Assembly: GCF_000972865.1 (NCBI RefSeq)
Contig: NZ_CP011144.1
Location: 3,283,118 to 3,347,117, forward strand
DNA length: 64,000 nucleotides
DNA from: Pseudoxanthomonas suwonensis
GTDB taxonomy: Bacteria > Pseudomonadota > Gammaproteobacteria > Xanthomonadales > Xanthomonadaceae
Direction of reading: 5' to 3'
Part shown: positions 1 to 64,000 of the stretch, one piece after another
Layout of the letters: the number at the start of each line of letters is the position of its first letter
Position numbering within the stretch: the first letter of the stretch is position 1
The notes under the pieces: generated by a model
The model's input: only the letters and a program-made list of their open reading frames with translations
The model's database searches: none
Told to the model about the DNA's origin: nothing
Program-made: the position numbers and the translations under genes

Positions 1-42
1 GCACATCCATGTGCCTCACCCTTCGGGCGGCTTACGCCGCGC

Positions 43-64
43 AAATCGGCAGTCCTGCCGATTT
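43..64. repeat. Palindromic hairpin downstream of sufB
   Basis: The sequence shows a 10-bp perfect inverted repeat (43-52 with 55-64) and a smaller hairpin at 1-14 (GCACA and TGTGC around TCCA). They lie just past the stop of sufB. No T-run follows on the sufB strand, so this does not look like a simple terminator. The small hairpin resembles those inside the structured repeats at 5.8, 26.5 and 38.7 kb. Confidence 0.5.
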
Positions 65-96
65 GTCTCCCGGAGGGAGAAGGGAAAAAAAGCAGG

Positions 97-1572
<1,476 letters not shown>

Positions 1573-1588
1573 CGGGCTGCCTACGGGT

Positions 1589-2053
1589 TCAGCTGGAGAC
1601 GCGCACGGCGATCTCGCGCCGGCGCGACGTGGTGTCGGGGGAGGGAGGGACGGGCGGGCGCAGCATCTGCGCCAGGGTCACCCCGCGCAGGGCGTCGGCG
1701 ACCACGTCGTTGATCAGGCGCCAGTTGGCGCGTACGCCGCACTGGTCGGCGATGCCGCAATGGCCGTCGTGCTGGCTGCACTCGGTCATCGCCAGCGGGC
1801 CTTCCATCGCCTCGACGATCTCGATCAGGCTGATGTCGGCCGCGTCGCGGCTGAGGCGGTAGCCGCCGTGCACGCCGCGCAGGCCCTCGACCAGGCCGGC
1901 CTGGGCCAGCGGCTTGAGCAGCTTGCTGACGGTGGGCTGTTCCAGCCCGGACTGCTCGGCCAGTTCGGCCGCGCTCAGCACCTGGCCCTGGCGCGTGGCG
2001 AGCACGGTCAGGACCACAGTGGCGTAATCGGTCAGCTTGGTGACGCGGAGCAT
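1589..2053 (-). CDS. sufR: SufR/IscR-type Rrf2 family Fe-S regulator
   Basis: This 154-residue protein starts [15 protein letters not shown] and has an N-terminal winged helix (residues about 8-65). Three cysteines, C92, C99 and C105, match the Fe-S ligand region of IscR (C-x6-C-x5-C here). Members sense Fe-S status and control suf or isc genes. It is the first gene of an operon with sufB. I chose the start at 2053 over the longer frame to 2113 because the extra 20 residues are not family-like and the probable promoter lies inside that extension. Whether it is named SufR or IscR is a naming choice. Confidence 0.93.
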
Positions 2054-2075
2054 GGCGGGGCGGGAGTCTCTAAAA

Positions 2076-2113
2076 CGTACCGAAATTGTACGCTTTTGCT
2101 CCCGCCCGGCCAA
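2076..2113 (-). promoter_or_regulatory. Promoter and probable autoregulatory operator of sufR-sufB
   Basis: On the minus strand a -35 like TTGGCC (2108-2113) and a -10 like TACAAT (2085-2090) are separated by exactly 17 bp. A perfect inverted repeat CGTAC-N7-GTACG (2076-2092) overlaps the -10 box. Rrf2 regulators of Fe-S operons commonly repress their own promoter, so this palindrome is the natural candidate for the SufR site. Binding is inferred. Confidence 0.65.
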
Positions 2114-2131
2114 GCCGGCTGGATCCGGCCT

Positions 2132-2680
2132 TCAGTGGGCGTTGGCGGCGGCCGCGGTTTCCGGCGGCGCCGGGGGCAGGACCAGGCCGAAATAGGGTGG
2201 CGGCGGCGTCCGCCCGGGCGGCAGGGCCTCGGGCGCGCGCTCGCCGGCCGGGCCCAGGCCGTGGATGAAGCGGTACAGCGCGCGGCGGTCCTCCTCGCTC
2301 ATCGCCCGCACGTTGAAGTCCGGCATGATCGGCCGGGTGTGCAGGTTGGCGCTGTATTCCAGCCACTGCGCCTCGTCCAGGTCCTGCATGCGCAGGCGCA
2401 GGTTGGTCGCGTAGGTCGTGCCCCAGGGGCCGTGGTAGCCCAGCGCCGAACCGGTCAACCACTGCGCCTGCGGCACCTCGCCCTGGCGCTGGGTGTAGCC
2501 GTCGGTATGGCAGTCGTTGCAGCCGGCGATCCGCACCAGGTATTCGCCGCGCGCGACCAGGTCGGCGGCCGAGACGGTGGGCACCTGCGCCGCGGCCGGG
2601 GCCGAAGGCGGCCGGCAGGCGGCCAGGAGCAGCAGCGGGAACAGCAGGGCGACGGTCTTGCAGGTGCGGCGGACGTGCAT
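2132..2680 (-). CDS. Monohaem cytochrome c lipoprotein
   Basis: The start at 2680 gives 182 residues beginning MHVRRTCKTVALLF. A lipoprotein signal ends LLAAC (Cys22). A single haem motif C54-x2-C57-H58 (CNDCH) follows. The downstream part has Met residues able to act as the sixth ligand. It is therefore probably a periplasmic, membrane-anchored electron carrier or the cytochrome subunit of an oxidoreductase, but no partner enzyme sits beside it. It is transcribed in the same direction as sufR and ends 18 bp upstream of the sufR -35, so it may be a separate unit. Confidence 0.85.
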   Translation of the reverse strand: MHVRRTCKTVALLFPLLLLAACRPPSAPAAAQVPTVSAADLVARGEYLVRIAGCNDCHTDGYTQRQGEVPQAQWLTGSALGYHGPWGTTYATNLRLRMQDLDEAQWLEYSANLHTRPIMPDFNVRAMSEEDRRALYRFIHGLGPAGERAPEALPPGRTPPPPYFGLVLPPAPPETAAAANAH

Positions 2681-2889
2681 GGAAGGAACTCTGGATAGGG
2701 ATGACAGCAGGGAATACGCCGGCCGCAGCGCGTCCCGGTCAGCATCCGGGCACGCCGTGACGACGGTCCGGGTGACTTTTGCCACGGGTGCGTGTGCCCG
2801 TCGGCTGGATGGTTTCAGGTGAGGGGACCGCCCGGGCTTGGGTCGCGGAGCCGCATCGGCGAGAATCGGCCTTCCCTCACGTTCCCGGA

Positions 2890-3363
2890 ATGCGCATGCC
2901 CCGCAAGATCGTCGCCCGCAAGTCGCCCATCCACGGCAATGGCGTGTTCGCCGTGGCGCCGATCCGCAAGGGCGAGCGCGTCATCGAGTACAGGGGGCGG
3001 CGGCGCACGCACGAGCAGGTCGACAAGGACGTGTCCGGCGACGTCGACAGCGGCCATACCTTCCTGTTCACCCTCAACGACGAGTACGTGGTCGACGCCA
3101 ACTACGAGGGCAACGCCGCGCGCTGGATCAACCACAGCTGCGACCCCAACTGCGAGGCGGTGATCGTCGAGGACGACGGCGACGACCGGCGCAAGGACCG
3201 GGTGTTCATCGAGGCGGTGCGCGCGATCGCCCCGGGCGAGGAACTGTCCTACAACTACGGCATCACCCTGCTCGAGCGGCACACGCCGCGGCTGAAGAAG
3301 ATCTGGGCCTGCCTGTGCGGCTCGCCCAAGTGCACCGGGACGATGCTGCAGCCCAAGCGCTGA
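2890..3363 (+). CDS. SET domain protein (putative lysine methyltransferase)
   Basis: The 157-residue protein is almost entirely a SET domain. KSPIHGNGVFA near the N-terminus, RWINHSCDPNCEA in the middle and GEELSYNYG near the C-terminus are the three hallmark SET motifs. A C-terminal CLCGSPKCTGTM resembles the post-SET cysteine cluster (Cys-x-Cys...Cys). SET proteins transfer methyl groups from S-adenosylmethionine to lysines. The bacterial target is unknown. The start is at 2890, or 2896, which is 2 codons further in; the longer frame back to 2779 lacks family sequence. Confidence 0.9.
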   Translation: MRMPRKIVARKSPIHGNGVFAVAPIRKGERVIEYRGRRRTHEQVDKDVSGDVDSGHTFLFTLNDEYVVDANYEGNAARWINHSCDPNCEAVIVEDDGDDRRKDRVFIEAVRAIAPGEELSYNYGITLLERHTPRLKKIWACLCGSPKCTGTMLQPKR

Positions 3364-3376
3364 GCGGGACCCGGGG

Positions 3377-3964
3377 TCAGGGCGCCAGGGCCGGGGCGAG
3401 GAAGCCGATGTCCTGGTTGAAGGTGACGACCAGCCGGCCGTTCTCCACGCCGGCCGATTGCACCTGCAGGTCGCCCAGCAGCGCGGCCAGTTCCGGCTCG
3501 ATCCGGTACACCGGCTGGCTGCGCGCGTAGTCGGCCAGCCAGCTGTTGAGCACCTCGCGGCTGGCGGCGCTCAGGCCGGCGCCGCCGCCGGCCTGGCGGA
3601 AGTCGTCGATCCGCGGCTGGTCGAGGAAGAACGCGCCCTGCGCGGTGTCGTAGCGCAGCGCGCTGGTCAGCGCCAGGGTACCCAGCGGCACCGGCCCGCC
3701 GCCGGCGGTGGAGACGGCCAGGTCCACCGCCAGGTGCATGCGGTCGCCTGGCGGGATCGCCAGCAGCGGGTTGCTGGCGGTGACTTCGACCAGGCCGCCG
3801 AGGGCGTCCTGCCGGTGCGGGAAGCGTCCTTCCAGGAAGCGCTGCGCGTCGGCTTCGCCGATCGCGATGCGGCGGCCGCTCACCTCCGGCGCGGCGATGG
3901 CGGCGGCTGAAGCGATGGCGGCCAGCAGCGCGAGGGTCGACAGCAGGAGGCGGCGTGCATGCAT
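3377..3964 (-). CDS. DUF1439-like secreted protein
   Basis: The 195-residue product begins with a clear signal peptide (MHARRLLLSTLALLAAIASAAAIAA). The mature part carries alternating beta-strand patterns such as NPLLAIPPGDRMHLAVDLAV and a C-terminal NGRLVVTFNQDIGFL. This resembles DUF1439 (YceB-type) envelope proteins, whose role is unknown. No lipobox Cys is visible, unlike E. coli YceB. The gene ends 14 bp past the convergent SET gene. The family call is from pattern recognition and is moderately sure. Confidence 0.75.
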   Translation of the reverse strand: MHARRLLLSTLALLAAIASAAAIAAPEVSGRRIAIGEADAQRFLEGRFPHRQDALGGLVEVTASNPLLAIPPGDRMHLAVDLAVSTAGGGPVPLGTLALTSALRYDTAQGAFFLDQPRIDDFRQAGGGAGLSAASREVLNSWLADYARSQPVYRIEPELAALLGDLQVQSAGVENGRLVVTFNQDIGFLAPALAP

Positions 3965-4023
3965 GGCGATGGCTCCGAAGGGCGGCGGCGTGGAGGCGCG
4001 TCGCCTGGGATGGCGGGCCGGCC

Positions 4024-4557
4024 TCAGCCGAGCACCGGTTGCAGCGAGGCGGAGGTGATTTCCCAGCCCTGGCCGTCGACGCGTGCGCGCAGCCGGTACC
4101 AGCCCTGCATCCGCACCGGACCGGCTGCGGTGTCCAGGCGCAGGTGCACCGGGATCTCGAACGCGCGTGGTGGCGACTCGCGGTCCAGCGCCTGCGGCGG
4201 GTCGTTCTGGATGCGCATGCCGCGCAGGCCGGTGATGCCGCGCAGCACCGCATCGTCCGGCGGATTGCCCGGGCCGCCGCCGGCCCAGTAGGCATCGGCC
4301 CGGCCATGGTCGGCGCCGGGCAGGGCGCCGAGGTAGGCATGCAGGGTGGAGGCGGCCTGTTCCGCTGCCCGCGACGAGGCGCGGGCGGCCGCCGGTGGGG
4401 CTATGCCGTCAGCGCCGGCGGTGGTGCCGGCCGCGAGCGTCGCCTCGACCGGTATTTCCACGGTCGGGTCGTCGGCGTGCCGCTGGCAGGAGCAGTGCGC
4501 GAGCGGGAGGACGAGCAGCATCGGCAGCAGGTGGCGCAGGGGTGGCCGTTGGCGCAT
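4024..4557 (-). CDS. Putative lipoprotein, unknown function
   Basis: Starting at 4557 gives 177 residues. The N-terminus MRQRPPLRHLLPMLLVLPLAHCSCQ is a lipoprotein signal with a Cys at the expected place. The C-terminal half (PVHLRLDTAAGPVRMQGWYR and following) looks like a small beta-rich domain. I do not recognise a named family. It lies 59 bp upstream of, and co-oriented with, the DUF1439-like gene, so both may serve the envelope. Confidence 0.7.
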   Translation of the reverse strand: MRQRPPLRHLLPMLLVLPLAHCSCQRHADDPTVEIPVEATLAAGTTAGADGIAPPAAARASSRAAEQAASTLHAYLGALPGADHGRADAYWAGGGPGNPPDDAVLRGITGLRGMRIQNDPPQALDRESPPRAFEIPVHLRLDTAAGPVRMQGWYRLRARVDGQGWEITSASLQPVLG

Positions 4558-4629
4558 GGCGTTCTGCCGGTGTGGGACTGGCGGCAGGATAGCGCGCCGG
4601 CGGGAATGCGTCGGAGGGAGGCGCCGCAC

Positions 4630-4932
4630 TCAGCCGGGCGGCGTGCCGATCCTGCCCAGCAGCGTGGCCAGCGGGGCGCGCAGTTCGGCCAGCGGATCCT
4701 CGGCCAGGTCGCGCGGACCGCGCGCGAGTCCATCGAGCAGGCGCAGGCCGACCACCAGCGCGGTGCGCTCGTCGCCGCTGAAGCCCGGCAGGCGCTGGCT
4801 GCCTTCGAGCAGGCGCATCCAGTCCTCGCCACAGGCCTGGTCGAACTCGATGCTGCAGCGGCCGCGGCAGGGCAGGCCGTCGCGTTCGACCGGGGTGACC
4901 GTGACCCGGTATCGGTGGGGAGAGGAAGCCAT
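4630..4932 (-). CDS. Small conserved cytoplasmic protein, possibly DUF3861-like
   Basis: This is a 100-residue product beginning MASSPHRYRVTVTPVERDG. The start Y-x-V-x-V-T-P-V-E-x-D-G-L-P and the later EDWMRLLEG are reminiscent of small DUF3861-type proteins, but that assignment is from memory of the pattern only. No signal peptide or membrane segment is visible. The longer frame reaching 5742 is an artefact of high GC and overlaps the M23 gene. Function is unknown. Confidence 0.65.
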   Translation of the reverse strand: MASSPHRYRVTVTPVERDGLPCRGRCSIEFDQACGEDWMRLLEGSQRLPGFSGDERTALVVGLRLLDGLARGPRDLAEDPLAELRAPLATLLGRIGTPPG

Positions 4933-5035
4933 GGCGGAAACCCGGTTGCGTGTGACACCGACAAGGTAGGTCCGGCGCGCAGCCGGGAGGAGGGGCCTGG
5001 CCACGACGGACCGTTCCACCGCGGCGGGAGCCGGT

Positions 5036-5611
5036 TCAGCGCGCGGTGCGCATCCGCGGCAGCGGGTCCACTGCGCCGTCGCGGCCATAGATGCCGTAGT
5101 GCAGGTGCGGTGGCGTGGTCCGCGCGTTGCCGGTGTTGCCGACGGTGCCCAGCACCGTCCCGGGCTGGACCACGTCGCCTTCGGCCAGCGCCGGGGCCCA
5201 GTTGTCCAGGTGCGCGTAGTAGTGGTGTTCGCCCGCCGGCCCGTACACCCAGACCTGGCGTCCGCCCAGCCCGCGCTCGCGGATCGCCACGACCACGCCG
5301 CGGGTGGTGCTGACCACCGGCGTGCCGCGGGCGGCGAAGATGTCCACGCCGGCATGCTCGCGGTCGGCGCCGCGCGGTGCGCCGAAGGTGTCGGCGATGC
5401 GGCCGGCCGCCACGCCCTGCACCGGCACCGGCAGCGACGCCGGCGGCGGCAGTCGCGACAGTTCCCACAGCGTGCGCGGGCGCTCCAGGAACGGCTGGTG
5501 CCAGGCCCACAGCGCGGCGAGCGCGAGCAGTCCCAGCGCCGCCAGCCACAGCAGCAGGCGCGCCAGGCGGGTGGCGGTGGAGCGGCGCGCGGGCGGTGGC
5601 GGTGCGTGCAT
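5036..5611 (-). CDS. M23 family metallopeptidase
   Basis: This 191-residue, membrane-anchored protein has an N-terminal transmembrane segment (residues about 15-38, rich in Leu and Ala) and a C-terminal LytM/M23 domain. The zinc and catalytic motifs EHAGVDIFA (H-x3-D) and PPHLHYGIYG (H-x-H) are present. M23 enzymes cleave peptidoglycan cross-bridges, or act as activators when degenerate; the ligands here look intact. It is co-oriented with the upstream small genes but separated from them by about 100 bp. Confidence 0.9.
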   Translation of the reverse strand: MHAPPPPARRSTATRLARLLLWLAALGLLALAALWAWHQPFLERPRTLWELSRLPPPASLPVPVQGVAAGRIADTFGAPRGADREHAGVDIFAARGTPVVSTTRGVVVAIRERGLGGRQVWVYGPAGEHHYYAHLDNWAPALAEGDVVQPGTVLGTVGNTGNARTTPPHLHYGIYGRDGAVDPLPRMRTAR

Positions 5612-5777
5612 GTGGCCAGCATCGGCAGGTCGCGGGCAGCGTCGCGTGAGGGCGCGTCCGCGGCGAAGCGGAAACTAAAGGGTTCTTGGCTCGTTCGAGG
5701 GGATGGGCGGGGGTCAAAGGCAGAGGCCAAAGGCAACCGCAAGAGCGCCCGCGGTGGTCGGCTTCGGGCTGAGCCGC

Positions 5778-5876
5778 GGCAGTGCGGGTGTGTTGCGGTC
5801 GTCTCGACGGCACATCCGTGTGCCGACTCGCCGACGCGGCCATCCCTGGCCGCTGCCGCAACACACCCGCACCGCC
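5778..5876. repeat. Structured repeat, copy A (outer stem with two inner hairpins)
   Basis: Arms 5778-5798 and 5856-5876 form a 21-bp stem with one mismatch. Between them lie hairpins CGGCACA/TGTGCCG and GCGGCCA/TGGCCGC with TCC-type loops. Homologous copies are at 26444-26542 and 38650-38744. Flanking sequence (GGTCGGCTTCGG on the left, ACGTCTTCGGG on the right) is also shared. It lies in the 930-bp gap between the M23 and HU genes. Confidence 0.85.
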
Positions 5877-5952
5877 ACGTCTTCGGGAACGTCAGGGTCG
5901 TGGCTCCGTTCCGGCGTCCAGAAGCAACAGCCGTCGTTGCGCCGCCGCGATG

Positions 5953-6175
5953 TTCTGTAGGAGCCGGGCTTGACCGCGACCCGGCGCCGTCGGCACGGGC
6001 GACGCCCTCGTGATCCCGACGCCCGTGTCGCCGACTGAAGTCAGCTCCTACAGAAGAGCGGCGGCGCAGCTGTTGTAGGAGCCGGGTTCAGCCGGCGACG
6101 CGACGACCTCGGCACAGGCGACGCCCTGGGATTCCCGACGCCCGTGTCGCCAGCAAGCTGGGCTCCTACAGGAAG
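5953..6175. repeat. REP cluster (GTAG-headed inverted pairs)
   Basis: Two back-to-back units begin TGTAGGAGCCGGG and close with the inverse CTCCTACA (about 5955-6054 and about 6076-6173). They contain the shared core GACGCCCGTGTCGCC. The GTAG head plus a short hairpin is the layout of REP elements moved by RAYT transposases. The rest of the gap, 6176-6480, contains small hairpins (TGGCACA/TGTGCCA, GGGCA/TGCCC) and a stretch resembling 26870-26965, but no gene. Confidence 0.85.
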
Positions 6176-6482
6176 CCTGGAACCGTCAGATCGCGGTGTC
6201 TTTTCGCCAGGCAATAGAAGCCACGACCGCCACGCCGCCCGAGGACGTCGTCCTGCCGGGGTATGGCGCAAGTGGCACAGGGATGTGCCACGGCCCCGAG
6301 TTGAGGGCAGGATGCCCGACCGAGGGGTAAGCCATCCCCCGGCAGGACGGCGGCCCCGGCCGAAGCCAGCGCTTTTGCTCCGAGGCCTTGACCGCCGCCG
6401 CACCGAAGCCGACGCCTTGCTTCGCAACGACGCCTGCCGCAGACCCGCGACCAGCCGCCTTCCCCGGAGTTTGGAGAGGGCC

Positions 6483-6515
6483 AAAACAAAACGGGGCGGC
6501 ATCGCTGCCGCCCCG
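6483..6515 (-). terminator. Intrinsic terminator of the HU gene
   Basis: A 10-bp GC-rich stem (6492-6501 with 6506-6515, loop of 4) is followed on the minus strand by TTTTGTTTT (6483-6491). It lies 26 bp past the stop of the HU gene. Confidence 0.9.
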
Positions 6516-6541
6516 CGGGAAACTTCAACAGGCCGCGCGGA

Positions 6542-6946
6542 TCAGGCCGCGGCGTCCTTGAGCTTCTTCAGCGGACGCACCTTCACCTTGACCGAAGCCG
6601 GCTTGGCGGCGAACCACTGCTCTTCCTTGGTGAACGGGTTGATGCCCTTGCGCTTCGGCTTGGCCGGAACCTTGACCGAGGTGACCTTGAACAGGCCCGG
6701 CAGGGTGAAGCTGCCCGCGCCCTTCTTGCTGATCGCGCCGGAAACGGCGTCCTCGACCGCGGCCAGCACGGCCTTGACGTCCTTGGCGGCGACGCCACTG
6801 GCTTCGGCCAGATGCTTGACCAGGGCGGACTTGCCCAGCACTTCCTTCAGCGGCTTGGCGGCAGCCGGAGCCGCCTTCTTCGGAGCGGCCTTCGCCGCTT
6901 TCGGCGCGGCCTTCTTGGCGGCCGGCTTCTTGGTGGTCTTCGCCAT
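6542..6946 (-). CDS. HU-family DNA-binding protein with lysine/alanine-rich N-terminal tail
   Basis: The 134-residue product has a basic tail (residues 1-37, repeated PAAKKA/APKKAA units) joined to a complete HU fold of about 95 residues. The fold includes GSFTLPGLFKV and the DNA-binding arm region KRKGINPFTKEEQ. HU proteins bend and compact DNA. The tail resembles eukaryotic H1 and suggests extra non-specific DNA contacts. The start at MAKTTKKP (6946) is preferred to the longer frame to 7015. A strong terminator follows. Ordinary HU is about 90 residues, so the extension is a real feature. Confidence 0.93.
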   Translation of the reverse strand: MAKTTKKPAAKKAAPKAAKAAPKKAAPAAAKPLKEVLGKSALVKHLAEASGVAAKDVKAVLAAVEDAVSGAISKKGAGSFTLPGLFKVTSVKVPAKPKRKGINPFTKEEQWFAAKPASVKVKVRPLKKLKDAAA

Positions 6947-7108
6947 AACTTTCCTGTTCCGTTCGATATGGGTGGTTGGGTCACCGACGGTGTCGGCAAG
7001 GCGAATGTAGGCCATGCGCGGCCCGCCGCCAAGAGGAAAACCGGGAAAAATCGCGGGAAACGGCGCCGGCGGTCGCGGCCGGACGGCTCCGGACCGCTTC
7101 CGGGCGGC

Positions 7109-7918
7109 TCAGCGGCCGGCGCCGACGCCCTCCGCGCGCCGTGCGCGCTTGCGCTCGGCGACCTTTTCCCCGGCCTCCCGCTCGCGCGCCGCGCGCACCA
7201 TTTCCGTCAGCCAGCCGACCAGGACGTCGGTGTAGGCCTTCTGTTCGGGCTTGCCGGAGAAGGCATGGTCGGCGCCGGCGATGCGGCGCCGGGTCAGCGA
7301 GCCGGCGCGGGAAAAGGCCGTGGCGTAGTTGTCGATCACCGGGTGCGGCACGGTCTCGTCGTACTCGGCCTCGACCAGCAGCACGTCGCCGGCGAACGCC
7401 CGGCACGCGCGCAGCGCGCGGTTCTCCTGCCACGGCAGCGGGCGGCGGCGGAACGCGTACAGGTCCGGGTCCTCGTGCAGGCGCCGCTTCGGCAGTTCCC
7501 AGCCCTGGTCCTTGTAGATGGCCGGCGAACGCAGCGCCAGCCAGCGCACCGGGCGCTGCTCGGTCAGCAGGCTCGCCAGGTAGCCGCCGTAGCTGATCCC
7601 GACCACGGCGATCGCGCCGGGATCGACGTTGGGCCGGCTGGCGAACCAGTCGTAGGCGGCCAGCAGGTCCTCCAGGTTCTGCGGCCGGCTCACCGTCTCC
7701 CACTGCGCGGCGGTGCGCTCGTGCCCGCGCAGGTCGAAGGTCAGGCACACGCAGCCGATGCCCGCCGCCTGGCGCGCGCGGCCCAGGTCGTGTTCCTGGC
7801 TGCCGCCCCAGCCGTGCACGAACAGCACGCCCGGCAGGACCGGCGCCGGCGACAGCACGGTGCCGCAGACCTGGGCGTCGTCCACGGCGATTTCAACGGG
7901 ATCGAGCCGGATGTCCAC
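7109..7918 (-). CDS. Alpha/beta hydrolase (peptidase S9/DLH-like)
   Basis: The 269-residue enzyme has the oxyanion motif FVHGWGGS (residues about 33-40), a nucleophile elbow GISYGG with Ser109, and a probable catalytic His in GADHAFSG near the C-terminus. These define an alpha/beta-hydrolase of the dienelactone hydrolase/S9 esterase type. There is no signal peptide, so it acts in the cytoplasm. Substrate is unknown. It lies 9 bp downstream of the DUF3182 gene on the same strand, so the two are probably co-transcribed. Confidence 0.88.
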
Positions 7919-7927
7919 GGGCGAAGC

Positions 7928-9055
7928 TTACGCCGGGGAGGTCACGACGGCGTATTTGAGGACCGGTCCATGCGGTGCCGACGGATCGTGGTAGTGCACC
8001 TGCGCATGCGCCGGCGGCGGATGCGCCGGATCGTGCGACTCGTGGCAGGAGACTTCCAGCGTCCGTGGTGGATCCGGGGCCAGGAACATGGCCAGCGCCG
8101 CGATCTCCGCGGGCGATGCGCCGCCCGGGCGCCAGGATTGCTCCAGCACGCCGCAGCGCCAGCGCCCCGCGGCGTCGTAGCCGGCGACCACGTCATAGTT
8201 GCGGCGCGAAGCGAAGAAGCCGGGATGGGTCGCCTCCACCGCCGCTTCGTAGCGTTGCGCATGGCGCAGCGCGGTGCGCTCGACCGGGTCGCGGGCCAGT
8301 GCGTCCAGCGCCTCCAGCCCGCCGCGGACCACGCGCAGGCAGGAGCCGGCGTAGACCTCGGCGCCGTCCCGGCTGGTGGTCTGGTGCTGGGTGCCGAGAT
8401 AGGACAGGTGCAGGCCGGCCACCCGGATCCCGCCGACGCTGCAGGTGGTGGCGCGTTCCAGGTGCTGCTCCAGGACCACGCCATGGCGGCGCACCGCCTC
8501 CGGATCCAGGGCGGCCACCGCCGCGTGCAACGCTGCCGCGTCGGCGACCAGTTGCTGGCCGTGGCCGCCGCGCGCCTGCGCCTGCTTGAGCCGGATCGGC
8601 CCGCCGAGCGCCAGCAGCTGCAGGCCGGCCGCTTCGATCTCCTCGCGGTCGAACACGCTGAACCCGGGCAGCACCGCGCCGGCCAGGCGCTGGGCGAGCG
8701 CCGGATCCCAGCCTTCCGGCGCGTAGGAGTCCGCCGCCGGCAGCGGATGGGTGATGACCTTGTCGGCGACGAAGGCGTGCGGGACTACGCCGCCGAACAG
8801 GTCGTGCTCGCCCTCGATGCCGAGCCGGGCCGCCTGCGCGGTGGTCAGGGTCGCGTCGGGAACGAAGTACGGGCTTGCCGCGCCGAGCAGACGCTGCGGG
8901 TCGTATTCGCCGCCGAATTCCCAGCCGGTCAGTGCGGCCAGGCGCTGCGCGATCCATACCTGGGTGGCGCGTTCGTGCGGGTCCCGCGGCGCGCCGCCGG
9001 CGCACAGGGTCAGGACGGTGCGCGGCGTCGCGCTGGGCGGGGGCAACGGCGGCAT
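7928..9055 (-). CDS. DUF3182 family protein (ATP-grasp-like)
   Basis: The start at 9055 gives 375 residues. The central part (IEAAGLQLLALGGPIRLKQ, then GVVLEQHLERATTCSVGGI) has the look of an ATP-grasp ligase: a lysine after a strand, then a Val/Leu-Glu in the ATP site. This matches DUF3182 proteins known from xanthomonads, whose substrate is unknown. The gene is divergent from the SDR gene at 9211 and upstream of the hydrolase. The longer frame to 9172 is possible but adds an Arg-rich stretch without family features. Confidence 0.8.
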   Translation of the reverse strand: MPPLPPPSATPRTVLTLCAGGAPRDPHERATQVWIAQRLAALTGWEFGGEYDPQRLLGAASPYFVPDATLTTAQAARLGIEGEHDLFGGVVPHAFVADKVITHPLPAADSYAPEGWDPALAQRLAGAVLPGFSVFDREEIEAAGLQLLALGGPIRLKQAQARGGHGQQLVADAAALHAAVAALDPEAVRRHGVVLEQHLERATTCSVGGIRVAGLHLSYLGTQHQTTSRDGAEVYAGSCLRVVRGGLEALDALARDPVERTALRHAQRYEAAVEATHPGFFASRRNYDVVAGYDAAGRWRCGVLEQSWRPGGASPAEIAALAMFLAPDPPRTLEVSCHESHDPAHPPPAHAQVHYHDPSAPHGPVLKYAVVTSPA

Positions 9056-9210
9056 GCCGGCGTCCTGGCGGTGGCGGTCGAGTGCACGCTGCCGCGGTGC
9101 GGGTGAAACGGTTGCGAAGGCGCGATGAAGGTTCCTTCGCGCGCCGCACACGGGGCGGCGACGCGTCGGCACCTAACCTTGGCCGCGGACCAACCGAGGA
9201 GCACGCGGCG

Positions 9211-10083
9211 ATGACAGCGAAAGCGAAGAAGCGGGTCAATCCGCCACAGCGCCAGCGCCGCCAGCCGGGCGTGCAGTCGGCGATGCGGCCGCAGCCGGTG
9301 GTGGTACGCGAGGGCTATCGGGGCAGCGGCCGGCTGCAGGACAAGGTCGCGCTGGTCACCGGCGGCGACAGCGGCATCGGCCAGGCGGTGGCGGTGCACT
9401 TCGCCCTGGAGGGCGCGAAGGTGGCGATCGCCTACCTGTCGCCGCGCGAGTCCGGCGACGCCGACGAGACCGTACGCCTGGTCGAGGCTGCTGGCAGCGA
9501 GTGCCTGGCGGTGCGCATCGACCTGCGTACCCCGGCACGCTGCCGGCAGCTGGTCGAGCGGACGGTTGCGCGCTTCGGCCGGCTCGACGTGCTGGTCAAC
9601 AACCATGCCCAGCAGTACCCGGTGGAGGAGGCCGAGGAGCTCACCCCCGAGCGGGTCCGGCGGACCTTCGAGAACAACCTGTTCTCGTTCTTCTACCTGG
9701 TCGACGCGGCGCTGCCGCACCTGCGCCGCGGCAGCTGCATCGTCAACACCGGCTCGGTCACCGGCGCCCGCGGCCACGCCACCCTGCTGGACTACGCTTC
9801 GACCAAGGGCGGGATCCACGCGATGACCTTCTCGCTGGCGCAGTCGCTGGCCGAGCGCGGCATCCGGGTGAATGCGGTGGCGCCCGGGCCGATCTGGACG
9901 CCGCTGATCCCGGCCTCGTTCAAGCCGAAGGAGGTCGCCGAATTCGGCTCCGACACGCTGATGAAGCGGCCGGGCCAGCCGGCCGAGGTCGCGCCGGCCT
10001 ACGTGTACCTGGCCAGTGCCGATGCCAGCTTCGTCACCGGGCAGGTGCTGCACGTCAACGGCGGGAGCTTCATCGCTGCCTGA
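9211..10083 (+). CDS. SDR family oxidoreductase (stress-type)
   Basis: The 290-residue protein is a short-chain dehydrogenase with a roughly 40-residue basic N-terminal extension. The cofactor motif TGGDSGIG (residues 50-57), the NNHA motif and the catalytic Y-A-S-T-K are all present. This subgroup, resembling YghA and Bacillus general stress protein 39, reduces aldehydes or ketones with NAD(P)H; the natural substrate is unclear. The start ATG at 9211 follows GAGGAGCACGCGGCG, a weak but acceptable ribosome site. The gene is divergent from the DUF3182 gene across 155 bp. Confidence 0.92.
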   Translation: MTAKAKKRVNPPQRQRRQPGVQSAMRPQPVVVREGYRGSGRLQDKVALVTGGDSGIGQAVAVHFALEGAKVAIAYLSPRESGDADETVRLVEAAGSECLAVRIDLRTPARCRQLVERTVARFGRLDVLVNNHAQQYPVEEAEELTPERVRRTFENNLFSFFYLVDAALPHLRRGSCIVNTGSVTGARGHATLLDYASTKGGIHAMTFSLAQSLAERGIRVNAVAPGPIWTPLIPASFKPKEVAEFGSDTLMKRPGQPAEVAPAYVYLASADASFVTGQVLHVNGGSFIAA

Positions 10084-10118
10084 ATTCTAGAGAGTTCCAA
10101 ACGGTTCTGCTCTTGCTC

Positions 10119-10259
10119 GTCTTTCCCGCGCAGGCGGAAACGCCTCTCAACAGCCGCATGGCTGGTCAACCCAGTGACTTGCCTTTGACGCTTGAAGTCG
10201 CTGGATGATCAGCCATCCGGCTGCTATGAAGCGCTTCCCGCCTACGCGGGGATGACGGC
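10119..10259. repeat. MITE-like inverted repeat (degenerate member)
   Basis: The ends (CGTCTTTCCCGCGCAGGCGG and CCGCCTACGCGGGGATGACGG) are imperfect inverted repeats, with internal CAGTGACTT and GAAGTCGCTGG. It has the same layout as the elements at 22921, 40169 and 56231. It fills the gap after the SDR gene. Confidence 0.7.
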
Positions 10260-10300
10260 AACTGTCCTTGGCGGCGCGATTTGCGTGATCGCAACCAGGC

Positions 10301-11914
10301 TCAGCCCGCTTGCGCGAACAGCACGCCGTAGGCCGGCAGCCGTGTACGTCCGTCGTCCACCGCAACCGCGGGCAGGCCATGCCCGTGCACCGGCGTCCAG
10401 GCGCCGGGCGGCAACGCGAATTCGGCCGGCGACGCCGACAGGTTGAACGCGGCCAGCAGCGTCTGCCCGTTGCCCTCGCGGACGAACGCCAGCACCGGCT
10501 CGGCCGTGTCCAGGAAGGCGATGCCGCCGGCGACCAGTGCCGGCTGCGCCTTGCGCCAGCGCATGAAGCCGCGGAACGCGTTGAGTACCGAGTCCGGATC
10601 GGCGTCCTGCGCGGCCACCGACAGCGCGTGGTGCGCCTCCGGCACCGGCAGCCAAGGCTTGCCGCGGCTGAAGCCGGCATCGGCCTCGCCGGTCCACGGC
10701 ATCGGCGTGCGGCAGCCGTCGCGGCCCTTGAAGTTGGGCCAGAAGGTGATGCCGTATGGATCCTGCAGCGCCTCGTACGGCACCTCGGCCTCCGGCAGGC
10801 CCAGTTCCTCGCCCTGGTACAGGCAGACCGAACCACGCAGCGAGCAGACCATCGCCACCAGCATCCTGGCCAGCTGCGGCGGCGGGTTCGCGCCGCCCCA
10901 GCGGGTCACCGCGCGGCGCACGTCGTGGTTGGACACCGCCCAGCACGGCCAGCCTTCGGTCATCGCCGCCTCCAGCTTGGAGACCGTGTCGCGGATGTAG
11001 GCCGCGCTGAAGTCGTCGACCAGCAGCTCGAAGCTGTAGCCCATGTGCAGGCGGTTGCCCGACGTGTACTCGGCGGTGGTGGCCAGCGAGTCCTCCGAGG
11101 AGATCTCGCCCAGGGTCACCGCGCCCGGGTAGCGGTCGAGCAGGGCGCGCACGCGTTCCAGGAACGGCAGGTTCTCCGGCTGGGTGTTGTTGTACCAGTG
11201 GTACTGGAACGCATACGGATTGTCGGCGCTGAAGCCGCGGCCGACGCGCTTGTCCGCCGGCTTGGGGGGGTTGTCGCGCAGCCGGGCGTCGTGGAAGCAG
11301 AAGTTGATCGAGTCCAGGCGGAAGCCGTCCACGCCGCGGTCCAGCCAGAACTGGACGTAGTCCAGCGTGGCCTGCTGCACGTCGGGATTGTGGAAGTTCA
11401 GGTCCGGCTGCGAGGACAGGAAGTTGTGCAGGTAGTACTGGCAGCGCCGCGGCTCCCAGCGCCAGGCCACGCCGCCGAACAGCGACATCCAGTTGTTGGG
11501 CGGGGTGCCGTCCTCGCGCGCGTCGGCCCACACGTACCAGTCGGCCTTCGGGTTGTCGCGGCTCTGCCGGCTCTCGCGGAACCAGTCGTGCTGGTCGGAG
11601 GTGTGGCTGAAGACCTGGTCGATCATCACCTTCAGCCCGAGCCGGTGCGCCTTGGCCAGCAGCCGGTCGAAGTCCTCCAGCGTGCCGAACAGGGGATCGA
11701 CCGCGCGCTGGTCGGCGATGTCGTAGCCGAAGTCGGCCATCGGCGACTTGAAGAACGGCGAGATCCAGATCGCGTCCACGCCCAGCGAGGCCACGTAATC
11801 GAGCCGGTCGACGATGCCGGGCAGGTCGCCCACGCCGTCGCCGTCGGTGTCCAGGAAGCTGCGCGGGTAGATCTGGTAGATGACGGCGCCGCGCCACCAC
11901 GGGGACTGGTTCAT
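10301..11914 (-). CDS. GH13 alpha-glucosidase (oligo-1,6-glucosidase/maltase type)
   Basis: The 537-residue enzyme lacks a signal peptide and has the full GH13 catalytic set: nucleophile Asp201 (GFRLDSINF), acid/base Glu270 (TLGEISSE) and His330-Asp331 (AVSNHDVRR). It starts MNQSPWWRGAVIYQIYPRSF, typical of cytoplasmic alpha-glucosidases that split maltose and short maltodextrins to glucose. It follows the TonB receptor on the same strand. A strong terminator between them suggests only partial read-through. It is the last intracellular step of the starch locus. Confidence 0.95.
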   Translation of the reverse strand: MNQSPWWRGAVIYQIYPRSFLDTDGDGVGDLPGIVDRLDYVASLGVDAIWISPFFKSPMADFGYDIADQRAVDPLFGTLEDFDRLLAKAHRLGLKVMIDQVFSHTSDQHDWFRESRQSRDNPKADWYVWADAREDGTPPNNWMSLFGGVAWRWEPRRCQYYLHNFLSSQPDLNFHNPDVQQATLDYVQFWLDRGVDGFRLDSINFCFHDARLRDNPPKPADKRVGRGFSADNPYAFQYHWYNNTQPENLPFLERVRALLDRYPGAVTLGEISSEDSLATTAEYTSGNRLHMGYSFELLVDDFSAAYIRDTVSKLEAAMTEGWPCWAVSNHDVRRAVTRWGGANPPPQLARMLVAMVCSLRGSVCLYQGEELGLPEAEVPYEALQDPYGITFWPNFKGRDGCRTPMPWTGEADAGFSRGKPWLPVPEAHHALSVAAQDADPDSVLNAFRGFMRWRKAQPALVAGGIAFLDTAEPVLAFVREGNGQTLLAAFNLSASPAEFALPPGAWTPVHGHGLPAVAVDDGRTRLPAYGVLFAQAG

Positions 11915-11972
11915 CGGGTTCCGTTCCGGTCTGGCCGGGAGCCGCGCTCCCAGCGGACTCCCACGAACAGGG

Positions 11973-12013
11973 GAAAAAGAAGGCCGCCGCGCCGTTGCAG
12001 GGCGGCGCGGCGG
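11973..12013 (-). terminator. Terminator between the TonB receptor and glucosidase genes
   Basis: An 11-bp GC stem (11984-11994 with 12003-12013) is followed on the minus strand by TTCTTTTT (11973-11980). It would lower transcription of the glucosidase relative to the receptor. No separate promoter is obvious in the remaining 58 bp. Confidence 0.85.
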
Positions 12014-12046
12014 AAGCCCCGCCGCGGGCGCGGCGGGGAGGGGGGA

Positions 12047-14767
12047 TCAGAAGCGGTAGTTCACGCCGAGCAGGAGGGTGCGGCCCCACTCGATGTGTTC
12101 CAGCGGACGATCCTTGCTGCCGGCGTAGGTCTGGTACGACTCGTTGGTCAGGTTGCTGGCCTGCAGCAGCAGGGTCATGCCGGACAGGCTGCCGCTGCCG
12201 AACGAGTAGCTGACCTGCGCATCGGTGATGTTCTCGCCGACCACGTAGCGCAGCGTGCGGTTGCCGGCGAAGTTGCCGATCTCGCCGATGAAGTCCGAAC
12301 GCCGGCGCTGGTTCACGCGCGCCTCGAAGCCGTTGCGCTCGTAGTACAGGGTCCAGTTGTACACGCGGTCGGACAGGCCCGGCAGGCTGATCGGATCGTC
12401 GCCCACGCTCGAGGCGCTTTCCGGGTCGAGGATCTGGATGTCGCTGTCGAAGAAGCTGGCGCTGGCCACCACGCCGAAGCCGCGCAGCGTGTCGCTGAAC
12501 AGTTCGAACGGCAGCGACGCGGTCAGCTCCAGGCCGCTCAGGCGTCCGCCCTCGCCGTTCATGGGCTGGGTGAAGTCGCCGATGTTCTGCGCCGGCTGGG
12601 TGCCCGGCGGCGGCACGTAGTCGGCCACCAGGTCGGAGAAGTCGTAGTCGTCGCGGGTCTGGGTGTAGATGTAGCTCTTCAGGTCCTTGTAGAAGACCGC
12701 GGCGGCGACGTAGGCCTTGGTGCCGAAGTACTTCTCGTAGGAGAGGTCGACCGCGTTGGCGCGCCACGGCTCCAGCTCCGGGTTGCCGCCGGCGCCACCG
12801 GGACGGCCGGTGGCGGGGTTTACGCCGAACTCCAGCGACGCGCGCATCTGGTCCACGCGCGGCCGCGCCACCTGCTGGGCCACGGCGAAGCGCAGCATCT
12901 GCTCGTGGGCGAAGGAGAACGCCAGGTTCAGGCTGGGCAGCACGTCGGTGTAGGTCTTGCCGCCTTCGACCGGGCGCACTTCCTGGCCCGCCGGCTGGGT
13001 GCCGTCCCAGATGTTGGCGTTGGAGGACTGGTCCACGCGCTGGACCTGCACGCCGATGTTGCCGGTGACCGGCACGCTGCCCCACTCGGTGTCGAGGTTG
13101 GCGCGGACGAAGCCGGTAGTGATCTCCTCGTTGACCGTCCAGGCCTTGGGGATCAGCCACGGCTCGTTCTCGGTGGGCTCGAAGGTCATGTAGCGATCGA
13201 CCGCGGCCGGCACGTTCCACGACGGGATGTAGCCGACGCCGGCGAAGCCCAGGTTGACCCGGCCGTACTGCAGGTCCTGTGCGATCGGGGTCGGGCCCTG
13301 CGCGCCGAGTTCGATCGGGCCCTCGGGCTGGCGCTTGCTCTTCTCGCGGTCGGCGTAGTTCAGGCCGACGTCGATGCCGGAGAACCAGCTGCCACCCGGG
13401 AAGGTGCCGGCCAGCTTGAAGGTCTTCAGCTCGTCTTCCACGCGCGGCGTCTTGCCGTACCCGGAGCCGTAGATGGTGTTGTTCAGGTACAGGGTGCTCG
13501 GATCGGAATAGTCGCGGCCCGGGGTGAGTTGCGAGAAGCCGGAGCCGGAGAAGTCCAGGGTCACCGAGTCGAGCTGCGGCATCGGGTAGAGCTGCAGGTT
13601 GTTCTCGAGGTTCAGCTCGTCGCGCTCGGCCTTGGAGTAGCCGACGTCGGCGACGATCGTGGCCTGGCCGACGTTGAACTCGTTGGCCCAGCCGAACGCG
13701 TTGATCTTGTCCTCGCGCAGGTTGTACATGCCGCGCACCAGCGGGTACACGTTGTTGGCCACGCCCCCGGTGAAGGTGCCGTTGCCGTTGATCACCGGAT
13801 TGGTGACCTGCAGCCGGTCGAATCCGCCGTTGTAGTCGCCGATGTGGACCTCGAACTGGTTGGCGGTGTCTTCCTGCTCGGCCTTCGAGTAGAACAGGTC
13901 CAGGGTGCTGGTCCAGGCGTTGGACGGACGGAACTGCAGGGTGGCCATGACGCCGTCGCGGTCGACGTGGCCGGTGCGGCGCAGTGCCTTGATGCCGTCG
14001 GAGTAGTAGGTGCCGGCGGGCACGCCGGGACGCCAGCCGTCGCCGATCGCCTGCCAGGGCTCGTACAGGCCGACTTGGTTCTCCTGGATCGCGCTGTTGG
14101 AGCGCGAGAAGCCGATCGCCACGCCGAAGGTGTCGTCGGCGAACTTGCCGATCCAGGTGGCGTTGATGCGGTGGCCGTCGGCGTCGGAGTTGGCGGCGTC
14201 GCCGAGCGAATTGCGCTGGTAGCGCGCGCCCACCATCACCGCCGAGCCGTCGTAGCTGAGCGGCCGGATGGTCTGCATGTCGATCGTGCCGGACAGGCCC
14301 TGGCCGATCAGCGCCGCGTCGGGGGTCTTGTACACGGTCACGCCGTTGACCAGTTCCGAGGGGTACTGGTCGAACTCGACGCTGCGGTTGTCGCCGGTGC
14401 TGACCATCTCGCGGCCGTTGAGCAGCGTGGTGGAGAAGTCGGGCGACAGGCCGCGCACGCTGATCACCTGGGCGCGGCCGGCCACGCGCTGCGCGGCCAG
14501 GCCGGGCAGGCGGGCGATCGATTCGGCGATGCTCACGTCCGGCAGCTTGCCGATGTCCTCGGCCGAGATCGCCTCGACGATGGAAGTGGAGTCGCGCTTG
14601 GTCGAAATCGCGCCCTCGATGCCGGCGCGGATGCCGGTGACCACGACCGTGTCCAGATCGACCGCGTCGGGCTGTTCGTTGGCGGTCTGGGCCTGCACGC
14701 CGGTGGCGGTCAGCGTGATCGCCGACGCGAGCGCCACGCTCAGCAGGTTGCGCTGCATGTTCAACAT
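12047..14767 (-). CDS. TonB-dependent receptor for maltodextrins
   Basis: The 906-residue protein has a signal peptide (MLNMQRNLLSVALASAITLTATGVQAQ), a plug domain (residues about 40-160, with DLDTVVVTGIRAG as the TonB-box-like start) and a 22-strand-type barrel ending in Phe (LLLGVNYRF). It belongs to the TonB receptors of Xanthomonadaceae and Caulobacter associated with maltose uptake. Substrate is inferred from its neighbours, all starch enzymes. GGGAGGGG lies just before the ATG at 14767. It shares a 231-bp divergent promoter region with the secreted amylase. Confidence 0.93.
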   Translation of the reverse strand: MLNMQRNLLSVALASAITLTATGVQAQTANEQPDAVDLDTVVVTGIRAGIEGAISTKRDSTSIVEAISAEDIGKLPDVSIAESIARLPGLAAQRVAGRAQVISVRGLSPDFSTTLLNGREMVSTGDNRSVEFDQYPSELVNGVTVYKTPDAALIGQGLSGTIDMQTIRPLSYDGSAVMVGARYQRNSLGDAANSDADGHRINATWIGKFADDTFGVAIGFSRSNSAIQENQVGLYEPWQAIGDGWRPGVPAGTYYSDGIKALRRTGHVDRDGVMATLQFRPSNAWTSTLDLFYSKAEQEDTANQFEVHIGDYNGGFDRLQVTNPVINGNGTFTGGVANNVYPLVRGMYNLREDKINAFGWANEFNVGQATIVADVGYSKAERDELNLENNLQLYPMPQLDSVTLDFSGSGFSQLTPGRDYSDPSTLYLNNTIYGSGYGKTPRVEDELKTFKLAGTFPGGSWFSGIDVGLNYADREKSKRQPEGPIELGAQGPTPIAQDLQYGRVNLGFAGVGYIPSWNVPAAVDRYMTFEPTENEPWLIPKAWTVNEEITTGFVRANLDTEWGSVPVTGNIGVQVQRVDQSSNANIWDGTQPAGQEVRPVEGGKTYTDVLPSLNLAFSFAHEQMLRFAVAQQVARPRVDQMRASLEFGVNPATGRPGGAGGNPELEPWRANAVDLSYEKYFGTKAYVAAAVFYKDLKSYIYTQTRDDYDFSDLVADYVPPPGTQPAQNIGDFTQPMNGEGGRLSGLELTASLPFELFSDTLRGFGVVASASFFDSDIQILDPESASSVGDDPISLPGLSDRVYNWTLYYERNGFEARVNQRRRSDFIGEIGNFAGNRTLRYVVGENITDAQVSYSFGSGSLSGMTLLLQASNLTNESYQTYAGSKDRPLEHIEWGRTLLLGVNYRF

Positions 14768-14874
14768 TTTCCCCTCCCAGGTAATGTCGGTGAATCTCGG
14801 GTTTTTGTGTGTGCTGCCGCGCCGTGTTTTGTGGTCGCGTTGATGCGCCGATGGCGGCGTGACGGTGCGTGGCT

Positions 14875-14922
14875 ATGGTAGGCGCGGCTCGTGCGCCGGG
14901 AAGATCCCTGCATACGTATTCA
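14875..14922 (-). promoter_or_regulatory. Operator and -10 region of the receptor/amylase divergent promoters
   Basis: The near-palindrome TGCATACGTATTCA (14909-14922) is the exact reverse complement of the 14-mer at 23126-23139. On the minus strand a TACCAT -10-like box (14875-14880) lies 28 bp beyond it, as in the MFS promoter (29 bp). On the plus side CGCATGCG and TGGAATA follow toward the amylase. This is the probable target of the LacI-type regulator encoded at 26973-28004. Confidence 0.7.
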
Positions 14923-14998
14923 TGGCCAAACCCCGCCAGCCTGCCGTCGCATGCGCACGCGCGATGGAATACTCCACGCCGGAGCGGAGGGAGTGCCG

Positions 14999-17626
14999 AT
15001 GCGAGCGAGCCGATGGCGCATGCGTGCCGCATGCTGCAGTGCGATGCTGTGCCTGCCCGCCGTGGCGTGGTCCGCCGCGCAGGCGCCGGCGCCTCGCTGT
15101 GCCACACAGGCGCAGGAGGCGCCTGACTGGCGCGACCAGGTGATCTACTTCGCAATGATCGACCGCTTCGACGACGGCGATCCGGCCAACAACGACCAAG
15201 GCGCCGGTGAATACGATCCGGCCGACAACGCGCGCTGGAGCGGCGGCGATCTGCGCGGCCTGCAGCGGCGCCTGGACTACATTCAAGGCCTGGGCGCGAC
15301 CGCGCTGTGGATCACGCCGCCGGTCGCCAACCAGTGGTGGAATCCGCGCGCGCAGTACGGTGGCTACCACGGTTACTGGGCCGAGGACTTCTCCTCGGTC
15401 GATGCGCACTACGGCGACATCGCCGACTACCGCGCGCTGGCCGACGCGCTGCACGCCTGCGGCATGTCGCTGGTGCAGGACGTGGTGGTCAACCACACCG
15501 CCGATTTTTTCGGCTACGCGGACGGGTGGTCGGCCGATGCGCCGGAGCGCGGGTTCGCCCGCCATCCCGACGACCGCGGCCGGCTGGCGCCGTCGCAGCC
15601 GCCGTTCGACCGCAACGACGCGCGCGATCCCGGCGACCGCGCCGCCGCCGTCTACCACTGGACGCCGGACATCGCCGATTTCGGCCAGCGCCGGCAGGAG
15701 CTGGACTTCCAGCTGGCCGGACTGGACGACCTCAACACCGAGAACCCCGAGGTGCGCCGCGCGCTGCGCCGCATCTACGGCGAGTGGATCGCGCGGGTCG
15801 GCGTGGACGCCCTGCGAATCGACACCGTGTTCTACGTGCCGGAGGAGTACTTCCGCGATTTCCTGCATGCCGACGATCCGGAGGCGCCTGGGATCATGGA
15901 GGCGGCGCGGCGCGCGGGGCGTCCTGATTTCCACGTGTTCGGCGAGGGCTTCGCGATCGACCGGCCGTACGGCGATGCCGCCGCGCGCAAGGTCGAGCGC
16001 TACGCGACCGATCCGCAGGGCGATCCGCTGCTGCCCGGCATGATCAACTTCCCGCTGTACGGCACCCTCGGTGACGTGTTCGCCCGCGGCCATCCGCCGG
16101 CTGAGCTGGGCCACCGCATCGCCAGCACAATGGCGGTGCACGCGCGCCCGCACCTGATGCCGACCTTCGTCGACAACCACGACGTCGACCGTTTCCTGGC
16201 CGGCGGCGGCGAGGCGGGGCTGAAGCAGGCGCTGCTGGCGATCATGGCCCTGCCGGGCATCCCCACGATCTACTACGGCACCGAACAGGGCTTCACCGGG
16301 CAGCGCGACGCGATGTTCGCCGGCGGCTACGGCAGCGGCGGGCGCGACCGTTTCGATCCCGGTGCACCGCTGTACCGCTACCTGCAGCGCGCGATCGCGC
16401 TGCGCCGCGGCGACCGGCTGTTCTCGCGCGGCGTGCCCACGGTGCTGGCCGGAAACGCCGCCACGCCGGGCGCGCTGGCCTGGCGCATGGACCACGACGG
16501 GCGCAGCGCCCTGGTCGTGTTCAATAGCTCCGACCGGCCGGCGCTGCTGGCACGGCTGGAAACCGGCCTGCCGGCGGGCACGCGGCTGGAACCGCTGTTC
16601 GCCATCGACGGTGAGGCTTCGCCGCAGGAGGTGGATGCCGACGGGCGCCTGGACCTGGTGCTGGCGCCGCGCGTCGGGCTGGTATGGCGGGCCGTTGCGA
16701 GCGCGGCCGCGGCGCCACCGCTGCCGGCGCCGGCCGCGTGGATCGCGCTGGATGCCCTGCCGCCACAGGTGGACGACCGGCTGCCGGTGAGCGGCAGCGC
16801 GCACGGCCTGTCGCGGCTGTGGCTGGTGCTGGACGGCGACCTGGACAACGCGGCCGAAGTGGCGGTCGGCAGCGATGGACGCTGGCAGGCCACGCTCGAC
16901 ACCGCCAGCCTGGTCGACCCGCAGGCCGCGCACATGCTGGTGGCCTGGTCGCCATCGTCGGCGCTGGCCTCGGCGCCGCAACGCTTCCGCGTGCAGCGGC
17001 AATGGCGAGAACTGGCGCGGGTGGACGATCCCGCCGGCGACGACCGCGGGCCCGACGGCCGCTACCGCTATCCGACGGATTCCAGCTGGAGCCGGCGGCA
17101 TACGCTGGACCTGCTCGGCGCCGCGGTGCATGCCTCCGGCGGCTCGCTGAAGATCGAGCTGCGCCTGCGCGACCTGGTCGCCGACTGGAATCCGCCCAAC
17201 GGCTTCGATCACCTGGCTGTCACCGCCTACCTGCAGTTGCCCGGGCGCGGGGACGGCGCCACGGTCATGCCGATGCAGAACGCGACGCTGCCCGCGGGCA
17301 TGCGCTGGCATTACCGCCTGCGTGCCGGCGGCTGGAGCAACGCGCTGTTCTCCAGCGAAGGCGCCGGAGCCGAAGCCGAGGGCACGCCGGCGCCGGTGGC
17401 GGCGCGCCTGCAGGTGGATCGCGAACGCGGCACGCTCACCCTGGTCCTGCCCGCCGACGCGATCGGCCGGCCGCAAACGCTGTCGGGCGCGCAGCTGTAC
17501 GTCACCACCTGGGACTACGATGGCGGCTACCGGGCGCTGGCGCCGCAGCCGGGCGGGCACATCTTCGGCGGCGGCGAGGCGGGCGAGCCGAAGGTGATGG
17601 ACGACCTGCGGATCATATTGCCCTGA
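14999..17626 (+). CDS. Secreted GH13 alpha-amylase with C-terminal glucodextranase-type module
   Basis: Starting at 14999 (after GGAGGGAGTGCCG) gives 875 residues with a signal peptide ending near AWSAAQA. The GH13 barrel carries nucleophile Asp275 (ALRIDTVFY), acid/base Glu316 (VFGEGF) and Asp395 (FVDNHDVD). After the barrel (about residue 560) comes a linker and a region starting VDDPAGDDRGPDGRYRYP. This resembles the C-terminal module of glucodextranase (PF09985-like, DOMON fold), thought to bind carbohydrate or the cell surface. It probably hydrolyses starch outside the inner membrane. It is divergent from the receptor gene. Confidence 0.92.
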   Translation: MRASRWRMRAACCSAMLCLPAVAWSAAQAPAPRCATQAQEAPDWRDQVIYFAMIDRFDDGDPANNDQGAGEYDPADNARWSGGDLRGLQRRLDYIQGLGATALWITPPVANQWWNPRAQYGGYHGYWAEDFSSVDAHYGDIADYRALADALHACGMSLVQDVVVNHTADFFGYADGWSADAPERGFARHPDDRGRLAPSQPPFDRNDARDPGDRAAAVYHWTPDIADFGQRRQELDFQLAGLDDLNTENPEVRRALRRIYGEWIARVGVDALRIDTVFYVPEEYFRDFLHADDPEAPGIMEAARRAGRPDFHVFGEGFAIDRPYGDAAARKVERYATDPQGDPLLPGMINFPLYGTLGDVFARGHPPAELGHRIASTMAVHARPHLMPTFVDNHDVDRFLAGGGEAGLKQALLAIMALPGIPTIYYGTEQGFTGQRDAMFAGGYGSGGRDRFDPGAPLYRYLQRAIALRRGDRLFSRGVPTVLAGNAATPGALAWRMDHDGRSALVVFNSSDRPALLARLETGLPAGTRLEPLFAIDGEASPQEVDADGRLDLVLAPRVGLVWRAVASAAAAPPLPAPAAWIALDALPPQVDDRLPVSGSAHGLSRLWLVLDGDLDNAAEVAVGSDGRWQATLDTASLVDPQAAHMLVAWSPSSALASAPQRFRVQRQWRELARVDDPAGDDRGPDGRYRYPTDSSWSRRHTLDLLGAAVHASGGSLKIELRLRDLVADWNPPNGFDHLAVTAYLQLPGRGDGATVMPMQNATLPAGMRWHYRLRAGGWSNALFSSEGAGAEAEGTPAPVAARLQVDRERGTLTLVLPADAIGRPQTLSGAQLYVTTWDYDGGYRALAPQPGGHIFGGGEAGEPKVMDDLRIILP

Positions 17627-17640
17627 GTTGCTGGTTCGAG

Positions 17641-17960
17641 GTTGTAGGAGCCGGGCTTGCCCACGATGCGACGCCGTTGGCACAGGCGACGCCCTCGTTT
17701 TCCCGACGCCCGTGTCGCCGACTGAAGTCAGCTCCTACAGAGAAGCGGGCGCGCCGCGGCTGTTGTAGGAGCCGGGTTCAGCCGGCGACCCGACGCCGTC
17801 GGCACAGGCGACGTCCTCGTGATCCCGACGCCCGTGTCGCCGACTGAAGTCAGCTCCTACAGAAGAGCGGCCGCGCCATGGCTGTTGTAGGAGCCGGGTT
17901 CAGCCGGCGACCCGACGCCGTCGGCACAGGCGACGTCCTCATGTTCCCGATGCCGCGTCG
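17641..17960. repeat. REP cluster, two and a half tandem units
   Basis: GTAG-headed units (TGTAGGAGCCGGG) begin at about 17643, 17764 and 17885, with inverse ends TCCTACAG between. Each carries GACGCCCGTGTCGCC. The cluster fills the 348-bp gap between the convergent amylase and GH97 genes and may act as a bidirectional terminator. No other gene is visible there. Confidence 0.85.
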
Positions 17961-17974
17961 CTGGCAAGCCGCTC

Positions 17975-20047
17975 TCACAAAGGCACGAAGCGGATCGCCT
18001 GGCCGCCGCCGGCGGCCAGCCGCAGCGGCAGGGTGTCGGTGCTGCGCACCTCGCGGGTCTCGCGCACGAATTCGAACGGCGCGTCCTTCCAGTGCGCGCG
18101 CTCGCCGTCGCGGTAGATCTCGGCGCGATAGCGGCGGCCCGGATCGAGGAACGACAGCGGTACCTGCAGCGTGCGCGCCTGCTCGTCGCCGACGCTGCCC
18201 AGGAACCATTCCTCGCCGCCGCGTTGCTTGCGCGCGAAGGTGACGTAGTCGCCGACCTCGCCGTTCAGCACGCGGCTTTCCTCCCAGTCCACCGCCACGT
18301 CCTGGATGAACCGGAACGCGTCCGGATGCTCGGCGTAGTGCTCGGGCAGGTCGGCCACCATCTGGATCGGGCTGTAGATCACCACGTACAGCGCCAGCTG
18401 CTTGGCCAGGGTGCTTTCGATCTGTTGCCCGCCGCGGCCCTTGAGGCTGACGATGCCGGGGGTGAAGTCCATCGGCCCGGCCAGCATGCGGGTGAACGCC
18501 AGGGTGGCCTCGTGGTCCGGCGGGTTCGGCGGCTGTGCCCAGGCGTTGAATTCCATGCCGCGCGCGCCTTCGCGCGAGACCCAGTTCGGCCAGGTACGGC
18601 GCAGGCCGGTGTCCTTGATCGGCTCGTGCGGGTTGACCGCGATCCGCCGCTTCGCCGCTTCCTCGACCACGCGCAGGTGGTGGTTGCTCATCCACTGGCC
18701 CTCGTGCCACTCGCGCACGACCGGGCCGCCTTCGCGGTCCTGGCGCTGGATGTCGCCGGCGTCGCAGACGTAGCCGGTCTTGACCACGTCCACGCCGTGG
18801 CGCGCGTACAGGTCCAGCGCCGCCGGCAGCTGCCGCTCGTAGTGGCTGACCGCGCACGCGGTCTCGTGGTGGCCGACCAGGTGCACGCCCTTGCCGGCGG
18901 CGTACTGCGCCAGCCATTCCAGGTCGAAGCCCGGCACCGGGCGGGTGAAGTCGAAGTTCCAGCCGTTGGCGAACCAGTCGCCGTCCCAGCCCGGGTTCCA
19001 GCCTTCGACCAGCACGCCGCGGAAGCCGTTGTCGGCGGCGAAGTCGATGTAGCGCTTCGTGTTCGCCGTGGTGGCGCCGTGCTTCGGTCCGGTGCCCCAG
19101 GTCTCGGTCTCCAGGTGCAGCGACCACCACACGCCGACGTACTTGGCCGGCTTGAACCAGGACACGTCGCCAAGCCGGTTGGGCTCGTTGAGGTTGAGGA
19201 TCAGGCTGGACTCGGCCAGGTCGCCGGCGCGCTCGCCGACCTGGATCGTGCGCCACGGCGTGGCGAACGGGGTGGCGCGCACTACCGCCGGGCCGCTGTC
19301 GTCGCCGGGGGTGAGTGCGGCGCGCAGCACGCCGCCGTCGCCCTGGGCCAGGTTCATGCCGGCGTAGTCGACCAGCGCGGCCTCGTGGATCGACAGGTGC
19401 AGGCCGCGGTCGGTGCGCAGGGTGATCGGCGTCTGCGCCACGCCCACTTCCGACAGCGCGGTGCGCGAGTACAGGTACTCCTCGCGGTTCCACTCGAAGG
19501 CGGGGATCCACCAGGCGGTGGCCGGCCGGGCGACGGCGAACTCGGTCAGCTCCTGGCGGATGCGCACTTGGTCGGTGGCCGGTTGCTCCGGGAACTCGTA
19601 GCGGAAGCCGACGCCGTCGTCGTAGACCCGGAACACCACGTCGAAGCGGCGGCCGGCGCTCCTGCCGCCGCTGGCCTTCTCGGCGAAGCTGGCGCGCAGT
19701 TCGTTGTAGCGGTTGCGGGTCAGGCGGCGCTCGCCCCAGGGCTGCTCCCAGGTCTCGTCGAAGCTGCGGCGGGACTGGCCGACCAGTTCCAGGTTGCGCT
19801 CCAGGCGGCCGTCGCCGAGCAGGAAGCCCAGCCGCGAGGCGGCGATCACCGGCTCGCCGTTGCGCTCGACCCGGTAGGCCAGGCGGCCTTCGTGCTGGGA
19901 TTCCAGGGTCACCGTGAGCACTTCGCGGGGCGAGGCGATGCGGGCCAGCGTCTCGGCGCCGGCCGGCAGCGCGGCGGCGAGCAGGACCAGGGCGGGCAGC
20001 AGGGAATGCCAGGCACGGAAGCGCAGGGCAGGGCGTCGATGGTTCAT
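17975..20047 (-). CDS. GH97 alpha-glucosidase (SusB-like)
   Basis: The start at 20047 gives 690 residues with a signal peptide (ending PAGAETLA). The N-terminal beta-sandwich is followed by a barrel with NPHEPIKDTGLRRTWPNW and EGARGMEFNAW, whose Glu (near residue 498) matches the general acid of SusB. VVKTGYVCDAGD has Gly where retaining GH97 members carry a nucleophilic Asp, which fits the inverting, calcium-dependent glucosidase group. It releases glucose from maltodextrins in the periplasm. It begins 8 bp after the pullulanase stop, forming a two-gene operon. Confidence 0.93.
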   Translation of the reverse strand: MNHRRPALRFRAWHSLLPALVLLAAALPAGAETLARIASPREVLTVTLESQHEGRLAYRVERNGEPVIAASRLGFLLGDGRLERNLELVGQSRRSFDETWEQPWGERRLTRNRYNELRASFAEKASGGRSAGRRFDVVFRVYDDGVGFRYEFPEQPATDQVRIRQELTEFAVARPATAWWIPAFEWNREEYLYSRTALSEVGVAQTPITLRTDRGLHLSIHEAALVDYAGMNLAQGDGGVLRAALTPGDDSGPAVVRATPFATPWRTIQVGERAGDLAESSLILNLNEPNRLGDVSWFKPAKYVGVWWSLHLETETWGTGPKHGATTANTKRYIDFAADNGFRGVLVEGWNPGWDGDWFANGWNFDFTRPVPGFDLEWLAQYAAGKGVHLVGHHETACAVSHYERQLPAALDLYARHGVDVVKTGYVCDAGDIQRQDREGGPVVREWHEGQWMSNHHLRVVEEAAKRRIAVNPHEPIKDTGLRRTWPNWVSREGARGMEFNAWAQPPNPPDHEATLAFTRMLAGPMDFTPGIVSLKGRGGQQIESTLAKQLALYVVIYSPIQMVADLPEHYAEHPDAFRFIQDVAVDWEESRVLNGEVGDYVTFARKQRGGEEWFLGSVGDEQARTLQVPLSFLDPGRRYRAEIYRDGERAHWKDAPFEFVRETREVRSTDTLPLRLAAGGGQAIRFVPL

Positions 20048-20055
20048 GGCGGTGC

Positions 20056-22851
20056 TCACTCCAGGACGTAGACCAGGGCGGTGCGCGGTGGCACGGTGAA
20101 GTGGCCGCGGGCGGGATCGAAGCGGGCCTGTTCGCGCGGCCGCGGGTCGGCCGCGCCGGCGGCCAGGTGCACCGGGTGCAGCGCGTAGCGCTTGCCGCGT
20201 TCGGACGGCAGGTCCAGCGCCTGTGCCTGCGGCGAGGTGTTGAGCAGGTACAGCACCTCGCGGAAACCGGCACCCGGATGGCCGCGGCCGTCGAGGTGGC
20301 CGGCGACCACCAGCGGGTTCTGCGCCGGCCCGGTATTGGGAAAGCGCAGGCGCGCGGCCACCTCGCCGGCGTCGTCCAGGCGGAACAGCGTGGAGCTGGC
20401 GCGGATCCGCAACAGGTCGCGCAGCGCGTCGCGGGCGAAGGCGATGTCTCCGGACGCGGGCTTGATCGAGGCATCGGCCAGGCGCGGCGCGATCCACGGC
20501 CAGGCGCCCTCGTTGCCGCTGGCCGGCGGCAAGCCGGTACCAAAGAAGTTGTCGTGGTAGCTCCAGTCCAGGCGGTTGAACCAGTCGCCGGAGTCGTAGC
20601 TGTTGCGGTCCATCGACTTGGAGCGCAGCGTGTCGATGCCGGCGTGGTAGTAGGCCACGCCCTGGCTGAAGGCGGTGGTGGCCATGCCCAGCACCTGCAC
20701 CCGCGCGCGGTCGTGCGCGGAGGTGCCGGACGGCAGGCGGAAGGCGTTGAGGTCGAACAGGGTTTCGTTGTCGTGGTTCTCGACGTAGTTGACCACCTCG
20801 CCGGGCGCACTCGCATAGCCGGCCGGCTGGCCGTTGTAGTCGATCGCGTGCAGCGGCGTCGGCGAGCCGTCGGCGGTGGTCAGCAGGTAGTCGCGCAGGG
20901 TGCCGGCCAGCCCGACCCGGACCAGGTCGGCGGCGTGCAGCAGATCGTCGCGTCCCAGCGCGGGATCGGCCAGTGCGTTGGGCGCGAACACCAGCCCGTT
21001 GAGCCAGCCCTGCCGCGCGACCTTGTCCGCGCCGCCGTCGCCCGGGCCGCCACCGCGCAGGGCATCGCGCGCACGGTCGCTGAAGCTGCCGATCCCGCTG
21101 CCGGCCAGCGACAGCTGCGAGGCCTGGACGAAGCGCGCGCCGTCGGCGACCTCGCCGAAGTTCCAGCCCTCGCCGATCAGCTGCACGCGGCGGCCGGCGG
21201 CGGCGTCGACCCGGCGCTGCAGCGCTTCCATCGCCGCGCGCGGCTGGTGGCCCATCAGGTCGAAGCGGAACGAATCGATCCGGTAGTGGCGCACCCACAG
21301 CTCGGCCGAGTCGACCATCAGCCGCGCCATCATCCGGTGCTCGGTGGCGGTGTTCTCGCAGCAGGTGCTGCGCTCAACGTTCCCGGCCGCGTCCAGACGG
21401 TGATAGTAGCCGGGCACGATCCGGTCCAGCACCGAGCGCTCGTCCTGGCCGGCGGCGTAGGTGTGGTTGTAGACCACGTCCATGCCCACGCGCAGGCCCA
21501 GGCCATGCAGCGCCATCACCATCGCCCGGAACTCGCGCACGCGCGCGGCGCCGTCGGCCGTGTCGGTGGCGTAGCTGCCTTCCGGCGCGTTGAAGTGGAA
21601 CGGGTCGTAGCCCCAGTTGAAACAGTCGCGCTCGGCGACCGCCATCACCGCGGCCTGCTGCAGCGGGCTGTCGGGCGGGGCGTCGGGCACCTGGGGGGTG
21701 ACGCAGCCGGACTCCGGCACGCTGGCGAAGTCGTACACCGGCAGCAGGTGCAGGTCGGTCAGGCCGGCCTGCGCGAGCGCGCGCAGGTGGGCCATGCCGG
21801 CGCTGCCGCTTTCGGTGAAGGCCAGGTACTTGCCGCGGTGCGCGGCCTCGACCGTCGGATCGCCGATCGAGAAGTCGCGCACGTGCAGCTCGTAGATCGA
21901 CATGTCGGTCTGCGCGCGCAGCGGCGCCGGCCGCGGCGCGGCGTCCCAGCCGGCCGGCTTCAGCGCCGGATCGTCCAGGTCGGCGATCCAGCTGCGCCGC
22001 GAATCGGCGCCGAGGCTGACCGAATACGGATCGGTGACGCGGTTGCGGACCAGGCCGGTGCCGCGCGCGTGCACGTCGACCAGGTAGTCGTAGTAGCGGC
22101 CGCGCAGGTCGCCGGGCAGGGTGGCCGACCACAGGCCGGTGGCCGGATCCAGGCGCAGCGGTTCGCGCCGCGTCGCGCTCGCGCGGTCGTCGGCGTAGAC
22201 GCAGACCGAGACCGCCAGTGCGGTGGGCGCCCATACGCTGAATGCGGTGCCGGCGGGGGAGGGCAGCACGCCCAGGCCTGGCGCGTCGGTCGCGGCGGCG
22301 TACAGGTCGTCCAGCGCGCCGGGGTGCTGCAGCGCGGTGGCTTCGCGCACGCGCCCGGAGGCGTCTTCCCGCACCAGCACCAGCGACTGCGTCAGCAGGT
22401 CCCGCAGGCGATCGTCGGCGAGGTCCAGGACCAGCGTGGCGCCGTCGCCGACGTGGTGGAAGCGCTGCAGGACCGACTCGGGCAGCGGCGCGGCGGCGGG
22501 ATGCAGCGCCACAACGCCGTCGGCGCCTCGGACGCGTTCCCCGGCTACCGCATGGATGCCGCCGCGCGCAGTGTGGTACAGGCGATAGCGCGCGGTCGCC
22601 TCGGCGCCGGGCCAGCGCAGCGTGCGCCGGTCCAGCCACAGCGCGCGCGCCTCGGCCGGCGCACCGGGATCGGCGGCCAGGACGGTTTGGAAGCCGGCGT
22701 CGCAGGCGCCGGTCGGCAGGGTGGAGGCGTGCGCCGTAGCGACGGCCAACCCCGAGGCCGGCAGCAACAGGGCCGCCAGCCAGCATTGCGCCGCGCGGCG
22801 GGCGCAGCCTGCATCACGACGGCTGCCGCCGCCGCGTGTCCGATGTCGCAT
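20056..22851 (-). CDS. Pullulanase-type alpha-1,6-glucosidase (GH13)
   Basis: From 22851 the product has 931 residues. I chose the second ATG because GGGAGGG lies directly before it. A signal peptide is followed by N-terminal beta modules, then a GH13 barrel with [15 protein letters not shown] (nucleophile Asp near residue 530) and [11 protein letters not shown] (Glu near 559). This matches the pullulanase-type family that cuts alpha-1,6 branch points of starch. Debranching complements the amylases. The upstream region carries the same operator as the MFS transporter gene, which is divergent from it. Confidence 0.94.
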
Positions 22852-22920
22852 CGTGCCCTCCCAGGCCTTCATCGATGTCGCTTGCGGGTGTGGGTTGCTT
22901 CGCGCCAGGGATCCGTTGCC

Positions 22921-23036
22921 CCGTCATTCCCGCGAATGCAGGAATCCAGCGTCGTTGGCTTTCAACAGCTTGAAGTCACTGGATTCCCGCGAGACCAGCC
23001 GTTCGGCTGTTGTGAAGCATTTCGCGGGAATGACGG
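22921..23036. repeat. MITE-like inverted repeat
   Basis: Perfect 16-bp terminal inverted repeats, CCGTCATTCCCGCGAA (22921-22936) and its inverse (23021-23036), enclose about 84 bp with GAAGTCACTGG inside. It sits between the pullulanase gene and its probable operator. No coding capacity is visible. Confidence 0.85.
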
Positions 23037-23125
23037 GCTTGAAAAGCCGAGTCGCTTGGAGCTTTCCCTGGCGCGGCCATTCACTATTCCATGCAACGCA
23101 TGCGATCCGGCCGGGTATGGGCGGA

Positions 23126-23174
23126 TGAATACGTATGCACTCTCCGTGCGCTGGTCACGCCGCGCCTCTACCAT
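23126..23174 (+). promoter_or_regulatory. Operator and -10 region of the pullulanase/MFS divergent promoters
   Basis: TGAATACGTATGCA (23126-23139) followed 29 bp later by TACCAT (23169-23174) points to the MFS-amylase operon, 85 bp before its ATG. On the opposite side CGCATGCG and ATGGAATA lie toward the pullulanase gene, as in the receptor/amylase region. The central ATACGTAT is a perfect 8-bp palindrome, typical of LacI-family sites. Confidence 0.7.
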
Positions 23175-23259
23175 GGCCGCGGCGTCGTCGTGCCGTCGTT
23201 TCCGTCGCGCGTCGCTGCCGCACATCGCATCCGTGATTCCCGGAGGGGGGAACCGCTTG

Positions 23260-24744
23260 ATGGAAAGCAGACCGCGTCTGTCGTTCTGGCAGATATGGAA
23301 CATGTGTTTCGGCTTCCTGGGCATCCAGTTCGGGTTCGCCCTGCAGAACGCCAACGTCAGCCGCATCTTCCAGACCCTGGGCGCGGACATGGATCTGGTG
23401 CCGGGCCTGTGGATCGCCGCGCCGCTGACCGGGCTGCTGGTGCAGCCGGTGGTCGGCTACTTCTCCGACCGCACCTGGACACGGCTCGGCCGCCGCCGCC
23501 CGTACTTCCTCGCCGGCGCGATCCTGGCCACCCTGGCGCTGTTCGTGATGCCCAACTCGCCGGCGCTGTGGATCGCGGCCGGCACCCTGTGGATCCTGGA
23601 CGCGTCGATCAACGTGTCGATGGAACCGTTCCGCGCCTTCGTCGGCGACCAGCTGCCGCCATCGCAGCGCGCCGGCGGCTACGCGATGCAGAGCTTCTTC
23701 ATCGGCGTGGGCGCGATCGTCGCCAGCCTGCTGCCGTGGCTGCTGGCCAAGGCCGGCGTGGCCAATACCGCCGGGCCGGGCGAGGTGCCCGACACGGTGC
23801 GCTACGCCTTCTACGTCGGCGGCGTGGTGCTGTTCGCCGCGATCGGCTGGACCGTGCTGCGCACCCGCGAGTACCCGCCGGAGGTGCTGGCCTCGTTCGA
23901 GGACGCGCAGCCGGCGGACGGGCCGGTGCATGCCCGCGCGGAGGCGGCGCCCGCCGCGGCCGCCGGCTGGCTGCTGGCCGGCCTGGCGCTGGCCGCGCTG
24001 ATCGCCGCGCGCGGCTGGGACCGCATGCTGTACGTGCTCGCCGGCATGCTCGTCGCCTACGGTGCGCTGCTGCTGCTCGCGCGCGTGCTGCCGCCCGGCG
24101 GCATGCTGCCGACCCTGGTCTCCGACATGCGTGCGATGCCGCGCACCATGCGCCGCTTGGCGGTGGTGCAGTTCTTCTCCTGGTTCGCCCTGTTCGCGAT
24201 GTGGATCTACACCACCGCGGCGGTGGCCGGCGTGCACTTCGGCAGCGACGATCCAACCTCGGTCGCCTACAACGAGGGCGCCAACTGGGTCGGCGTGCTG
24301 TTCGCCGCCTACAACGGCTTCGCCGCGCTGGCCGCCATCGCCATCCCCTGGATGGTGCGCGCGCTGGGCCTGCGCTTCAGCCACCTGGCCAACCTGTGGC
24401 TGGGCGCGGCCGGGCTGCTCTCGTTCCTGCTGATCCGCGATCCGCAGTGGCTGCTGCTGTCGATGGTCGGCGTCGGTTTCGCCTGGGCCTCGATCCTGTC
24501 GCTGCCCTACGCGATGCTGTCCGACAGCCTGCCGGCGATGAAGATGGGCGTGTACATGGGCATCTTCAACTTCTTCATCGTCATCCCGCAGCTGGTCGCG
24601 GCCAGCTTGCTGGGCTTCCTGCTCAAGCATCTGTTCGGCGGCCAGCCGCTGTGGGCGCTGGCCCTGGGCGGGGCCAGCCTGCTGCTGGCGGGGCTGTGCG
24701 TACTGGCGGTGCCGACCCTGGCCGCGAAGGAGGCCCGCGCATGA
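23260..24744 (+). CDS. MFS sugar transporter (maltose/maltodextrin)
   Basis: The 494-residue protein has about 12 hydrophobic segments. The first loop reads YFSDRTWTRLGRRRPY, the variant of the MFS D-x3-T/R-x-G-R-R signature seen in SLC45/GPH-type sugar:proton symporters. Similar transporters carry maltose or sucrose across the inner membrane in Xanthomonas and Caulobacter. CGGAGGGGGG lies before the ATG at 23260. The stop overlaps the amylase ATG (ATGA), so the two genes are translationally coupled. Confidence 0.93.
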   Translation: MESRPRLSFWQIWNMCFGFLGIQFGFALQNANVSRIFQTLGADMDLVPGLWIAAPLTGLLVQPVVGYFSDRTWTRLGRRRPYFLAGAILATLALFVMPNSPALWIAAGTLWILDASINVSMEPFRAFVGDQLPPSQRAGGYAMQSFFIGVGAIVASLLPWLLAKAGVANTAGPGEVPDTVRYAFYVGGVVLFAAIGWTVLRTREYPPEVLASFEDAQPADGPVHARAEAAPAAAAGWLLAGLALAALIAARGWDRMLYVLAGMLVAYGALLLLARVLPPGGMLPTLVSDMRAMPRTMRRLAVVQFFSWFALFAMWIYTTAAVAGVHFGSDDPTSVAYNEGANWVGVLFAAYNGFAALAAIAIPWMVRALGLRFSHLANLWLGAAGLLSFLLIRDPQWLLLSMVGVGFAWASILSLPYAMLSDSLPAMKMGVYMGIFNFFIVIPQLVAASLLGFLLKHLFGGQPLWALALGGASLLLAGLCVLAVPTLAAKEARA

Positions 24745-26381
24745 TCCGCAGGCTTTCACTGGCGCTGGCGGCGGGCCTGGGCCTGGCGGGCACGGCCCAG
24801 GCCGAGGACTACTACGGCACGCTGGAGCCGTTCGCGCAGGAGTCGGTCTACTTCGTGCTGACCGACCGCTTCGTCAACGGCGATCCGGCCAACGACCACC
24901 GCGACCAGGGCGGCGCGCACCGCACCTTCGACATCCCGCTGCCGCCGTGCGAGGGGCAGGTCGGCAACGTCGGCTACCTCGGTGGCGACTTCCGCGGCCT
25001 GCTCGACAACGCCGGCTACATCGCCGAACTGGGCTTCACCGCGGTGTGGCTCACCCCGATCGTCGACAACCCCGACCAGGCCTTCACCGGTGGCGACGAG
25101 ATCACCTGCGATGGCTTCCTCACCGACCGCGGCAAGACCGGCTACCACGGCTACTGGGGCGTGAACTTCCACCGCCTGGACGAGCACCTGCCCAGCGCCG
25201 GCCTGGATTTCGCCGGCCTGACCGCCGGCCTGCGCGGACATGGCCTGAAGACGGTGCTGGACATCGTCGGCAACCACGGTTCGCCGGCCTGGACCATGCC
25301 GGTGGCGCAGCCGCAGTTCGGCCAGCTGTTCGACGCGCAGGGCCGGCTGGTCGCCGACCACCAGAACCTGCCGCCGGAGCAGCTCGATCCGGCGCGCAAC
25401 CCGCTGCACGCGTTCTACAACGACAAGCCCGACCTGGCCCAGCTGAGCGACCTCGACGCCGACAACCCGGAGGTCATGGACTACCTGGTCGGCGCCTACC
25501 TGCACTGGATCGGGCAGGGCGTGGACGCGCTGCGCATCGACACCATCCGCCACCAGCCGCTGTCGTTCTGGAAGGCGTTCTCCGACCGGATCCGCGCCGA
25601 GCACCCGGGCATGTACATGTTCGGCGAGGCCTTCGACACCGAGGCCGCCAACATCGCTCCGTTCACCCTGCCGGAGAACGGCGGCATCAGCGTGCTCGAT
25701 TTCCCGATGAAGGACGGCATGGTCGCCGCGTTCGGGCGGGAACGGGCGGGCTACGAACGCCTGGCCGGCACGCTGTACCTGGAGGACGGTCCCTACGCCA
25801 ATCCCTACGACCTGGCCACGTTCTACGACAACCACGACATGCGCCGGCTGGACGCGGACGATACCGGGTTCATCGACGCGCACAACTGGCTGTTCACCGT
25901 GCGCGGCATCCCGGTGGTCTATTACGGCTCGGAGACCGGCTTCATGCGCGGCCAGGCCGAGCACGGCGGCAACCGCGCCTACTTCGGTCAGAAGCGGATC
26001 GACGCCGCGCCGGGCAGCGACATCCACCGCCAGCTCAAGCGGATCGCGCACCTGCGCCGCGAATCGCCCGCATTGCAGCGCGGGCTGCAGGTGAACGTGG
26101 AATTGGCCGGCGACCACGCCGCGTTCTACCGCGTCTACCAGCACGGCGGCACCCGCCAGACCGCGCTGGTGCTGCTGAACAAGGGCGACCGGCCGCATAC
26201 GATGACGGTGTCGAAGTACCTGCAGCCGGGCCGCTGGCGCGACGGTTTCAGCGGCGAGCCGATCCAGGTCGGCCGCAAGCTGCGCGCCGAGGTGCCGGCG
26301 CACGGTGTGCGCGTGTTCTTCTTCGATGGTGCGCTGACCCGCGCCGACCTGCGCGAACGGCTGGCGGAACTGATGTACTGA
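24741..26381 (+). CDS. Secreted GH13 alpha-amylase
   Basis: This is a 546-residue enzyme with signal peptide MIRRLSLALAAGLGLAGTAQA. Catalytic residues are Asp267 (ALRIDTIRH), Glu296 (MFGEAFD) and the DNHD motif near residue 370. The N-terminal SVYFVLTDRFVNGDPANDH resembles CGTase-like amylases. It probably acts in the periplasm on maltodextrins that enter through the TonB receptor. The ATG overlaps the MFS stop codon. A structured repeat begins about 60 bp after the stop and could act as terminator. Confidence 0.94.
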   Translation: MIRRLSLALAAGLGLAGTAQAEDYYGTLEPFAQESVYFVLTDRFVNGDPANDHRDQGGAHRTFDIPLPPCEGQVGNVGYLGGDFRGLLDNAGYIAELGFTAVWLTPIVDNPDQAFTGGDEITCDGFLTDRGKTGYHGYWGVNFHRLDEHLPSAGLDFAGLTAGLRGHGLKTVLDIVGNHGSPAWTMPVAQPQFGQLFDAQGRLVADHQNLPPEQLDPARNPLHAFYNDKPDLAQLSDLDADNPEVMDYLVGAYLHWIGQGVDALRIDTIRHQPLSFWKAFSDRIRAEHPGMYMFGEAFDTEAANIAPFTLPENGGISVLDFPMKDGMVAAFGRERAGYERLAGTLYLEDGPYANPYDLATFYDNHDMRRLDADDTGFIDAHNWLFTVRGIPVVYYGSETGFMRGQAEHGGNRAYFGQKRIDAAPGSDIHRQLKRIAHLRRESPALQRGLQVNVELAGDHAAFYRVYQHGGTRQTALVLLNKGDRPHTMTVSKYLQPGRWRDGFSGEPIQVGRKLRAEVPAHGVRVFFFDGALTRADLRERLAELMY

Positions 26382-26443
26382 CGCCAGCGACCGCAACGGC
26401 GACGGCAAGAGCGTTGGGCGTGGTCGGCTTCGGTCTGAGCCGC

Positions 26444-26542
26444 GGCAGGCCGGGTGTGTTGCGGTCGTCTCGGCGGCACATCCGTGTGCCGACTCGCCGA
26501 CGCGGCCATCCATGGCCGCTGCCGCAACACACCCGGCCTGCC
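26444..26542. repeat. Structured repeat, copy B (perfect outer stem)
   Basis: Arms 26444-26464 and 26522-26542 pair over 21 bp without a mismatch. Inner hairpins are CGGCACA/TGTGCCG (loop TCCG) and GCGGCCA/TGGCCGC (loop TCCA). Compared with copy A, several stem positions change on both strands so that pairing is kept. It is located directly downstream of the amylase gene. Confidence 0.88.
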
Positions 26543-26632
26543 ACGTCTTCGGGGCGCTTTGGGGTCGTGGCTTCGTCATCGCCAACGCCCTGCCCGGCTC
26601 CATTCGTCGCCCGACGACCTGCTCTTGTGTAG

Positions 26633-26840
26633 GAGCCGGGCTTGCCCGCGACGCGACGCCGTCGGCCCAGGCATCGCCTTCATGATTCCGACGCCCGTGT
26701 CGCCGACTGAAGTCAGCTCCTACAGGAGAGCGGCGGCGGCACAGCTGTTGTAGGAGCCGGGTTCAGCCGGCGACCCGACGCCGTCGGCACAGGCAGCGTC
26801 CTCCGCTGTTCGACGCCCGCACGACGGGCTCCTGTCGCGG
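26633..26840. repeat. REP cluster downstream of the amylase gene
   Basis: GTAG-headed units start near 26630 and 26751, with an inverse end at about 26720 (CTCCTACAGG). After this, 26840-26972 shows only a stretch similar to 6176-6420 (CAACAGAAACCACGAC and CCCCCGGCCGAAGC). No gene is seen between the amylase and the regulator. Confidence 0.8.
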
Positions 26841-26972
26841 GAGCCAAGGGACCTTTCGGAGCCTGGTGCTTCTATGCCAGCCAACAGAAACCACGACGTG
26901 GAAGCCGCCCGATGGGACGACGGCCCCCGGCCGAAGCTGCGGTGCTTCTGCTTCTGTCCCCCGGCAGGCGCA

Positions 26973-28004
26973 TCACCCGGCGGCCGACGACCCCCGCAGC
27001 ACCAGCCGCACCGGCAGGGTCCGGGGCTCCACCGGCTCGCCCTGGATCAGCCGGATCAGGCTGTCCACCAGCACTTCCCCGGCCTGCTTGGTGTCCTGCT
27101 GCACGGTCGACAGGCCCGGCTGGACGAAGCTGGCCATGGCGATGTCGTCGAAACCCGCCACTGCCACGTCCTCGGGCACGCGCAGGCCGTGCTCGCGCAG
27201 GGAGTTCAGCGCGCCCAGGGCGATCAGGTCGCTGGCCGCGAACAGGGCGTCGAAGCCGGCGCCGGCATCCAGCAGCGCGGCGGCGGCCACGTGGCCGGAT
27301 TGCTCGGTGGTGATCGCATCGACCTGCAGTGCCGGGTCCGGTTCCAGTCCCGCCTCGCGCAGCGCCTGCGCGTAGCCCCGGTAGCGCTCGAAGAATTCCG
27401 GGTAGTGGTCCGATGCGTGGCCGAGGAAGGCGATCCGGCGCCGGCCCTGCGCCAGCAGGTGTGCGGTGATGTCGTGGCCGCCCTGGAAGTTGTCGCAGCC
27501 GATGGAGACGCCCGGCTCGCCCGGCAGCGCCGCGCCCCAGCGCACGAAGTGGGTGCCCTGTTCGACCAGGCGCTGCAGCTTGGACTCCGATTCCAGATAG
27601 TCGCCGTAGCCGAGCAGGATCAATCCGTCGGCCTTGTGGCTGTCCTCGAAGTCGGCATGCCAGTTGTTGGACAGCTGCTGGAACGAGACCAGCAGGTCGT
27701 AGCCGCGCAGCGCGCAGGCGCGGGTGATCGAGCCCAGCATCGAGTGGAAGAACGGGTTGATCAGCGAGTCGTCCGGGGTCGGGTCCTCGAAGAACAGCAG
27801 GGCCAGGGTGCCGGACTGCTGGCAGCGCAGGTTGGAGGCGTTCTTGTCGACCTTGTAGTTGAGCTCGCGGGCGATGGCCAGGATCCGGCGCCGGGTCTCC
27901 GGGTTGACCGAGGGGCTGCCGCGCAGGGCACGCGACACCGTCGGCTGGGAAACCCCGGCCAGGTGGGCGATGTCCAGCGAAGTGGCCTTGCCCTTGATGG
28001 TCAT
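26973..28004 (-). CDS. LacI-family regulator of the starch/maltodextrin locus
   Basis: The 343-residue protein has an N-terminal helix-turn-helix (residues about 8-27, SLDIAHLAGVSQPTVSRAL) with the LacI hinge, then a periplasmic-binding-like sugar domain (GFDDIAMASFVQPGLSTVQQD near the C-terminus). The start at 28004 (MTIKGKATS) is preceded by GGAGGGGGCCCGGC. Such regulators release DNA, or bind it, in response to maltose-type sugars. It lies at the end of the starch locus, so it most likely binds the ATACGTAT palindromes. None is seen before its own gene. Confidence 0.92.
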   Translation of the reverse strand: MTIKGKATSLDIAHLAGVSQPTVSRALRGSPSVNPETRRRILAIARELNYKVDKNASNLRCQQSGTLALLFFEDPTPDDSLINPFFHSMLGSITRACALRGYDLLVSFQQLSNNWHADFEDSHKADGLILLGYGDYLESESKLQRLVEQGTHFVRWGAALPGEPGVSIGCDNFQGGHDITAHLLAQGRRRIAFLGHASDHYPEFFERYRGYAQALREAGLEPDPALQVDAITTEQSGHVAAAALLDAGAGFDALFAASDLIALGALNSLREHGLRVPEDVAVAGFDDIAMASFVQPGLSTVQQDTKQAGEVLVDSLIRLIQGEPVEPRTLPVRLVLRGSSAAG

Positions 28005-28095
28005 GCCGGGCCCCCTCCGGGCCGCAATGCGTGGTGCCTGCGGGCATGATGCCACGCCGCCGCCGCGCGCCCGTGCCTTGGCCGGCCGGCTGGGC

Positions 28096-28101
28096 TAGAA
28101 T
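28096..28101 (+). promoter_or_regulatory. Probable -10 box of the thrS leader transcript
   Basis: TAGAAT is a good -10 hexamer, but no -35 is found at 17 bp (a TTGGCC lies 12 bp away, too close). Initiation near 28108 would give a leader of about 250 nt carrying the Thr-codon peptide and terminator. Support is moderate. Confidence 0.4.
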
Positions 28102-28179
28102 CCCCGCATCGCCGCCGGCATGGTGCCGGCGAGCCCGAACCGCAGGATGGCCCGCGGCAGCGCCGGCCGAGCGTGCGAC

Positions 28180-28206
28180 ATGAGCACTACCACCGCCCAC
28201 CGCTGA
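28180..28206 (+). CDS. Threonine-rich leader peptide of thrS (MSTTTAHR)
   Basis: ATG AGC ACT ACC ACC GCC CAC CGC TGA encodes MSTTTAHR, with three Thr codons in a row. Its stop lies one base before a sequence able to form an alternative stem, and 30 nt before an intrinsic terminator. This is the order found in thrL and pheM attenuators. The ribosome site is weak (CGAG). Translation of the peptide is inferred. Confidence 0.6.
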
Positions 28207-28235
28207 ACGCCGCCGAGGCTCCACGATTCCAGCTG

Positions 28236-28259
28236 GCGCCCTCGAGGCGCTTTCTTTTT
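28236..28259 (+). terminator. Attenuator terminator in the thrS leader
   Basis: Stem GCGCC (28236-28240) pairs with GGCGC (28246-28250), loop CTCGA, then TTTCTTTTT. A competing stem pairs 28208-28211 with 28246-28249 and 28214-28218 with 28240-28244, and cannot coexist with the terminator. Further hairpins at 28258-28275 and 28280-28297 precede the thrS start. Confidence 0.65.
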
Positions 28260-28354
28260 GCCCGTCCGTGGGCAAGAGCCCGGCCATCCATGGCCGGACT
28301 TTTCAATGCAACAGCGCAGGCTTCGGCCGGGCGCGACAGAGACCTCCGGTTCCC

Positions 28355-30259
28355 ATGATCACGATCACCCTCCCCGACGGCAGTCGCCGCGAATTCGACG
28401 CCCCCGTTTCGGTCCTGCAGGTCGCCCAGTCGATCGGCGCGGGCTTGGCCAAGGCCACCGTTGCCGGCCAGGTCGATGGCCGCCTGGTCGATGCCAGCGA
28501 CGTCATCGACCACGACGCGACCCTGCGCATCATCACGCCCAAGGACGAGGAGGGCGTGGAGATCATCCGCCACTCCTGCGCGCACCTGGTCGGCCACGCG
28601 GTCAAGCAGCTGTACCCGGACGCGAAGATGGTGATCGGCCCGGTGATCGCGGAAGGGTTCTACTACGACATCCACAGCGAGCGCCCGTTCACGCCCGAGG
28701 ACCTGGCCGCGATCGAGGCGCGCATGCGCGAACTGATCGCCCAGGATTACGACGTGGTCAAGAAGATGACCCCGCGTGCCGAGGTGGTGGAGGTGTTCAA
28801 GGCCCGCGGCGAGGACTACAAGCTGCGCCTGGTCGAGGACATGGCCGACGACGTCACCGCGATGGGCCTGTACTACCACCAGGAATACGTGGACATGTGC
28901 CGCGGCCCGCACGTGCCCAACACCCGCTTCCTCAAGGCGTTCAAGCTGACCCGGATCTCCGGCGCCTACTGGCGTGGCGACGCCAAGAACGAGCAGCTGC
29001 AGCGCATCTACGGCACCGCCTGGGCCGACGAGAAGCAGCTCAAGGCCTACATCCAGCGGATCGAGGAGGCCGAGAAGCGCGACCACCGCCGCATCGGCAA
29101 GCAGCAGAACCTGTTCCACCTGCAGGAAGAAGCCCCGGGCCTGGTGTTCTGGCACCCCAAGGGCTGGTCGGTGTGGCAGGTGGTGGAGCAGTACATGCGC
29201 CGCGTGTACCGCCAGACCGGCTACGGCGAAGTGCGCTGCCCGCAGATCCTGGACGTGTCGCTGTGGCAGAAGTCCGGCCACTGGGACAACTACAAGGACA
29301 ACATGTTCTTCACCGAGTCGGAGAAGCGCACCTACGCGGTCAAGCCGATGAACTGCCCGGGCCACGTCCAGGTGTTCAACCAGGGCCTGCACAGCTACCG
29401 CGACCTGCCGATCCGCTACGGCGAGTTCGGCGCCTGCCACCGCAACGAGCCCTCCGGCGCGCTGCACGGCATCCTGCGCGTGCGCGGCTTCACCCAGGAC
29501 GACGGCCACATCTTCTGCACCGAGGACCAGGTCGAGGCCGAGGTCCGCGCCTTCCACGAGCAGGCGCTGAAGGTCTACGCCGACTTCGGCTTCGAAGACA
29601 TCCAGATCAAGATCGCCCTGCGCCCGGACTCGCGCCTGGGCGACGACGCCACCTGGGACAAGGCCGAGGACGCGCTGCGCTCGGCGCTGCGCGCCTCCGG
29701 GGTGGAGTGGCAGGAACTGCCGGGGGAGGGCGCCTTCTACGGCCCCAAGATCGAGTACCACCTCAAGGACGCCATTGGCCGGACCTGGCAGCTGGGCACC
29801 ATGCAGGTCGATTTCATGATGCCCGGCCGGCTGGGCGCCGAGTACGTGGACGAGAACAGCCAGCGCCGGCACCCGGTCATGCTGCACCGGGCCATCGTCG
29901 GGTCGATGGAGCGGTTCATCGGCATCCTGATCGAGCACCACGCCGGGTCCTTCCCGGCCTGGCTGTCCCCGGTCCAGGCGGTGGTCCTGAACATCACCGA
30001 CGCCCAGGCTGAATACGTGGCCGAGGTCCAGAAAACCCTTGCAAATCAAGGATTCCGGGTCGAGGCGGATTTGCGCAACGAGAAGATCGGCTTTAAGATC
30101 CGCGAGCACACGCTGCAGCGGGTGCCGTACCTGCTGGTGGTCGGGGACCGCGAGAAGGACAACGGCGCCGTGGCGGTGCGCACGCGTTCCGGGGAAGATT
30201 TGGGCACAATGGCGGTGTCCGCGTTCGCCGAAACGCTGCGTTCGCAAGAATTGGCGTAA
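28355..30259 (+). CDS. thrS: Threonyl-tRNA synthetase
   Basis: The 634-residue enzyme charges tRNA-Thr. The start [15 protein letters not shown] at 28355 opens the TGS domain. An editing domain with [10 protein letters not shown] (the H-x3-H zinc-like motif) follows, then a class II core with NCPGHVQVF and the anticodon-binding domain from about residue 535. Length matches E. coli ThrS (642). It begins the thrS-infC-rpmI-rplT-pheST-ihfA cluster. The leader suggests attenuation by threonine supply. Confidence 0.98.
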
Positions 30260-30319
30260 ACCAGATGGCGCGGCCGGCCCCGCCGGCGCGCCGCCCAGAC
30301 CACCCCCGGAGACTGAAAC

Positions 30320-30841
30320 ATCAGCACCCCCGAAAAGCAAAACCGAAAGAACCAGGAGATCCGGGTCCCGCGCGTGCGCGTGATCGGGTCCGATGGCGAG
30401 ATGATCGGCGTCCTGTCGCGCGACGAAGCGCTGCGCATGGCAGAGGACGAAGGTCTCGATCTGGTCGAAATCCAGCCCAATGCCGATCCGCCGGTCTGCA
30501 AGATCATGGACTTCGGCAAGTTCCGCTTCGAGCAGCAGAAGAAGGCGAACGAGGCCAAGAAGAAGACCAAGCAGGTCGAGATCAAGGAGCTGAAGTTCCG
30601 CCCGGTGACCGACGAGGGCGACTACCAGATCAAGCTGCGCAACATGCGCCGCTTCCTGGAGGAGGGCGACAAGGTCAAGGTCAACATCCGCTTCCGTGGC
30701 CGCGAGATGAGCCACCAGGAGCTGGGCCGGCAGATGGCCGCGCGGATCGAGGCCGACTTGGGCGAGGACATCGTCATCGAGTCGCGCCCGCGCCTGGAAG
30801 GCCGGCAGATGGTGATGATGATCGCCCCCAAGAAGAAATGA
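30320..30841 (+). CDS. infC: Translation initiation factor IF-3, ATC start
   Basis: Reading from ATC at 30320 gives 173 residues starting (M)[19 protein letters not shown], the normal IF-3 N-terminus. The first ATG-type alternative at 30374 would delete it. CGGAGA lies 7 nt upstream of the ATC. Non-standard AUU/AUC starts are how infC controls itself, since IF-3 rejects them. The N-domain ([12 protein letters not shown]) and C-domain ([11 protein letters not shown], ending IAPKKK) are both intact. IF-3 splits ribosomes and proofreads initiation. Confidence 0.95.
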
Positions 30842-30917
30842 CTTCCGCGCTCAGGCGCGGAAGGCCACCCGTTCCCCTCTCCTTCGCTCGCGGGGGAGAG
30901 GGCTAAAGGGAGAGGGG

Positions 30918-30947
30918 GAAGGGCGCCGCAGGCGCCCTTCGCTTTTT
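30918..30947 (+). terminator. Intrinsic terminator after infC
   Basis: A 10-bp stem (30918-30927 with 30931-30940, loop GCA) is followed by GCTTTTT. It lies inside the 378-bp infC-rpmI gap, after an [15 protein letters not shown] inverted stretch (30873-30917). It separates infC from the ribosomal protein genes, at least partly. Confidence 0.9.
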
Positions 30948-31013
30948 AACTGGAGTGAAGGGGAGGCGCGCGCCACCGGCGCCCGTCCGCTTTCCGCTCC
31001 GGAACCCGCTGAT

Positions 31014-31042
31014 TTGCAAGGCAAACCGCCACCGGGCATAAT
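31014..31042 (+). promoter_or_regulatory. Promoter of rpmI-rplT
   Basis: TTGCAA (31014-31019) and CATAAT (31037-31042) are separated by exactly 17 bp, a strong match to sigma70. Initiation near 31049 would give a leader of about 170 nt before rpmI. In E. coli the comparable leader is bound by L20; no specific fold was proven here. Confidence 0.7.
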
Positions 31043-31219
31043 GCGCGGCTCCGGTTCGCCGGGGTGGCTGGCAACAGCCGCAGGACCCGCCTGGATTCCT
31101 TCATGGAATCAAAGGCTTACCGACCGGTGTGGGCAAGGATGGAAAGCGTGGTTCAGGGCTTTGCGAAGCCTGGAAGGCCACCGCCCGCGCCAGTGACAGA
31201 TCCCATCAAGGACATTGCA

Positions 31220-31417
31220 ATGCCCAAGATCAAGACCAACCGGGCGGCGGCCAAGCGATTCCGCAAGACCGCCTCCGGCAAGTTCAAGGCCGGCCACGCC
31301 AACCGTAGCCACATCCTCACCAAGAAAGCGACCAAGCGGAAGCGCAACCTGCGGCAGACGAACCACGTCCGTGCCGAGGATGCGGGCCGTCTGACCCGCA
31401 TGCTGCCGTATCTCTGA
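31220..31417 (+). CDS. rpmI: Ribosomal protein bL35
   Basis: The 65-residue basic protein [20 protein letters not shown]... is a full-length bL35 of the large ribosomal subunit. The start at 31220 is fixed by the conserved MPKIKTN; the longer frame upstream has no family sequence. It lies 13 bp before rplT. Confidence 0.97.
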
Positions 31418-31430
31418 GGAGGACTAGGTC

Positions 31431-32910
<1,480 letters not shown>

Positions 32911-32973
32911 GGCCGCCGCTCCTCCTTCGTCATTCACGGCGGGCCCGGTCCCGCCCCACGGACCACGATCAAG

Positions 32974-35418
32974 ATGAAATTCTCCGAGAACTGGCTGCGC
33001 AGCCACGTGCCCACCTCGGCCAACCGTGACGGGCTGGCCGCCACGCTGACCGCGATCGGCCTGGAGGTCGAGGAAGTGACTGCGTTGGGCGACGGTCTCA
33101 CCGGGGTCGTCGTCGCGCGCATCGTCGAGGCGGCCAGGCATCCGGAGGCCGACCGCCTGCAGGTCTGCCAGGTCGACGTCGGCGGCGACGCGCCCGCTCC
33201 TGACAGATACCTGCAGATCGTCTGCGGCGCGCCCAACGCGCGCCCGGGCCTGGTCGCGCCGCTGGCCATGGTCGGCTCGAGCGTCGGCGGCATCGCGATC
33301 AAGGCGGCCAAGCTGCGCGGCGTGGAGTCGAACGGCATGCTCTGCTCGGCCAGGGAACTGGGCCTGGATGCCGACGCCTCCGGCCTGCTCGAGCTGCCGG
33401 CCGACGCGCCGGTCGGCGCGCAGCTGGCCGACTACCTCGGCCTGCCCGACGCCAGCATCGAGATCAAGCTGACCCCCAACCGCGCCGACTGCTTCAGCGT
33501 GCGCGGCATCGCCTACGACGTGGCCGCCGCGCTGGCCAGCGAGGTCGTGCCGCTGGACGTGGCGCCGGTGCCGGCGCAGGGCGCGGCGGCGATGGAGGTG
33601 GCGCTGGAGGCGGGCGAACGCGTGCCGCGCTTCGCCGGTCGGGTGATCGAGGGCGTGGACGCGACCGCGCCCACGCCGGTGTGGATGGCCGAGCGGCTGC
33701 GCCGCGCCGGCGTGCGCCCGATCAGCTTCCTGGTCGACGTGACCCAGTACGTGATGCTGGAACTCGGCCAGCCGATGCACGCCTTCGACCGCGACAAGCT
33801 GGAAGCCCCGGTCGTGGTGCGTCCTGCACGCGCGGACGAGCGGCTGAAGCTGCTCGACGGCCGCGAGGCGGTGCTGGACGGCGAATTCCTGGTGGTCTCC
33901 GACAGCCGCGGGGGCCGCGCCGCGCGCGCGGTCGCGCTGGGCGGGATCATGGGTGGCGAGGACACCAAGGTCGGCGACGCCACCCGCAACGTGTTCCTCG
34001 AAGCCGCGCACTGGATCCCGTCGGCGATCATCGGCCGCAGCCGCCGGCTCGGCCTGCATACCGATGCCGGTCACCGCTTCGAGCGCGGTGTGGACCCTGA
34101 GCTGCCGCGCATGGCGGTCGAGTACGCCACCCGCCTGATCCTGGACGTCGCCGGCGGCGTCCCCGGCCCGCTCACCGAGGCCGCGCTGGCCGAACACTTG
34201 CCGCGGCCGACCGCGATCGGCCTGCGCCGCGCGCGCGTGGCCCGCGTGCTCGGCATCGAGATCGCCGACGCCGAGATCGAGCGGATCCTGCGCGCGCTGG
34301 GCATGCAGGTCGCCGCCGCCGCCGACGGCTGGCAGGTGACCCCGCCCAGTCGCCGCTTCGACATCGCGATCGAGGAAGACCTGATCGAGGAGCTGGCGCG
34401 CATCCACGGCTACGACCGCGTGCCGACCACCGTCCCCGGCGGCCCGGCGCGGATCGCCGCGCCCAGCGAGATCCGTCTGGCCGAGACCGACATCCGCCGC
34501 CAGCTGGTCGCGCGCGACTACCTGGAAGCGATCGGCTTCGCCTTCGTCGAGACCGCGCTGCTGGACAAGTGGCACAGCGCCGCCGGCACCGTGCCGCTGG
34601 CCAATCCGCTCAGCGCCGAACTGGCGGTGATGCGGCCGCGGCTGCTGCCCGGGCTGGTCGATGCGCTGGCGCGCAACGCCGCCCGCCAGGCCGGCCGGGT
34701 GCGCCTGTTCGAACTGGGCCGCACCTTCGCCGAAGCCGATCCGGCGCAGCGCGCGCCGGGCGGTCCCGACCCGGCACCGGTCGAGACCCGCCGGATCGCG
34801 GCGGTCGCCTGCGGCGATGCCCATGCCGAGCAGTGGGGCGAGGCCACGCGCAGGGTCGACTTCCACGACATCAAGGGCGACCTGGAGTCGCTGGCCGCCG
34901 CCGCGGGCGCGATCCTGGAGTTCCGCGCCTCGGCCGAGCCGTTCGGCCATCCGGGCCGCAGCGCCGACGTGCACCGCATCGACCTGGAAGGCGGGCCGGT
35001 CCGGATCGGCTGGATCGGCCAGCTGCACCCGCGCCTGCAGAAGGCGCTGGACCTGGACGTGGACGTGGTCGCCTTCGAACTGGACCTGGCGCCGCTGGAA
35101 CGGCGCGCCCTGCCGCGCGCCGAGGCGCTGTCGCGCTTCCCGGCCGTGCGCCGCGACCTGGCCTTCGTGGTCGGCATGGATGTCGCCTGGGCGGCCCTGG
35201 CCGCCAGCGCCCGCGCCGCCGCCGGCCCGGTCCTGCGCGACCTGCTGCTGTTCGACCGCTACCAGGGCCCGGGTGTTGAATCCGGATGCAAGAGTCTGGC
35301 TATGGGCTTGATTTTGCAGGACAACGCGCGCACTCTGACCGACCAGGACGCGGATGCGGTGGTGGAACGGGTGGTGGCCGAACTGGGTCGCCACCACGGC
35401 GCCCGGATCCGCGGCTGA
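32974..35418 (+). CDS. pheT: Phenylalanyl-tRNA synthetase beta subunit
   Basis: The 814-residue subunit begins [12 protein letters not shown]. In order it has an OB-fold tRNA-binding domain (residues about 40-160), the B3/B4 editing domain, B5, a catalytic-like core and a C-terminal FDX-ACB anticodon domain ([15 protein letters not shown]). It is full length. It is co-transcribed with pheS (63-bp gap) and followed by ihfA 17 bp later. Confidence 0.97.
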
Positions 35419-35435
35419 CACAGGGGAAGTACCGG

Positions 35436-35741
35436 ATGGCATTGACCAAGGCGGAGATGGCCGAACGTCTGTTCGACGAAGTCGGCCTGAACAAGCGCGA
35501 GGCGAAGGAATTCGTCGACGCGTTCTTCGACGTGCTGCGCGAGGCGCTGCAGGGCGGGCGGCAGGTGAAGCTGTCGGGTTTCGGCAATTTCGACCTGCGC
35601 CGCAAGAACCAGCGCCCCGGGCGCAACCCGAAGACCGGCGAGGAGATCCCGATCTCGGCGCGCACCGTGGTCACCTTCCGCCCCGGGCAGAAGCTGAAGG
35701 AGCGGGTGGAGGCGTATTCGGGAGCCGAACCGCATGCTTGA
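35436..35741 (+). CDS. ihfA: Integration host factor alpha subunit
   Basis: The 101-residue protein starts [20 protein letters not shown] and carries the DNA-bending arm [23 protein letters not shown]. It pairs with IhfB to bend DNA at specific sites. CAGGGGAAG lies upstream of the start. Its 3' end overlaps the MerR gene by 8 bp, so the two are coupled, as in many gammaproteobacteria. Confidence 0.97.
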
Positions 35742-36090
35742 TCCCGGCAGCAACCGCGAGCTCCCGCCGATCCCGGCCAAGCGCTACTTCACCATCGGCG
35801 AGGTCAGCGAGCTGTGCGACGTGAAGCCGCACGTGCTGCGCTACTGGGAGACCGAGTTCCCCAGCCTGAGCCCGGTCAAGCGCCGTGGCAACCGCCGCTA
35901 CTACCAGCGCCACGACGTGCTGATGGTCCGCCAGATCCGCGGCCTGCTGTACGAGCAGGGCTATACCATCGGCGGCGCGCGGCTGCGCCTGGAAGGCGAG
36001 GGCGCCAAGCAGGAGTCGGCGCTGAGCAGCCAGATCGTGCGCCAGGTGCGCATGGAACTGGAGGAAGTGCTGCAGCTGCTGCGGCGCTGA
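35734..36090 (+). CDS. MerR-family regulator next to ihfA
   Basis: The 118-residue protein has a MerR winged helix (residues about 18-85: [25 protein letters not shown]) and a short helical C-terminus without metal-binding cysteines. Its place directly after ihfA is conserved across proteobacteria, but its targets are not known. A GC hairpin (36101-36119) after the stop may terminate the operon. Confidence 0.93.
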
Positions 36091-36163
36091 GGACACGCCG
36101 GCCTCGCCGCGGGCGAGGCCAAACCGGTATAATCGCCGGCCCGCCTCTGGCGGAAAGCTACCT

Positions 36164-36240
36164 CGGGGTATAGCGCAGCCTGGTAGCGCACCAGTCTGGG
36201 GGACTGGTGGTCGTCGGTTCGAATCCGGCTACCCCGACCA
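36164..36240 (+). tRNA. tRNA-Pro (anticodon GGG)
   Basis: The 77-nt gene folds as a cloverleaf: acceptor CGGGGTA/TACCCCG, anticodon stem CCAGT/ACTGG with loop CTGGGGG (anticodon GGG), T-arm GGTTCGAATCC, and an encoded CCA. A TATAAT box lies at 36128-36133. Its 3' end borders integrase debris and is a likely attachment site. Confidence 0.97.
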
Positions 36241-36256
36241 AATTCCCTTTTACGGC

Positions 36257-36287
36257 AAAGGCTTACGCCATACGGTGTGAGCCTTTT
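36257..36287 (+). terminator. Terminator of tRNA-Pro
   Basis: Stem AAAGGCTTA (36257-36265) pairs with TGAGCCTTT (36278-36286, one G-T pair), followed by T residues. It lies 17 bp after the tRNA. Confidence 0.8.
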
Positions 36288-36295
36288 TCGTATAT

Positions 36296-36325
36296 CACCC
36301 TATCAGCACCCTATTCTCACCCTAT
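36296..36325. repeat. Three CACCCTAT direct repeats, 11-bp spaced
   Basis: CACCCTAT occurs at 36296-36303, 36307-36314 and 36318-36325, one helical turn apart. It lies between tRNA-Pro and the end of the integrase remnant. This is the place and spacing of arm-type integrase or excisionase sites. The third copy overlaps the integrase stop codon. Confidence 0.75.
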
Positions 36326-36704
36326 GCAGGCAGAGAAAGGCCTGGGGTGACCTCCTGCCACGGGATGTCGTGGCCCTCCAGATAGTTCTCGGTCATCGCC
36401 TCACTGGCGTGGCCCATCAGTTCCTGCACCTGCTTCAGGGTCCAGCCCTTCTCCTGCATCAGCATCGCACCGCCAAGGCTGCGGACCTCATGGAAGGTTG
36501 GCGGCTTGTCGCCCTCCATCTTCGCGGCCTCGCGCGCGACCTTGAACTCGCAGGTGAGCTTGTCGGGCATCACCTGCGTGTGGTGCGTGCGGCCCTCCTG
36601 GCCGCGTCGATCGTGGCGTCGAGCAGGCCTCCTACTAAGGACGTGCCTGGGATCGGACATCCATTTCGGTCCACCTCGAACGCCACAATCGTGCCGTCGT
36701 TCAT
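36322..36704 (-). pseudogene. Truncated, frameshifted tyrosine integrase
   Basis: The final 75 codons read PTFHEVRSLGGAMLMQEKG, then QELMGHASEAMTENYLEG. They hold the C-terminal catalytic H-x2-R, G-H and Tyr of tyrosine recombinases. Upstream, the matching sequence continues in another frame (PGTSLVGGLLDATIDAA) with a shift near 36590-36602. Only about 110 of some 400 residues remain, so it cannot be active. The 5' piece starting MNDGTIVAFEVDRNG overlaps the preceding small ORF by ATGA and may be an unrelated small phage gene fused by deletion. Confidence 0.8.
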
Positions 36705-36817
36705 GGCGGTGAGCCACCGGTAGCGCTCCGCAGCCTGTCGATCTTGGCCTGCATCTCTGTCCGCGCACGTTCTGCGCCGGCCATGTAGGCGGCCGTCAGG
36801 GCGTCCGGGTCGGCCAT
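36701..36817 (-). CDS. Small phage-type ORF, unknown
   Basis: The 38-residue product is MADPDALTAAYMAGAERART... and ends LRSATGGSPP. It is helical and charged and overlaps the next start by ATGA, typical of compact phage operons. The frame stays open upstream (FLPHTTPLLPDDFLVALAHLAT) but has no start there, so it may be the 3' end of a larger lost gene. Confidence 0.4.
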   Translation of the reverse strand: MADPDALTAAYMAGAERARTEMQAKIDRLRSATGGSPP

Positions 36818-36934
36818 CGTGGCGAGGTGGGCTAGGGCGACCAAGAAGTCATCCGGAAGAAGCGGGGTGGTATGGGGTAGGAAAAATCTGATAGCTAAGG
36901 CTGCAGAATAGGTCCGGGGATTGGGGGGGTGACC

Positions 36935-37471
36935 ATGGCGCGTACGAGCAAGGCACAAGGCTTTTCGGCCAGTGTGGTTGTGGTAATGCTGTTCATCGCC
37001 TGGGTACTTGGGCGCTGCTCGGGAGGGTCGAGCAACGATGCTCCCCAGCCGCCGCGGGCATATTCGCAGCCGCAAGTGGTGAGCCAACCAGCCTCTCTGG
37101 CTCCGGTGGAGGCTCCCAAGCCGGCGATGCCGATCGAGAGGCGTTATGTCGATGCAGCCTCGCTGAACGTTCGCGAGTCCCCAGATGGCAACGTCGTAGG
37201 GAAGCTTGCCCGCGGCCAGGAGGTGCAGGTCCAGGAGTCTCGTGCCGGCTGGCTGAGAGTGGTCGGTGGCGATACGTCGGGCTGGATCGCCTCTCGGTAC
37301 ACCTGCGGGACGGCAGGTTGCTGGCGGCCTGTTCCTGCGCCAACTCCTGTGGCGCGGGTCAGCCGACAATCGTACGGATCAGGCTGCCCCTGCTCAGGAT
37401 CGACGAACTGTATTGGTCCCAGGGGGGGCAGGTACTGCATCACCTCCGGTGGCAACAAGCGGTACCGGTAG
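36935..37471 (+). CDS. Membrane-anchored SH3-domain protein with Cys/Gly-rich C-terminus
   Basis: The product has 178 residues from ATG 36935; a GTG two codons earlier is possible. An N-terminal transmembrane segment (residues about 10-28) precedes a Pro/Gln-rich linker. A bacterial SH3 domain follows (residues about 70-125: YVDAASLNVRESPDGNVVGKL ... GWIASRYT). The tail SGCPCSGSTNCIGPRGGRYC ends NKRYR and has four cysteines. SH3b domains often bind peptidoglycan. GC content is lower than in the flanking genes, and the gene lies on the probable integrated element. Function is unknown. Confidence 0.8.
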   Translation: MARTSKAQGFSASVVVVMLFIAWVLGRCSGGSSNDAPQPPRAYSQPQVVSQPASLAPVEAPKPAMPIERRYVDAASLNVRESPDGNVVGKLARGQEVQVQESRAGWLRVVGGDTSGWIASRYTCGTAGCWRPVPAPTPVARVSRQSYGSGCPCSGSTNCIGPRGGRYCITSGGNKRYR

Positions 37472-37545
37472 ACCTAAGGACGACAACGCTCGGTTAAGCT
37501 CGCGAAGCCTGCTGGGCTTCCAAGTAAACGAACAAGGGAACGCAT

Positions 37546-38343
37546 ATGCCGGTATGCAAGATTTGCCGGGCCGAGCACAAGCGGCTTGTCCGCTCCCACA
37601 TTTATCCGGATGCCATGTTCAAGGAGCTCGGGGGTACTGGACGGGAGCTAGTGTCCATGACTGCCGACCATGGAGGAAGGGCGACTCCGGCTCCCATCGG
37701 CTTGTTTGATAAGCACATCGCATGTGCCGCGTGCGAGAGCCTCTTTGCCCATACGGATCAGGTTGCCATCGAGTTCCGCCGTGGCGTTCTGACCGGGTCC
37801 ATCCCCCCAGTGCGTATAGAGCGATCTCCTGACCCGAAACTCGGGCTAATTGCTTCCTATGATGTGGATGCAAGCAAGCTTCACAGCTTTGCCATGTTCA
37901 CGCTGTATCGCGCGTTCCTTAGTGGCCGACCCGAGTGTAGGCAGGTGGCCGCTCCGTGGATCGAAGAGGAAGTGCGCCAACGCCTGATCGATGGCCATTC
38001 CACCATCGATACTGGGCGCGATGTCGTGATCATCTTTGTGACGCACCCATTGGCAGCCATGGCAGGTAGCCCAGTGCACATGAGCAGTCAACCAGACTTC
38101 TATCGTCTAATTCTTCCGCATATGAACATCCTGATAGCGGATGAAGGTATTAGTCTTCCGACGGGGTTTCAGCCCTTGCGCTTAGAGTCAGGCATGCCTG
38201 TGACCGTATGGAACCGTCCCCTGCCTTTACAGGGTGACGTCAAGTTCGCCGTGGAGGCGATCGGGAAGGCCGAACCTCAGGTTGATCGCATCTTGGCCGC
38301 CATGTCACGGCGTCGTGCCGACAGCGTTGTGAAAAGCGACTAG
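37546..38343 (+). CDS. Unknown element protein with HNH-like double CxxC motif
   Basis: The product has 265 residues. C-x2-C (CKICRAEH) is followed by RSHIYPDAMF, then a second C-x2-C (IACAACESLFAHTD) about 45 residues later. This layout is that of four-Cys zinc sites in HNH-like or SHIxP proteins often found on mobile elements. The rest is a roughly 200-residue mixed alpha/beta part with no motif I recognise. Base composition is clearly poorer in GC than the host genes. It is preceded by a ribosome site-like AAGGGAA. A nuclease role is possible but not shown. Confidence 0.75.
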   Translation: MPVCKICRAEHKRLVRSHIYPDAMFKELGGTGRELVSMTADHGGRATPAPIGLFDKHIACAACESLFAHTDQVAIEFRRGVLTGSIPPVRIERSPDPKLGLIASYDVDASKLHSFAMFTLYRAFLSGRPECRQVAAPWIEEEVRQRLIDGHSTIDTGRDVVIIFVTHPLAAMAGSPVHMSSQPDFYRLILPHMNILIADEGISLPTGFQPLRLESGMPVTVWNRPLPLQGDVKFAVEAIGKAEPQVDRILAAMSRRRADSVVKSD

Positions 38344-38411
38344 AGCGATGGCCGACTGAGCAGAGGGTGGGCGCCCCTTGATGCCCCGAATCCAAGCAGC
38401 AGTCTGAGTCA

Positions 38412-38432
38412 GGGGGCATTCTTGGGGGCATT
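38412..38432. repeat. GGGGGCATT direct repeat pair
   Basis: GGGGGCATT occurs at 38412-38420 and 38424-38432. Such short phased repeats are seen beside phage attachment sites. It may mark the right edge of the decayed element. The 38344-38977 gap otherwise holds the structured repeat (copy C) and nothing recognisable. Confidence 0.5.
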
Positions 38433-38649
38433 CCACCCGATGTGCCGGCAAGATTCGCGCAGTTCGGTCGTTTCCGGGTGCTTTTCGGTAGAGGCTACCC
38501 TCGAGTTGGAGAACATGCGGGTATCCCTCGCGGGCCGTTTTCTTTGTGTCTGTGCCGATCAGCTGGATCGCCCACACCGCATCGCACGGCGACGACAACG
38601 GCAACGGCGAGCAACAGCGTTGGACATGGTCGGCTTCGGTCCGAGCCGC

Positions 38650-38744
38650 GGCAGGCCGGGTATGTTGCGGTCGTCTCGGCGGCACATCCGTGTGCCGACT
38701 CGACGACGCGGCCATCCCTGGCCGCTGCCGCAACACACCCTGCC
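38650..38744. repeat. Structured repeat, copy C (3' arm shortened)
   Basis: The 5' arm (38650-38670) matches copy B except for one base. The 3' arm (38728-38744) has lost 4 bases, so the outer stem is weaker. Both inner hairpins are intact, the second with loop TCCC. It lies between the integrated element and the TraB/GumN-like gene. Confidence 0.82.
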
Positions 38745-38977
38745 ACGTCTTCGGGCAGGTCGGGGCCATAGCTTCGTTCGATGCGAGCGCATCGCCATGA
38801 CCCGGGGCCGCCCGAGGCCCGGTGTACCGTGCACGAGGCCGTGCCATGGGATGGCCGCAGGCTGCCCGCGTGGTGCGAACCGCGCCTGAACGACGCATGC
38901 TCCATTGTCTGCAGCCGATTCCATGCGACGCCGCGGCCTGCGTATGCTCGGCCGTCATTTCCCATTACGGAGCGGGC

Positions 38978-40048
38978 ATGTCGGCAAGGACGGTGACGTT
39001 GGCGTTGGGGCTGTTGTTCGCGGGTGGCGCGCAGGCGCAGGAAGGGATCGCGGATGCCGCGGCGCTGGTCGTGGACATGGACACGGTCGTGGTCAGCGGC
39101 GTGCAGCCGGGGCCAGGCATGTGGCGGGTCAGCAAGGGCGACCATGTGCTGTACATCCTCGGCACCCAGTCGCCGTTGCCGCGCGACATGCAGTGGGAGG
39201 CGCGCGAGGTGCGCGAGGTGCTGGCCGAAGCCGGCATCGTGCTCAACCCGCCTGGCGTTTCCATCAGAACTGATGCCGGCTTCTTCCGCGGACTCGCGCT
39301 GGCACCCTCGGCGCTGAAGGCGATGAAGAGTCCGGAGGGTGCAACCCTGGACGAGCTGCTGCCCGCAGACGTGTACGCGCGCTGGAGTGGACTGAAGCAG
39401 CGATACCTGGGCCGCGACCGCGGGGTGGAGAAGAAGCGTCCGCTGATCGCCGTCTACGGGTTGTACAGGGAGGCGCTCAAGCGCAACGGCCTGCGTGAGG
39501 GCGGCGTCGTCGGGCCGGTGATCGCCGAGGCGCTCAAGGCCCGTGGCATGAAAGCCACGCCCACGTTGCTGGAACTGAAGATCGACGATCCACGCAGTGC
39601 GATTGCCGATTTCCGCAAGGAAGAATTCAAGCCGCAGGACCTGGAGTGTTTCCGCGACACCCTGGACATCATCGAGCACGGCCTGCCGCAGGTCGCTGCA
39701 CGGGCCAATGCCTGGGCGGTGGGGGATCTGGATGCATTGCGGGCGATGCCCGCGGGCCGCCGCCAGGTCGAAGCCTGCCTGTCCGCCTGGACGGAAACCG
39801 ATACCGCGCGCAAGCGCGGACTCACCGACATCGACGCCCGCGTCATGGAAAGCTGGCTGGCGGCGGTGGACAAGGCGGTGGCCGAGCATCCGGTGTCCTT
39901 CGGCACTGTCTCGGTGGACGACCTGCTGCGTGCGGACGGCTACCTGGCGGCGCTGGCCGGGCGCGGATACCGGATCCAGGCGCCGGACGAGTTCGAGGAG
40001 GAGGGGGGCGCCGAGGCCGAGTTGGCGGCGGACGCGGCTTCCCCTTGA
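38978..40048 (+). CDS. TraB/GumN family protein
   Basis: The start at 38978 gives 356 residues with a signal peptide (MSARTVTLALGLLFAGGAQAQ). The mature part starts PGMWRVSKGDHVLYILGTQSPLP, the strand-turn motif of TraB/GumN (PF01963) proteins. In many members the turn ends G-T-x-H; here it is GTQS, so the usual His is absent. Later EEFKPQDLECFRDTLDIIEHGLPQV also fits. The function of these exported proteins is unknown; a metalloprotease-like fold has been suggested for relatives. Confidence 0.85.
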   Translation: MSARTVTLALGLLFAGGAQAQEGIADAAALVVDMDTVVVSGVQPGPGMWRVSKGDHVLYILGTQSPLPRDMQWEAREVREVLAEAGIVLNPPGVSIRTDAGFFRGLALAPSALKAMKSPEGATLDELLPADVYARWSGLKQRYLGRDRGVEKKRPLIAVYGLYREALKRNGLREGGVVGPVIAEALKARGMKATPTLLELKIDDPRSAIADFRKEEFKPQDLECFRDTLDIIEHGLPQVAARANAWAVGDLDALRAMPAGRRQVEACLSAWTETDTARKRGLTDIDARVMESWLAAVDKAVAEHPVSFGTVSVDDLLRADGYLAALAGRGYRIQAPDEFEEEGGAEAELAADAASP

Positions 40049-40168
40049 GCCGTCCGGCGCTCCGGCGCGTCGCATGAGCCGTGCTTCAATCTATGCGACA
40101 CGCCACGCACCAGCACGAGCGATGACTTCATTCCCCCGACACACCCGTCGCCCTGAATGGGTTCCCTG

Positions 40169-40270
40169 CCGTCGTCCCGGCGAATGCCGGGACCCAGCGT
40201 CTTTCGCCTTTAGCCTGGTATTGCCGCAAAGCTGAAAGTCACTGGGTCCCGGCATTCGCCGGGACGACGG
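40169..40270. repeat. MITE-like element with 28-bp perfect terminal inverted repeats
   Basis: Arms 40169-40196 and 40243-40270 are perfect inverted repeats of 28 bp around 46 bp of spacer. The spacer side of the right arm reads GAAAGTCACTGGG, as in its relatives at 22921 and 56231. It lies 41 bp from the dxs stop on the side where dxs transcription ends and could terminate it. Confidence 0.9.
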
Positions 40271-40311
40271 TAGCTTTTTTGGGAACCGGGTTGCGGATGA
40301 AGCGGCGCAGG

Positions 40312-42243
40312 TCAGGCGCCAGCAGCGCGCGACAGCCCGCCATCGGTGGCCACCAACTGCGGCCAGCGCCGCAGCACCGCGGCGCGGATGCCTGCCGCGT
40401 CGATCCCAGCCTCGGCCAGCAGATCCTCGCGGCTGGCGTGGTGCTGGAAGGCGTCGGGCAGGCCCAGCTGCAACACCGGCAACAGCACGTCTTCGGCGTT
40501 GAGCAGTTCGGACACCGCCGAGCCGGCGCCGCCGGCCACCACGTTGTCCTCGATGGTGACGAAGCCCTCGTGGGTCTTCGCAAGTTCCAGCACCAGCGCG
40601 CGGTCCAATGGCTTGACGAAGCGCATGTTGACCACGGTCAGGCCGAGCTCGGCGCCGACCTGCTCGGCCGCGGCCACGGTCGCGCCGAACGCGAGCAGGG
40701 CGACGGGGCCGCCGCTGCGGCGCAGCTGCGCCTTGCCGATCGGCAGCGTGTCCAGGTCGGTGCCGACCGCTACGCCCGGGCCGGTGCCGCGCGGATAGCG
40801 CACCGCAGCCGGGCCCTCGTGGCGGAAGCCGGTACTGAGCATCTGCCGGCACTCGTTCTCGTCGGCCGGGGCCATCACCAGCATGTGCGGCACGCAGCGC
40901 AGGTAGCTCAGGTCCAGGTTGCCGGCGTGGGTGGCGCCGTCCGGGCCGACCACGCCGCCGCGGTCGATCGCGAACAGCACGTCCAGCTTCTGCGTGGCCA
41001 CGTCATGGACCAGCTGGTCGTAGCCGCGCTGCAGGAAGGTGGAGTAGATCGCCACCACGGGTTTCGCGCCCTGGGTGGCCATGCCCGCGGCCAGGGTCAC
41101 CGCGTGCTGCTCGGCGATGGCCACGTCGAAGTAGCGTTCCGGGTACTCCCTGGAGTAGCGGACCAGGCCCGAGCCTTCGCGCATGGCGGGGGTGATCCCC
41201 AGCAGGCGCGGCTCGGCGGCGGCCATGTCGCACAGCCAGTCGCCGAACACATCGGTGTAGGTCGGCTTCTTCGCGCCGGGCTTGGCGACCAGGCCCTTGG
41301 ACGGGTCGAACGGGCCGACCGCGTGGTAGCCGATCTGGTCGCCCTCGGCCAGCTCGTAGCCCTTGCCCTTGGTGGTGATCACGTGCAGCAGCTGCGGGCC
41401 CTTGAGGGTCTTGAGGGTCTTCAGCGCGTTGAGCAGGGCCGGCAGGTCGTGGCCGTCGATCGGGCCGGTGTAGTGGAAGCCCATCTCCTCGAACAGCGTG
41501 GAGGGCACGAACATGCCCTTCCAGTGCTCCTCCCAGCGGCGCACGAAGCGGGCCGGCGGCTTGTTCTTGTCGCCGAGCAGCTTCTTGCCGCCCTCGCGCA
41601 GCTTGTTCAGGGTGGCGCTGCCGGTGAGGCGCCCGAGCATCTTGGTGACCCCGCCGACGGCTTCGGAGATCGACATCCGGTTGTCGTTGAGGATCACCAG
41701 CAGATTCGGCTCGTCGTCCATGCCGCCGGCGTGGTTGAGCGCCTCGTAGGCCATGCCGGCGGTCATCGCGCCGTCGCCGATCACGGCGACGACCTTGGGA
41801 ACGGCCGCCCTGTCCGGGTCACCGCCCTGCTGCAGGGCGATGGCCATGCCCAGCGCGGCGGAGATCGAGGTCGAGGAATGGCCGACGCCGAAGGTGTCGT
41901 ACTCGCTTTCCTCGCGCTTGGGGAACGGCGCCACGCCGTCCTTCTGCTTGACCGTATGGATGCGGTCGCGGCGGCCGGTCAGGATCTTGTGCGGGTAGGT
42001 CTGGTGGCCCACGTCCCAGACCAGTTGGTCGACCGGGGTCTCGTACAGCCAGTGCAGGGCCACGGTCAGCTCGACCACGCCCAGGCCGGCGCCGAAATGG
42101 CCGCCGCTGCGGCCGACCGACTCGATCAGGTAGGCGCGCAGTTCCTGCGCGATCGCGGGCAGCTCCGCCTCGTCGAACCGGCGCAGGTCGGCGGGCGTGT
42201 CGATGCGCGACAGGCGCGGGTAGCGGGTGGAGTCGATGCTCAT
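40312..42243 (-). CDS. dxs: 1-deoxy-D-xylulose-5-phosphate synthase
   Basis: The 643-residue thiamine-diphosphate enzyme joins pyruvate and glyceraldehyde 3-phosphate in the first step of the MEP isoprenoid pathway. The ThDP/Mg motif [18 protein letters not shown] ... NDNRMSI lies near residue 150. The transketolase-type pyrimidine domain with [13 protein letters not shown] is in the second half. The start [11 protein letters not shown] at 42243 is preferred. The longer frame to 42900 runs through the HNH gene and is an artefact. Confidence 0.97.
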
Positions 42244-42476
42244 CGGGCGGGACGCGGTACGGGCCGCCATTTTCCTCCCCGGGGGCGTGACGGGGCAAGC
42301 AAGGCCGTTCAGGGGCGTTGCCGGCAGGATGCCCCGGTCGCCGGGAACATCCCCCCTCGTCCCCGCCTGCGCGGGGACGAGGGGAAGGCCGGCCACTGCG
42401 TGCTGCCGGCAGCCGTGCATGCAGCAAAGATATTCAGCGCCCCATCCGCGGGCGCCGGCCGCCCACCGGCTGGCCC

Positions 42477-43124
42477 TCAGGCCGCCAGCTTCGACCGTTT
42501 CGGCAGCTGCGCCTTCAGGAACGCCATCTGGTCGGCCAGGATGTTGCGGTTGGACAGGATCAGGTGCTCGATCCAGCTCGGCCGGTAGGGCACGGCCAGC
42601 AGCGGCATGTGCGCCTGCTGCGGGGTGCGGTTGCCCTTGCGCGAATTGCAGTGGAAGCAGGCGCTGACCACGTTCTCCCAGACGTCGCGGCCGCCCTTGG
42701 ACAGGGGCATGACGTGGTCGCGGGTCAGGTGCGGGCGGGCGAACTGCTCGCCGCAGTACAGGCACAGGTGCGCGTCGCGGGCGAACAGGGCGGTATTGGA
42801 CAGGGTCGGGGTCGGGTCCAGCGCGCGCGCGCGCGCGTGGCCGCGGGTGGCGACGATCGGATGCAGCTCGATCATGCTGCGCTCGCCGGTCATCCGGCAC
42901 ACGCCGCCGTGCACGCGCAGGCAGGGATCGCCCAGAGTCCAGGCGACGGCGTCGCGTGCGTAGAGGCAGGTCGCGTCCTGCCAGCCGATCCAGTCCATGG
43001 CGCGGCCGTGCGCATCCAGCGAAAGGACCCGTACCGCCGGCGTGTGTTCCCGCGGGGGTGGGACGGCGACCGGAGCGTCGGCACCGGTGCAGACCAGACT
43101 TAGCGTTGCTGTGTCCGTCTCCAT
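42477..43124 (-). CDS. HNH endonuclease family protein
   Basis: The 215-residue protein has a C-terminal HNH zinc-finger nuclease domain: CLYCGEQF, then [33 protein letters not shown] (C-x2-C, DH, N, C-x2-C). The N-terminal 110 residues ([20 protein letters not shown]) are conserved in this chromosomal HNH group found in pseudomonads and xanthomonads. DNA target is unknown. No mobile-element context is seen. The gap to dxs holds a GC hairpin at 42350-42382. Confidence 0.92.
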
Positions 43125-43177
43125 CGGGAAGACAGCTTATACCCGAATGTTGACGTTTTGTGTAATGAAGCGCCCGC

Positions 43178-43654
43178 TCAGCGCAGCACGCCTTCCAGGC
43201 CGGGCGCCGGATTGAGCTGGCTGCGGTCGTCGACCTTGAACTCGCGCGGCTTGCTGGCGCCCTCGGGCGTGGCGCTTACCTTGCCCTGCAGCCGGTAGGA
43301 CAGCGACCGGCGGCCGGCCAGCGCATCGGCTACGGCGATGCGCGCCATGCCCTCAGGTTTCAGCGACACCTTGACCACGTCCGCCGCGGTCGGCCCGATC
43401 GAGATGGCCGGCGTGGCGTTCAGCGTGCCGGCGGTGTGCTCGTCCACGCTCACTTCCAGGCGCACGCTGTCGAAACGCATGGAGACGCTGCTGAAGTTGT
43501 GCAGGCGCAGGTCCACGGTCCAGTCGCCGTTGGCCTGCACGGTCAGCTGCTGGATCGCAGCCGAGGGTGGCGACACGCGCTTGGCCCCGGTGCCGCAGGC
43601 GGCGAGCAGCGCGAGCGCGGTGGCGGCCAGGGACAGTTTCAGTGCGTGCTTCAT
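43178..43654 (-). CDS. LEA14-like (WHy domain) lipoprotein
   Basis: The 158-residue lipoprotein has [20 protein letters not shown] with Cys20 at the lipobox. The mature domain alternates strands ([29 protein letters not shown]), as in LEA14/WHy proteins linked to desiccation and stress in plants and bacteria. It lies 53 bp upstream of the HNH gene on the same strand; the link is unclear. Confidence 0.82.
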
Positions 43655-43703
43655 GCCTGCTCCGGTGTGGCGACTGGGCAGGATAGTACGCTGGCGCCGG
43701 CGG

Positions 43704-44246
43704 TCAGCGCAGCGGTGCGGCGAGCACCAGCGGCGACAGGTCGTAGCCCATGGCCTCGGCCTGCGCCTTCAGCTGCTCGAACAGGCCGGCCTCCATGGTC
43801 GGCTCTCGCGCGAGGATCCACAGGTACTTGCGGCCCGGGTCGCCGACCACCGCCCACTGGTACTCCGGGTCCAGCACGATCACCCAGTGGTCGGCCCACA
43901 CCAGCGGCACCCACGACAGCCAGCCGGGCACGAACCGCACCTGCAGGCGGCCGGGGTGGTCCTCGACGGTGCGGGCCACGCCCTCGGCGACCGCCTGGTC
44001 GCCGCCGCGGGTGCGGCAGGCGTTGCGCACGCCGATCGTGCCGTCGGCGCGCAGCGAGTAGGTGGCGGTGACGTCGGCGGCGCATTGGCGCTGGAACGAC
44101 ACCGGCAGGTGCGCGATCTCGTACCAGTGGCCGGCGTAGCGGGACAGTTCCAGCTCTGGGACCGAGGTCACCGGCGCGGCGGCGGCGGCCGGGAGCGACG
44201 GCGACAGGGCGAGGCAGGCCAGGAGCAGCGTCGGAAGGGCGCGCAT
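43704..44246 (-). CDS. Lipocalin family protein (Blc-like)
   Basis: The 180-residue protein has an N-terminal export signal; a LLLAC Cys may be a lipobox, but the AAAAAP cleavage site also fits. The lipocalin signature RYAGHWYEIAHLP (G-x-W) and the C-terminal YLWILAREPTM are present. Blc-type lipocalins bind fatty acids or lysophospholipids at the outer membrane. The start at 44246 places the signal correctly. The gene lies 49 bp upstream of the LEA14-like gene. Confidence 0.92.
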   Translation of the reverse strand: MRALPTLLLACLALSPSLPAAAAAPVTSVPELELSRYAGHWYEIAHLPVSFQRQCAADVTATYSLRADGTIGVRNACRTRGGDQAVAEGVARTVEDHPGRLQVRFVPGWLSWVPLVWADHWVIVLDPEYQWAVVGDPGRKYLWILAREPTMEAGLFEQLKAQAEAMGYDLSPLVLAAPLR

Positions 44247-44338
44247 GATGCCTCCACGGAGCGGCGCGCCGATCCTAGCACCTGCCCGCGGCGGCACCGC
44301 TCAGGGCGCGGCTTCCCCGTGCGCCGGCCGGGGCCGGC

Positions 44339-44551
44339 TCATCGCGGTCCTGACCGTTCCCGCGGCGGCGGCCCGAAGCGCTGGATCTCCACCCTCGCCG
44401 GTGGCCCGTCGCGCAGCGCGCTGGCATCGGCCAGCATCCGCGCCAGCTCGAGCGCGGCGTCGAGCGAGGAATACCAGGCCAGCGGCCTGCCGCCGTCGAA
44501 CAGCGTGCAGCCCCGATGGTCCTTGCGGACGACGAGCAGCCGTGACTCCAT
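44339..44551 (-). CDS. Small conserved hypothetical protein
   Basis: The 70-residue product MESRLLVVRKDHRGCTLFDG... has a strand-strand-helix pattern and a basic C-terminus. It is probably real: the codon pattern is coding-like and the start has a clear neighbourhood. I do not recognise a family. It lies 92 bp upstream of the lipocalin gene. Confidence 0.6.
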   Translation of the reverse strand: MESRLLVVRKDHRGCTLFDGGRPLAWYSSLDAALELARMLADASALRDGPPARVEIQRFGPPPRERSGPR

Positions 44552-44699
44552 GGGCGCGGTTCCCCGTTGGCTCCGACTGGCATGGAAGCGGGCCGGAAGG
44601 CCCTAGAGTCTCCGGCCCCGGGCGGTGCAGGGAAGTCGGCGCAGGCCGGCCGGCGCTGTAGGAAATCTCCGAACCGGGGCCCTGCACGCATCGGTTCTT

Positions 44700-44935
44700 T
44701 GTAGGAGCCCAGCTTGCTGGCGACACGGGCGTCGGGACCATGAGGGCATCGCCTGTGCAGACGGCGTCGGGTCGCCGGCTGAACCCGGCTCCTACAACAG
44801 CCGCGGCGCGGCCGCTCTTCTGTAGGAGCTGACTTCAGTCGGCGACACGGGCGTCGGGACCATGAGGGCGTCGCCTGTGCCGACGGCGTCGCGTCGCGGG
44901 CAAGCCCGGCTCCTACAACAACAGCCGCTTCAGCT
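44700..44935. repeat. REP cluster upstream of lexA2
   Basis: GTAG-headed units at about 44701 and 44821, with inverse ends CTCCTACAAC at about 44789 and 44910, cover most of the 512-bp gap between 44552 and 45063. A partial MITE-like end (CATCCCCGCACAGGCGAGGATCCAGTG) lies at 44938-44965. No gene is seen in the gap. Confidence 0.85.
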
Positions 44936-45054
44936 TTCATCCCCGCACAGGCGAGGATCCAGTGTCTTCATGCAGTACGGCCCGAGCCTCTCGGGCCTCT
45001 GGCGACGGGTGGGACAGGAGTCAGCCGGCACAATCTTGGCTTGTGCGACGGGAA

Positions 45055-45072
45055 GGAGTACAAATGTACTCC
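45055..45072 (+). promoter_or_regulatory. LexA2-type operator over the lexA2 ribosome site and start
   Basis: GGAGTACAAATGTACTCC is a perfect palindrome (7-bp arms, centre AAAT) and contains GTAC-N4-GTAC. LexA2 of Pseudomonas putida recognises a GTAC-N4-GTGC type site. The palindrome spans the Shine-Dalgarno and the ATG at 45064. Autoregulation of the whole cassette is inferred. Confidence 0.75.
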
Positions 45073-45681
45073 ATGCCCGAGCTCAGCCCCCGCCGCGCCG
45101 CCATCCTGGCCTTCATCCGCGACCGCGTGGCCGGCCACGGCCGGCCGCCGAGCCTGGCCGAGATCGCCGCCGCCTGCGGCCTGGCCTCGCGCGGGGCCGC
45201 GCGCAAGCACGTGCTGGCCCTGGCCGAGGCCGGGCTGGTCGAACTCGCCGCCGGGCAGGCGCGCGGGGTCCGCCCGGCCGGGATGCGGGCCCGGGCCGAC
45301 CTGCTGCGGCTGCCGTTGCTGGGCCGGGTGGCGGCCGGTGCGCCGATCGGCGCCGACGCCGGCCTGGCCGACACCCTGACCCTGGACGCGCGGCTGTTCT
45401 CGGCCGTGCCCGACTACCTGCTGCGGGTGCAGGGCGACTCGATGATCGAGGAGGGCATCCTCGACGGCGACCTGGTCGGGGTGAAGCGCACTCCCGAGGC
45501 GCGCGACGGCCAGGTGGTGGTGGCGAGGCTGGACGGCGAACTGACCATCAAGCGGCTGGAACGCGGCCGGCACGCGCTGCGCCTGCTGCCGCGCAACCCG
45601 GCCTACGCGCCGATCGAAGTGGCTCCGGGCCAGGACTTCGCGGTCGAGGGCGTGTTCTGCGGGCTGGTACGGCGGGGTTGA
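45064..45681 (+). CDS. lexA2: LexA2-type SOS repressor
   Basis: The 205-residue protein has a winged helix (residues about 1-65) and an S24 self-cleavage domain. The cleavage site Ala-Gly lies in GRVAAGAPIG, the catalytic Ser in VQGDSMIEEG and the Lys in ELTIKRLE. It represses until RecA-ssDNA triggers cleavage. AAGGAG lies 5 nt before the ATG at 45064; the second ATG at 45073 is too far. It begins the lexA2-imuA-imuB-dnaE2 operon and is distinct from the general LexA, which is not in this window. Confidence 0.93.
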   Translation: MYSMPELSPRRAAILAFIRDRVAGHGRPPSLAEIAAACGLASRGAARKHVLALAEAGLVELAAGQARGVRPAGMRARADLLRLPLLGRVAAGAPIGADAGLADTLTLDARLFSAVPDYLLRVQGDSMIEEGILDGDLVGVKRTPEARDGQVVVARLDGELTIKRLERGRHALRLLPRNPAYAPIEVAPGQDFAVEGVFCGLVRRG

Positions 45682-45682
45682 G

Positions 45683-46306
45683 ATGGGCGCGGTGGTGGCG
45701 ATCGACGCGTTGCTGCAGGAGCGGCGCGTCTGGAAGGGACGTCCGTTCGCGCCGGTGCCGGGGGCGCAGCCGACCGGCCACGCCGCGCTCGATGCGGCCC
45801 TGCCCGGCGGCGGCTGGCCGCAGGCGGCGCTGAGCGAACTGCTGCTGCCCTGCGACGGGATCGGCGAACTGCGCCTGCTGTGGCCGACTTTGGCGCGGCT
45901 GAGCCAGGCCGGCGGGCGGATCGTGCTGGTGGCGCCGCCGTACCTGCCGTACGCGCCGGCCTGGCAAGCGGCCGGCATCGACCTGCGCCGGCTGCTGGTG
46001 GCCGGCGGCGCGGCCACCGCGCCGCGCGATGCACTGTGGGCGGCCGAGCAGTGCCTGCGTTCGGGCAGTTGCGCCGCGTTGCTGTGCTGGCCGCTGCAGG
46101 CCGACGACCGTGCCCTGCGCCGGCTGCAGGTGGCGGCCGAGGCCGGCGCCGCGCTGGCCTTCGCCACCCGCCCGCTGGCGGCCGCGCGCAATCCGTCGCC
46201 GGCGGCGCTGCGCATCGCCATCGACGCGCAGCCGGCGCAGCTGCGGGTGCTCAAGTGCCGCGGCGGCCTGGCGCCGGTGCGGCCGATCCCGTGGGTGGTG
46301 GATTAG
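45683..46306 (+). CDS. imuA: ImuA, SOS mutasome accessory protein
   Basis: The 207-residue protein is a RecA/SulA-like ATPase relative typical of the mutagenesis cassette (starts MGAVVAIDALLQERRVWKG; GIGELRLLWPTLARLSQAGG in the core). The ATG follows one base after the lexA2 stop. ImuA works with ImuB and DnaE2 in damage-induced mutagenesis; in Myxococcus and Pseudomonas relatives it affects RecA. Confidence 0.9.
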   Translation: MGAVVAIDALLQERRVWKGRPFAPVPGAQPTGHAALDAALPGGGWPQAALSELLLPCDGIGELRLLWPTLARLSQAGGRIVLVAPPYLPYAPAWQAAGIDLRRLLVAGGAATAPRDALWAAEQCLRSGSCAALLCWPLQADDRALRRLQVAAEAGAALAFATRPLAAARNPSPAALRIAIDAQPAQLRVLKCRGGLAPVRPIPWVVD

Positions 46307-46309
46307 GCG

Positions 46310-47755
46310 ATGCGCTGGGCCTGCCTGCTGCTGCCGCACCTGGCGATGGACGGCGTGCTGCGCGGCTTCGCCGATCCGGCCGCGCCGCGGGTGCTGGTCG
46401 CCGGCCCGGCGCAGCGCCGGGTACTGCAGGCGGCCAACCCGGCCGCGCGCGCGCAGGGACTGAAGCCGGGCCAGGCGCTGGCCGAGGCGCGCGCTGTGGC
46501 GCGCGGTTTCGCCGAGTCCGAATGCGATCCGCGCGAGCTGGGCCAATGGCAGCGGCTGCTTGCCGCCTGGGCCTACCGCTACAGCTCGCAGGTCAGCCTG
46601 CACGGCGGCAACGCGTTGTTGCTGGAGGTCGCAGGCAGCCATGGTCTGTTCGGGCCATGGCCACGGTTCCAGGCACGGCTGCGCGCGGAACTGGAAGAAC
46701 TGGGCTTCCGCCACCGCATCGTGCTGGCGCCCAACCCGTTCGCGGCGCGGGCACTGGCCAATGCCCATGACGGCCTGGCGGTGGACGCGGACGGGCTGCG
46801 CGCGGCGCTGGCGCGGCTGCCGGTGCAGCGCGCCGGTTTCGCTGCGGAAACCGCGGCCGCGTTCGCGCGGATGGGCCTGCGCCGGCTGCGCCAGGTGCTG
46901 GCGCTGCCGCGCGCGGGCATCGCCCGGCGCTTCCCGCCGGCGGTGCTGCAGCACCTGGACCGGCTGCTCGGCGGGGAGCCGGCGCTGCTGGAGTGGTACC
47001 GGCCGCCGGACCGCTTCGACGCCCGGCTCGAGCTGGGCTACGAGGTCGAGTCCTCGCAGGCGCTGCTGTTCCCGCTGCGGCGATTGACCGCCGACCTGGC
47101 CGCGTTCCTGGCCGGGCGCGACGGCGGCGTGCAGCGCTTCGTCCTGCGCCTGGAGCATGAGGGCCGCGCCGACACCGCGCTGGAGGTCGGCCTGCTCGCC
47201 GCCGAGCGCGACCCGGCGCTGCTGTTCGAGATCGCGCGCAGCCGCCTGGAGCGCGTGCAGGTGCCGGCCGCGGTGCGCGCGCTGGCCCTGCACGCCGACG
47301 AACTGCCGGCGTTCGTGCCCGCGCACCGCGGCCTGTTCGAGCCGCGGGTGCAGCAGGCCGTGCCCTGGGAGCAGCTGCGCGAACGGCTGCGCGCGCGGCT
47401 GGGCGAGGATGCGGTGCACGGCCTGCGCGTGCACGCCGACCATCGCCCGGAATGCGCCTGGCGCGGCGAGAGCGTGGCGGAGACCGCGCGACCCACCGCG
47501 CCGGCGACGACCGCGCCGCGCCCGGGCTGGCTGCTGCCGGGCCCGATCCCGCTGCGCGGCGCGGTGGCGCAGGTCCTGTCCGGGCCGGAGCGGATCGAGA
47601 CCGGCTGGTGGGACGCCGCCGACCTGCGCCGGGACTATTACCGGCTGCGTACGCGCCTGGGCCAGGACGCCTGGGCGTACCGGCCGGCGGCCACAGGAGA
47701 CAAGCGCGGGGAGGGCAGGGAAGGCGGCTGGATGCTGCACGGGTGGTTCGCATGA
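46310..47755 (+). CDS. imuB: ImuB, inactive Y-family polymerase-like protein
   Basis: The 481-residue protein has the Y-family palm/fingers layout and little finger. The metal-binding acidic residues of active DinB/UmuC (VDMD and SLDE) are missing: the corresponding places read LLLPHLAMD and LLLEVAGS. Such ImuB proteins act as a hub linking DnaE2 to the sliding clamp. It lies 3 bp after imuA. The stop overlaps the dnaE2 ATG. Confidence 0.92.
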
Positions 47756-50700
47756 GCGCGTCCCTGGTCCCGTTGCGCCCGCTGCCGGCGCGTCCGCCGG
47801 TGGAATGCGGCTACGCCGAACTGCACTGCCTGTCCAACTTCAGTTTCCAGCGCGGCGCCTCCAGCGCGCGCGAATTGTTCGAGCGCGCGCTGAGGCTGGG
47901 CTACCGCGCCTTGGCGATCACCGACGAGTGCAGCCTGGCCGGCATCGTCCGCGCCTGGCAGGCGTCGCGGGAAACCGGCCTGCCGCTGATCGTCGGCAGC
48001 GAACTGCAGGTCGAGGGCGGGCCGAAGCTGGTCCTGCTGGTGGAGGACGCGGCCGGCTACCGGGATCTGTGCCGGCTGATCACCCGCGCCCGCCGGCGCG
48101 CGCCCAAGGGCGAGTACCGGCTGCTGGGCGAGGACTTCGACGATATCGGCGCAGGCCTGCTGTGCCTGTGGCTGGCCGGCGCCGAACCCGATCCCGCGCA
48201 CGGCCGCTGGCTGCGGGCGCGCTTCCCGCGGCGCACCTGGCTGGCCGCCGGGCTGCACTGCCAGGCCGACGACGCGCAACGCATCGCCCGCTGGCAGGCG
48301 CTGGCCGCGGAACTGGCGCTGCCGCTGGTGGCCAGCGGCGACGTGCACATGCACGCGCGCGGCCGCCGCGCGCTGCAGGACGCGATGACCGCGATCCGCC
48401 ACCGCACCACCGTGGCCGAGGCCGGCGGCCTGCTGTTCCCCAACGGCGAGCGTCACCTGCGCCCGCTGCCGGTGCTGGCGACGCTGTATCCGCGCGAGTG
48501 GCGGGAGGAGACGCTGCGGATCGCCGGGCGCTGCATCGGCTTCGACCTGAAGAAGGACATCGACTACCAGTACCCGCACGAGCTGGTGCCGGCCGGGCAC
48601 GACGCGACCAGCTGGCTGCGCGAACTGGTCATGCGCGGCGCCCGCGAGCGCTGGGAAAAAGGCATCCCCGCCAAGGCCGCCGCGCTGATCGAGAAGGAAC
48701 TGGCGCTGATCGCGACCAAGAAGTACGAGTCCTATTTCCTGACCGTGCACGACATCGTCGCCTACGCGCGCGGGCAGCACATCCTCTGCCAGGGCCGCGG
48801 CTCGGCGGCCAATTCGGCGGTGTGCTACGCCCTGCACATCACCGAACTGGACCCGACCGGGCACGACCTGCTGTTCGAACGCTTCATTTCCGCCGACCGC
48901 GACGAGCCGCCGGACATCGACGTCGACTTCGAGCACCAGCGCCGCGAGGAGGTGATCCAGTACGTGTTCGCCCGCTACGGCCGCGAGCGCGCCGCGCTGG
49001 CGGCGGTGGCCACCACCTACGGCGGCCGCGGCGCGCTGCGCGACGTGGCCCGGGTGCTGGGCCTGCCGCAGGACGCGATCGGCCGGCTGACGTCCACCAT
49101 CGGCCACTGGGGCGACGAACTGCCCACCGGCGAGCGCCTGCGCGAACAGGGCTTCGACCCGGAAAGCCCATTGATGCACCGGATCATCGTACTGGCTGGC
49201 GAACTGGTGAACTTCCCGCATTACCTGTCGCAGCATCCCGGCGGTTTCGTCGTCTCCGAGCGCGCGCTGCACACCATGGTCCCGGTGGAGAACGCGGCCA
49301 TGGACGGGCGCACCGTGATCCAGTGGGACAAGGACGACCTGGAGGCGATGGGCCTGCTCAAGGTCGACGTGCTGGCGCTGGGCATGCTGACCGCGGTGCG
49401 CAAGGCGTTCGAGCTGATCGAGCGGCACCATGGCGTGGACTACACCCTGGCCACGATCCCGAAGGAGGATGCCGACACCTACAGGATGATCCAGGCCGCC
49501 GACACCATCGGCGTGTTCCAGATCGAGTCGCGCGCGCAGATGGCGATGCTGCCGCGGCTCAAGCCCGAGAAGTTCTACGACCTGGTGGTGGAGGTGGCGA
49601 TCGTGCGCCCCGGGCCGATCCAGGGCGACATGGTCCATCCGTACCTGCGCCGGCGCACCGGCGAGGAAAAGGTGACCTATCCCTCGCCGGAACTGAAGCA
49701 GGTGTTGAGGCGCACCCTGGGCGTGCCGCTGTTCCAGGAACAGGTGATGCAGATCGCGATGGTCGCTGCCGGCTACGACGCCAGCGAGGCCGATGGGCTG
49801 CGCCGTTCGATGGCGGCATGGAAGCGCCATGGCGGTCTGGAAAAGCATCGCGAAAAGCTGATCGCCGGCATGCTCGAAAGGAATTACCCGCCCGAATTCG
49901 CCGAACGCATCTTCGAGCAGATCAAGGGCTTCGGCAGCTACGGCTTCCCGGAGAGCCACGCCGCCAGCTTCGCCCTGATCGCCTACGCCACCTCCTGGCT
50001 CAAGTGCCATCACCCGGCCGAGTTCGCCTGCGCGCTGCTCAACAGCCAACCGATGGGCTTCTACAGCCCCGACCAGCTGCTGCAGGACGCGCGCCGGCAC
50101 GGCGTGGCGGTGCGGCCGCTGGACGTGCGCTACAGCGGCTGGGACTGCAGCCTGGAACCGGAACGCGGCGATGCACTGGCGATCCGCCTGGGACTGCGCC
50201 TGCTGCGCGGCTTCGGCGAGGACGCGGCCGTGCGCATCGAGCAGGCACGCGCGCAGGCCGCCTTCGCCGACGTCGCCGACCTGGCCGGGCGCGCCGGCCT
50301 GGATGCGGCCATGCGCGAGTGCCTGGCCGACTCCGGCGCGCTGCGCGGCCTGGCCGGGCACCGCCACCGCGCGCGCTGGGCCGCGGCGGGCGTGGAGCCG
50401 TCGCGGCCGCTGCTGGCTGCGTCCAGCGCGCCGCGCGAAGCGCAAGTGGCGCTGCCGCTGCCCAGCGCCGGGGAGGACATGCATGCCGATTACGCCAGCC
50501 TCGGCACTACGCTGGGCCGGCATCCGCTGGCGCTGCTGCGGCGGCAACTGCGCGCGCGCCGCTGCCTGGCCTCGAACGAGCTGGACGGGGTCGAGTCCGG
50601 GCGCCGGATCCTCGCCGCCGGCCTGGTCACCGGCCGCCAGCGCCCGCAGACCGCCAGCGGCGTCACCTTCGTCACCCTCGAGGACGAGCACGGCCTGCTC

Positions 50701-50883
50701 AACGTGATCGTGCGCCGCGACCTGGCCGCGCGCCAGCGCCGCGAGTTCCTGCAGTCGCGGCTGCTGATGGTGGAGGGCCGGCTGGAGACCTCGGGCCAGG
50801 TCCGCCACCTGCTGGCCCGGCGCCTGCACGACCTGACCCCGCTGCTGGACGGGCTGGACGTGCGCAGCCGCGACTTCCGCTGA
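47752..50883 (+). CDS. dnaE2: Error-prone DNA polymerase DnaE2
   Basis: The 1043-residue C-family polymerase starts with a PHP domain ([17 protein letters not shown]). The polymerase core has [15 protein letters not shown], which supplies the catalytic acids. A C-terminal OB-fold ([18 protein letters not shown]) follows. It is shorter than replicative DnaE1 (about 1160) and lacks its extreme C-terminal tail, as DnaE2 proteins do. The start ATG overlaps the imuB stop. It performs translesion synthesis after SOS induction. Confidence 0.96.
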
Positions 50884-50962
50884 GACGCCACCAGGCGTCG
50901 GCTCAGTGCGTGGGTGGATGCGGACCCGGCATCGCGGCCAACGGCTTGCCGCAATCGCCTGC

Positions 50963-50991
50963 TTGTCTGATCCGGAGGCTGCCGGTATGAT
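50963..50991 (+). promoter_or_regulatory. Promoter of tRNA-Phe
   Basis: TTGTCT (50963-50968) and TATGAT (50986-50991) lie 17 bp apart, about 30 bp before the tRNA. It is a good sigma70 match. Confidence 0.7.
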
Positions 50992-51021
50992 TCCGCCCCT
51001 CGTCGCGGCCTTGCCGCGCAC

Positions 51022-51097
51022 GGCCGGGTAGCTCAGTTGGTAGAGCAGGGGATTGAAAATCCCCGTGTCGGGGGTTCGATTCCCTCCCCGGCCACCA
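51022..51097 (+). tRNA. tRNA-Phe (anticodon GAA)
   Basis: The 76-nt cloverleaf has acceptor GGCCGGG/CCCGGCC, anticodon stem GGGGA/TCCCC with loop TTGAAAA (anticodon GAA), T-arm GGTTCGATTCC and an encoded CCA. The sequence after it contains only a terminator, no integrase. Confidence 0.97.
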
Positions 51098-51117
51098 TCC
51101 ACTGGTGGAACGTCAAG

Positions 51118-51146
51118 GGCTTGCAGCGATGCAGGCCTTTTTGCTT
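51118..51146 (+). terminator. Terminator of tRNA-Phe
   Basis: Stem GGCTTGCA (51118-51125) pairs with TGCAGGCC (51130-51137, one G-T pair, loop GCGA), followed by TTTTTGCTTTT. Confidence 0.88.
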
Positions 51147-51233
51147 TTGGGCGGTAGCGTCGGCACAGGCATATTGGCAGTCGACCGCATTGGGAGCATG
51201 ATTGTTCAGGTAGTCCCATCAGGAGGATAGGCC

Positions 51234-51719
51234 ATGAAGCGGTTGCTTTCGGTGCTGATGCTGGCGATGGTGATGACGGTCGGACTGGGCGCGTGCAGCA
51301 GCACGCCGCGGGCGACCCCGGCGGAGAGACTGGCCTTCTACGAGGCGCATGCCGGCGAGCCGGTGCGCAGTTTCCGCCTGTTCGGCCGGCTCAACGGCTG
51401 GACTCCGCTGGGCAACAACGCGCTGGTGGTCTGGACCCGGCCCAACGAAGCCTGGCTGCTCGACGTCACCTCGTGCCAGGACCTGCAGTTCGCGGTTTCG
51501 ATCTCGATCTCCAACTTCGCCAACACCGTGACCGCCGGCTTCGACACCGTGACGCCGCACGGTCCGGGCATGAGCCAGGTCGGGCGCATCCCGTGCCGGA
51601 TCACCCAGATCCGTCCGATCGACACCCGTGCGCTCAACCAGAGCCGCGAGGAGATCCGCGAGGCCAACAGCGAGACGCGCACGGATCCGCCGCCGGCCGA
51701 AAATCCGCCGGCCAACTGA
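51234..51719 (+). CDS. DUF6491-like lipoprotein
   Basis: The 161-residue protein has a lipoprotein signal (MKRLLSVLMLAMVMTVGLGAC, Cys21). The mature domain contains FRLFGRLNGWTPLGNNALVVWTRPNEAWLLDV and a later CQDL and IPCR pair that may form a disulfide. This matches DUF6491-type proteins of xanthomonads; function is unknown. AGGAGGATAGGCC precedes the ATG. Confidence 0.82.
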   Translation: MKRLLSVLMLAMVMTVGLGACSSTPRATPAERLAFYEAHAGEPVRSFRLFGRLNGWTPLGNNALVVWTRPNEAWLLDVTSCQDLQFAVSISISNFANTVTAGFDTVTPHGPGMSQVGRIPCRITQIRPIDTRALNQSREEIREANSETRTDPPPAENPPAN

Positions 51720-51779
51720 GCGGCTTTCGCGCGAACAGGGCCCGGCTCGCGCCGGGCCCTGTCTTTGCTGGGTTCGCGA

Positions 51780-52052
51780 TCAGGCTTCCGGCGGCACGTA
51801 GCCGGCCGGCTTCTGCGCGCCGCCGCCGAACAGGAACTTCTCCATCTCGCCTTCCAGGAAGGCGCGGTGCTTGGGGTCGCGCGGCGAGAGCCGGTTCTCG
51901 TTGATCAGCATGGTCTGGTGCGCCAGCCAGGCGGCCCAGGCGCTCTTGCCGATGTGGGCATGGATGCGTCGGCCCAGTTCGCCGGGCCAGGGCACGAAAT
52001 CCAGGCCCTCGGTGTCGCGTTGTTCGTGCTGGCAGAAGACGGTGCGGCTCAT
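51780..52052 (-). CDS. YggX-type Fe(II)-trafficking/oxidative damage protection protein
   Basis: The 90-residue protein starts [19 protein letters not shown], with the single conserved Cys7. Full length (E. coli YggX 91). YggX protects Fe-S proteins during oxidative stress. Its ATG overlaps the mutY stop (ATGA), the same mutY-yggX order as E. coli, which suits the Fe-S cluster of MutY. Confidence 0.95.
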
Positions 52053-53197
52053 GTCCGGGATTCGATCAGCTTGCGGATGGGCGCGGGCAGGGCGAAGGCG
52101 TGCAGTTCCTCGCGCGCCACCCAGCGCAGGTCGGGATTGTCGCCGACCGCGGCTTTCGCCGCGACCTGGCGCAGACGGCGCGGCTGCAGGCGCAGGCGGT
52201 AGTGGCTGAAGGCATGCGGCAGTTCGGGCAACGTTTCGGCGTTCCAGTCACCTTCCAGGTGGCGCACGGACCAGTTGCGCGCCTGGTCCTCGTCGTCGGC
52301 CTGCGGCAGCGACCAGAGCGTGGCCCACACGCCGGTGGGCGGGCGCCGGGCGAGCAGGATCCGGCCCTGCGCGTCCTCGGCCAGCAGTACCACCGCGCTG
52401 CGTTCCGGCAGCGCCTTGCCCGGTCGCGCCGTCGGCAGCGTAGCGGTGCGACCCGTGGCCAGCGCGGCGCAGCCGTCCTGAAGCGGGCACAGCACGCAGG
52501 CCGGATTGGCGCGGGTGCACAGGGTCGCGCCGAAGTCCATCTGCGCCTGGGTGTAGTCGGCCAGGCGCGCCTGCGGCAGGTGCGCATTGGCCAGCGCCCA
52601 CATCGCCTTCTCCACCGCCGGCAGGCCGGGCCAGCCCTCGATGCCGTGGTAGCGGGCGAGCACGCGCTTGACGTTGCCGTCCATGATCGGGAAACGGTCG
52701 CCCCAGGCCTGGGCCAGGATCGCGCCGGCGGTGCTGCGGCCGATCCCGGGTAGCGCCAGCAGCGCGCCGAAGTCGCGCGGCAGGTCGCCACTATGCCGTT
52801 CGACGCACAGCTTCGCCGCGGCGTGCAGGTTGCGCGCGCGGCTGTAGTAGCCGAGGCCGGCCCACTGCGCCATCACCGCGTCGGCCGGCGCGGCGGCCAG
52901 CGCCGGCAGGTCGGGGAAGGCGCGCAGGAAGCGCTCGAAGTAGGGGATGACCGTGGCGACCTGGGTCTGCTGCAGCATCACCTCCGACAGCCACACCCGG
53001 TATGGCGCGCGCGGGTGCTGCCAGGGCAGGTCGTGGCGGCCGTGGCGGTCGAACCAGGCCAGCAGGCGCGGGGCGAAGCCGTCGTCGGTCGCGGGCTGGC
53101 CTGCCGTCGCCGGTGTGTCGCCGGCCGTGGCCAGGGCCGGCACGTCAGACGCGGAGCTTGCGGCGTGCCGTCGGCGGCCTCGCGATGCGACGGGCAT
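52049..53197 (-). CDS. mutY: Adenine DNA glycosylase MutY
   Basis: The 382-residue protein removes adenine mispaired with 8-oxoguanine. The helix-hairpin-helix [13 protein letters not shown], catalytic Asp in [12 protein letters not shown], the 4Fe-4S motif C-x6-C-x2-C-x5-C ([17 protein letters not shown]) and a C-terminal Nudix-like domain are all present. The first 45 residues are an unusual Ala/Thr-rich extension. No better start is evident before [10 protein letters not shown]. It begins 2 bp from the ftsY stop. Confidence 0.96.
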
Positions 53198-53199
53198 GC

Positions 53200-54390
53200 T
53201 CAGCTGCCGCCCAGCGCTTCCGGCAGCAGGGCGTCGACGAAGGCCTCGGCGTCGAACACGCGCAGGTCCTCGGGCCGTTCGCCGATGCCGGCGAAGCGGA
53301 TCGGGATGCCGAACTCGCGCGCCAGCGCGAACACCACGCCGCCCTTGGCGGTGCCGTCGAGCTTGGTCACCACCAGGCCGGTGACGCCGACCGCGGCATG
53401 GAACTGGCGCAGCTGGCTCAGCGCGTTCTGGCCGGTGGTGCCGTCGATCACCATCAGCACCTCGTGCGGCGCGGCCGGGTCGAGCTTCTGCAGCACGCGC
53501 TTGATCTTGCCCAGTTCGTTCATCAACCCGACCTGGGTGTGCAGGCGGCCGGCGGTGTCGGCGATCAGCACCTCGGTGCCGCGCGCCTTGGCCGCCTGCA
53601 GCGCGTCGAACGCGACCGAGGCGGCATCGGCGTTCTGGCCCTGGGCGATCACGGTCACGCCGTTGCGCTCGCCCCAGGCCTGCAGCTGGGCCACCGCCGC
53701 GGCGCGGAAGGTGTCGCCGGCGGCCAGCATCAGGCCGCGGCCTTCGTCCTTGAAGCGGCGCGCCAGCTTGCCGATGGTGGTGGTCTTGCCGACGCCGTTG
53801 ACGCCGACGGTCAGCAGCACGAAGGGCCGGGCGCCGCGGTCGATCGCCAGCGGCTGCGCCACCGGGCGCAGCAGCGCGACCAGTTCGCCGCGCAGTGCGG
53901 CCAGCAGGGCGCTGGTGTCGGCGAACTCGCGCGCCTTCATCCGCTTGCGCAGGTCTTCGATCAGGGCGGTGGTCGCGGCCACGCCGACGTCGGCGCTCAG
54001 CAGCGCGGTCTCGATCTCGTCGAGCAGGTCGTCGTCGAGCTTGGGGTTGCGCGAGAACAGGCTGCCGACGCTGCGCGCGAAGGTGCTGTTGCGCAGGCGC
54101 TCGCGCCATCCGGACTTGCCCGCCGCGGCCGCCGGCTGCACCACCTCGCCGGCATCGGCCACGATGCCGGGATCGGCGCCGATCACCGCCTCGCTGGTTT
54201 CCTCGACCGGCGTCTGTTCCACCACCACCGGTTCGACCAGGGCGGCACCGGCGGCGGCATCGACATCCTCGGCCGTGGCGGCGGACGGCGCCTGCGGGAA
54301 CGCGGCGGCCAGTTCCTCGGCGCTGTAGCGGCTGCCGGCGGGGGATGCAGGGCTGTCCTGCGGCTTCTTGCGGCGGAAAAAACTGACCAT
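53200..54390 (-). CDS. ftsY: Signal recognition particle receptor FtsY
   Basis: The product has 396 residues: an acidic/Ala-rich N-terminal A region (about 1-95), then the NG GTPase domain with GVNGVGKTTTIGKLA (P-loop), DTAGR and TKLDGTAKGG. FtsY docks ribosome-SRP complexes at the membrane. The start MVSFFRRKKPQD at 54390 is the family norm. It is divergent from rsmD. Confidence 0.97.
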   Translation of the reverse strand: MVSFFRRKKPQDSPASPAGSRYSAEELAAAFPQAPSAATAEDVDAAAGAALVEPVVVEQTPVEETSEAVIGADPGIVADAGEVVQPAAAAGKSGWRERLRNSTFARSVGSLFSRNPKLDDDLLDEIETALLSADVGVAATTALIEDLRKRMKAREFADTSALLAALRGELVALLRPVAQPLAIDRGARPFVLLTVGVNGVGKTTTIGKLARRFKDEGRGLMLAAGDTFRAAAVAQLQAWGERNGVTVIAQGQNADAASVAFDALQAAKARGTEVLIADTAGRLHTQVGLMNELGKIKRVLQKLDPAAPHEVLMVIDGTTGQNALSQLRQFHAAVGVTGLVVTKLDGTAKGGVVFALAREFGIPIRFAGIGERPEDLRVFDAEAFVDALLPEALGGS

Positions 54391-54447
54391 TGCCTGCGGA
54401 TGTCGGAGAATGCGCGCCATGCTAGCACCGCCCCCGTTCGCCCCCCG

Positions 54448-55122
54448 ATGAACAGACCGCCGCGTCGGCCCCGCACGCAGGCCAAGCCCGCGCGCGCGCC
54501 GGGCAGCGTGCGCATCGTCGGCGGGCGCTGGCGCGGCACCCGGCTGCCGGTGCCGGACCTGGAAGGCCTGCGCCCGACCTCCGACCGCGTCCGCGAGACG
54601 CTGTTCAACTGGCTGCAGCCGGCGCTGCCGGGCAGCCGCGTGCTCGACCTGTTCGCCGGCAGCGGCGCGCTGGGCCTGGAGGCGGTGTCGCGGGGAGCCG
54701 CGCAGGCGGTGCTGGTCGAGCGCGATCCGGCGCAGGCCGCCTGCCTGCGCGAGGCGGTGCGGCGGCTGCAGGCGGACGGGCGGGTGCAGGTGGTGCAGGA
54801 CGACGCGCTGCGCTGGCTGGCCGGGATGGACCCGGCGGCCGGCTTCGACATCGCCTTCCTCGATCCCCCGTTCGCCGCCGGCCTGTGGCAGCCCGCGCTG
54901 CAGGCGCTGCTGCCGCGGCTGGCGCCCGACGGCTGGCTCTACCTCGAGTCGCCCGACGTGCAGCCCGGGCCGCCGGGCTGGACGCTGCACCGGGAACTGC
55001 GCACCGCGCAGGCGCATGCGGCGCTGTATCGCGGCCCGGGGCCGGGGCGCGCGGGCGTGCCGGGCGATACACCGGACAATGAACGCGCTGATACACTGGC
55101 CGCCGCCAATCCGGCACCCTGA
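54448..55122 (+). CDS. rsmD: 16S rRNA m2G966 methyltransferase RsmD
   Basis: The 224-residue S-adenosylmethionine enzyme has LDLFAGSGALGLEA (cofactor loop) and FLDPPFAAG, the DPPF catalytic motif. The basic N-terminus (MNRPPRRPRTQAKPAR) and the GRWRGTRLPVPDLEGLRPTSDRVRE block are typical. It modifies G966 of 16S rRNA. It lies 12 bp before coaD, as in many bacteria, and is divergent from ftsY. Confidence 0.95.
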   Translation: MNRPPRRPRTQAKPARAPGSVRIVGGRWRGTRLPVPDLEGLRPTSDRVRETLFNWLQPALPGSRVLDLFAGSGALGLEAVSRGAAQAVLVERDPAQAACLREAVRRLQADGRVQVVQDDALRWLAGMDPAAGFDIAFLDPPFAAGLWQPALQALLPRLAPDGWLYLESPDVQPGPPGWTLHRELRTAQAHAALYRGPGPGRAGVPGDTPDNERADTLAAANPAP

Positions 55123-55635
<513 letters not shown>

Positions 55636-55683
55636 TTCACAGCGTTTCCAATGAACGATTCAATGAACGACGGGAGGTTCCTG

Positions 55684-56187
55684 ATGAACAAGACGACGCG
55701 CGCGCTTCTGCTCGCCTGCATGCTGGCTTCGCCGCTGGCGCTGACTGCCTGCAAGAAGGAAGCGGCGGTGGGCAACGAGGCGGCCGAGAAGAAGGTGCTG
55801 GTCGCGCCGGCCAAGGACGACGATGCCGGCTGGAAGGCCTACCTGCCGGCGGTGGTGCAGGAGAACATGGGCACCATCACCAACAACCCGTTCCTGTACT
55901 ACCTGCCGCCGGAGTCCGATCCGGAGTTCGAGGCCAAGTACGAGCGCCAGGCCGAGGCGGCCAAGACCGCCATGGCCCGCGGCGTGCAGAAGGGCAACCT
56001 GCTGGCCTTCGGCTCGCCGGCCTCGGCCAGGATGGCCGACCTGATGCTGTATGCCTTCGCTGACGTGCCGGAGAACACGCTCTCGGGCGTGCGCATCCTG
56101 TTCATCGGCGACGCCGTCGACAACGAGCGGGTGCAGGCCGGGCTGGCGCCGACCGGTGCCGATTACGTGTTCGTGGAAGCCAAGTGA
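55684..56187 (+). CDS. Putative lipoprotein, unknown function
   Basis: The start at 55684, 6 nt after GGGAGG, gives 167 residues. The signal ends LALTAC (lipobox Cys). The mature part (WKAYLPAVVQENMGTITNNPFLYYLPPE; later VRILFIGDAVDNERVQ) is conserved-looking but not a family I know. An earlier ATG (55651) lacks a ribosome site and would disturb the signal. Confidence 0.75.
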   Translation: MNKTTRALLLACMLASPLALTACKKEAAVGNEAAEKKVLVAPAKDDDAGWKAYLPAVVQENMGTITNNPFLYYLPPESDPEFEAKYERQAEAAKTAMARGVQKGNLLAFGSPASARMADLMLYAFADVPENTLSGVRILFIGDAVDNERVQAGLAPTGADYVFVEAK

Positions 56188-56230
56188 CCTTCCCGCGCCC
56201 GGCCGCTTGCGGCCGGGCCTTTGCGGGAAG

Positions 56231-56343
56231 GTCATCCCCGCGCAGGCGGGGATCCAGTGACTCATCGCTTTTGCTTTTAGCAGCCTAGCGAAATCGCGAA
56301 GCAAGCAAAGTCACTGGGTTCCCGCCTACGCGGGAACGACGGG
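56231..56343. repeat. MITE-like inverted repeat
   Basis: Left end GTCATCCCCGCGCAGGCGGG and right end CCCGCCTACGCGGGAACGAC are imperfect inverted repeats. Internal CCAGTGACT and AGTCACTGG also pair. It lies between the lipoprotein and ferredoxin genes. Confidence 0.8.
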
Positions 56344-56361
56344 TACTCCTGAACTGCACCA

Positions 56362-56640
56362 ATGTCCCTCAAGATCAACGCCCTCTGCGTCAACTGCGAC
56401 GTCTGCGAGCCGGCCTGCCCGAACCAGGCCATCTCGATGGGCGAGACCATCTACGTGATCGACCCGGCGCGCTGCACCGAATGCGTCGGCCACTTCGACG
56501 AACCGCAGTGCGTGGTGGTATGCCCGGTCGAGTGCATCGACCCCGATCCCGAACACCCCGAGAGCCAGAAAGCGCTGCTGGCCAAGCTGCGCGGGCTCGA
56601 GCGCGAACACCCCGAGATCTACCTGCCGGAGGCCCGATGA
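56362..56640 (+). CDS. YfhL-type ferredoxin with two 4Fe-4S clusters
   Basis: The 92-residue protein has CVNCDVCEPACP (C-x2-C-x2-C-x3-C-P) and, for the second cluster, C-x2-C-x8-C-x3-C (CTECVGHFDEPQCVVVCP). The longer spacing in the second motif is the YfhL/Alvin ferredoxin signature. It serves as a low-potential electron carrier. The stop overlaps the ggt ATG (ATGA), an unusual pairing. Confidence 0.95.
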   Translation: MSLKINALCVNCDVCEPACPNQAISMGETIYVIDPARCTECVGHFDEPQCVVVCPVECIDPDPEHPESQKALLAKLRGLEREHPEIYLPEAR

Positions 56641-58403
56641 CCCGTGCGCTGCCACGCCTGATGCTGGCGCTGTTCCTGTTCTTCCCGGGCATCGCCCTGC
56701 CGGCACTGGCCGCGGCCGCCGACGGTTCCGCCACCCTGGCCCAGCGCCCGGGACAGGCCGCCATCGCCAGCGCGCACCGCCTGGCCACCGACGCCGGCTT
56801 CGAGGTGCTCGACAAGGGCGGCAACGCGTTCGATGCGGCGGTCGCGGTGTCGGCGGCGCTGTCGGTGGTCGAGCCGATCAGCTCGGGCCTGGGCGGCGGC
56901 GGGTTCTTTCTGCTGCACCAGGCAGACAACGGGCGCGACGTGTTCATCGACGCGCGCGAGACCGCGCCGGCCGCCGCGACCATGGACCGTTACCGCACCG
57001 CGGACGGCAAGCTGGATTCGGACCTGGCCGAGAACGGCCCCTGGGCCGCGGCGATTCCCGGCCTGCCAGCGGCGCTGGTCCACGTGGCGGAGAAGTACGG
57101 GCGGCTGCCGCTGGCGGACAGCCTGGCCCCGGCGATCCGGCTGGCCCGCGACGGCTTCCCGGTCTACGGGCGGCTGGAGCGCGGCTATGCCGCGCGGCGC
57201 GCGGTGATGGAGCGCTATCCGGGTACCCGTGGCGTATTCCTCGTCGGCGGGCAGCCGCCGAAGACGGGGCAAACGCTGAAGCAGCCGGACCTGGCGCGCA
57301 CCCTGGAGCAGCTTGCCGCGCACGGTTTCGACGGCTTCTACCGCGGCCCGGTGGCCAGGAAGCTGGTCGCCGGCGTGCGCGCCGAGGGCGGCCGCTGGAC
57401 CGCCGCTGACCTGGCCGCCTACCGCGTGCGCGAGCGCGAACCGCTGCGCTTCAACTACCGCGGCTGGGAGGTGGTGACCGCACCGCCGCCGTCGTCCGGT
57501 GGCGTGGCCCTGGCGCAGATGATGCAGATCCTGGCCGGCTGGGACCTGGCCAAACTCGATCCGGCGCTGCGCACCCACTTGACCATCGAGTCGATGCGCC
57601 GCGCCTTCCGCGACCGCACCTTCTACCTGGGCGACCCGGACTTCGTGCACGTACCGGTGGACGTGCTGACCAGCCCGTACTACGCCGCCGGCCTGCGTGC
57701 CACGATCAACCCGGAGAAGGCCACGCCCAGCGACATGCTGCCGGGCCGGCCGACGCCGCTGGAGGACGAGGAGACCACCCACTTCTCGATCGTCGACGCC
57801 GACGGCAACCGCGCCGCGGTCACCCAGACGGTGAACCTGCTGTTCGGTTCGGGCCTGGTGCCGCCGGGCACCGGCGTGCTGCTCAACAACGAGATGGACG
57901 ACTTCGCCCTGCAGCCGGGCCAGCCCAACGCGTTCGGGGTGATGGGCTTCGAGGCCAACGCCCCGGAGCCGGGCAAGCGCCCGCTCAGTTCGATGACCCC
58001 GACCTTCATGGTCTCGCCCGACCATGTGGCGGTGCTGGGCACGCCCGGCGGCAGCCGCATCATCACCATGGTCCTGCTCGGCGCGCTCGGTTTCGCCGAT
58101 GGCCTCGACGCGCAGCAGGCGGCGGCACTGCCGCGCTACCACCACCAGTGGATGCCGGACGTGGTCCAGGCCGAGAGCGGCGCCTTCGACCCCGGCCTGG
58201 CTGCGCAGCTGCGGGCCAAGGGGCATACCCTCAGGCTGCCGGAGGACACCGTGTCCGGCCGCGCGTCCAGCCACACCTGGGGCAACATGCAGACGGTGCT
58301 GTGGGACCGGCGCGGCAACGTGCTCGGCGGCGGCAGCGACCCGCGCAACGACGTCGGCAGCGCGCAGGTGCGACCAGCGGTGCCGGCGGCCGCCACGCCC
58401 TGA
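56637..58403 (+). CDS. ggt: Gamma-glutamyltransferase
   Basis: The 588-residue periplasmic enzyme has signal peptide [27 protein letters not shown]. The nucleophile Thr begins the small subunit in [14 protein letters not shown] (near residue 382), where the precursor cleaves itself. Later NNEMDDF and PGGSRIITM match the substrate pocket. It degrades glutathione and other gamma-glutamyl compounds. The start overlaps the ferredoxin stop. Confidence 0.95.
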
Positions 58404-58455
58404 AGGCGGTCCGGCTTGCGGATTCTTAACCGTCCCGCGGCTAGTCTTGCCTCAT

Positions 58456-59346
58456 ATGAAACTCTGGTCCATACGCGGCAATTCGCAGAAGCTCGACGGC
58501 GGCTCCATGTTCGGCAACGCGCCGAAGGCGATGTGGGAGCAGTGGTCCCCGCCCGACGAGCACAACCGCATCGACCTGGCCTGCCGTGCGCTGCTGGCCA
58601 GCCCGCTCAACGGCAGGACGGTGCTGTTCGAGACCGGCATCGGCGCGTTCTTCGAGCCTAGGCTGCGCGAGCGCTACGGCGTGCAGGAGGACCGCCACGT
58701 GCTGGTCGAATCGCTGCGCGCGGCCGGCTTCGAGCACGAGGACATCGACGTGGTGGTGCTCAGCCACCTGCACTTCGACCACGCCGGCGGCCTGCTGGCG
58801 CCGTGGGCCGAAGGGCGTGGACCGGAACTGCTGTTCCCCAACGCCACCTACCTGGTCGGCGCCGCGCACTGGGAACGGGCCCGGCATCCGCATCCGCGCG
58901 ACCGCGCCAGCTTCATCCCGGAACTGCCGGGGCTGCTGGAGGCCAGCGGCCGGCTGGAGATCGTCGACGGCCCGCATTCGCGCGCGCTGGGCCAGTCGGT
59001 GCGCTTCAGCTTCAGCGACGGGCACACGCCCGGCCTGATGCTGGCCGAGATCGCCGGGCCGGAAACCGTCGACGGGCAGCCGCACGGCGGGGTGGCGTTC
59101 TGTGCCGACCTGATACCCGGGCGTTCCTGGGTGCACCTGCCGATCACCATGGGCTACGACCGCAACGCCGAACTGCTGATCGACGAGAAGCGCGCCTTCC
59201 TCGAGGACAAGCTGGCGCGCAACGTGCACCTGTTCTTCACCCACGACCCGGGCTGCGCCCTGGCGCGGGTGGTGCGCGACGCCAAGGGCCGCTTCGGCAC
59301 CGAGCACGAGGTCGCCGAACTGCAGGCGCGGCCGCTGGCGGCCTGA
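58456..59346 (+). CDS. Metallo-beta-lactamase fold hydrolase
   Basis: The 296-residue protein carries [10 protein letters not shown] (H-x-H-x-D-H), then DGHTPG and CADLI and a C-terminal TAMTH-like zinc His (FFTHDPGC). No signal peptide is present. Relatives include lactonases and glyoxalase II-type enzymes, so substrate cannot be assigned. It lies 53 bp after ggt with the same orientation. Confidence 0.9.
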
Positions 59347-59446
59347 GCGGCCTATGCCTGACGCCGCCGCCGGCTATTCCCGGTGGCGACTTGCTCGCGC
59401 CGGGCGCTGCGGTGACGATGCACCGGTCCAGCCGGAGGCCATGCGC

Positions 59447-61207
59447 ATGCTGCGCTCGCGAATCGTTTGCCTGATCGCCCTTGGGTCCCTGTTCGCGCCT
59501 GCGGTGCCGCCTGCGCCCGCGCACGCGGCCGAGACGGCGGGCGACGCCGCCGCGGCCGGGCAGATCCGCATCAACCAGCTCGGTTTCCTGCCCGGCTCGC
59601 GCAAGCTGGCGGTGGTGGAGAGCGACCGTTCGCGCGAGTTCGAGGTGGTGCGCGAGGGGGACGGGCAGGTGGTACTGCACGGGGAAACGGGGGCACCCGC
59701 GTCCTGGGAGCCGGCCGCGCGCGACGCGGCCATCGCCGACCTCGGCGCGCTGGAGGCGCCGGGACGCTACCGGATCCGGATCGAGGGCATGCCGCCGTCC
59801 GATCCGTTCCCGGTCGACGCCCAGGCCTACGCCGGCCTGGCCGACGCCGCGCTCAAGGCGTTCTACTTCAACCGTTCCGGCAGCGCGCTCGATCCCGCGC
59901 ATGCCGGCGCGTACGCGCATACCGGCGGCCATCCCGACACCGAGGTCGAAATCCACGCGTCGGCGGCCTCGCCAGGAAGGCCGGCCGGCACGCTGATCTC
60001 CGCGCCGCGCGGCTGGTACGACGCCGGCGACTACAACAAGTACATCGTCAATTCCGGCATCACCACCTGGACCCTGCTGGCCGCGTACGAGCACTTCCCG
60101 GCGTTCTTCCGCGGCCGCGACCTGGGCATCCCCGAGAGCGGCGACGCGGTGCCGGACATCCTCGACGAGGCCTGGTGGAACCTGGAGTGGATGCTGGCGA
60201 TGCAGGATCCGGGCGACGGCGGCGTGTACCACAAGCTCACCAACCTGCGCTTCGACGGCGAGGTGATGCCGGAGCAGGCGACCGAACGGCGCTACGTGGT
60301 GCAGAAGACCACCGCGGCCGCGCTGGACTTCGCCGCGGTGATGGCCACGGCCAGCCGGGTCTACGCCGGCTACGAGGCGCAGTTCCCCGGCGTGGCGGCG
60401 CGGATGCGCGCCGCCGCCGAAGCGGCCTGGCGCTGGGCGCAGGCGCATCCGGACGTCGCCTACCGGCAGCCGGACGACGTGCATACCGGCGCCTACGGCG
60501 ATGCGAAGCTGGACGACGAATTCGCCTGGGCCGCGGCCGAGCTGTACCTGCTGACCGGCGAGTCCGGTTACTGGCAGGCATTCGAACGCCACGCCGCCGT
60601 GCCGACGGTACCCTCGTGGTCCGACGTGGGCACGCTGGGCTGGATCTCGCTGGCGCAGCACCCGCACCGCCTGCCCGACGCAACCGCGCGCGAACGGGTG
60701 GCCGCTGCCGTCGGCGGCCTGGCGGCGCGGTTGACCGGGCGGTGGCAGGCCTCGCCCTGGCGGGTGGCGATGCAGCCGCCGGATTTCGTCTGGGGCAGCA
60801 ACGCGATGGCGCTGAACCAGGCGATGGTGCTGCTGCAGGGCTACCGGCTCGCGCCGCGGCGCGAGTACCTGGACGCGGCGCAGTCGCAGCTGGACTACGT
60901 GCTCGGGCGCAACCCGCTGGGGGTGTCGTTCGTGACCGGCCATGGCCTGCGCACGCCGCAGCACATCCACCACCGGCCCTCGCAGGCCGACGGCATCGCG
61001 GCGCCGGTGCCCGGCTGGCTGTCCGGCGGGCCCAATCCGCGGCAGCAGGATGCCGGCGACTGCCCGGGGGTGGCCTATCCCTCCTCGCTGCCGGCGCTGT
61101 CGTGGCTCGACCACGGCTGCAGCTACGCCAGCAACGAGATCGCGATCAACTGGAACGCGCCGCTGGTCTACGTCGCCGCCGCGCTGCAGCAGCTGACGCC
61201 GTTGTAG
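59447..61207 (+). CDS. GH9 family glycosidase (endoglucanase-like), secreted
   Basis: The second ATG (59447) is chosen because GGAGG lies 8 nt upstream; 59441 is too close. The 586-residue product has a signal peptide, an Ig-like CelD-N domain (residues about 40-125, QIRINQLGFLPGSRKL) and a GH9 alpha barrel with GWYDAGDYNKY (catalytic Asp pair) and a C-terminal SYASNEIAINWN (acid Glu). It probably hydrolyses beta-glucans. The stop codon TAG belongs to a REP element head. Confidence 0.93.
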   Translation: MLRSRIVCLIALGSLFAPAVPPAPAHAAETAGDAAAAGQIRINQLGFLPGSRKLAVVESDRSREFEVVREGDGQVVLHGETGAPASWEPAARDAAIADLGALEAPGRYRIRIEGMPPSDPFPVDAQAYAGLADAALKAFYFNRSGSALDPAHAGAYAHTGGHPDTEVEIHASAASPGRPAGTLISAPRGWYDAGDYNKYIVNSGITTWTLLAAYEHFPAFFRGRDLGIPESGDAVPDILDEAWWNLEWMLAMQDPGDGGVYHKLTNLRFDGEVMPEQATERRYVVQKTTAAALDFAAVMATASRVYAGYEAQFPGVAARMRAAAEAAWRWAQAHPDVAYRQPDDVHTGAYGDAKLDDEFAWAAAELYLLTGESGYWQAFERHAAVPTVPSWSDVGTLGWISLAQHPHRLPDATARERVAAAVGGLAARLTGRWQASPWRVAMQPPDFVWGSNAMALNQAMVLLQGYRLAPRREYLDAAQSQLDYVLGRNPLGVSFVTGHGLRTPQHIHHRPSQADGIAAPVPGWLSGGPNPRQQDAGDCPGVAYPSSLPALSWLDHGCSYASNEIAINWNAPLVYVAAALQQLTPL

Positions 61208-61530
61208 GAGCCGGGTTCAGCCGGCGACACGGGCGTCGGAACCACGAGGAAGTCGCCTGTGCCAGCGCGTCGCGTCGCCGGCTGAAGCCAGCTCCTACAG
61301 AAGACAGACGAGCTGTAGCGTTGCCCCTGTAGGAGCCGGGTTCAGCCGGCGACACGGGCGTCGGAACCACGAGGAAGTCGCCTGTGCCCAGCGTGGCGTG
61401 TCGCCGGCTGAAGCCAGCTCCTACAGAAGACAGACGAGCTGCAGCCTTGCTCCTGTAGGAGCCGGGTTCAGCCGGCGACACGGGCGTCGGAACCACAAGG
61501 AAGTCGCCTGTGCCGGCGTGGCGGACACAC
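61203..61530. repeat. Tandem REP array, 125-126 bp period
   Basis: TGTAGGAGCCGGG units start at 61203, 61328 and 61454, each with GACACGGGCGTCGGAACCAC; the third is partial. The array fills the 337-bp gap between the convergent GH9 and upp genes. The first unit begins inside the last codons of the GH9 gene. Confidence 0.9.
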
Positions 61531-61544
61531 AGGCCGGACGGCGC

Positions 61545-62174
61545 CTAAAGGCGGGTACCGAAGATCCGGTCACCCGCATCGCCCAGGCCGGGCAGGATGT
61601 AGCCCTTCTCGTTGAGGCGCTTGTCGATCGCGGCGGTGTAGACCTCCACGTCAGGATGCGCGGCCTCCAGCGCCGCCAGGCCCTCGGGCGCGGCGACCAG
61701 GAACACGCCCTTGATCCGCCGCGCGCCGGCGCGCTTGAGCATGTCGATGGTGGCGATGAGCGTGCCGCCGGTGGCCAGCATCGGGTCCAGGATCAGCGCG
61801 TCGCGCTCGTCCAGGCGCCCGGTCAGGCGCTCGAAGTAGGGCACCGGCTGCAGCGTGGCCTCGTCGCGCTGCAGCCCGACCACGCTCACCTTCGCCGCGG
61901 GAATCAGCGCCAGCACGCCGGGCAGCATGCCCAGGCCGGCGCGCAGGATCGGCACCAGGGTGATCTTGGCGCCGGCGATCCGGCGCACTTCCACCTCGCC
62001 GGCCCAGCCCTGCATGGTCGCCGTCTCGGTCTCCAGGTCGGCGGTGGCCTCGTAGGCCAGCAGCGTGCCCAGCTCGGTCACCAGTTCGCGGAAACCCTTG
62101 GTGCTGAGCCCGACGTCGCGCAGCAGGCCGATCTTGTGCTGGACCAAGGGGTGGCGGACTTCGACGGTCTTCAT
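61545..62174 (-). CDS. upp: Uracil phosphoribosyltransferase
   Basis: The 209-residue enzyme converts uracil and PRPP to UMP. It has the PRPP loop [15 protein letters not shown] and the C-terminal [17 protein letters not shown] uracil-binding block. The start [14 protein letters not shown] at 62174 is the family norm; the longer frame runs into the terminator of the next gene. Confidence 0.97.
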
Positions 62175-62243
62175 GGGCGCGTGCCGTAAGGGATGGCATA
62201 GGGTACGCGATGCCGTCCGGCTCCCGCAGCGCGCGCCCTGCGC

Positions 62244-62275
62244 AAAAAGCAAGGGCCGGGAAGCCCGGCCCTTGC
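62244..62275 (-). terminator. Terminator of the TonB receptor gene
   Basis: A 12-bp perfect stem (62249-62260 with 62264-62275) is followed by TTTTT on the minus strand. It lies 20 bp past the receptor stop and upstream of upp. Confidence 0.93.
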
Positions 62276-62295
62276 CTGCATGCAAACCGCATCGC

Positions 62296-64000
62296 TCAGA
62301 ACTCGTAGCGGACCCCCGCCAGCCAGGAGCGGCCGAAGCTCTCCATCTCCAGCACGCGGCTGCGCTGGCCCTGGAAGCGGACCTGCTTGGTATTGCTGAG
62401 GTTGTTGGCCTCCGCGAACAGGCGCCAGTTGTCGGTCAGGGCATAGCTGGCGGAGAGGTCGAGGCTGGCGCGATCGCCCCAGTACACGTTGAGTTCCGGC
62501 GATTCCACGTCGAAGGACTGGATGAACTTGGAGCGGTAGTTGTAGGCCAGGCGCGCGGTGATCCCGTACTTGTCGTAGGTCAGCGCAAGGTTGTAGTTGG
62601 TGCGCGAGGTGCCCGGGAGCTCGGTGCTGCCTTCGCCGAAAGGCAGGTCGGCGCGTGAATCGGCGTAGGTGTAGTTGCCGTAGATGCCGAGGCCGTCGAA
62701 CGGCGCAGGCAGCGAGTCGAACGTCTGCTGCCAGGCCAGCTCGAAGCCGTAGATCCGTCCGCGGTCGCCGTTCTCCGGGCGGGTCACCTGGCGGCTGAGG
62801 CCGCCGCCGATGTCCTCGGAGTGGGTGGCCACGAACAGCGGATCGTTGATCCGCTTGTAGAACGCGGCGGCCGAAAGCAGCCCGAGCGGGCGGATGTAGT
62901 ACTCATAGGACAGGTCGAGGTTGTGGGCATAGGCCGCCTTGGCCTCCGGGTTGCCCTCGGCGACCGGCGAGGTTTCCAGTTCGCCGATGGTGCGGTACGG
63001 CGCCGTGTGCATGAAGTCCGGGCGGTTCAGCGCGGTCGAGTACGACGCGCGCAGGATGCTGTCGGGCCCGGACTCGTAGCGGAAATGCAGGCTCGGGAGC
63101 ACGTGGCCGTAGTCGCGGCCAGCGGCCAGCGGCGTGATCTCGCCGGTGTCCTCGTTGTACTGCGCGGCCTCGCCATGGGTCTTGGTGCGCTCGTATCGCA
63201 CGCCGGTGATCATGGTCAGCTTGTCCCAGGTGCCGTCCAGGCGCACGTAGGCGGCGTGGATGTCCTCCTCGGCGCGGTAGTCGCCGCTGATCGAGTCCGG
63301 GATGAGGCGCTGGTGGTTGGCGCTGTCCTGCAGCGGGCCGGCGTAGTTCCGGAAGATGTCGCGGCAGAACCTGCGTCCGGCGAGGAAGTAGCCGAAGTTG
63401 TTCGAGATCGAATCGCACAGCATGTCGGACATGGTGATGCCGAGCGCGTTGAAGTCCGCCACCGAGCCGTTGCGGTAGCGCTCGTCGTCGAAGAACTTGT
63501 CGCGCAGGCGCGCGCGCAGGCCGAACTTGATGCTGCCCTCGTCGCCGATGGAGTCCAGCTTGCGGTCGGCGTCGAAGCGCAGTCCGGTTTCCTTCTCCTC
63601 GCCGTACTCGTAACGGTCGTTCAGGCGGCGGAACGCGAACCAGCTTTCCGGCAGGTCGACTCCGGTGGCCGGGGCGTCGGGGCGTCCGAGGATCGTCCAG
63701 ATCGGGAAATCGTGGTTGCTGTAGTCGTAGTCCATGCGCGGACGCACGTTCGACCGGAAGATGTACTGCATGCGCGGACTGGTTTCCTTTTCCGCCTTGC
63801 TCTGCGACGCCTGCCATTCGAAGGTCCAGTCGTCGCCGACGTAGTGCTCGCCGCCCAGGTTGTAGGTGCGGATGTTCTTGTCGTAGGTGCGCTCGCGCAG
63901 TTCCTTGTCGAACGTGGCGCGGACATTGCCGACGGTCTGGGTGGACGCGGCCGTGTGCTGGTCCATCGTGATGATGAGGTTGTCGCGGTACTCGTGGTCC
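62296..64000 (-). CDS. TonB-dependent receptor, 5' part missing
   Basis: The gene is cut by the window end. The frame is open to 64000 ([15 protein letters not shown] upstream of the first Met at 63966), so at least 567 residues of barrel are present. The C-terminus WLAGVRYEF ends in Phe, as outer membrane proteins do. Internal [17 protein letters not shown] and [16 protein letters not shown] are typical strands. No neighbour shows its substrate. It ends at a strong terminator and may be transcribed with genes outside the window. Confidence 0.93.

Follow-up and report, generated by a model that had tools for sequence, protein, structure and literature searches.

How does Pseudoxanthomonas suwonensis match its threonyl-tRNA synthetase (ThrRS) to the supply of threonine? 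The 64,000-nt stretch of its genome analysed here (the window) contains thrS, and an initial annotation had placed a threonine attenuator in front of that gene, a claim supported by the conservation of Thr codons, by the co-variation of an antiterminator arm with the terminator and by RNA folding. We consider the element upstream of thrS to be a ribosome-mediated (leader-peptide) transcription attenuator that senses threonine, with a probability of roughly 0.86 as judged from sequence comparison, and a shortage of threonine would thereby very probably raise the amount of ThrRS that the cell produces.

A short Thr-codon reading frame upstream of thrS

The leader and the genes that follow it are arranged as below.

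28096..28101, + strand: -10-like TAGAAT of a probable leader promoter (-10 scores 5/6; -35 region 3/6, weak)
28180..28206, + strand: leader ORF MSTTTAHR, 8 codons, ATG at 28180, TGA at 28204-28206
28355..30259, + strand: thrS, threonine--tRNA ligase (NCBIfam TIGR00418, 721 bits), the putatively controlled gene
30374..30841, + strand: infC (IF-3), the next gene downstream, probably co-transcribed with thrS

Of 126 family sequences, 75 (60%) have promoter-like pairs scoring at least 8/12 upstream of the start module described below, compared with 3% of shuffles, and a stricter promoter scan of the window region found none. The eight-codon frame with three Thr codons in a row that had been described is indeed present, with codons 3-5 (28186-28194) reading ACT ACC ACC, and its start lies 175 nt from thrS.

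Conservation was assessed in 130 thrS upstream regions of the family, namely the window, loci of 29 other genomes and 100 listed places hand-picked across genera. thrS was found in 194 of 198 family genomes, and the sample was drawn from the matches listed, among which the lowest-scoring places are absent, and strongly diverged thrS genes are accordingly under-represented. The short ORF, whose presence in relatives had been proposed as a check, occurs in 128 of the 130 regions, 127 of which have the start motif and one of which (L194) has a shorter site (ATGGGGACTACGACG..); the element is absent from the remaining two (L163 and L193). Among the 127 ORFs tabulated, 112 have 8 codons, 11 have 7 and 4 have 6. 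Thr is encoded at codon 3 in 126 of them, at codon 4 in 116 and at codon 5 in 59, with at least two consecutive Thr codons in 116, a single Thr in 10 and none in one (L139, MSPPIAHR). Codon 3 is ACT in 125 of the 127; Thr at codon 4 varies in its third base (ACC 111, ACG 4, ACT 1), and another family of the order also uses ACG, ACA and ACT. As a correction for sampling, 14 further loci or genomes were examined, eight of them genomes without a strong match to the start module. Four loci (L342, L344, L345 and L350) carry the usual motif and L352 a site without the hairpin and with one Thr codon (MRTIRFPR), whilst in G014 and G007 the matches lacked a thrS start and G024 gave no match. In L349, L351 and L352 (G036) there are TGA codons inside the thrS frame, yet the leader ORF and terminator are present.

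Terminator, antiterminator and the position of the ribosome

Two mutually exclusive structures are predicted 3′ of the ORF.

28208..28218, + strand: antiterminator 5′ arm, beginning 2 nt past the stop codon
28235..28259, + strand: intrinsic terminator, stem 28235-28251 plus T-rich tail; 28240-28249 doubles as antiterminator 3′ arm

The terminator stem, annotated previously as 28236-28250, comprises 6 pairs and is followed by TTCTTTTT; between 27900 and 28500 there are two terminator-like sites against 0.2 expected in shuffles. The pairing of 28208-28218 with 28240-28249 that had been suggested to exclude the terminator is found in the minimum free energy fold of 28107-28262, as 28208-28211 with 28246-28249 and 28214-28218 with 28240-28244, and the total folding energy of this segment is no better than that of shuffles (z 0.27). 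Across the family, a terminator-like hairpin lies 3′ of the ORF in 112 of 127 leaders, the window included, compared with 24 of 127 when each region was shuffled once. The other 15 leaders, five of them from one genus (L108, L112, L113, L115 and L148), keep the ORF with no recognisable terminator, as would be expected if control, at least in those lineages, worked through Rho, decay or translation and not intrinsic termination, but given the terminator and co-varying antiterminator in the 112 we regard such control as very improbable.

Co-variation was measured in a swap test with 100 distinct arm-terminator pairs, taken from 110 leaders with a stem within 45 nt of the stop codon. Native arm-terminator duplexes had an energy of -12.47 kcal/mol compared with -11.14 when arms and terminators were swapped between genomes and -10.02 for shuffled arms; none of 5000 permutations was as low, and the Wilcoxon values of 9e-5 and 2e-7 serve as a guide and not as probabilities, since related sequences are not independent. 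The co-change of both stems in relatives, another check that had been proposed, is thus seen in these pairs. The first paired base of the arm lies 3-11 nt past the stop codon in 98 of the 100 leaders and 14 nt past it in two, too far for it to be covered by a ribosome.

In many members the letters of AGGUGGCCCGCGG resemble the T-box core, raising the idea of a degenerate T-box. A T-box requires its UGG to be unpaired and fixed, whereas the UGG here falls within a co-varying stem and changes together with its partner. Moreover, no Rfam family matched the leader at the gathering threshold and, when E was relaxed to 1, 28050-28400 gave a single match, on the other strand (E 0.62), so that a T-box is barely credible. 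The Rfam covariance model Thr_leader (RF00506) likewise gave no match in the window leader.

In order to follow the effect of ribosome position, the RNA behind the ribosome was folded thermodynamically with 9 nt protected and either codon 4 or the stop codon in the A site. For 105 distinct leaders the mean terminator probability was 0.30 (median 0.07) with the ribosome at codon 4 and 0.87 (median 0.94) with it at the stop, the probability rising by more than 0.2 in 77 leaders and falling in one; the corresponding values in a spacer-shuffled control were 0.69 and 0.78. In the window the change was from 0.005 to 0.958. The outcome at the stop codon depends on the footprint: with 6 nt protected the family means were 0.31 and 0.65 and the window reached only 0.19 at the stop, whilst with 12 nt they were 0.27 and 0.90 and the window gave 0.98. 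The earlier idea that ribosome position chooses between the two hairpins therefore holds in silico, in thermodynamic folding, for the window's family. Further loci (L234-L286) provided 32 ORFs with a terminator out of 35 (28 from family f12, one from f3 and three from the window's family), and the equilibrium switch in these 32 leaders was weaker (0.64 vs 0.91). It was hardly present in 40 leaders from Burkholderiales (0.88 vs 0.95), so that only kinetics could work there. Occupancy of the terminator 5′ arm before the 3′ arm is made did not differ (0.65 vs 0.66) and is an uninformative measure. With no ribosome loaded, the terminator probability was 0.48 as a family mean and 0.07 in the window, whose free leader is thus predicted to favour the antiterminator and hence read-through, whereas in trp-type leaders a free leader terminates.

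The ORF, its Thr codons, the structures with their conservation and co-variation, and the linkage to thrS are all read from the sequences compared here; translation, stalling, termination and the response to threonine are what we infer, as follows. RNA polymerase would make a leader of about 150 nt, its start placed from the -10-like site, and a ribosome would load on the structured start site (AGGAU, hairpin, 11-nt linker, AUG) and translate MSTTTAHR. With ample Thr-tRNA the ribosome would reach the stop codon and cover the nucleotides that follow, leaving the arm at 28208-28218 unable to pair, upon which the terminator at 28235-28251 would form and transcription end before thrS. When charged Thr-tRNA is scarce the ribosome would stall at codons 3-5, the arm would stay free and sequester the terminator's 5′ half, and transcription would run on into thrS and probably also into infC. 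An anti-antiterminator (1:2) hairpin did not stand out in a mutual-information scan of 105 distinct sequences from the start module to 20 nt past the stop codon.

The structured start module

The region directly 5′ of the ATG (28144-28179), which the initial annotation did not include, holds a hairpin and a near-invariant linker.

28144..28148, + strand: Shine-Dalgarno-like AGGAU (the window form, AGGAT, was seen once in 126)
28149..28168, + strand: start-module hairpin of 4 bp, a C.C mismatch (28153/28164), 3 bp and a 4-nt loop
28169..28179, + strand: 11-nt linker GAGCGTGCGAC, directly 5′ of the ATG, its GTG and GAC invariant (127 of 127)

On the sequences compared, the AGGUG-like site, the adjoining co-varying hairpin, the linker and the AUG appear as the most conserved part of the element (consensus AGGUG-hairpin-GAGYGUGYGAC-AUG). 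Each of the seven hairpin pairs is formed in 117-125 of 126 sequences, and the C.C mismatch is present in 96 of 126. Across 44 distinct, equally long sequences, pairing held in 97.4% of 308 cells, dropping to 14-43% in slid controls, and 20 cells had changed on both sides compared with 2.9 in shuffles. The same mutual-information scan revealed no extra helix, its top pairing-compatible pairs lying mostly in the hairpin.

The RNA around the start codon is conserved beyond what a leader peptide requires, a point against the attenuator reading. One explanation, a sub-reading of the attenuator, is that the hairpin is a mere spacer which brings a distant Shine-Dalgarno sequence to the AUG and senses nothing. 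GGTG (or GGATG or GGAGC) lies 31-42 nt 5′ of the ATG in 126 of 127 regions, the exception being L181; the site at the hairpin foot is AGGTG in 101 and GGGTG in 20 of 126 (121 together), and the linker after the hairpin aligns at 11 nt. The three members in which the hairpin is absent (L181, L194 and L352) have GAGGTG close to the start and keep at least one Thr codon, L071 has AGGTGGC, and in a third leader design (seven loci, see below) a purine-rich site is likewise predicted to be separated from the AUG by a hairpin. Such a spacer would leave unexplained the invariant GTG and GAC of the linker (127 of 127) and the fixed ACT at codon 3, and we give this explanation somewhat less than an even chance.

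Alternatively, the start module might be a binding site for ThrRS, in a feedback like that on E. coli thrS; once bound, ThrRS would block leader translation, with the terminator as output. Both the C.C mismatch and the linker are conserved beyond the apparent needs of initiation, the linker contains NGUG, with N variable, which resembles the Thr anticodons NGU, and there is at most one strong copy of the module per genome. However, the apical loop varies from 1 to 12 nt, being 4 nt long in 72 of 126 sequences, and contains NGU in one of the 126, the Thr codons persist in the three members in which the hairpin is absent, and the ORF of the window starts too far from thrS (175 nt) for direct block of thrS translation. 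ThrRS binding at this site is therefore improbable in our judgement. A wider proposal, which we think rather unlikely, is that the module, as an RNA element specific to the order and linked to thrS, does more than load a ribosome: it would be recognised by ThrRS, or by the ribosome through the invariant linker and fixed ACU, with the leader reading both Thr-tRNA charging and a second signal. Blocked initiation would then raise thrS expression and not lower it, since read-through is the predicted state of the window's free leader.

Several other candidate features were tried and rejected. The variable loop, with NGU in that single sequence, and the position of the hairpin upstream of the leader ORF do not fit an anticodon hairpin of the E. 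coli type. An upstream in-frame GTG start was dismissed because the GGTG-to-ATG distance varies (of 126 sequences, 71 have 34 nt, 24 have 36, 20 have 35 and the rest other lengths), which does not preserve the frame. A hairpin over the start codon, GUGC-GACAUGA-GCAC, is broken by eye where codon 2 is AGG, GAG or ACA, and a pairing of GYGUG with CANYGC near the ORF's 3′ end, plausible by eye in many members of the family, fails in the second family. A tRNA-Val(GAC)-like sequence lies shortly 5′ of the thrS leader in L008, L019, L021, L041, L042, L071, L338-L341 and L343. This sequence and the leader have GAGCACTACC and GACATG in common, a likeness that is probably due to chance, as GAGCACTACC is not kept in the second family, in which codon 2 is often GCA or CGG.

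The distribution of the module was determined with a covariance model (R1), a strong match having E of at most 2e-5. Strong matches were present in 50 of 60 family genomes, one in each. A search of the order gave matches at 0.01 in 72 of 200 genomes; 32 strong matches lay outside the window's family (31 in f12, one in f3), and all 30 of those read (two of f12 not among them) are upstream of thrS, so that module and Thr-codon ORF are conserved in two other families of the order. Of the weaker matches, those fetched had E values of 4e-4 to 0.0064; L278 and L279 proved to be upstream of thrS, whilst for ten the 0.9 kb taken contained no thrS. In the class, matches at 1e-4 occurred in three of 185 genomes, all from the window's family; the other 182 (20 of them listed) gave no module match in that search, whose stricter filters lose weak matches.

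Other thrS leaders and known systems

Fifty-five of 80 thrS loci examined lacked the strict motif, and in nine of these 55 a short, Thr-rich ORF precedes a terminator, compared with none or one in each of ten shuffles. Eight of the nine are MTPRTT leaders from Burkholderiales; the ninth, L041 (Dokdonella), was found through a longer in-frame ORF and shares a ATGACGCGAACC start with L019. The Burkholderiales leader has a start site GAGAAAGGCAnnn(n)GGTTATGACACCGCGAAC (GAGAAAGGCAnnn(n)GGTT), an ORF beginning MTPRT and a terminator GCGCGG..CCGCGC-T, and occurs at L022-L026, L028, L032, L046, L080, L298 and L307-L336. In the family of G587, which we take to be Burkholderiaceae as named records carry the same leader, 61 of 120 genomes contain the exact pattern of its site. 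Forty loci picked by that site place the leader 66-144 nt upstream of thrS with 3-6 Thr in 11-27 codons; MTPRT is preset by the choice of loci, and MTPRTT is found in 32 of the 40. Like the window's leader, this one combines a Thr-coding ORF with a terminator and thrS; unlike it, its ORF is longer and its start site is another, no common sequence being noticed except ACTAC. By eye, several members could form a ACCGCGAAC/GTTCGCGC pairing.

The third leader type, MTRTG, MTRNG or MTRTF, was found in some Lysobacterales (L338-L341, L343, L019 and L041; two of these seven loci have the same leader). Its members have a near-identical CGTAGTTCGAACGAACACGATCACCATGACGCG and a predicted hairpin between the purine-rich site and the ATG. 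The five loci from one genus (L338-L341 and L343) encode MTRTG or MTRNG with a terminator seen by eye, and MTRNG members carry one Thr codon only. Two further designs on the same gene, each combining a terminator with early Thr codons, speak for the attenuator reading.

E. coli thrL, trpL, and pheM before pheST are leader-peptide attenuators, and the element described here resembles them in its short ORF with matching codons, its terminator and its competing antiterminator, with pheST also a synthetase target. It differs in its length of 6-8 codons, its near-invariant structured start module and its target thrS, and in that no conserved anti-antiterminator was noticed. In E. coli thrS is controlled by a translational operator, ThrRS binding anticodon-like hairpins at the thrS start; the target gene and the RNA level of control are the same, whereas here about 95-175 nt separate thrS from the ORF and terminator upstream of it. 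Firmicutes thrS leaders of the T-box class bind tRNA directly with no ORF translated; there too Thr-tRNA charging is sensed and a terminator acted on, and they differ in the T-box itself, to which the window's leader gave no match.

In Streptomyces lividans, a Thr leader peptide (MKRVRPFLETTPGFVPAR) was proposed upstream of thrS (PMC8079986), so that the initial annotation, which knew of no leader-peptide attenuator for this gene, had been preceded there. The S. lividans thrL shares with ours a Thr-containing leader peptide before thrS and differs in having 18 codons, two Thr, a leaderless transcript and no clear terminator, as described for one strain (PMC8079986). Other sources, as far as their text was accessible, name E. 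coli threonyl-tRNA synthetase as an autoregulator, with thrS not in the main text (a terminator survey, PMC2965389), and treat leaders of glnS and aspS among others (PMC2659441), trpS and leuS attenuators (PMC1262725), the Rfam Thr leader among others (PMC3766115) and processing of the Bacillus subtilis thrS leader (PMC3997798). No thrS leader peptide from Lysobacterales or Burkholderiales was seen in the portions of the literature covered, most subscription papers being outside its scope. The novelty lies chiefly in the structured start module, and also in the lineage and in how short the leader is.

These leaders would strengthen the case for control of tRNA synthetases by leader peptides, and they suggest that related bacteria use different designs on the same gene, thrS. 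For the Lysobacterales, which include crop pathogens and hospital opportunists, they point to a threonine sensor that can be tested directly and that acts on an essential gene, with the gene for IF3 next to it. The co-varying hairpin, which separates a Shine-Dalgarno-like site from a start codon and is kept in several families of a single order, would also make the role of structured start sites testable.

Farther downstream in the window, at 31842-31880 between presumed rplT and pheS, lies a terminator-like GGGGAAGG...CCTTCCCC that runs into a T-rich segment, with no obvious Phe-rich leader. A second hairpin is found between the leader terminator and thrS.

about 28280..28299, + strand: palindromic hairpin CCGGCCATCCATGGCCGG-ACTTTTC / CGGCCATCCATGGCCGGAC, a dispersed repeat

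The palindrome has seven matches at six places in the genome with up to 2 mismatches, and none for the reversed-pattern control; this hairpin (28280-28297) is probably not part of the switch. Hairpins resembling the repeat at 28281-28299 also precede thrS in other genera.
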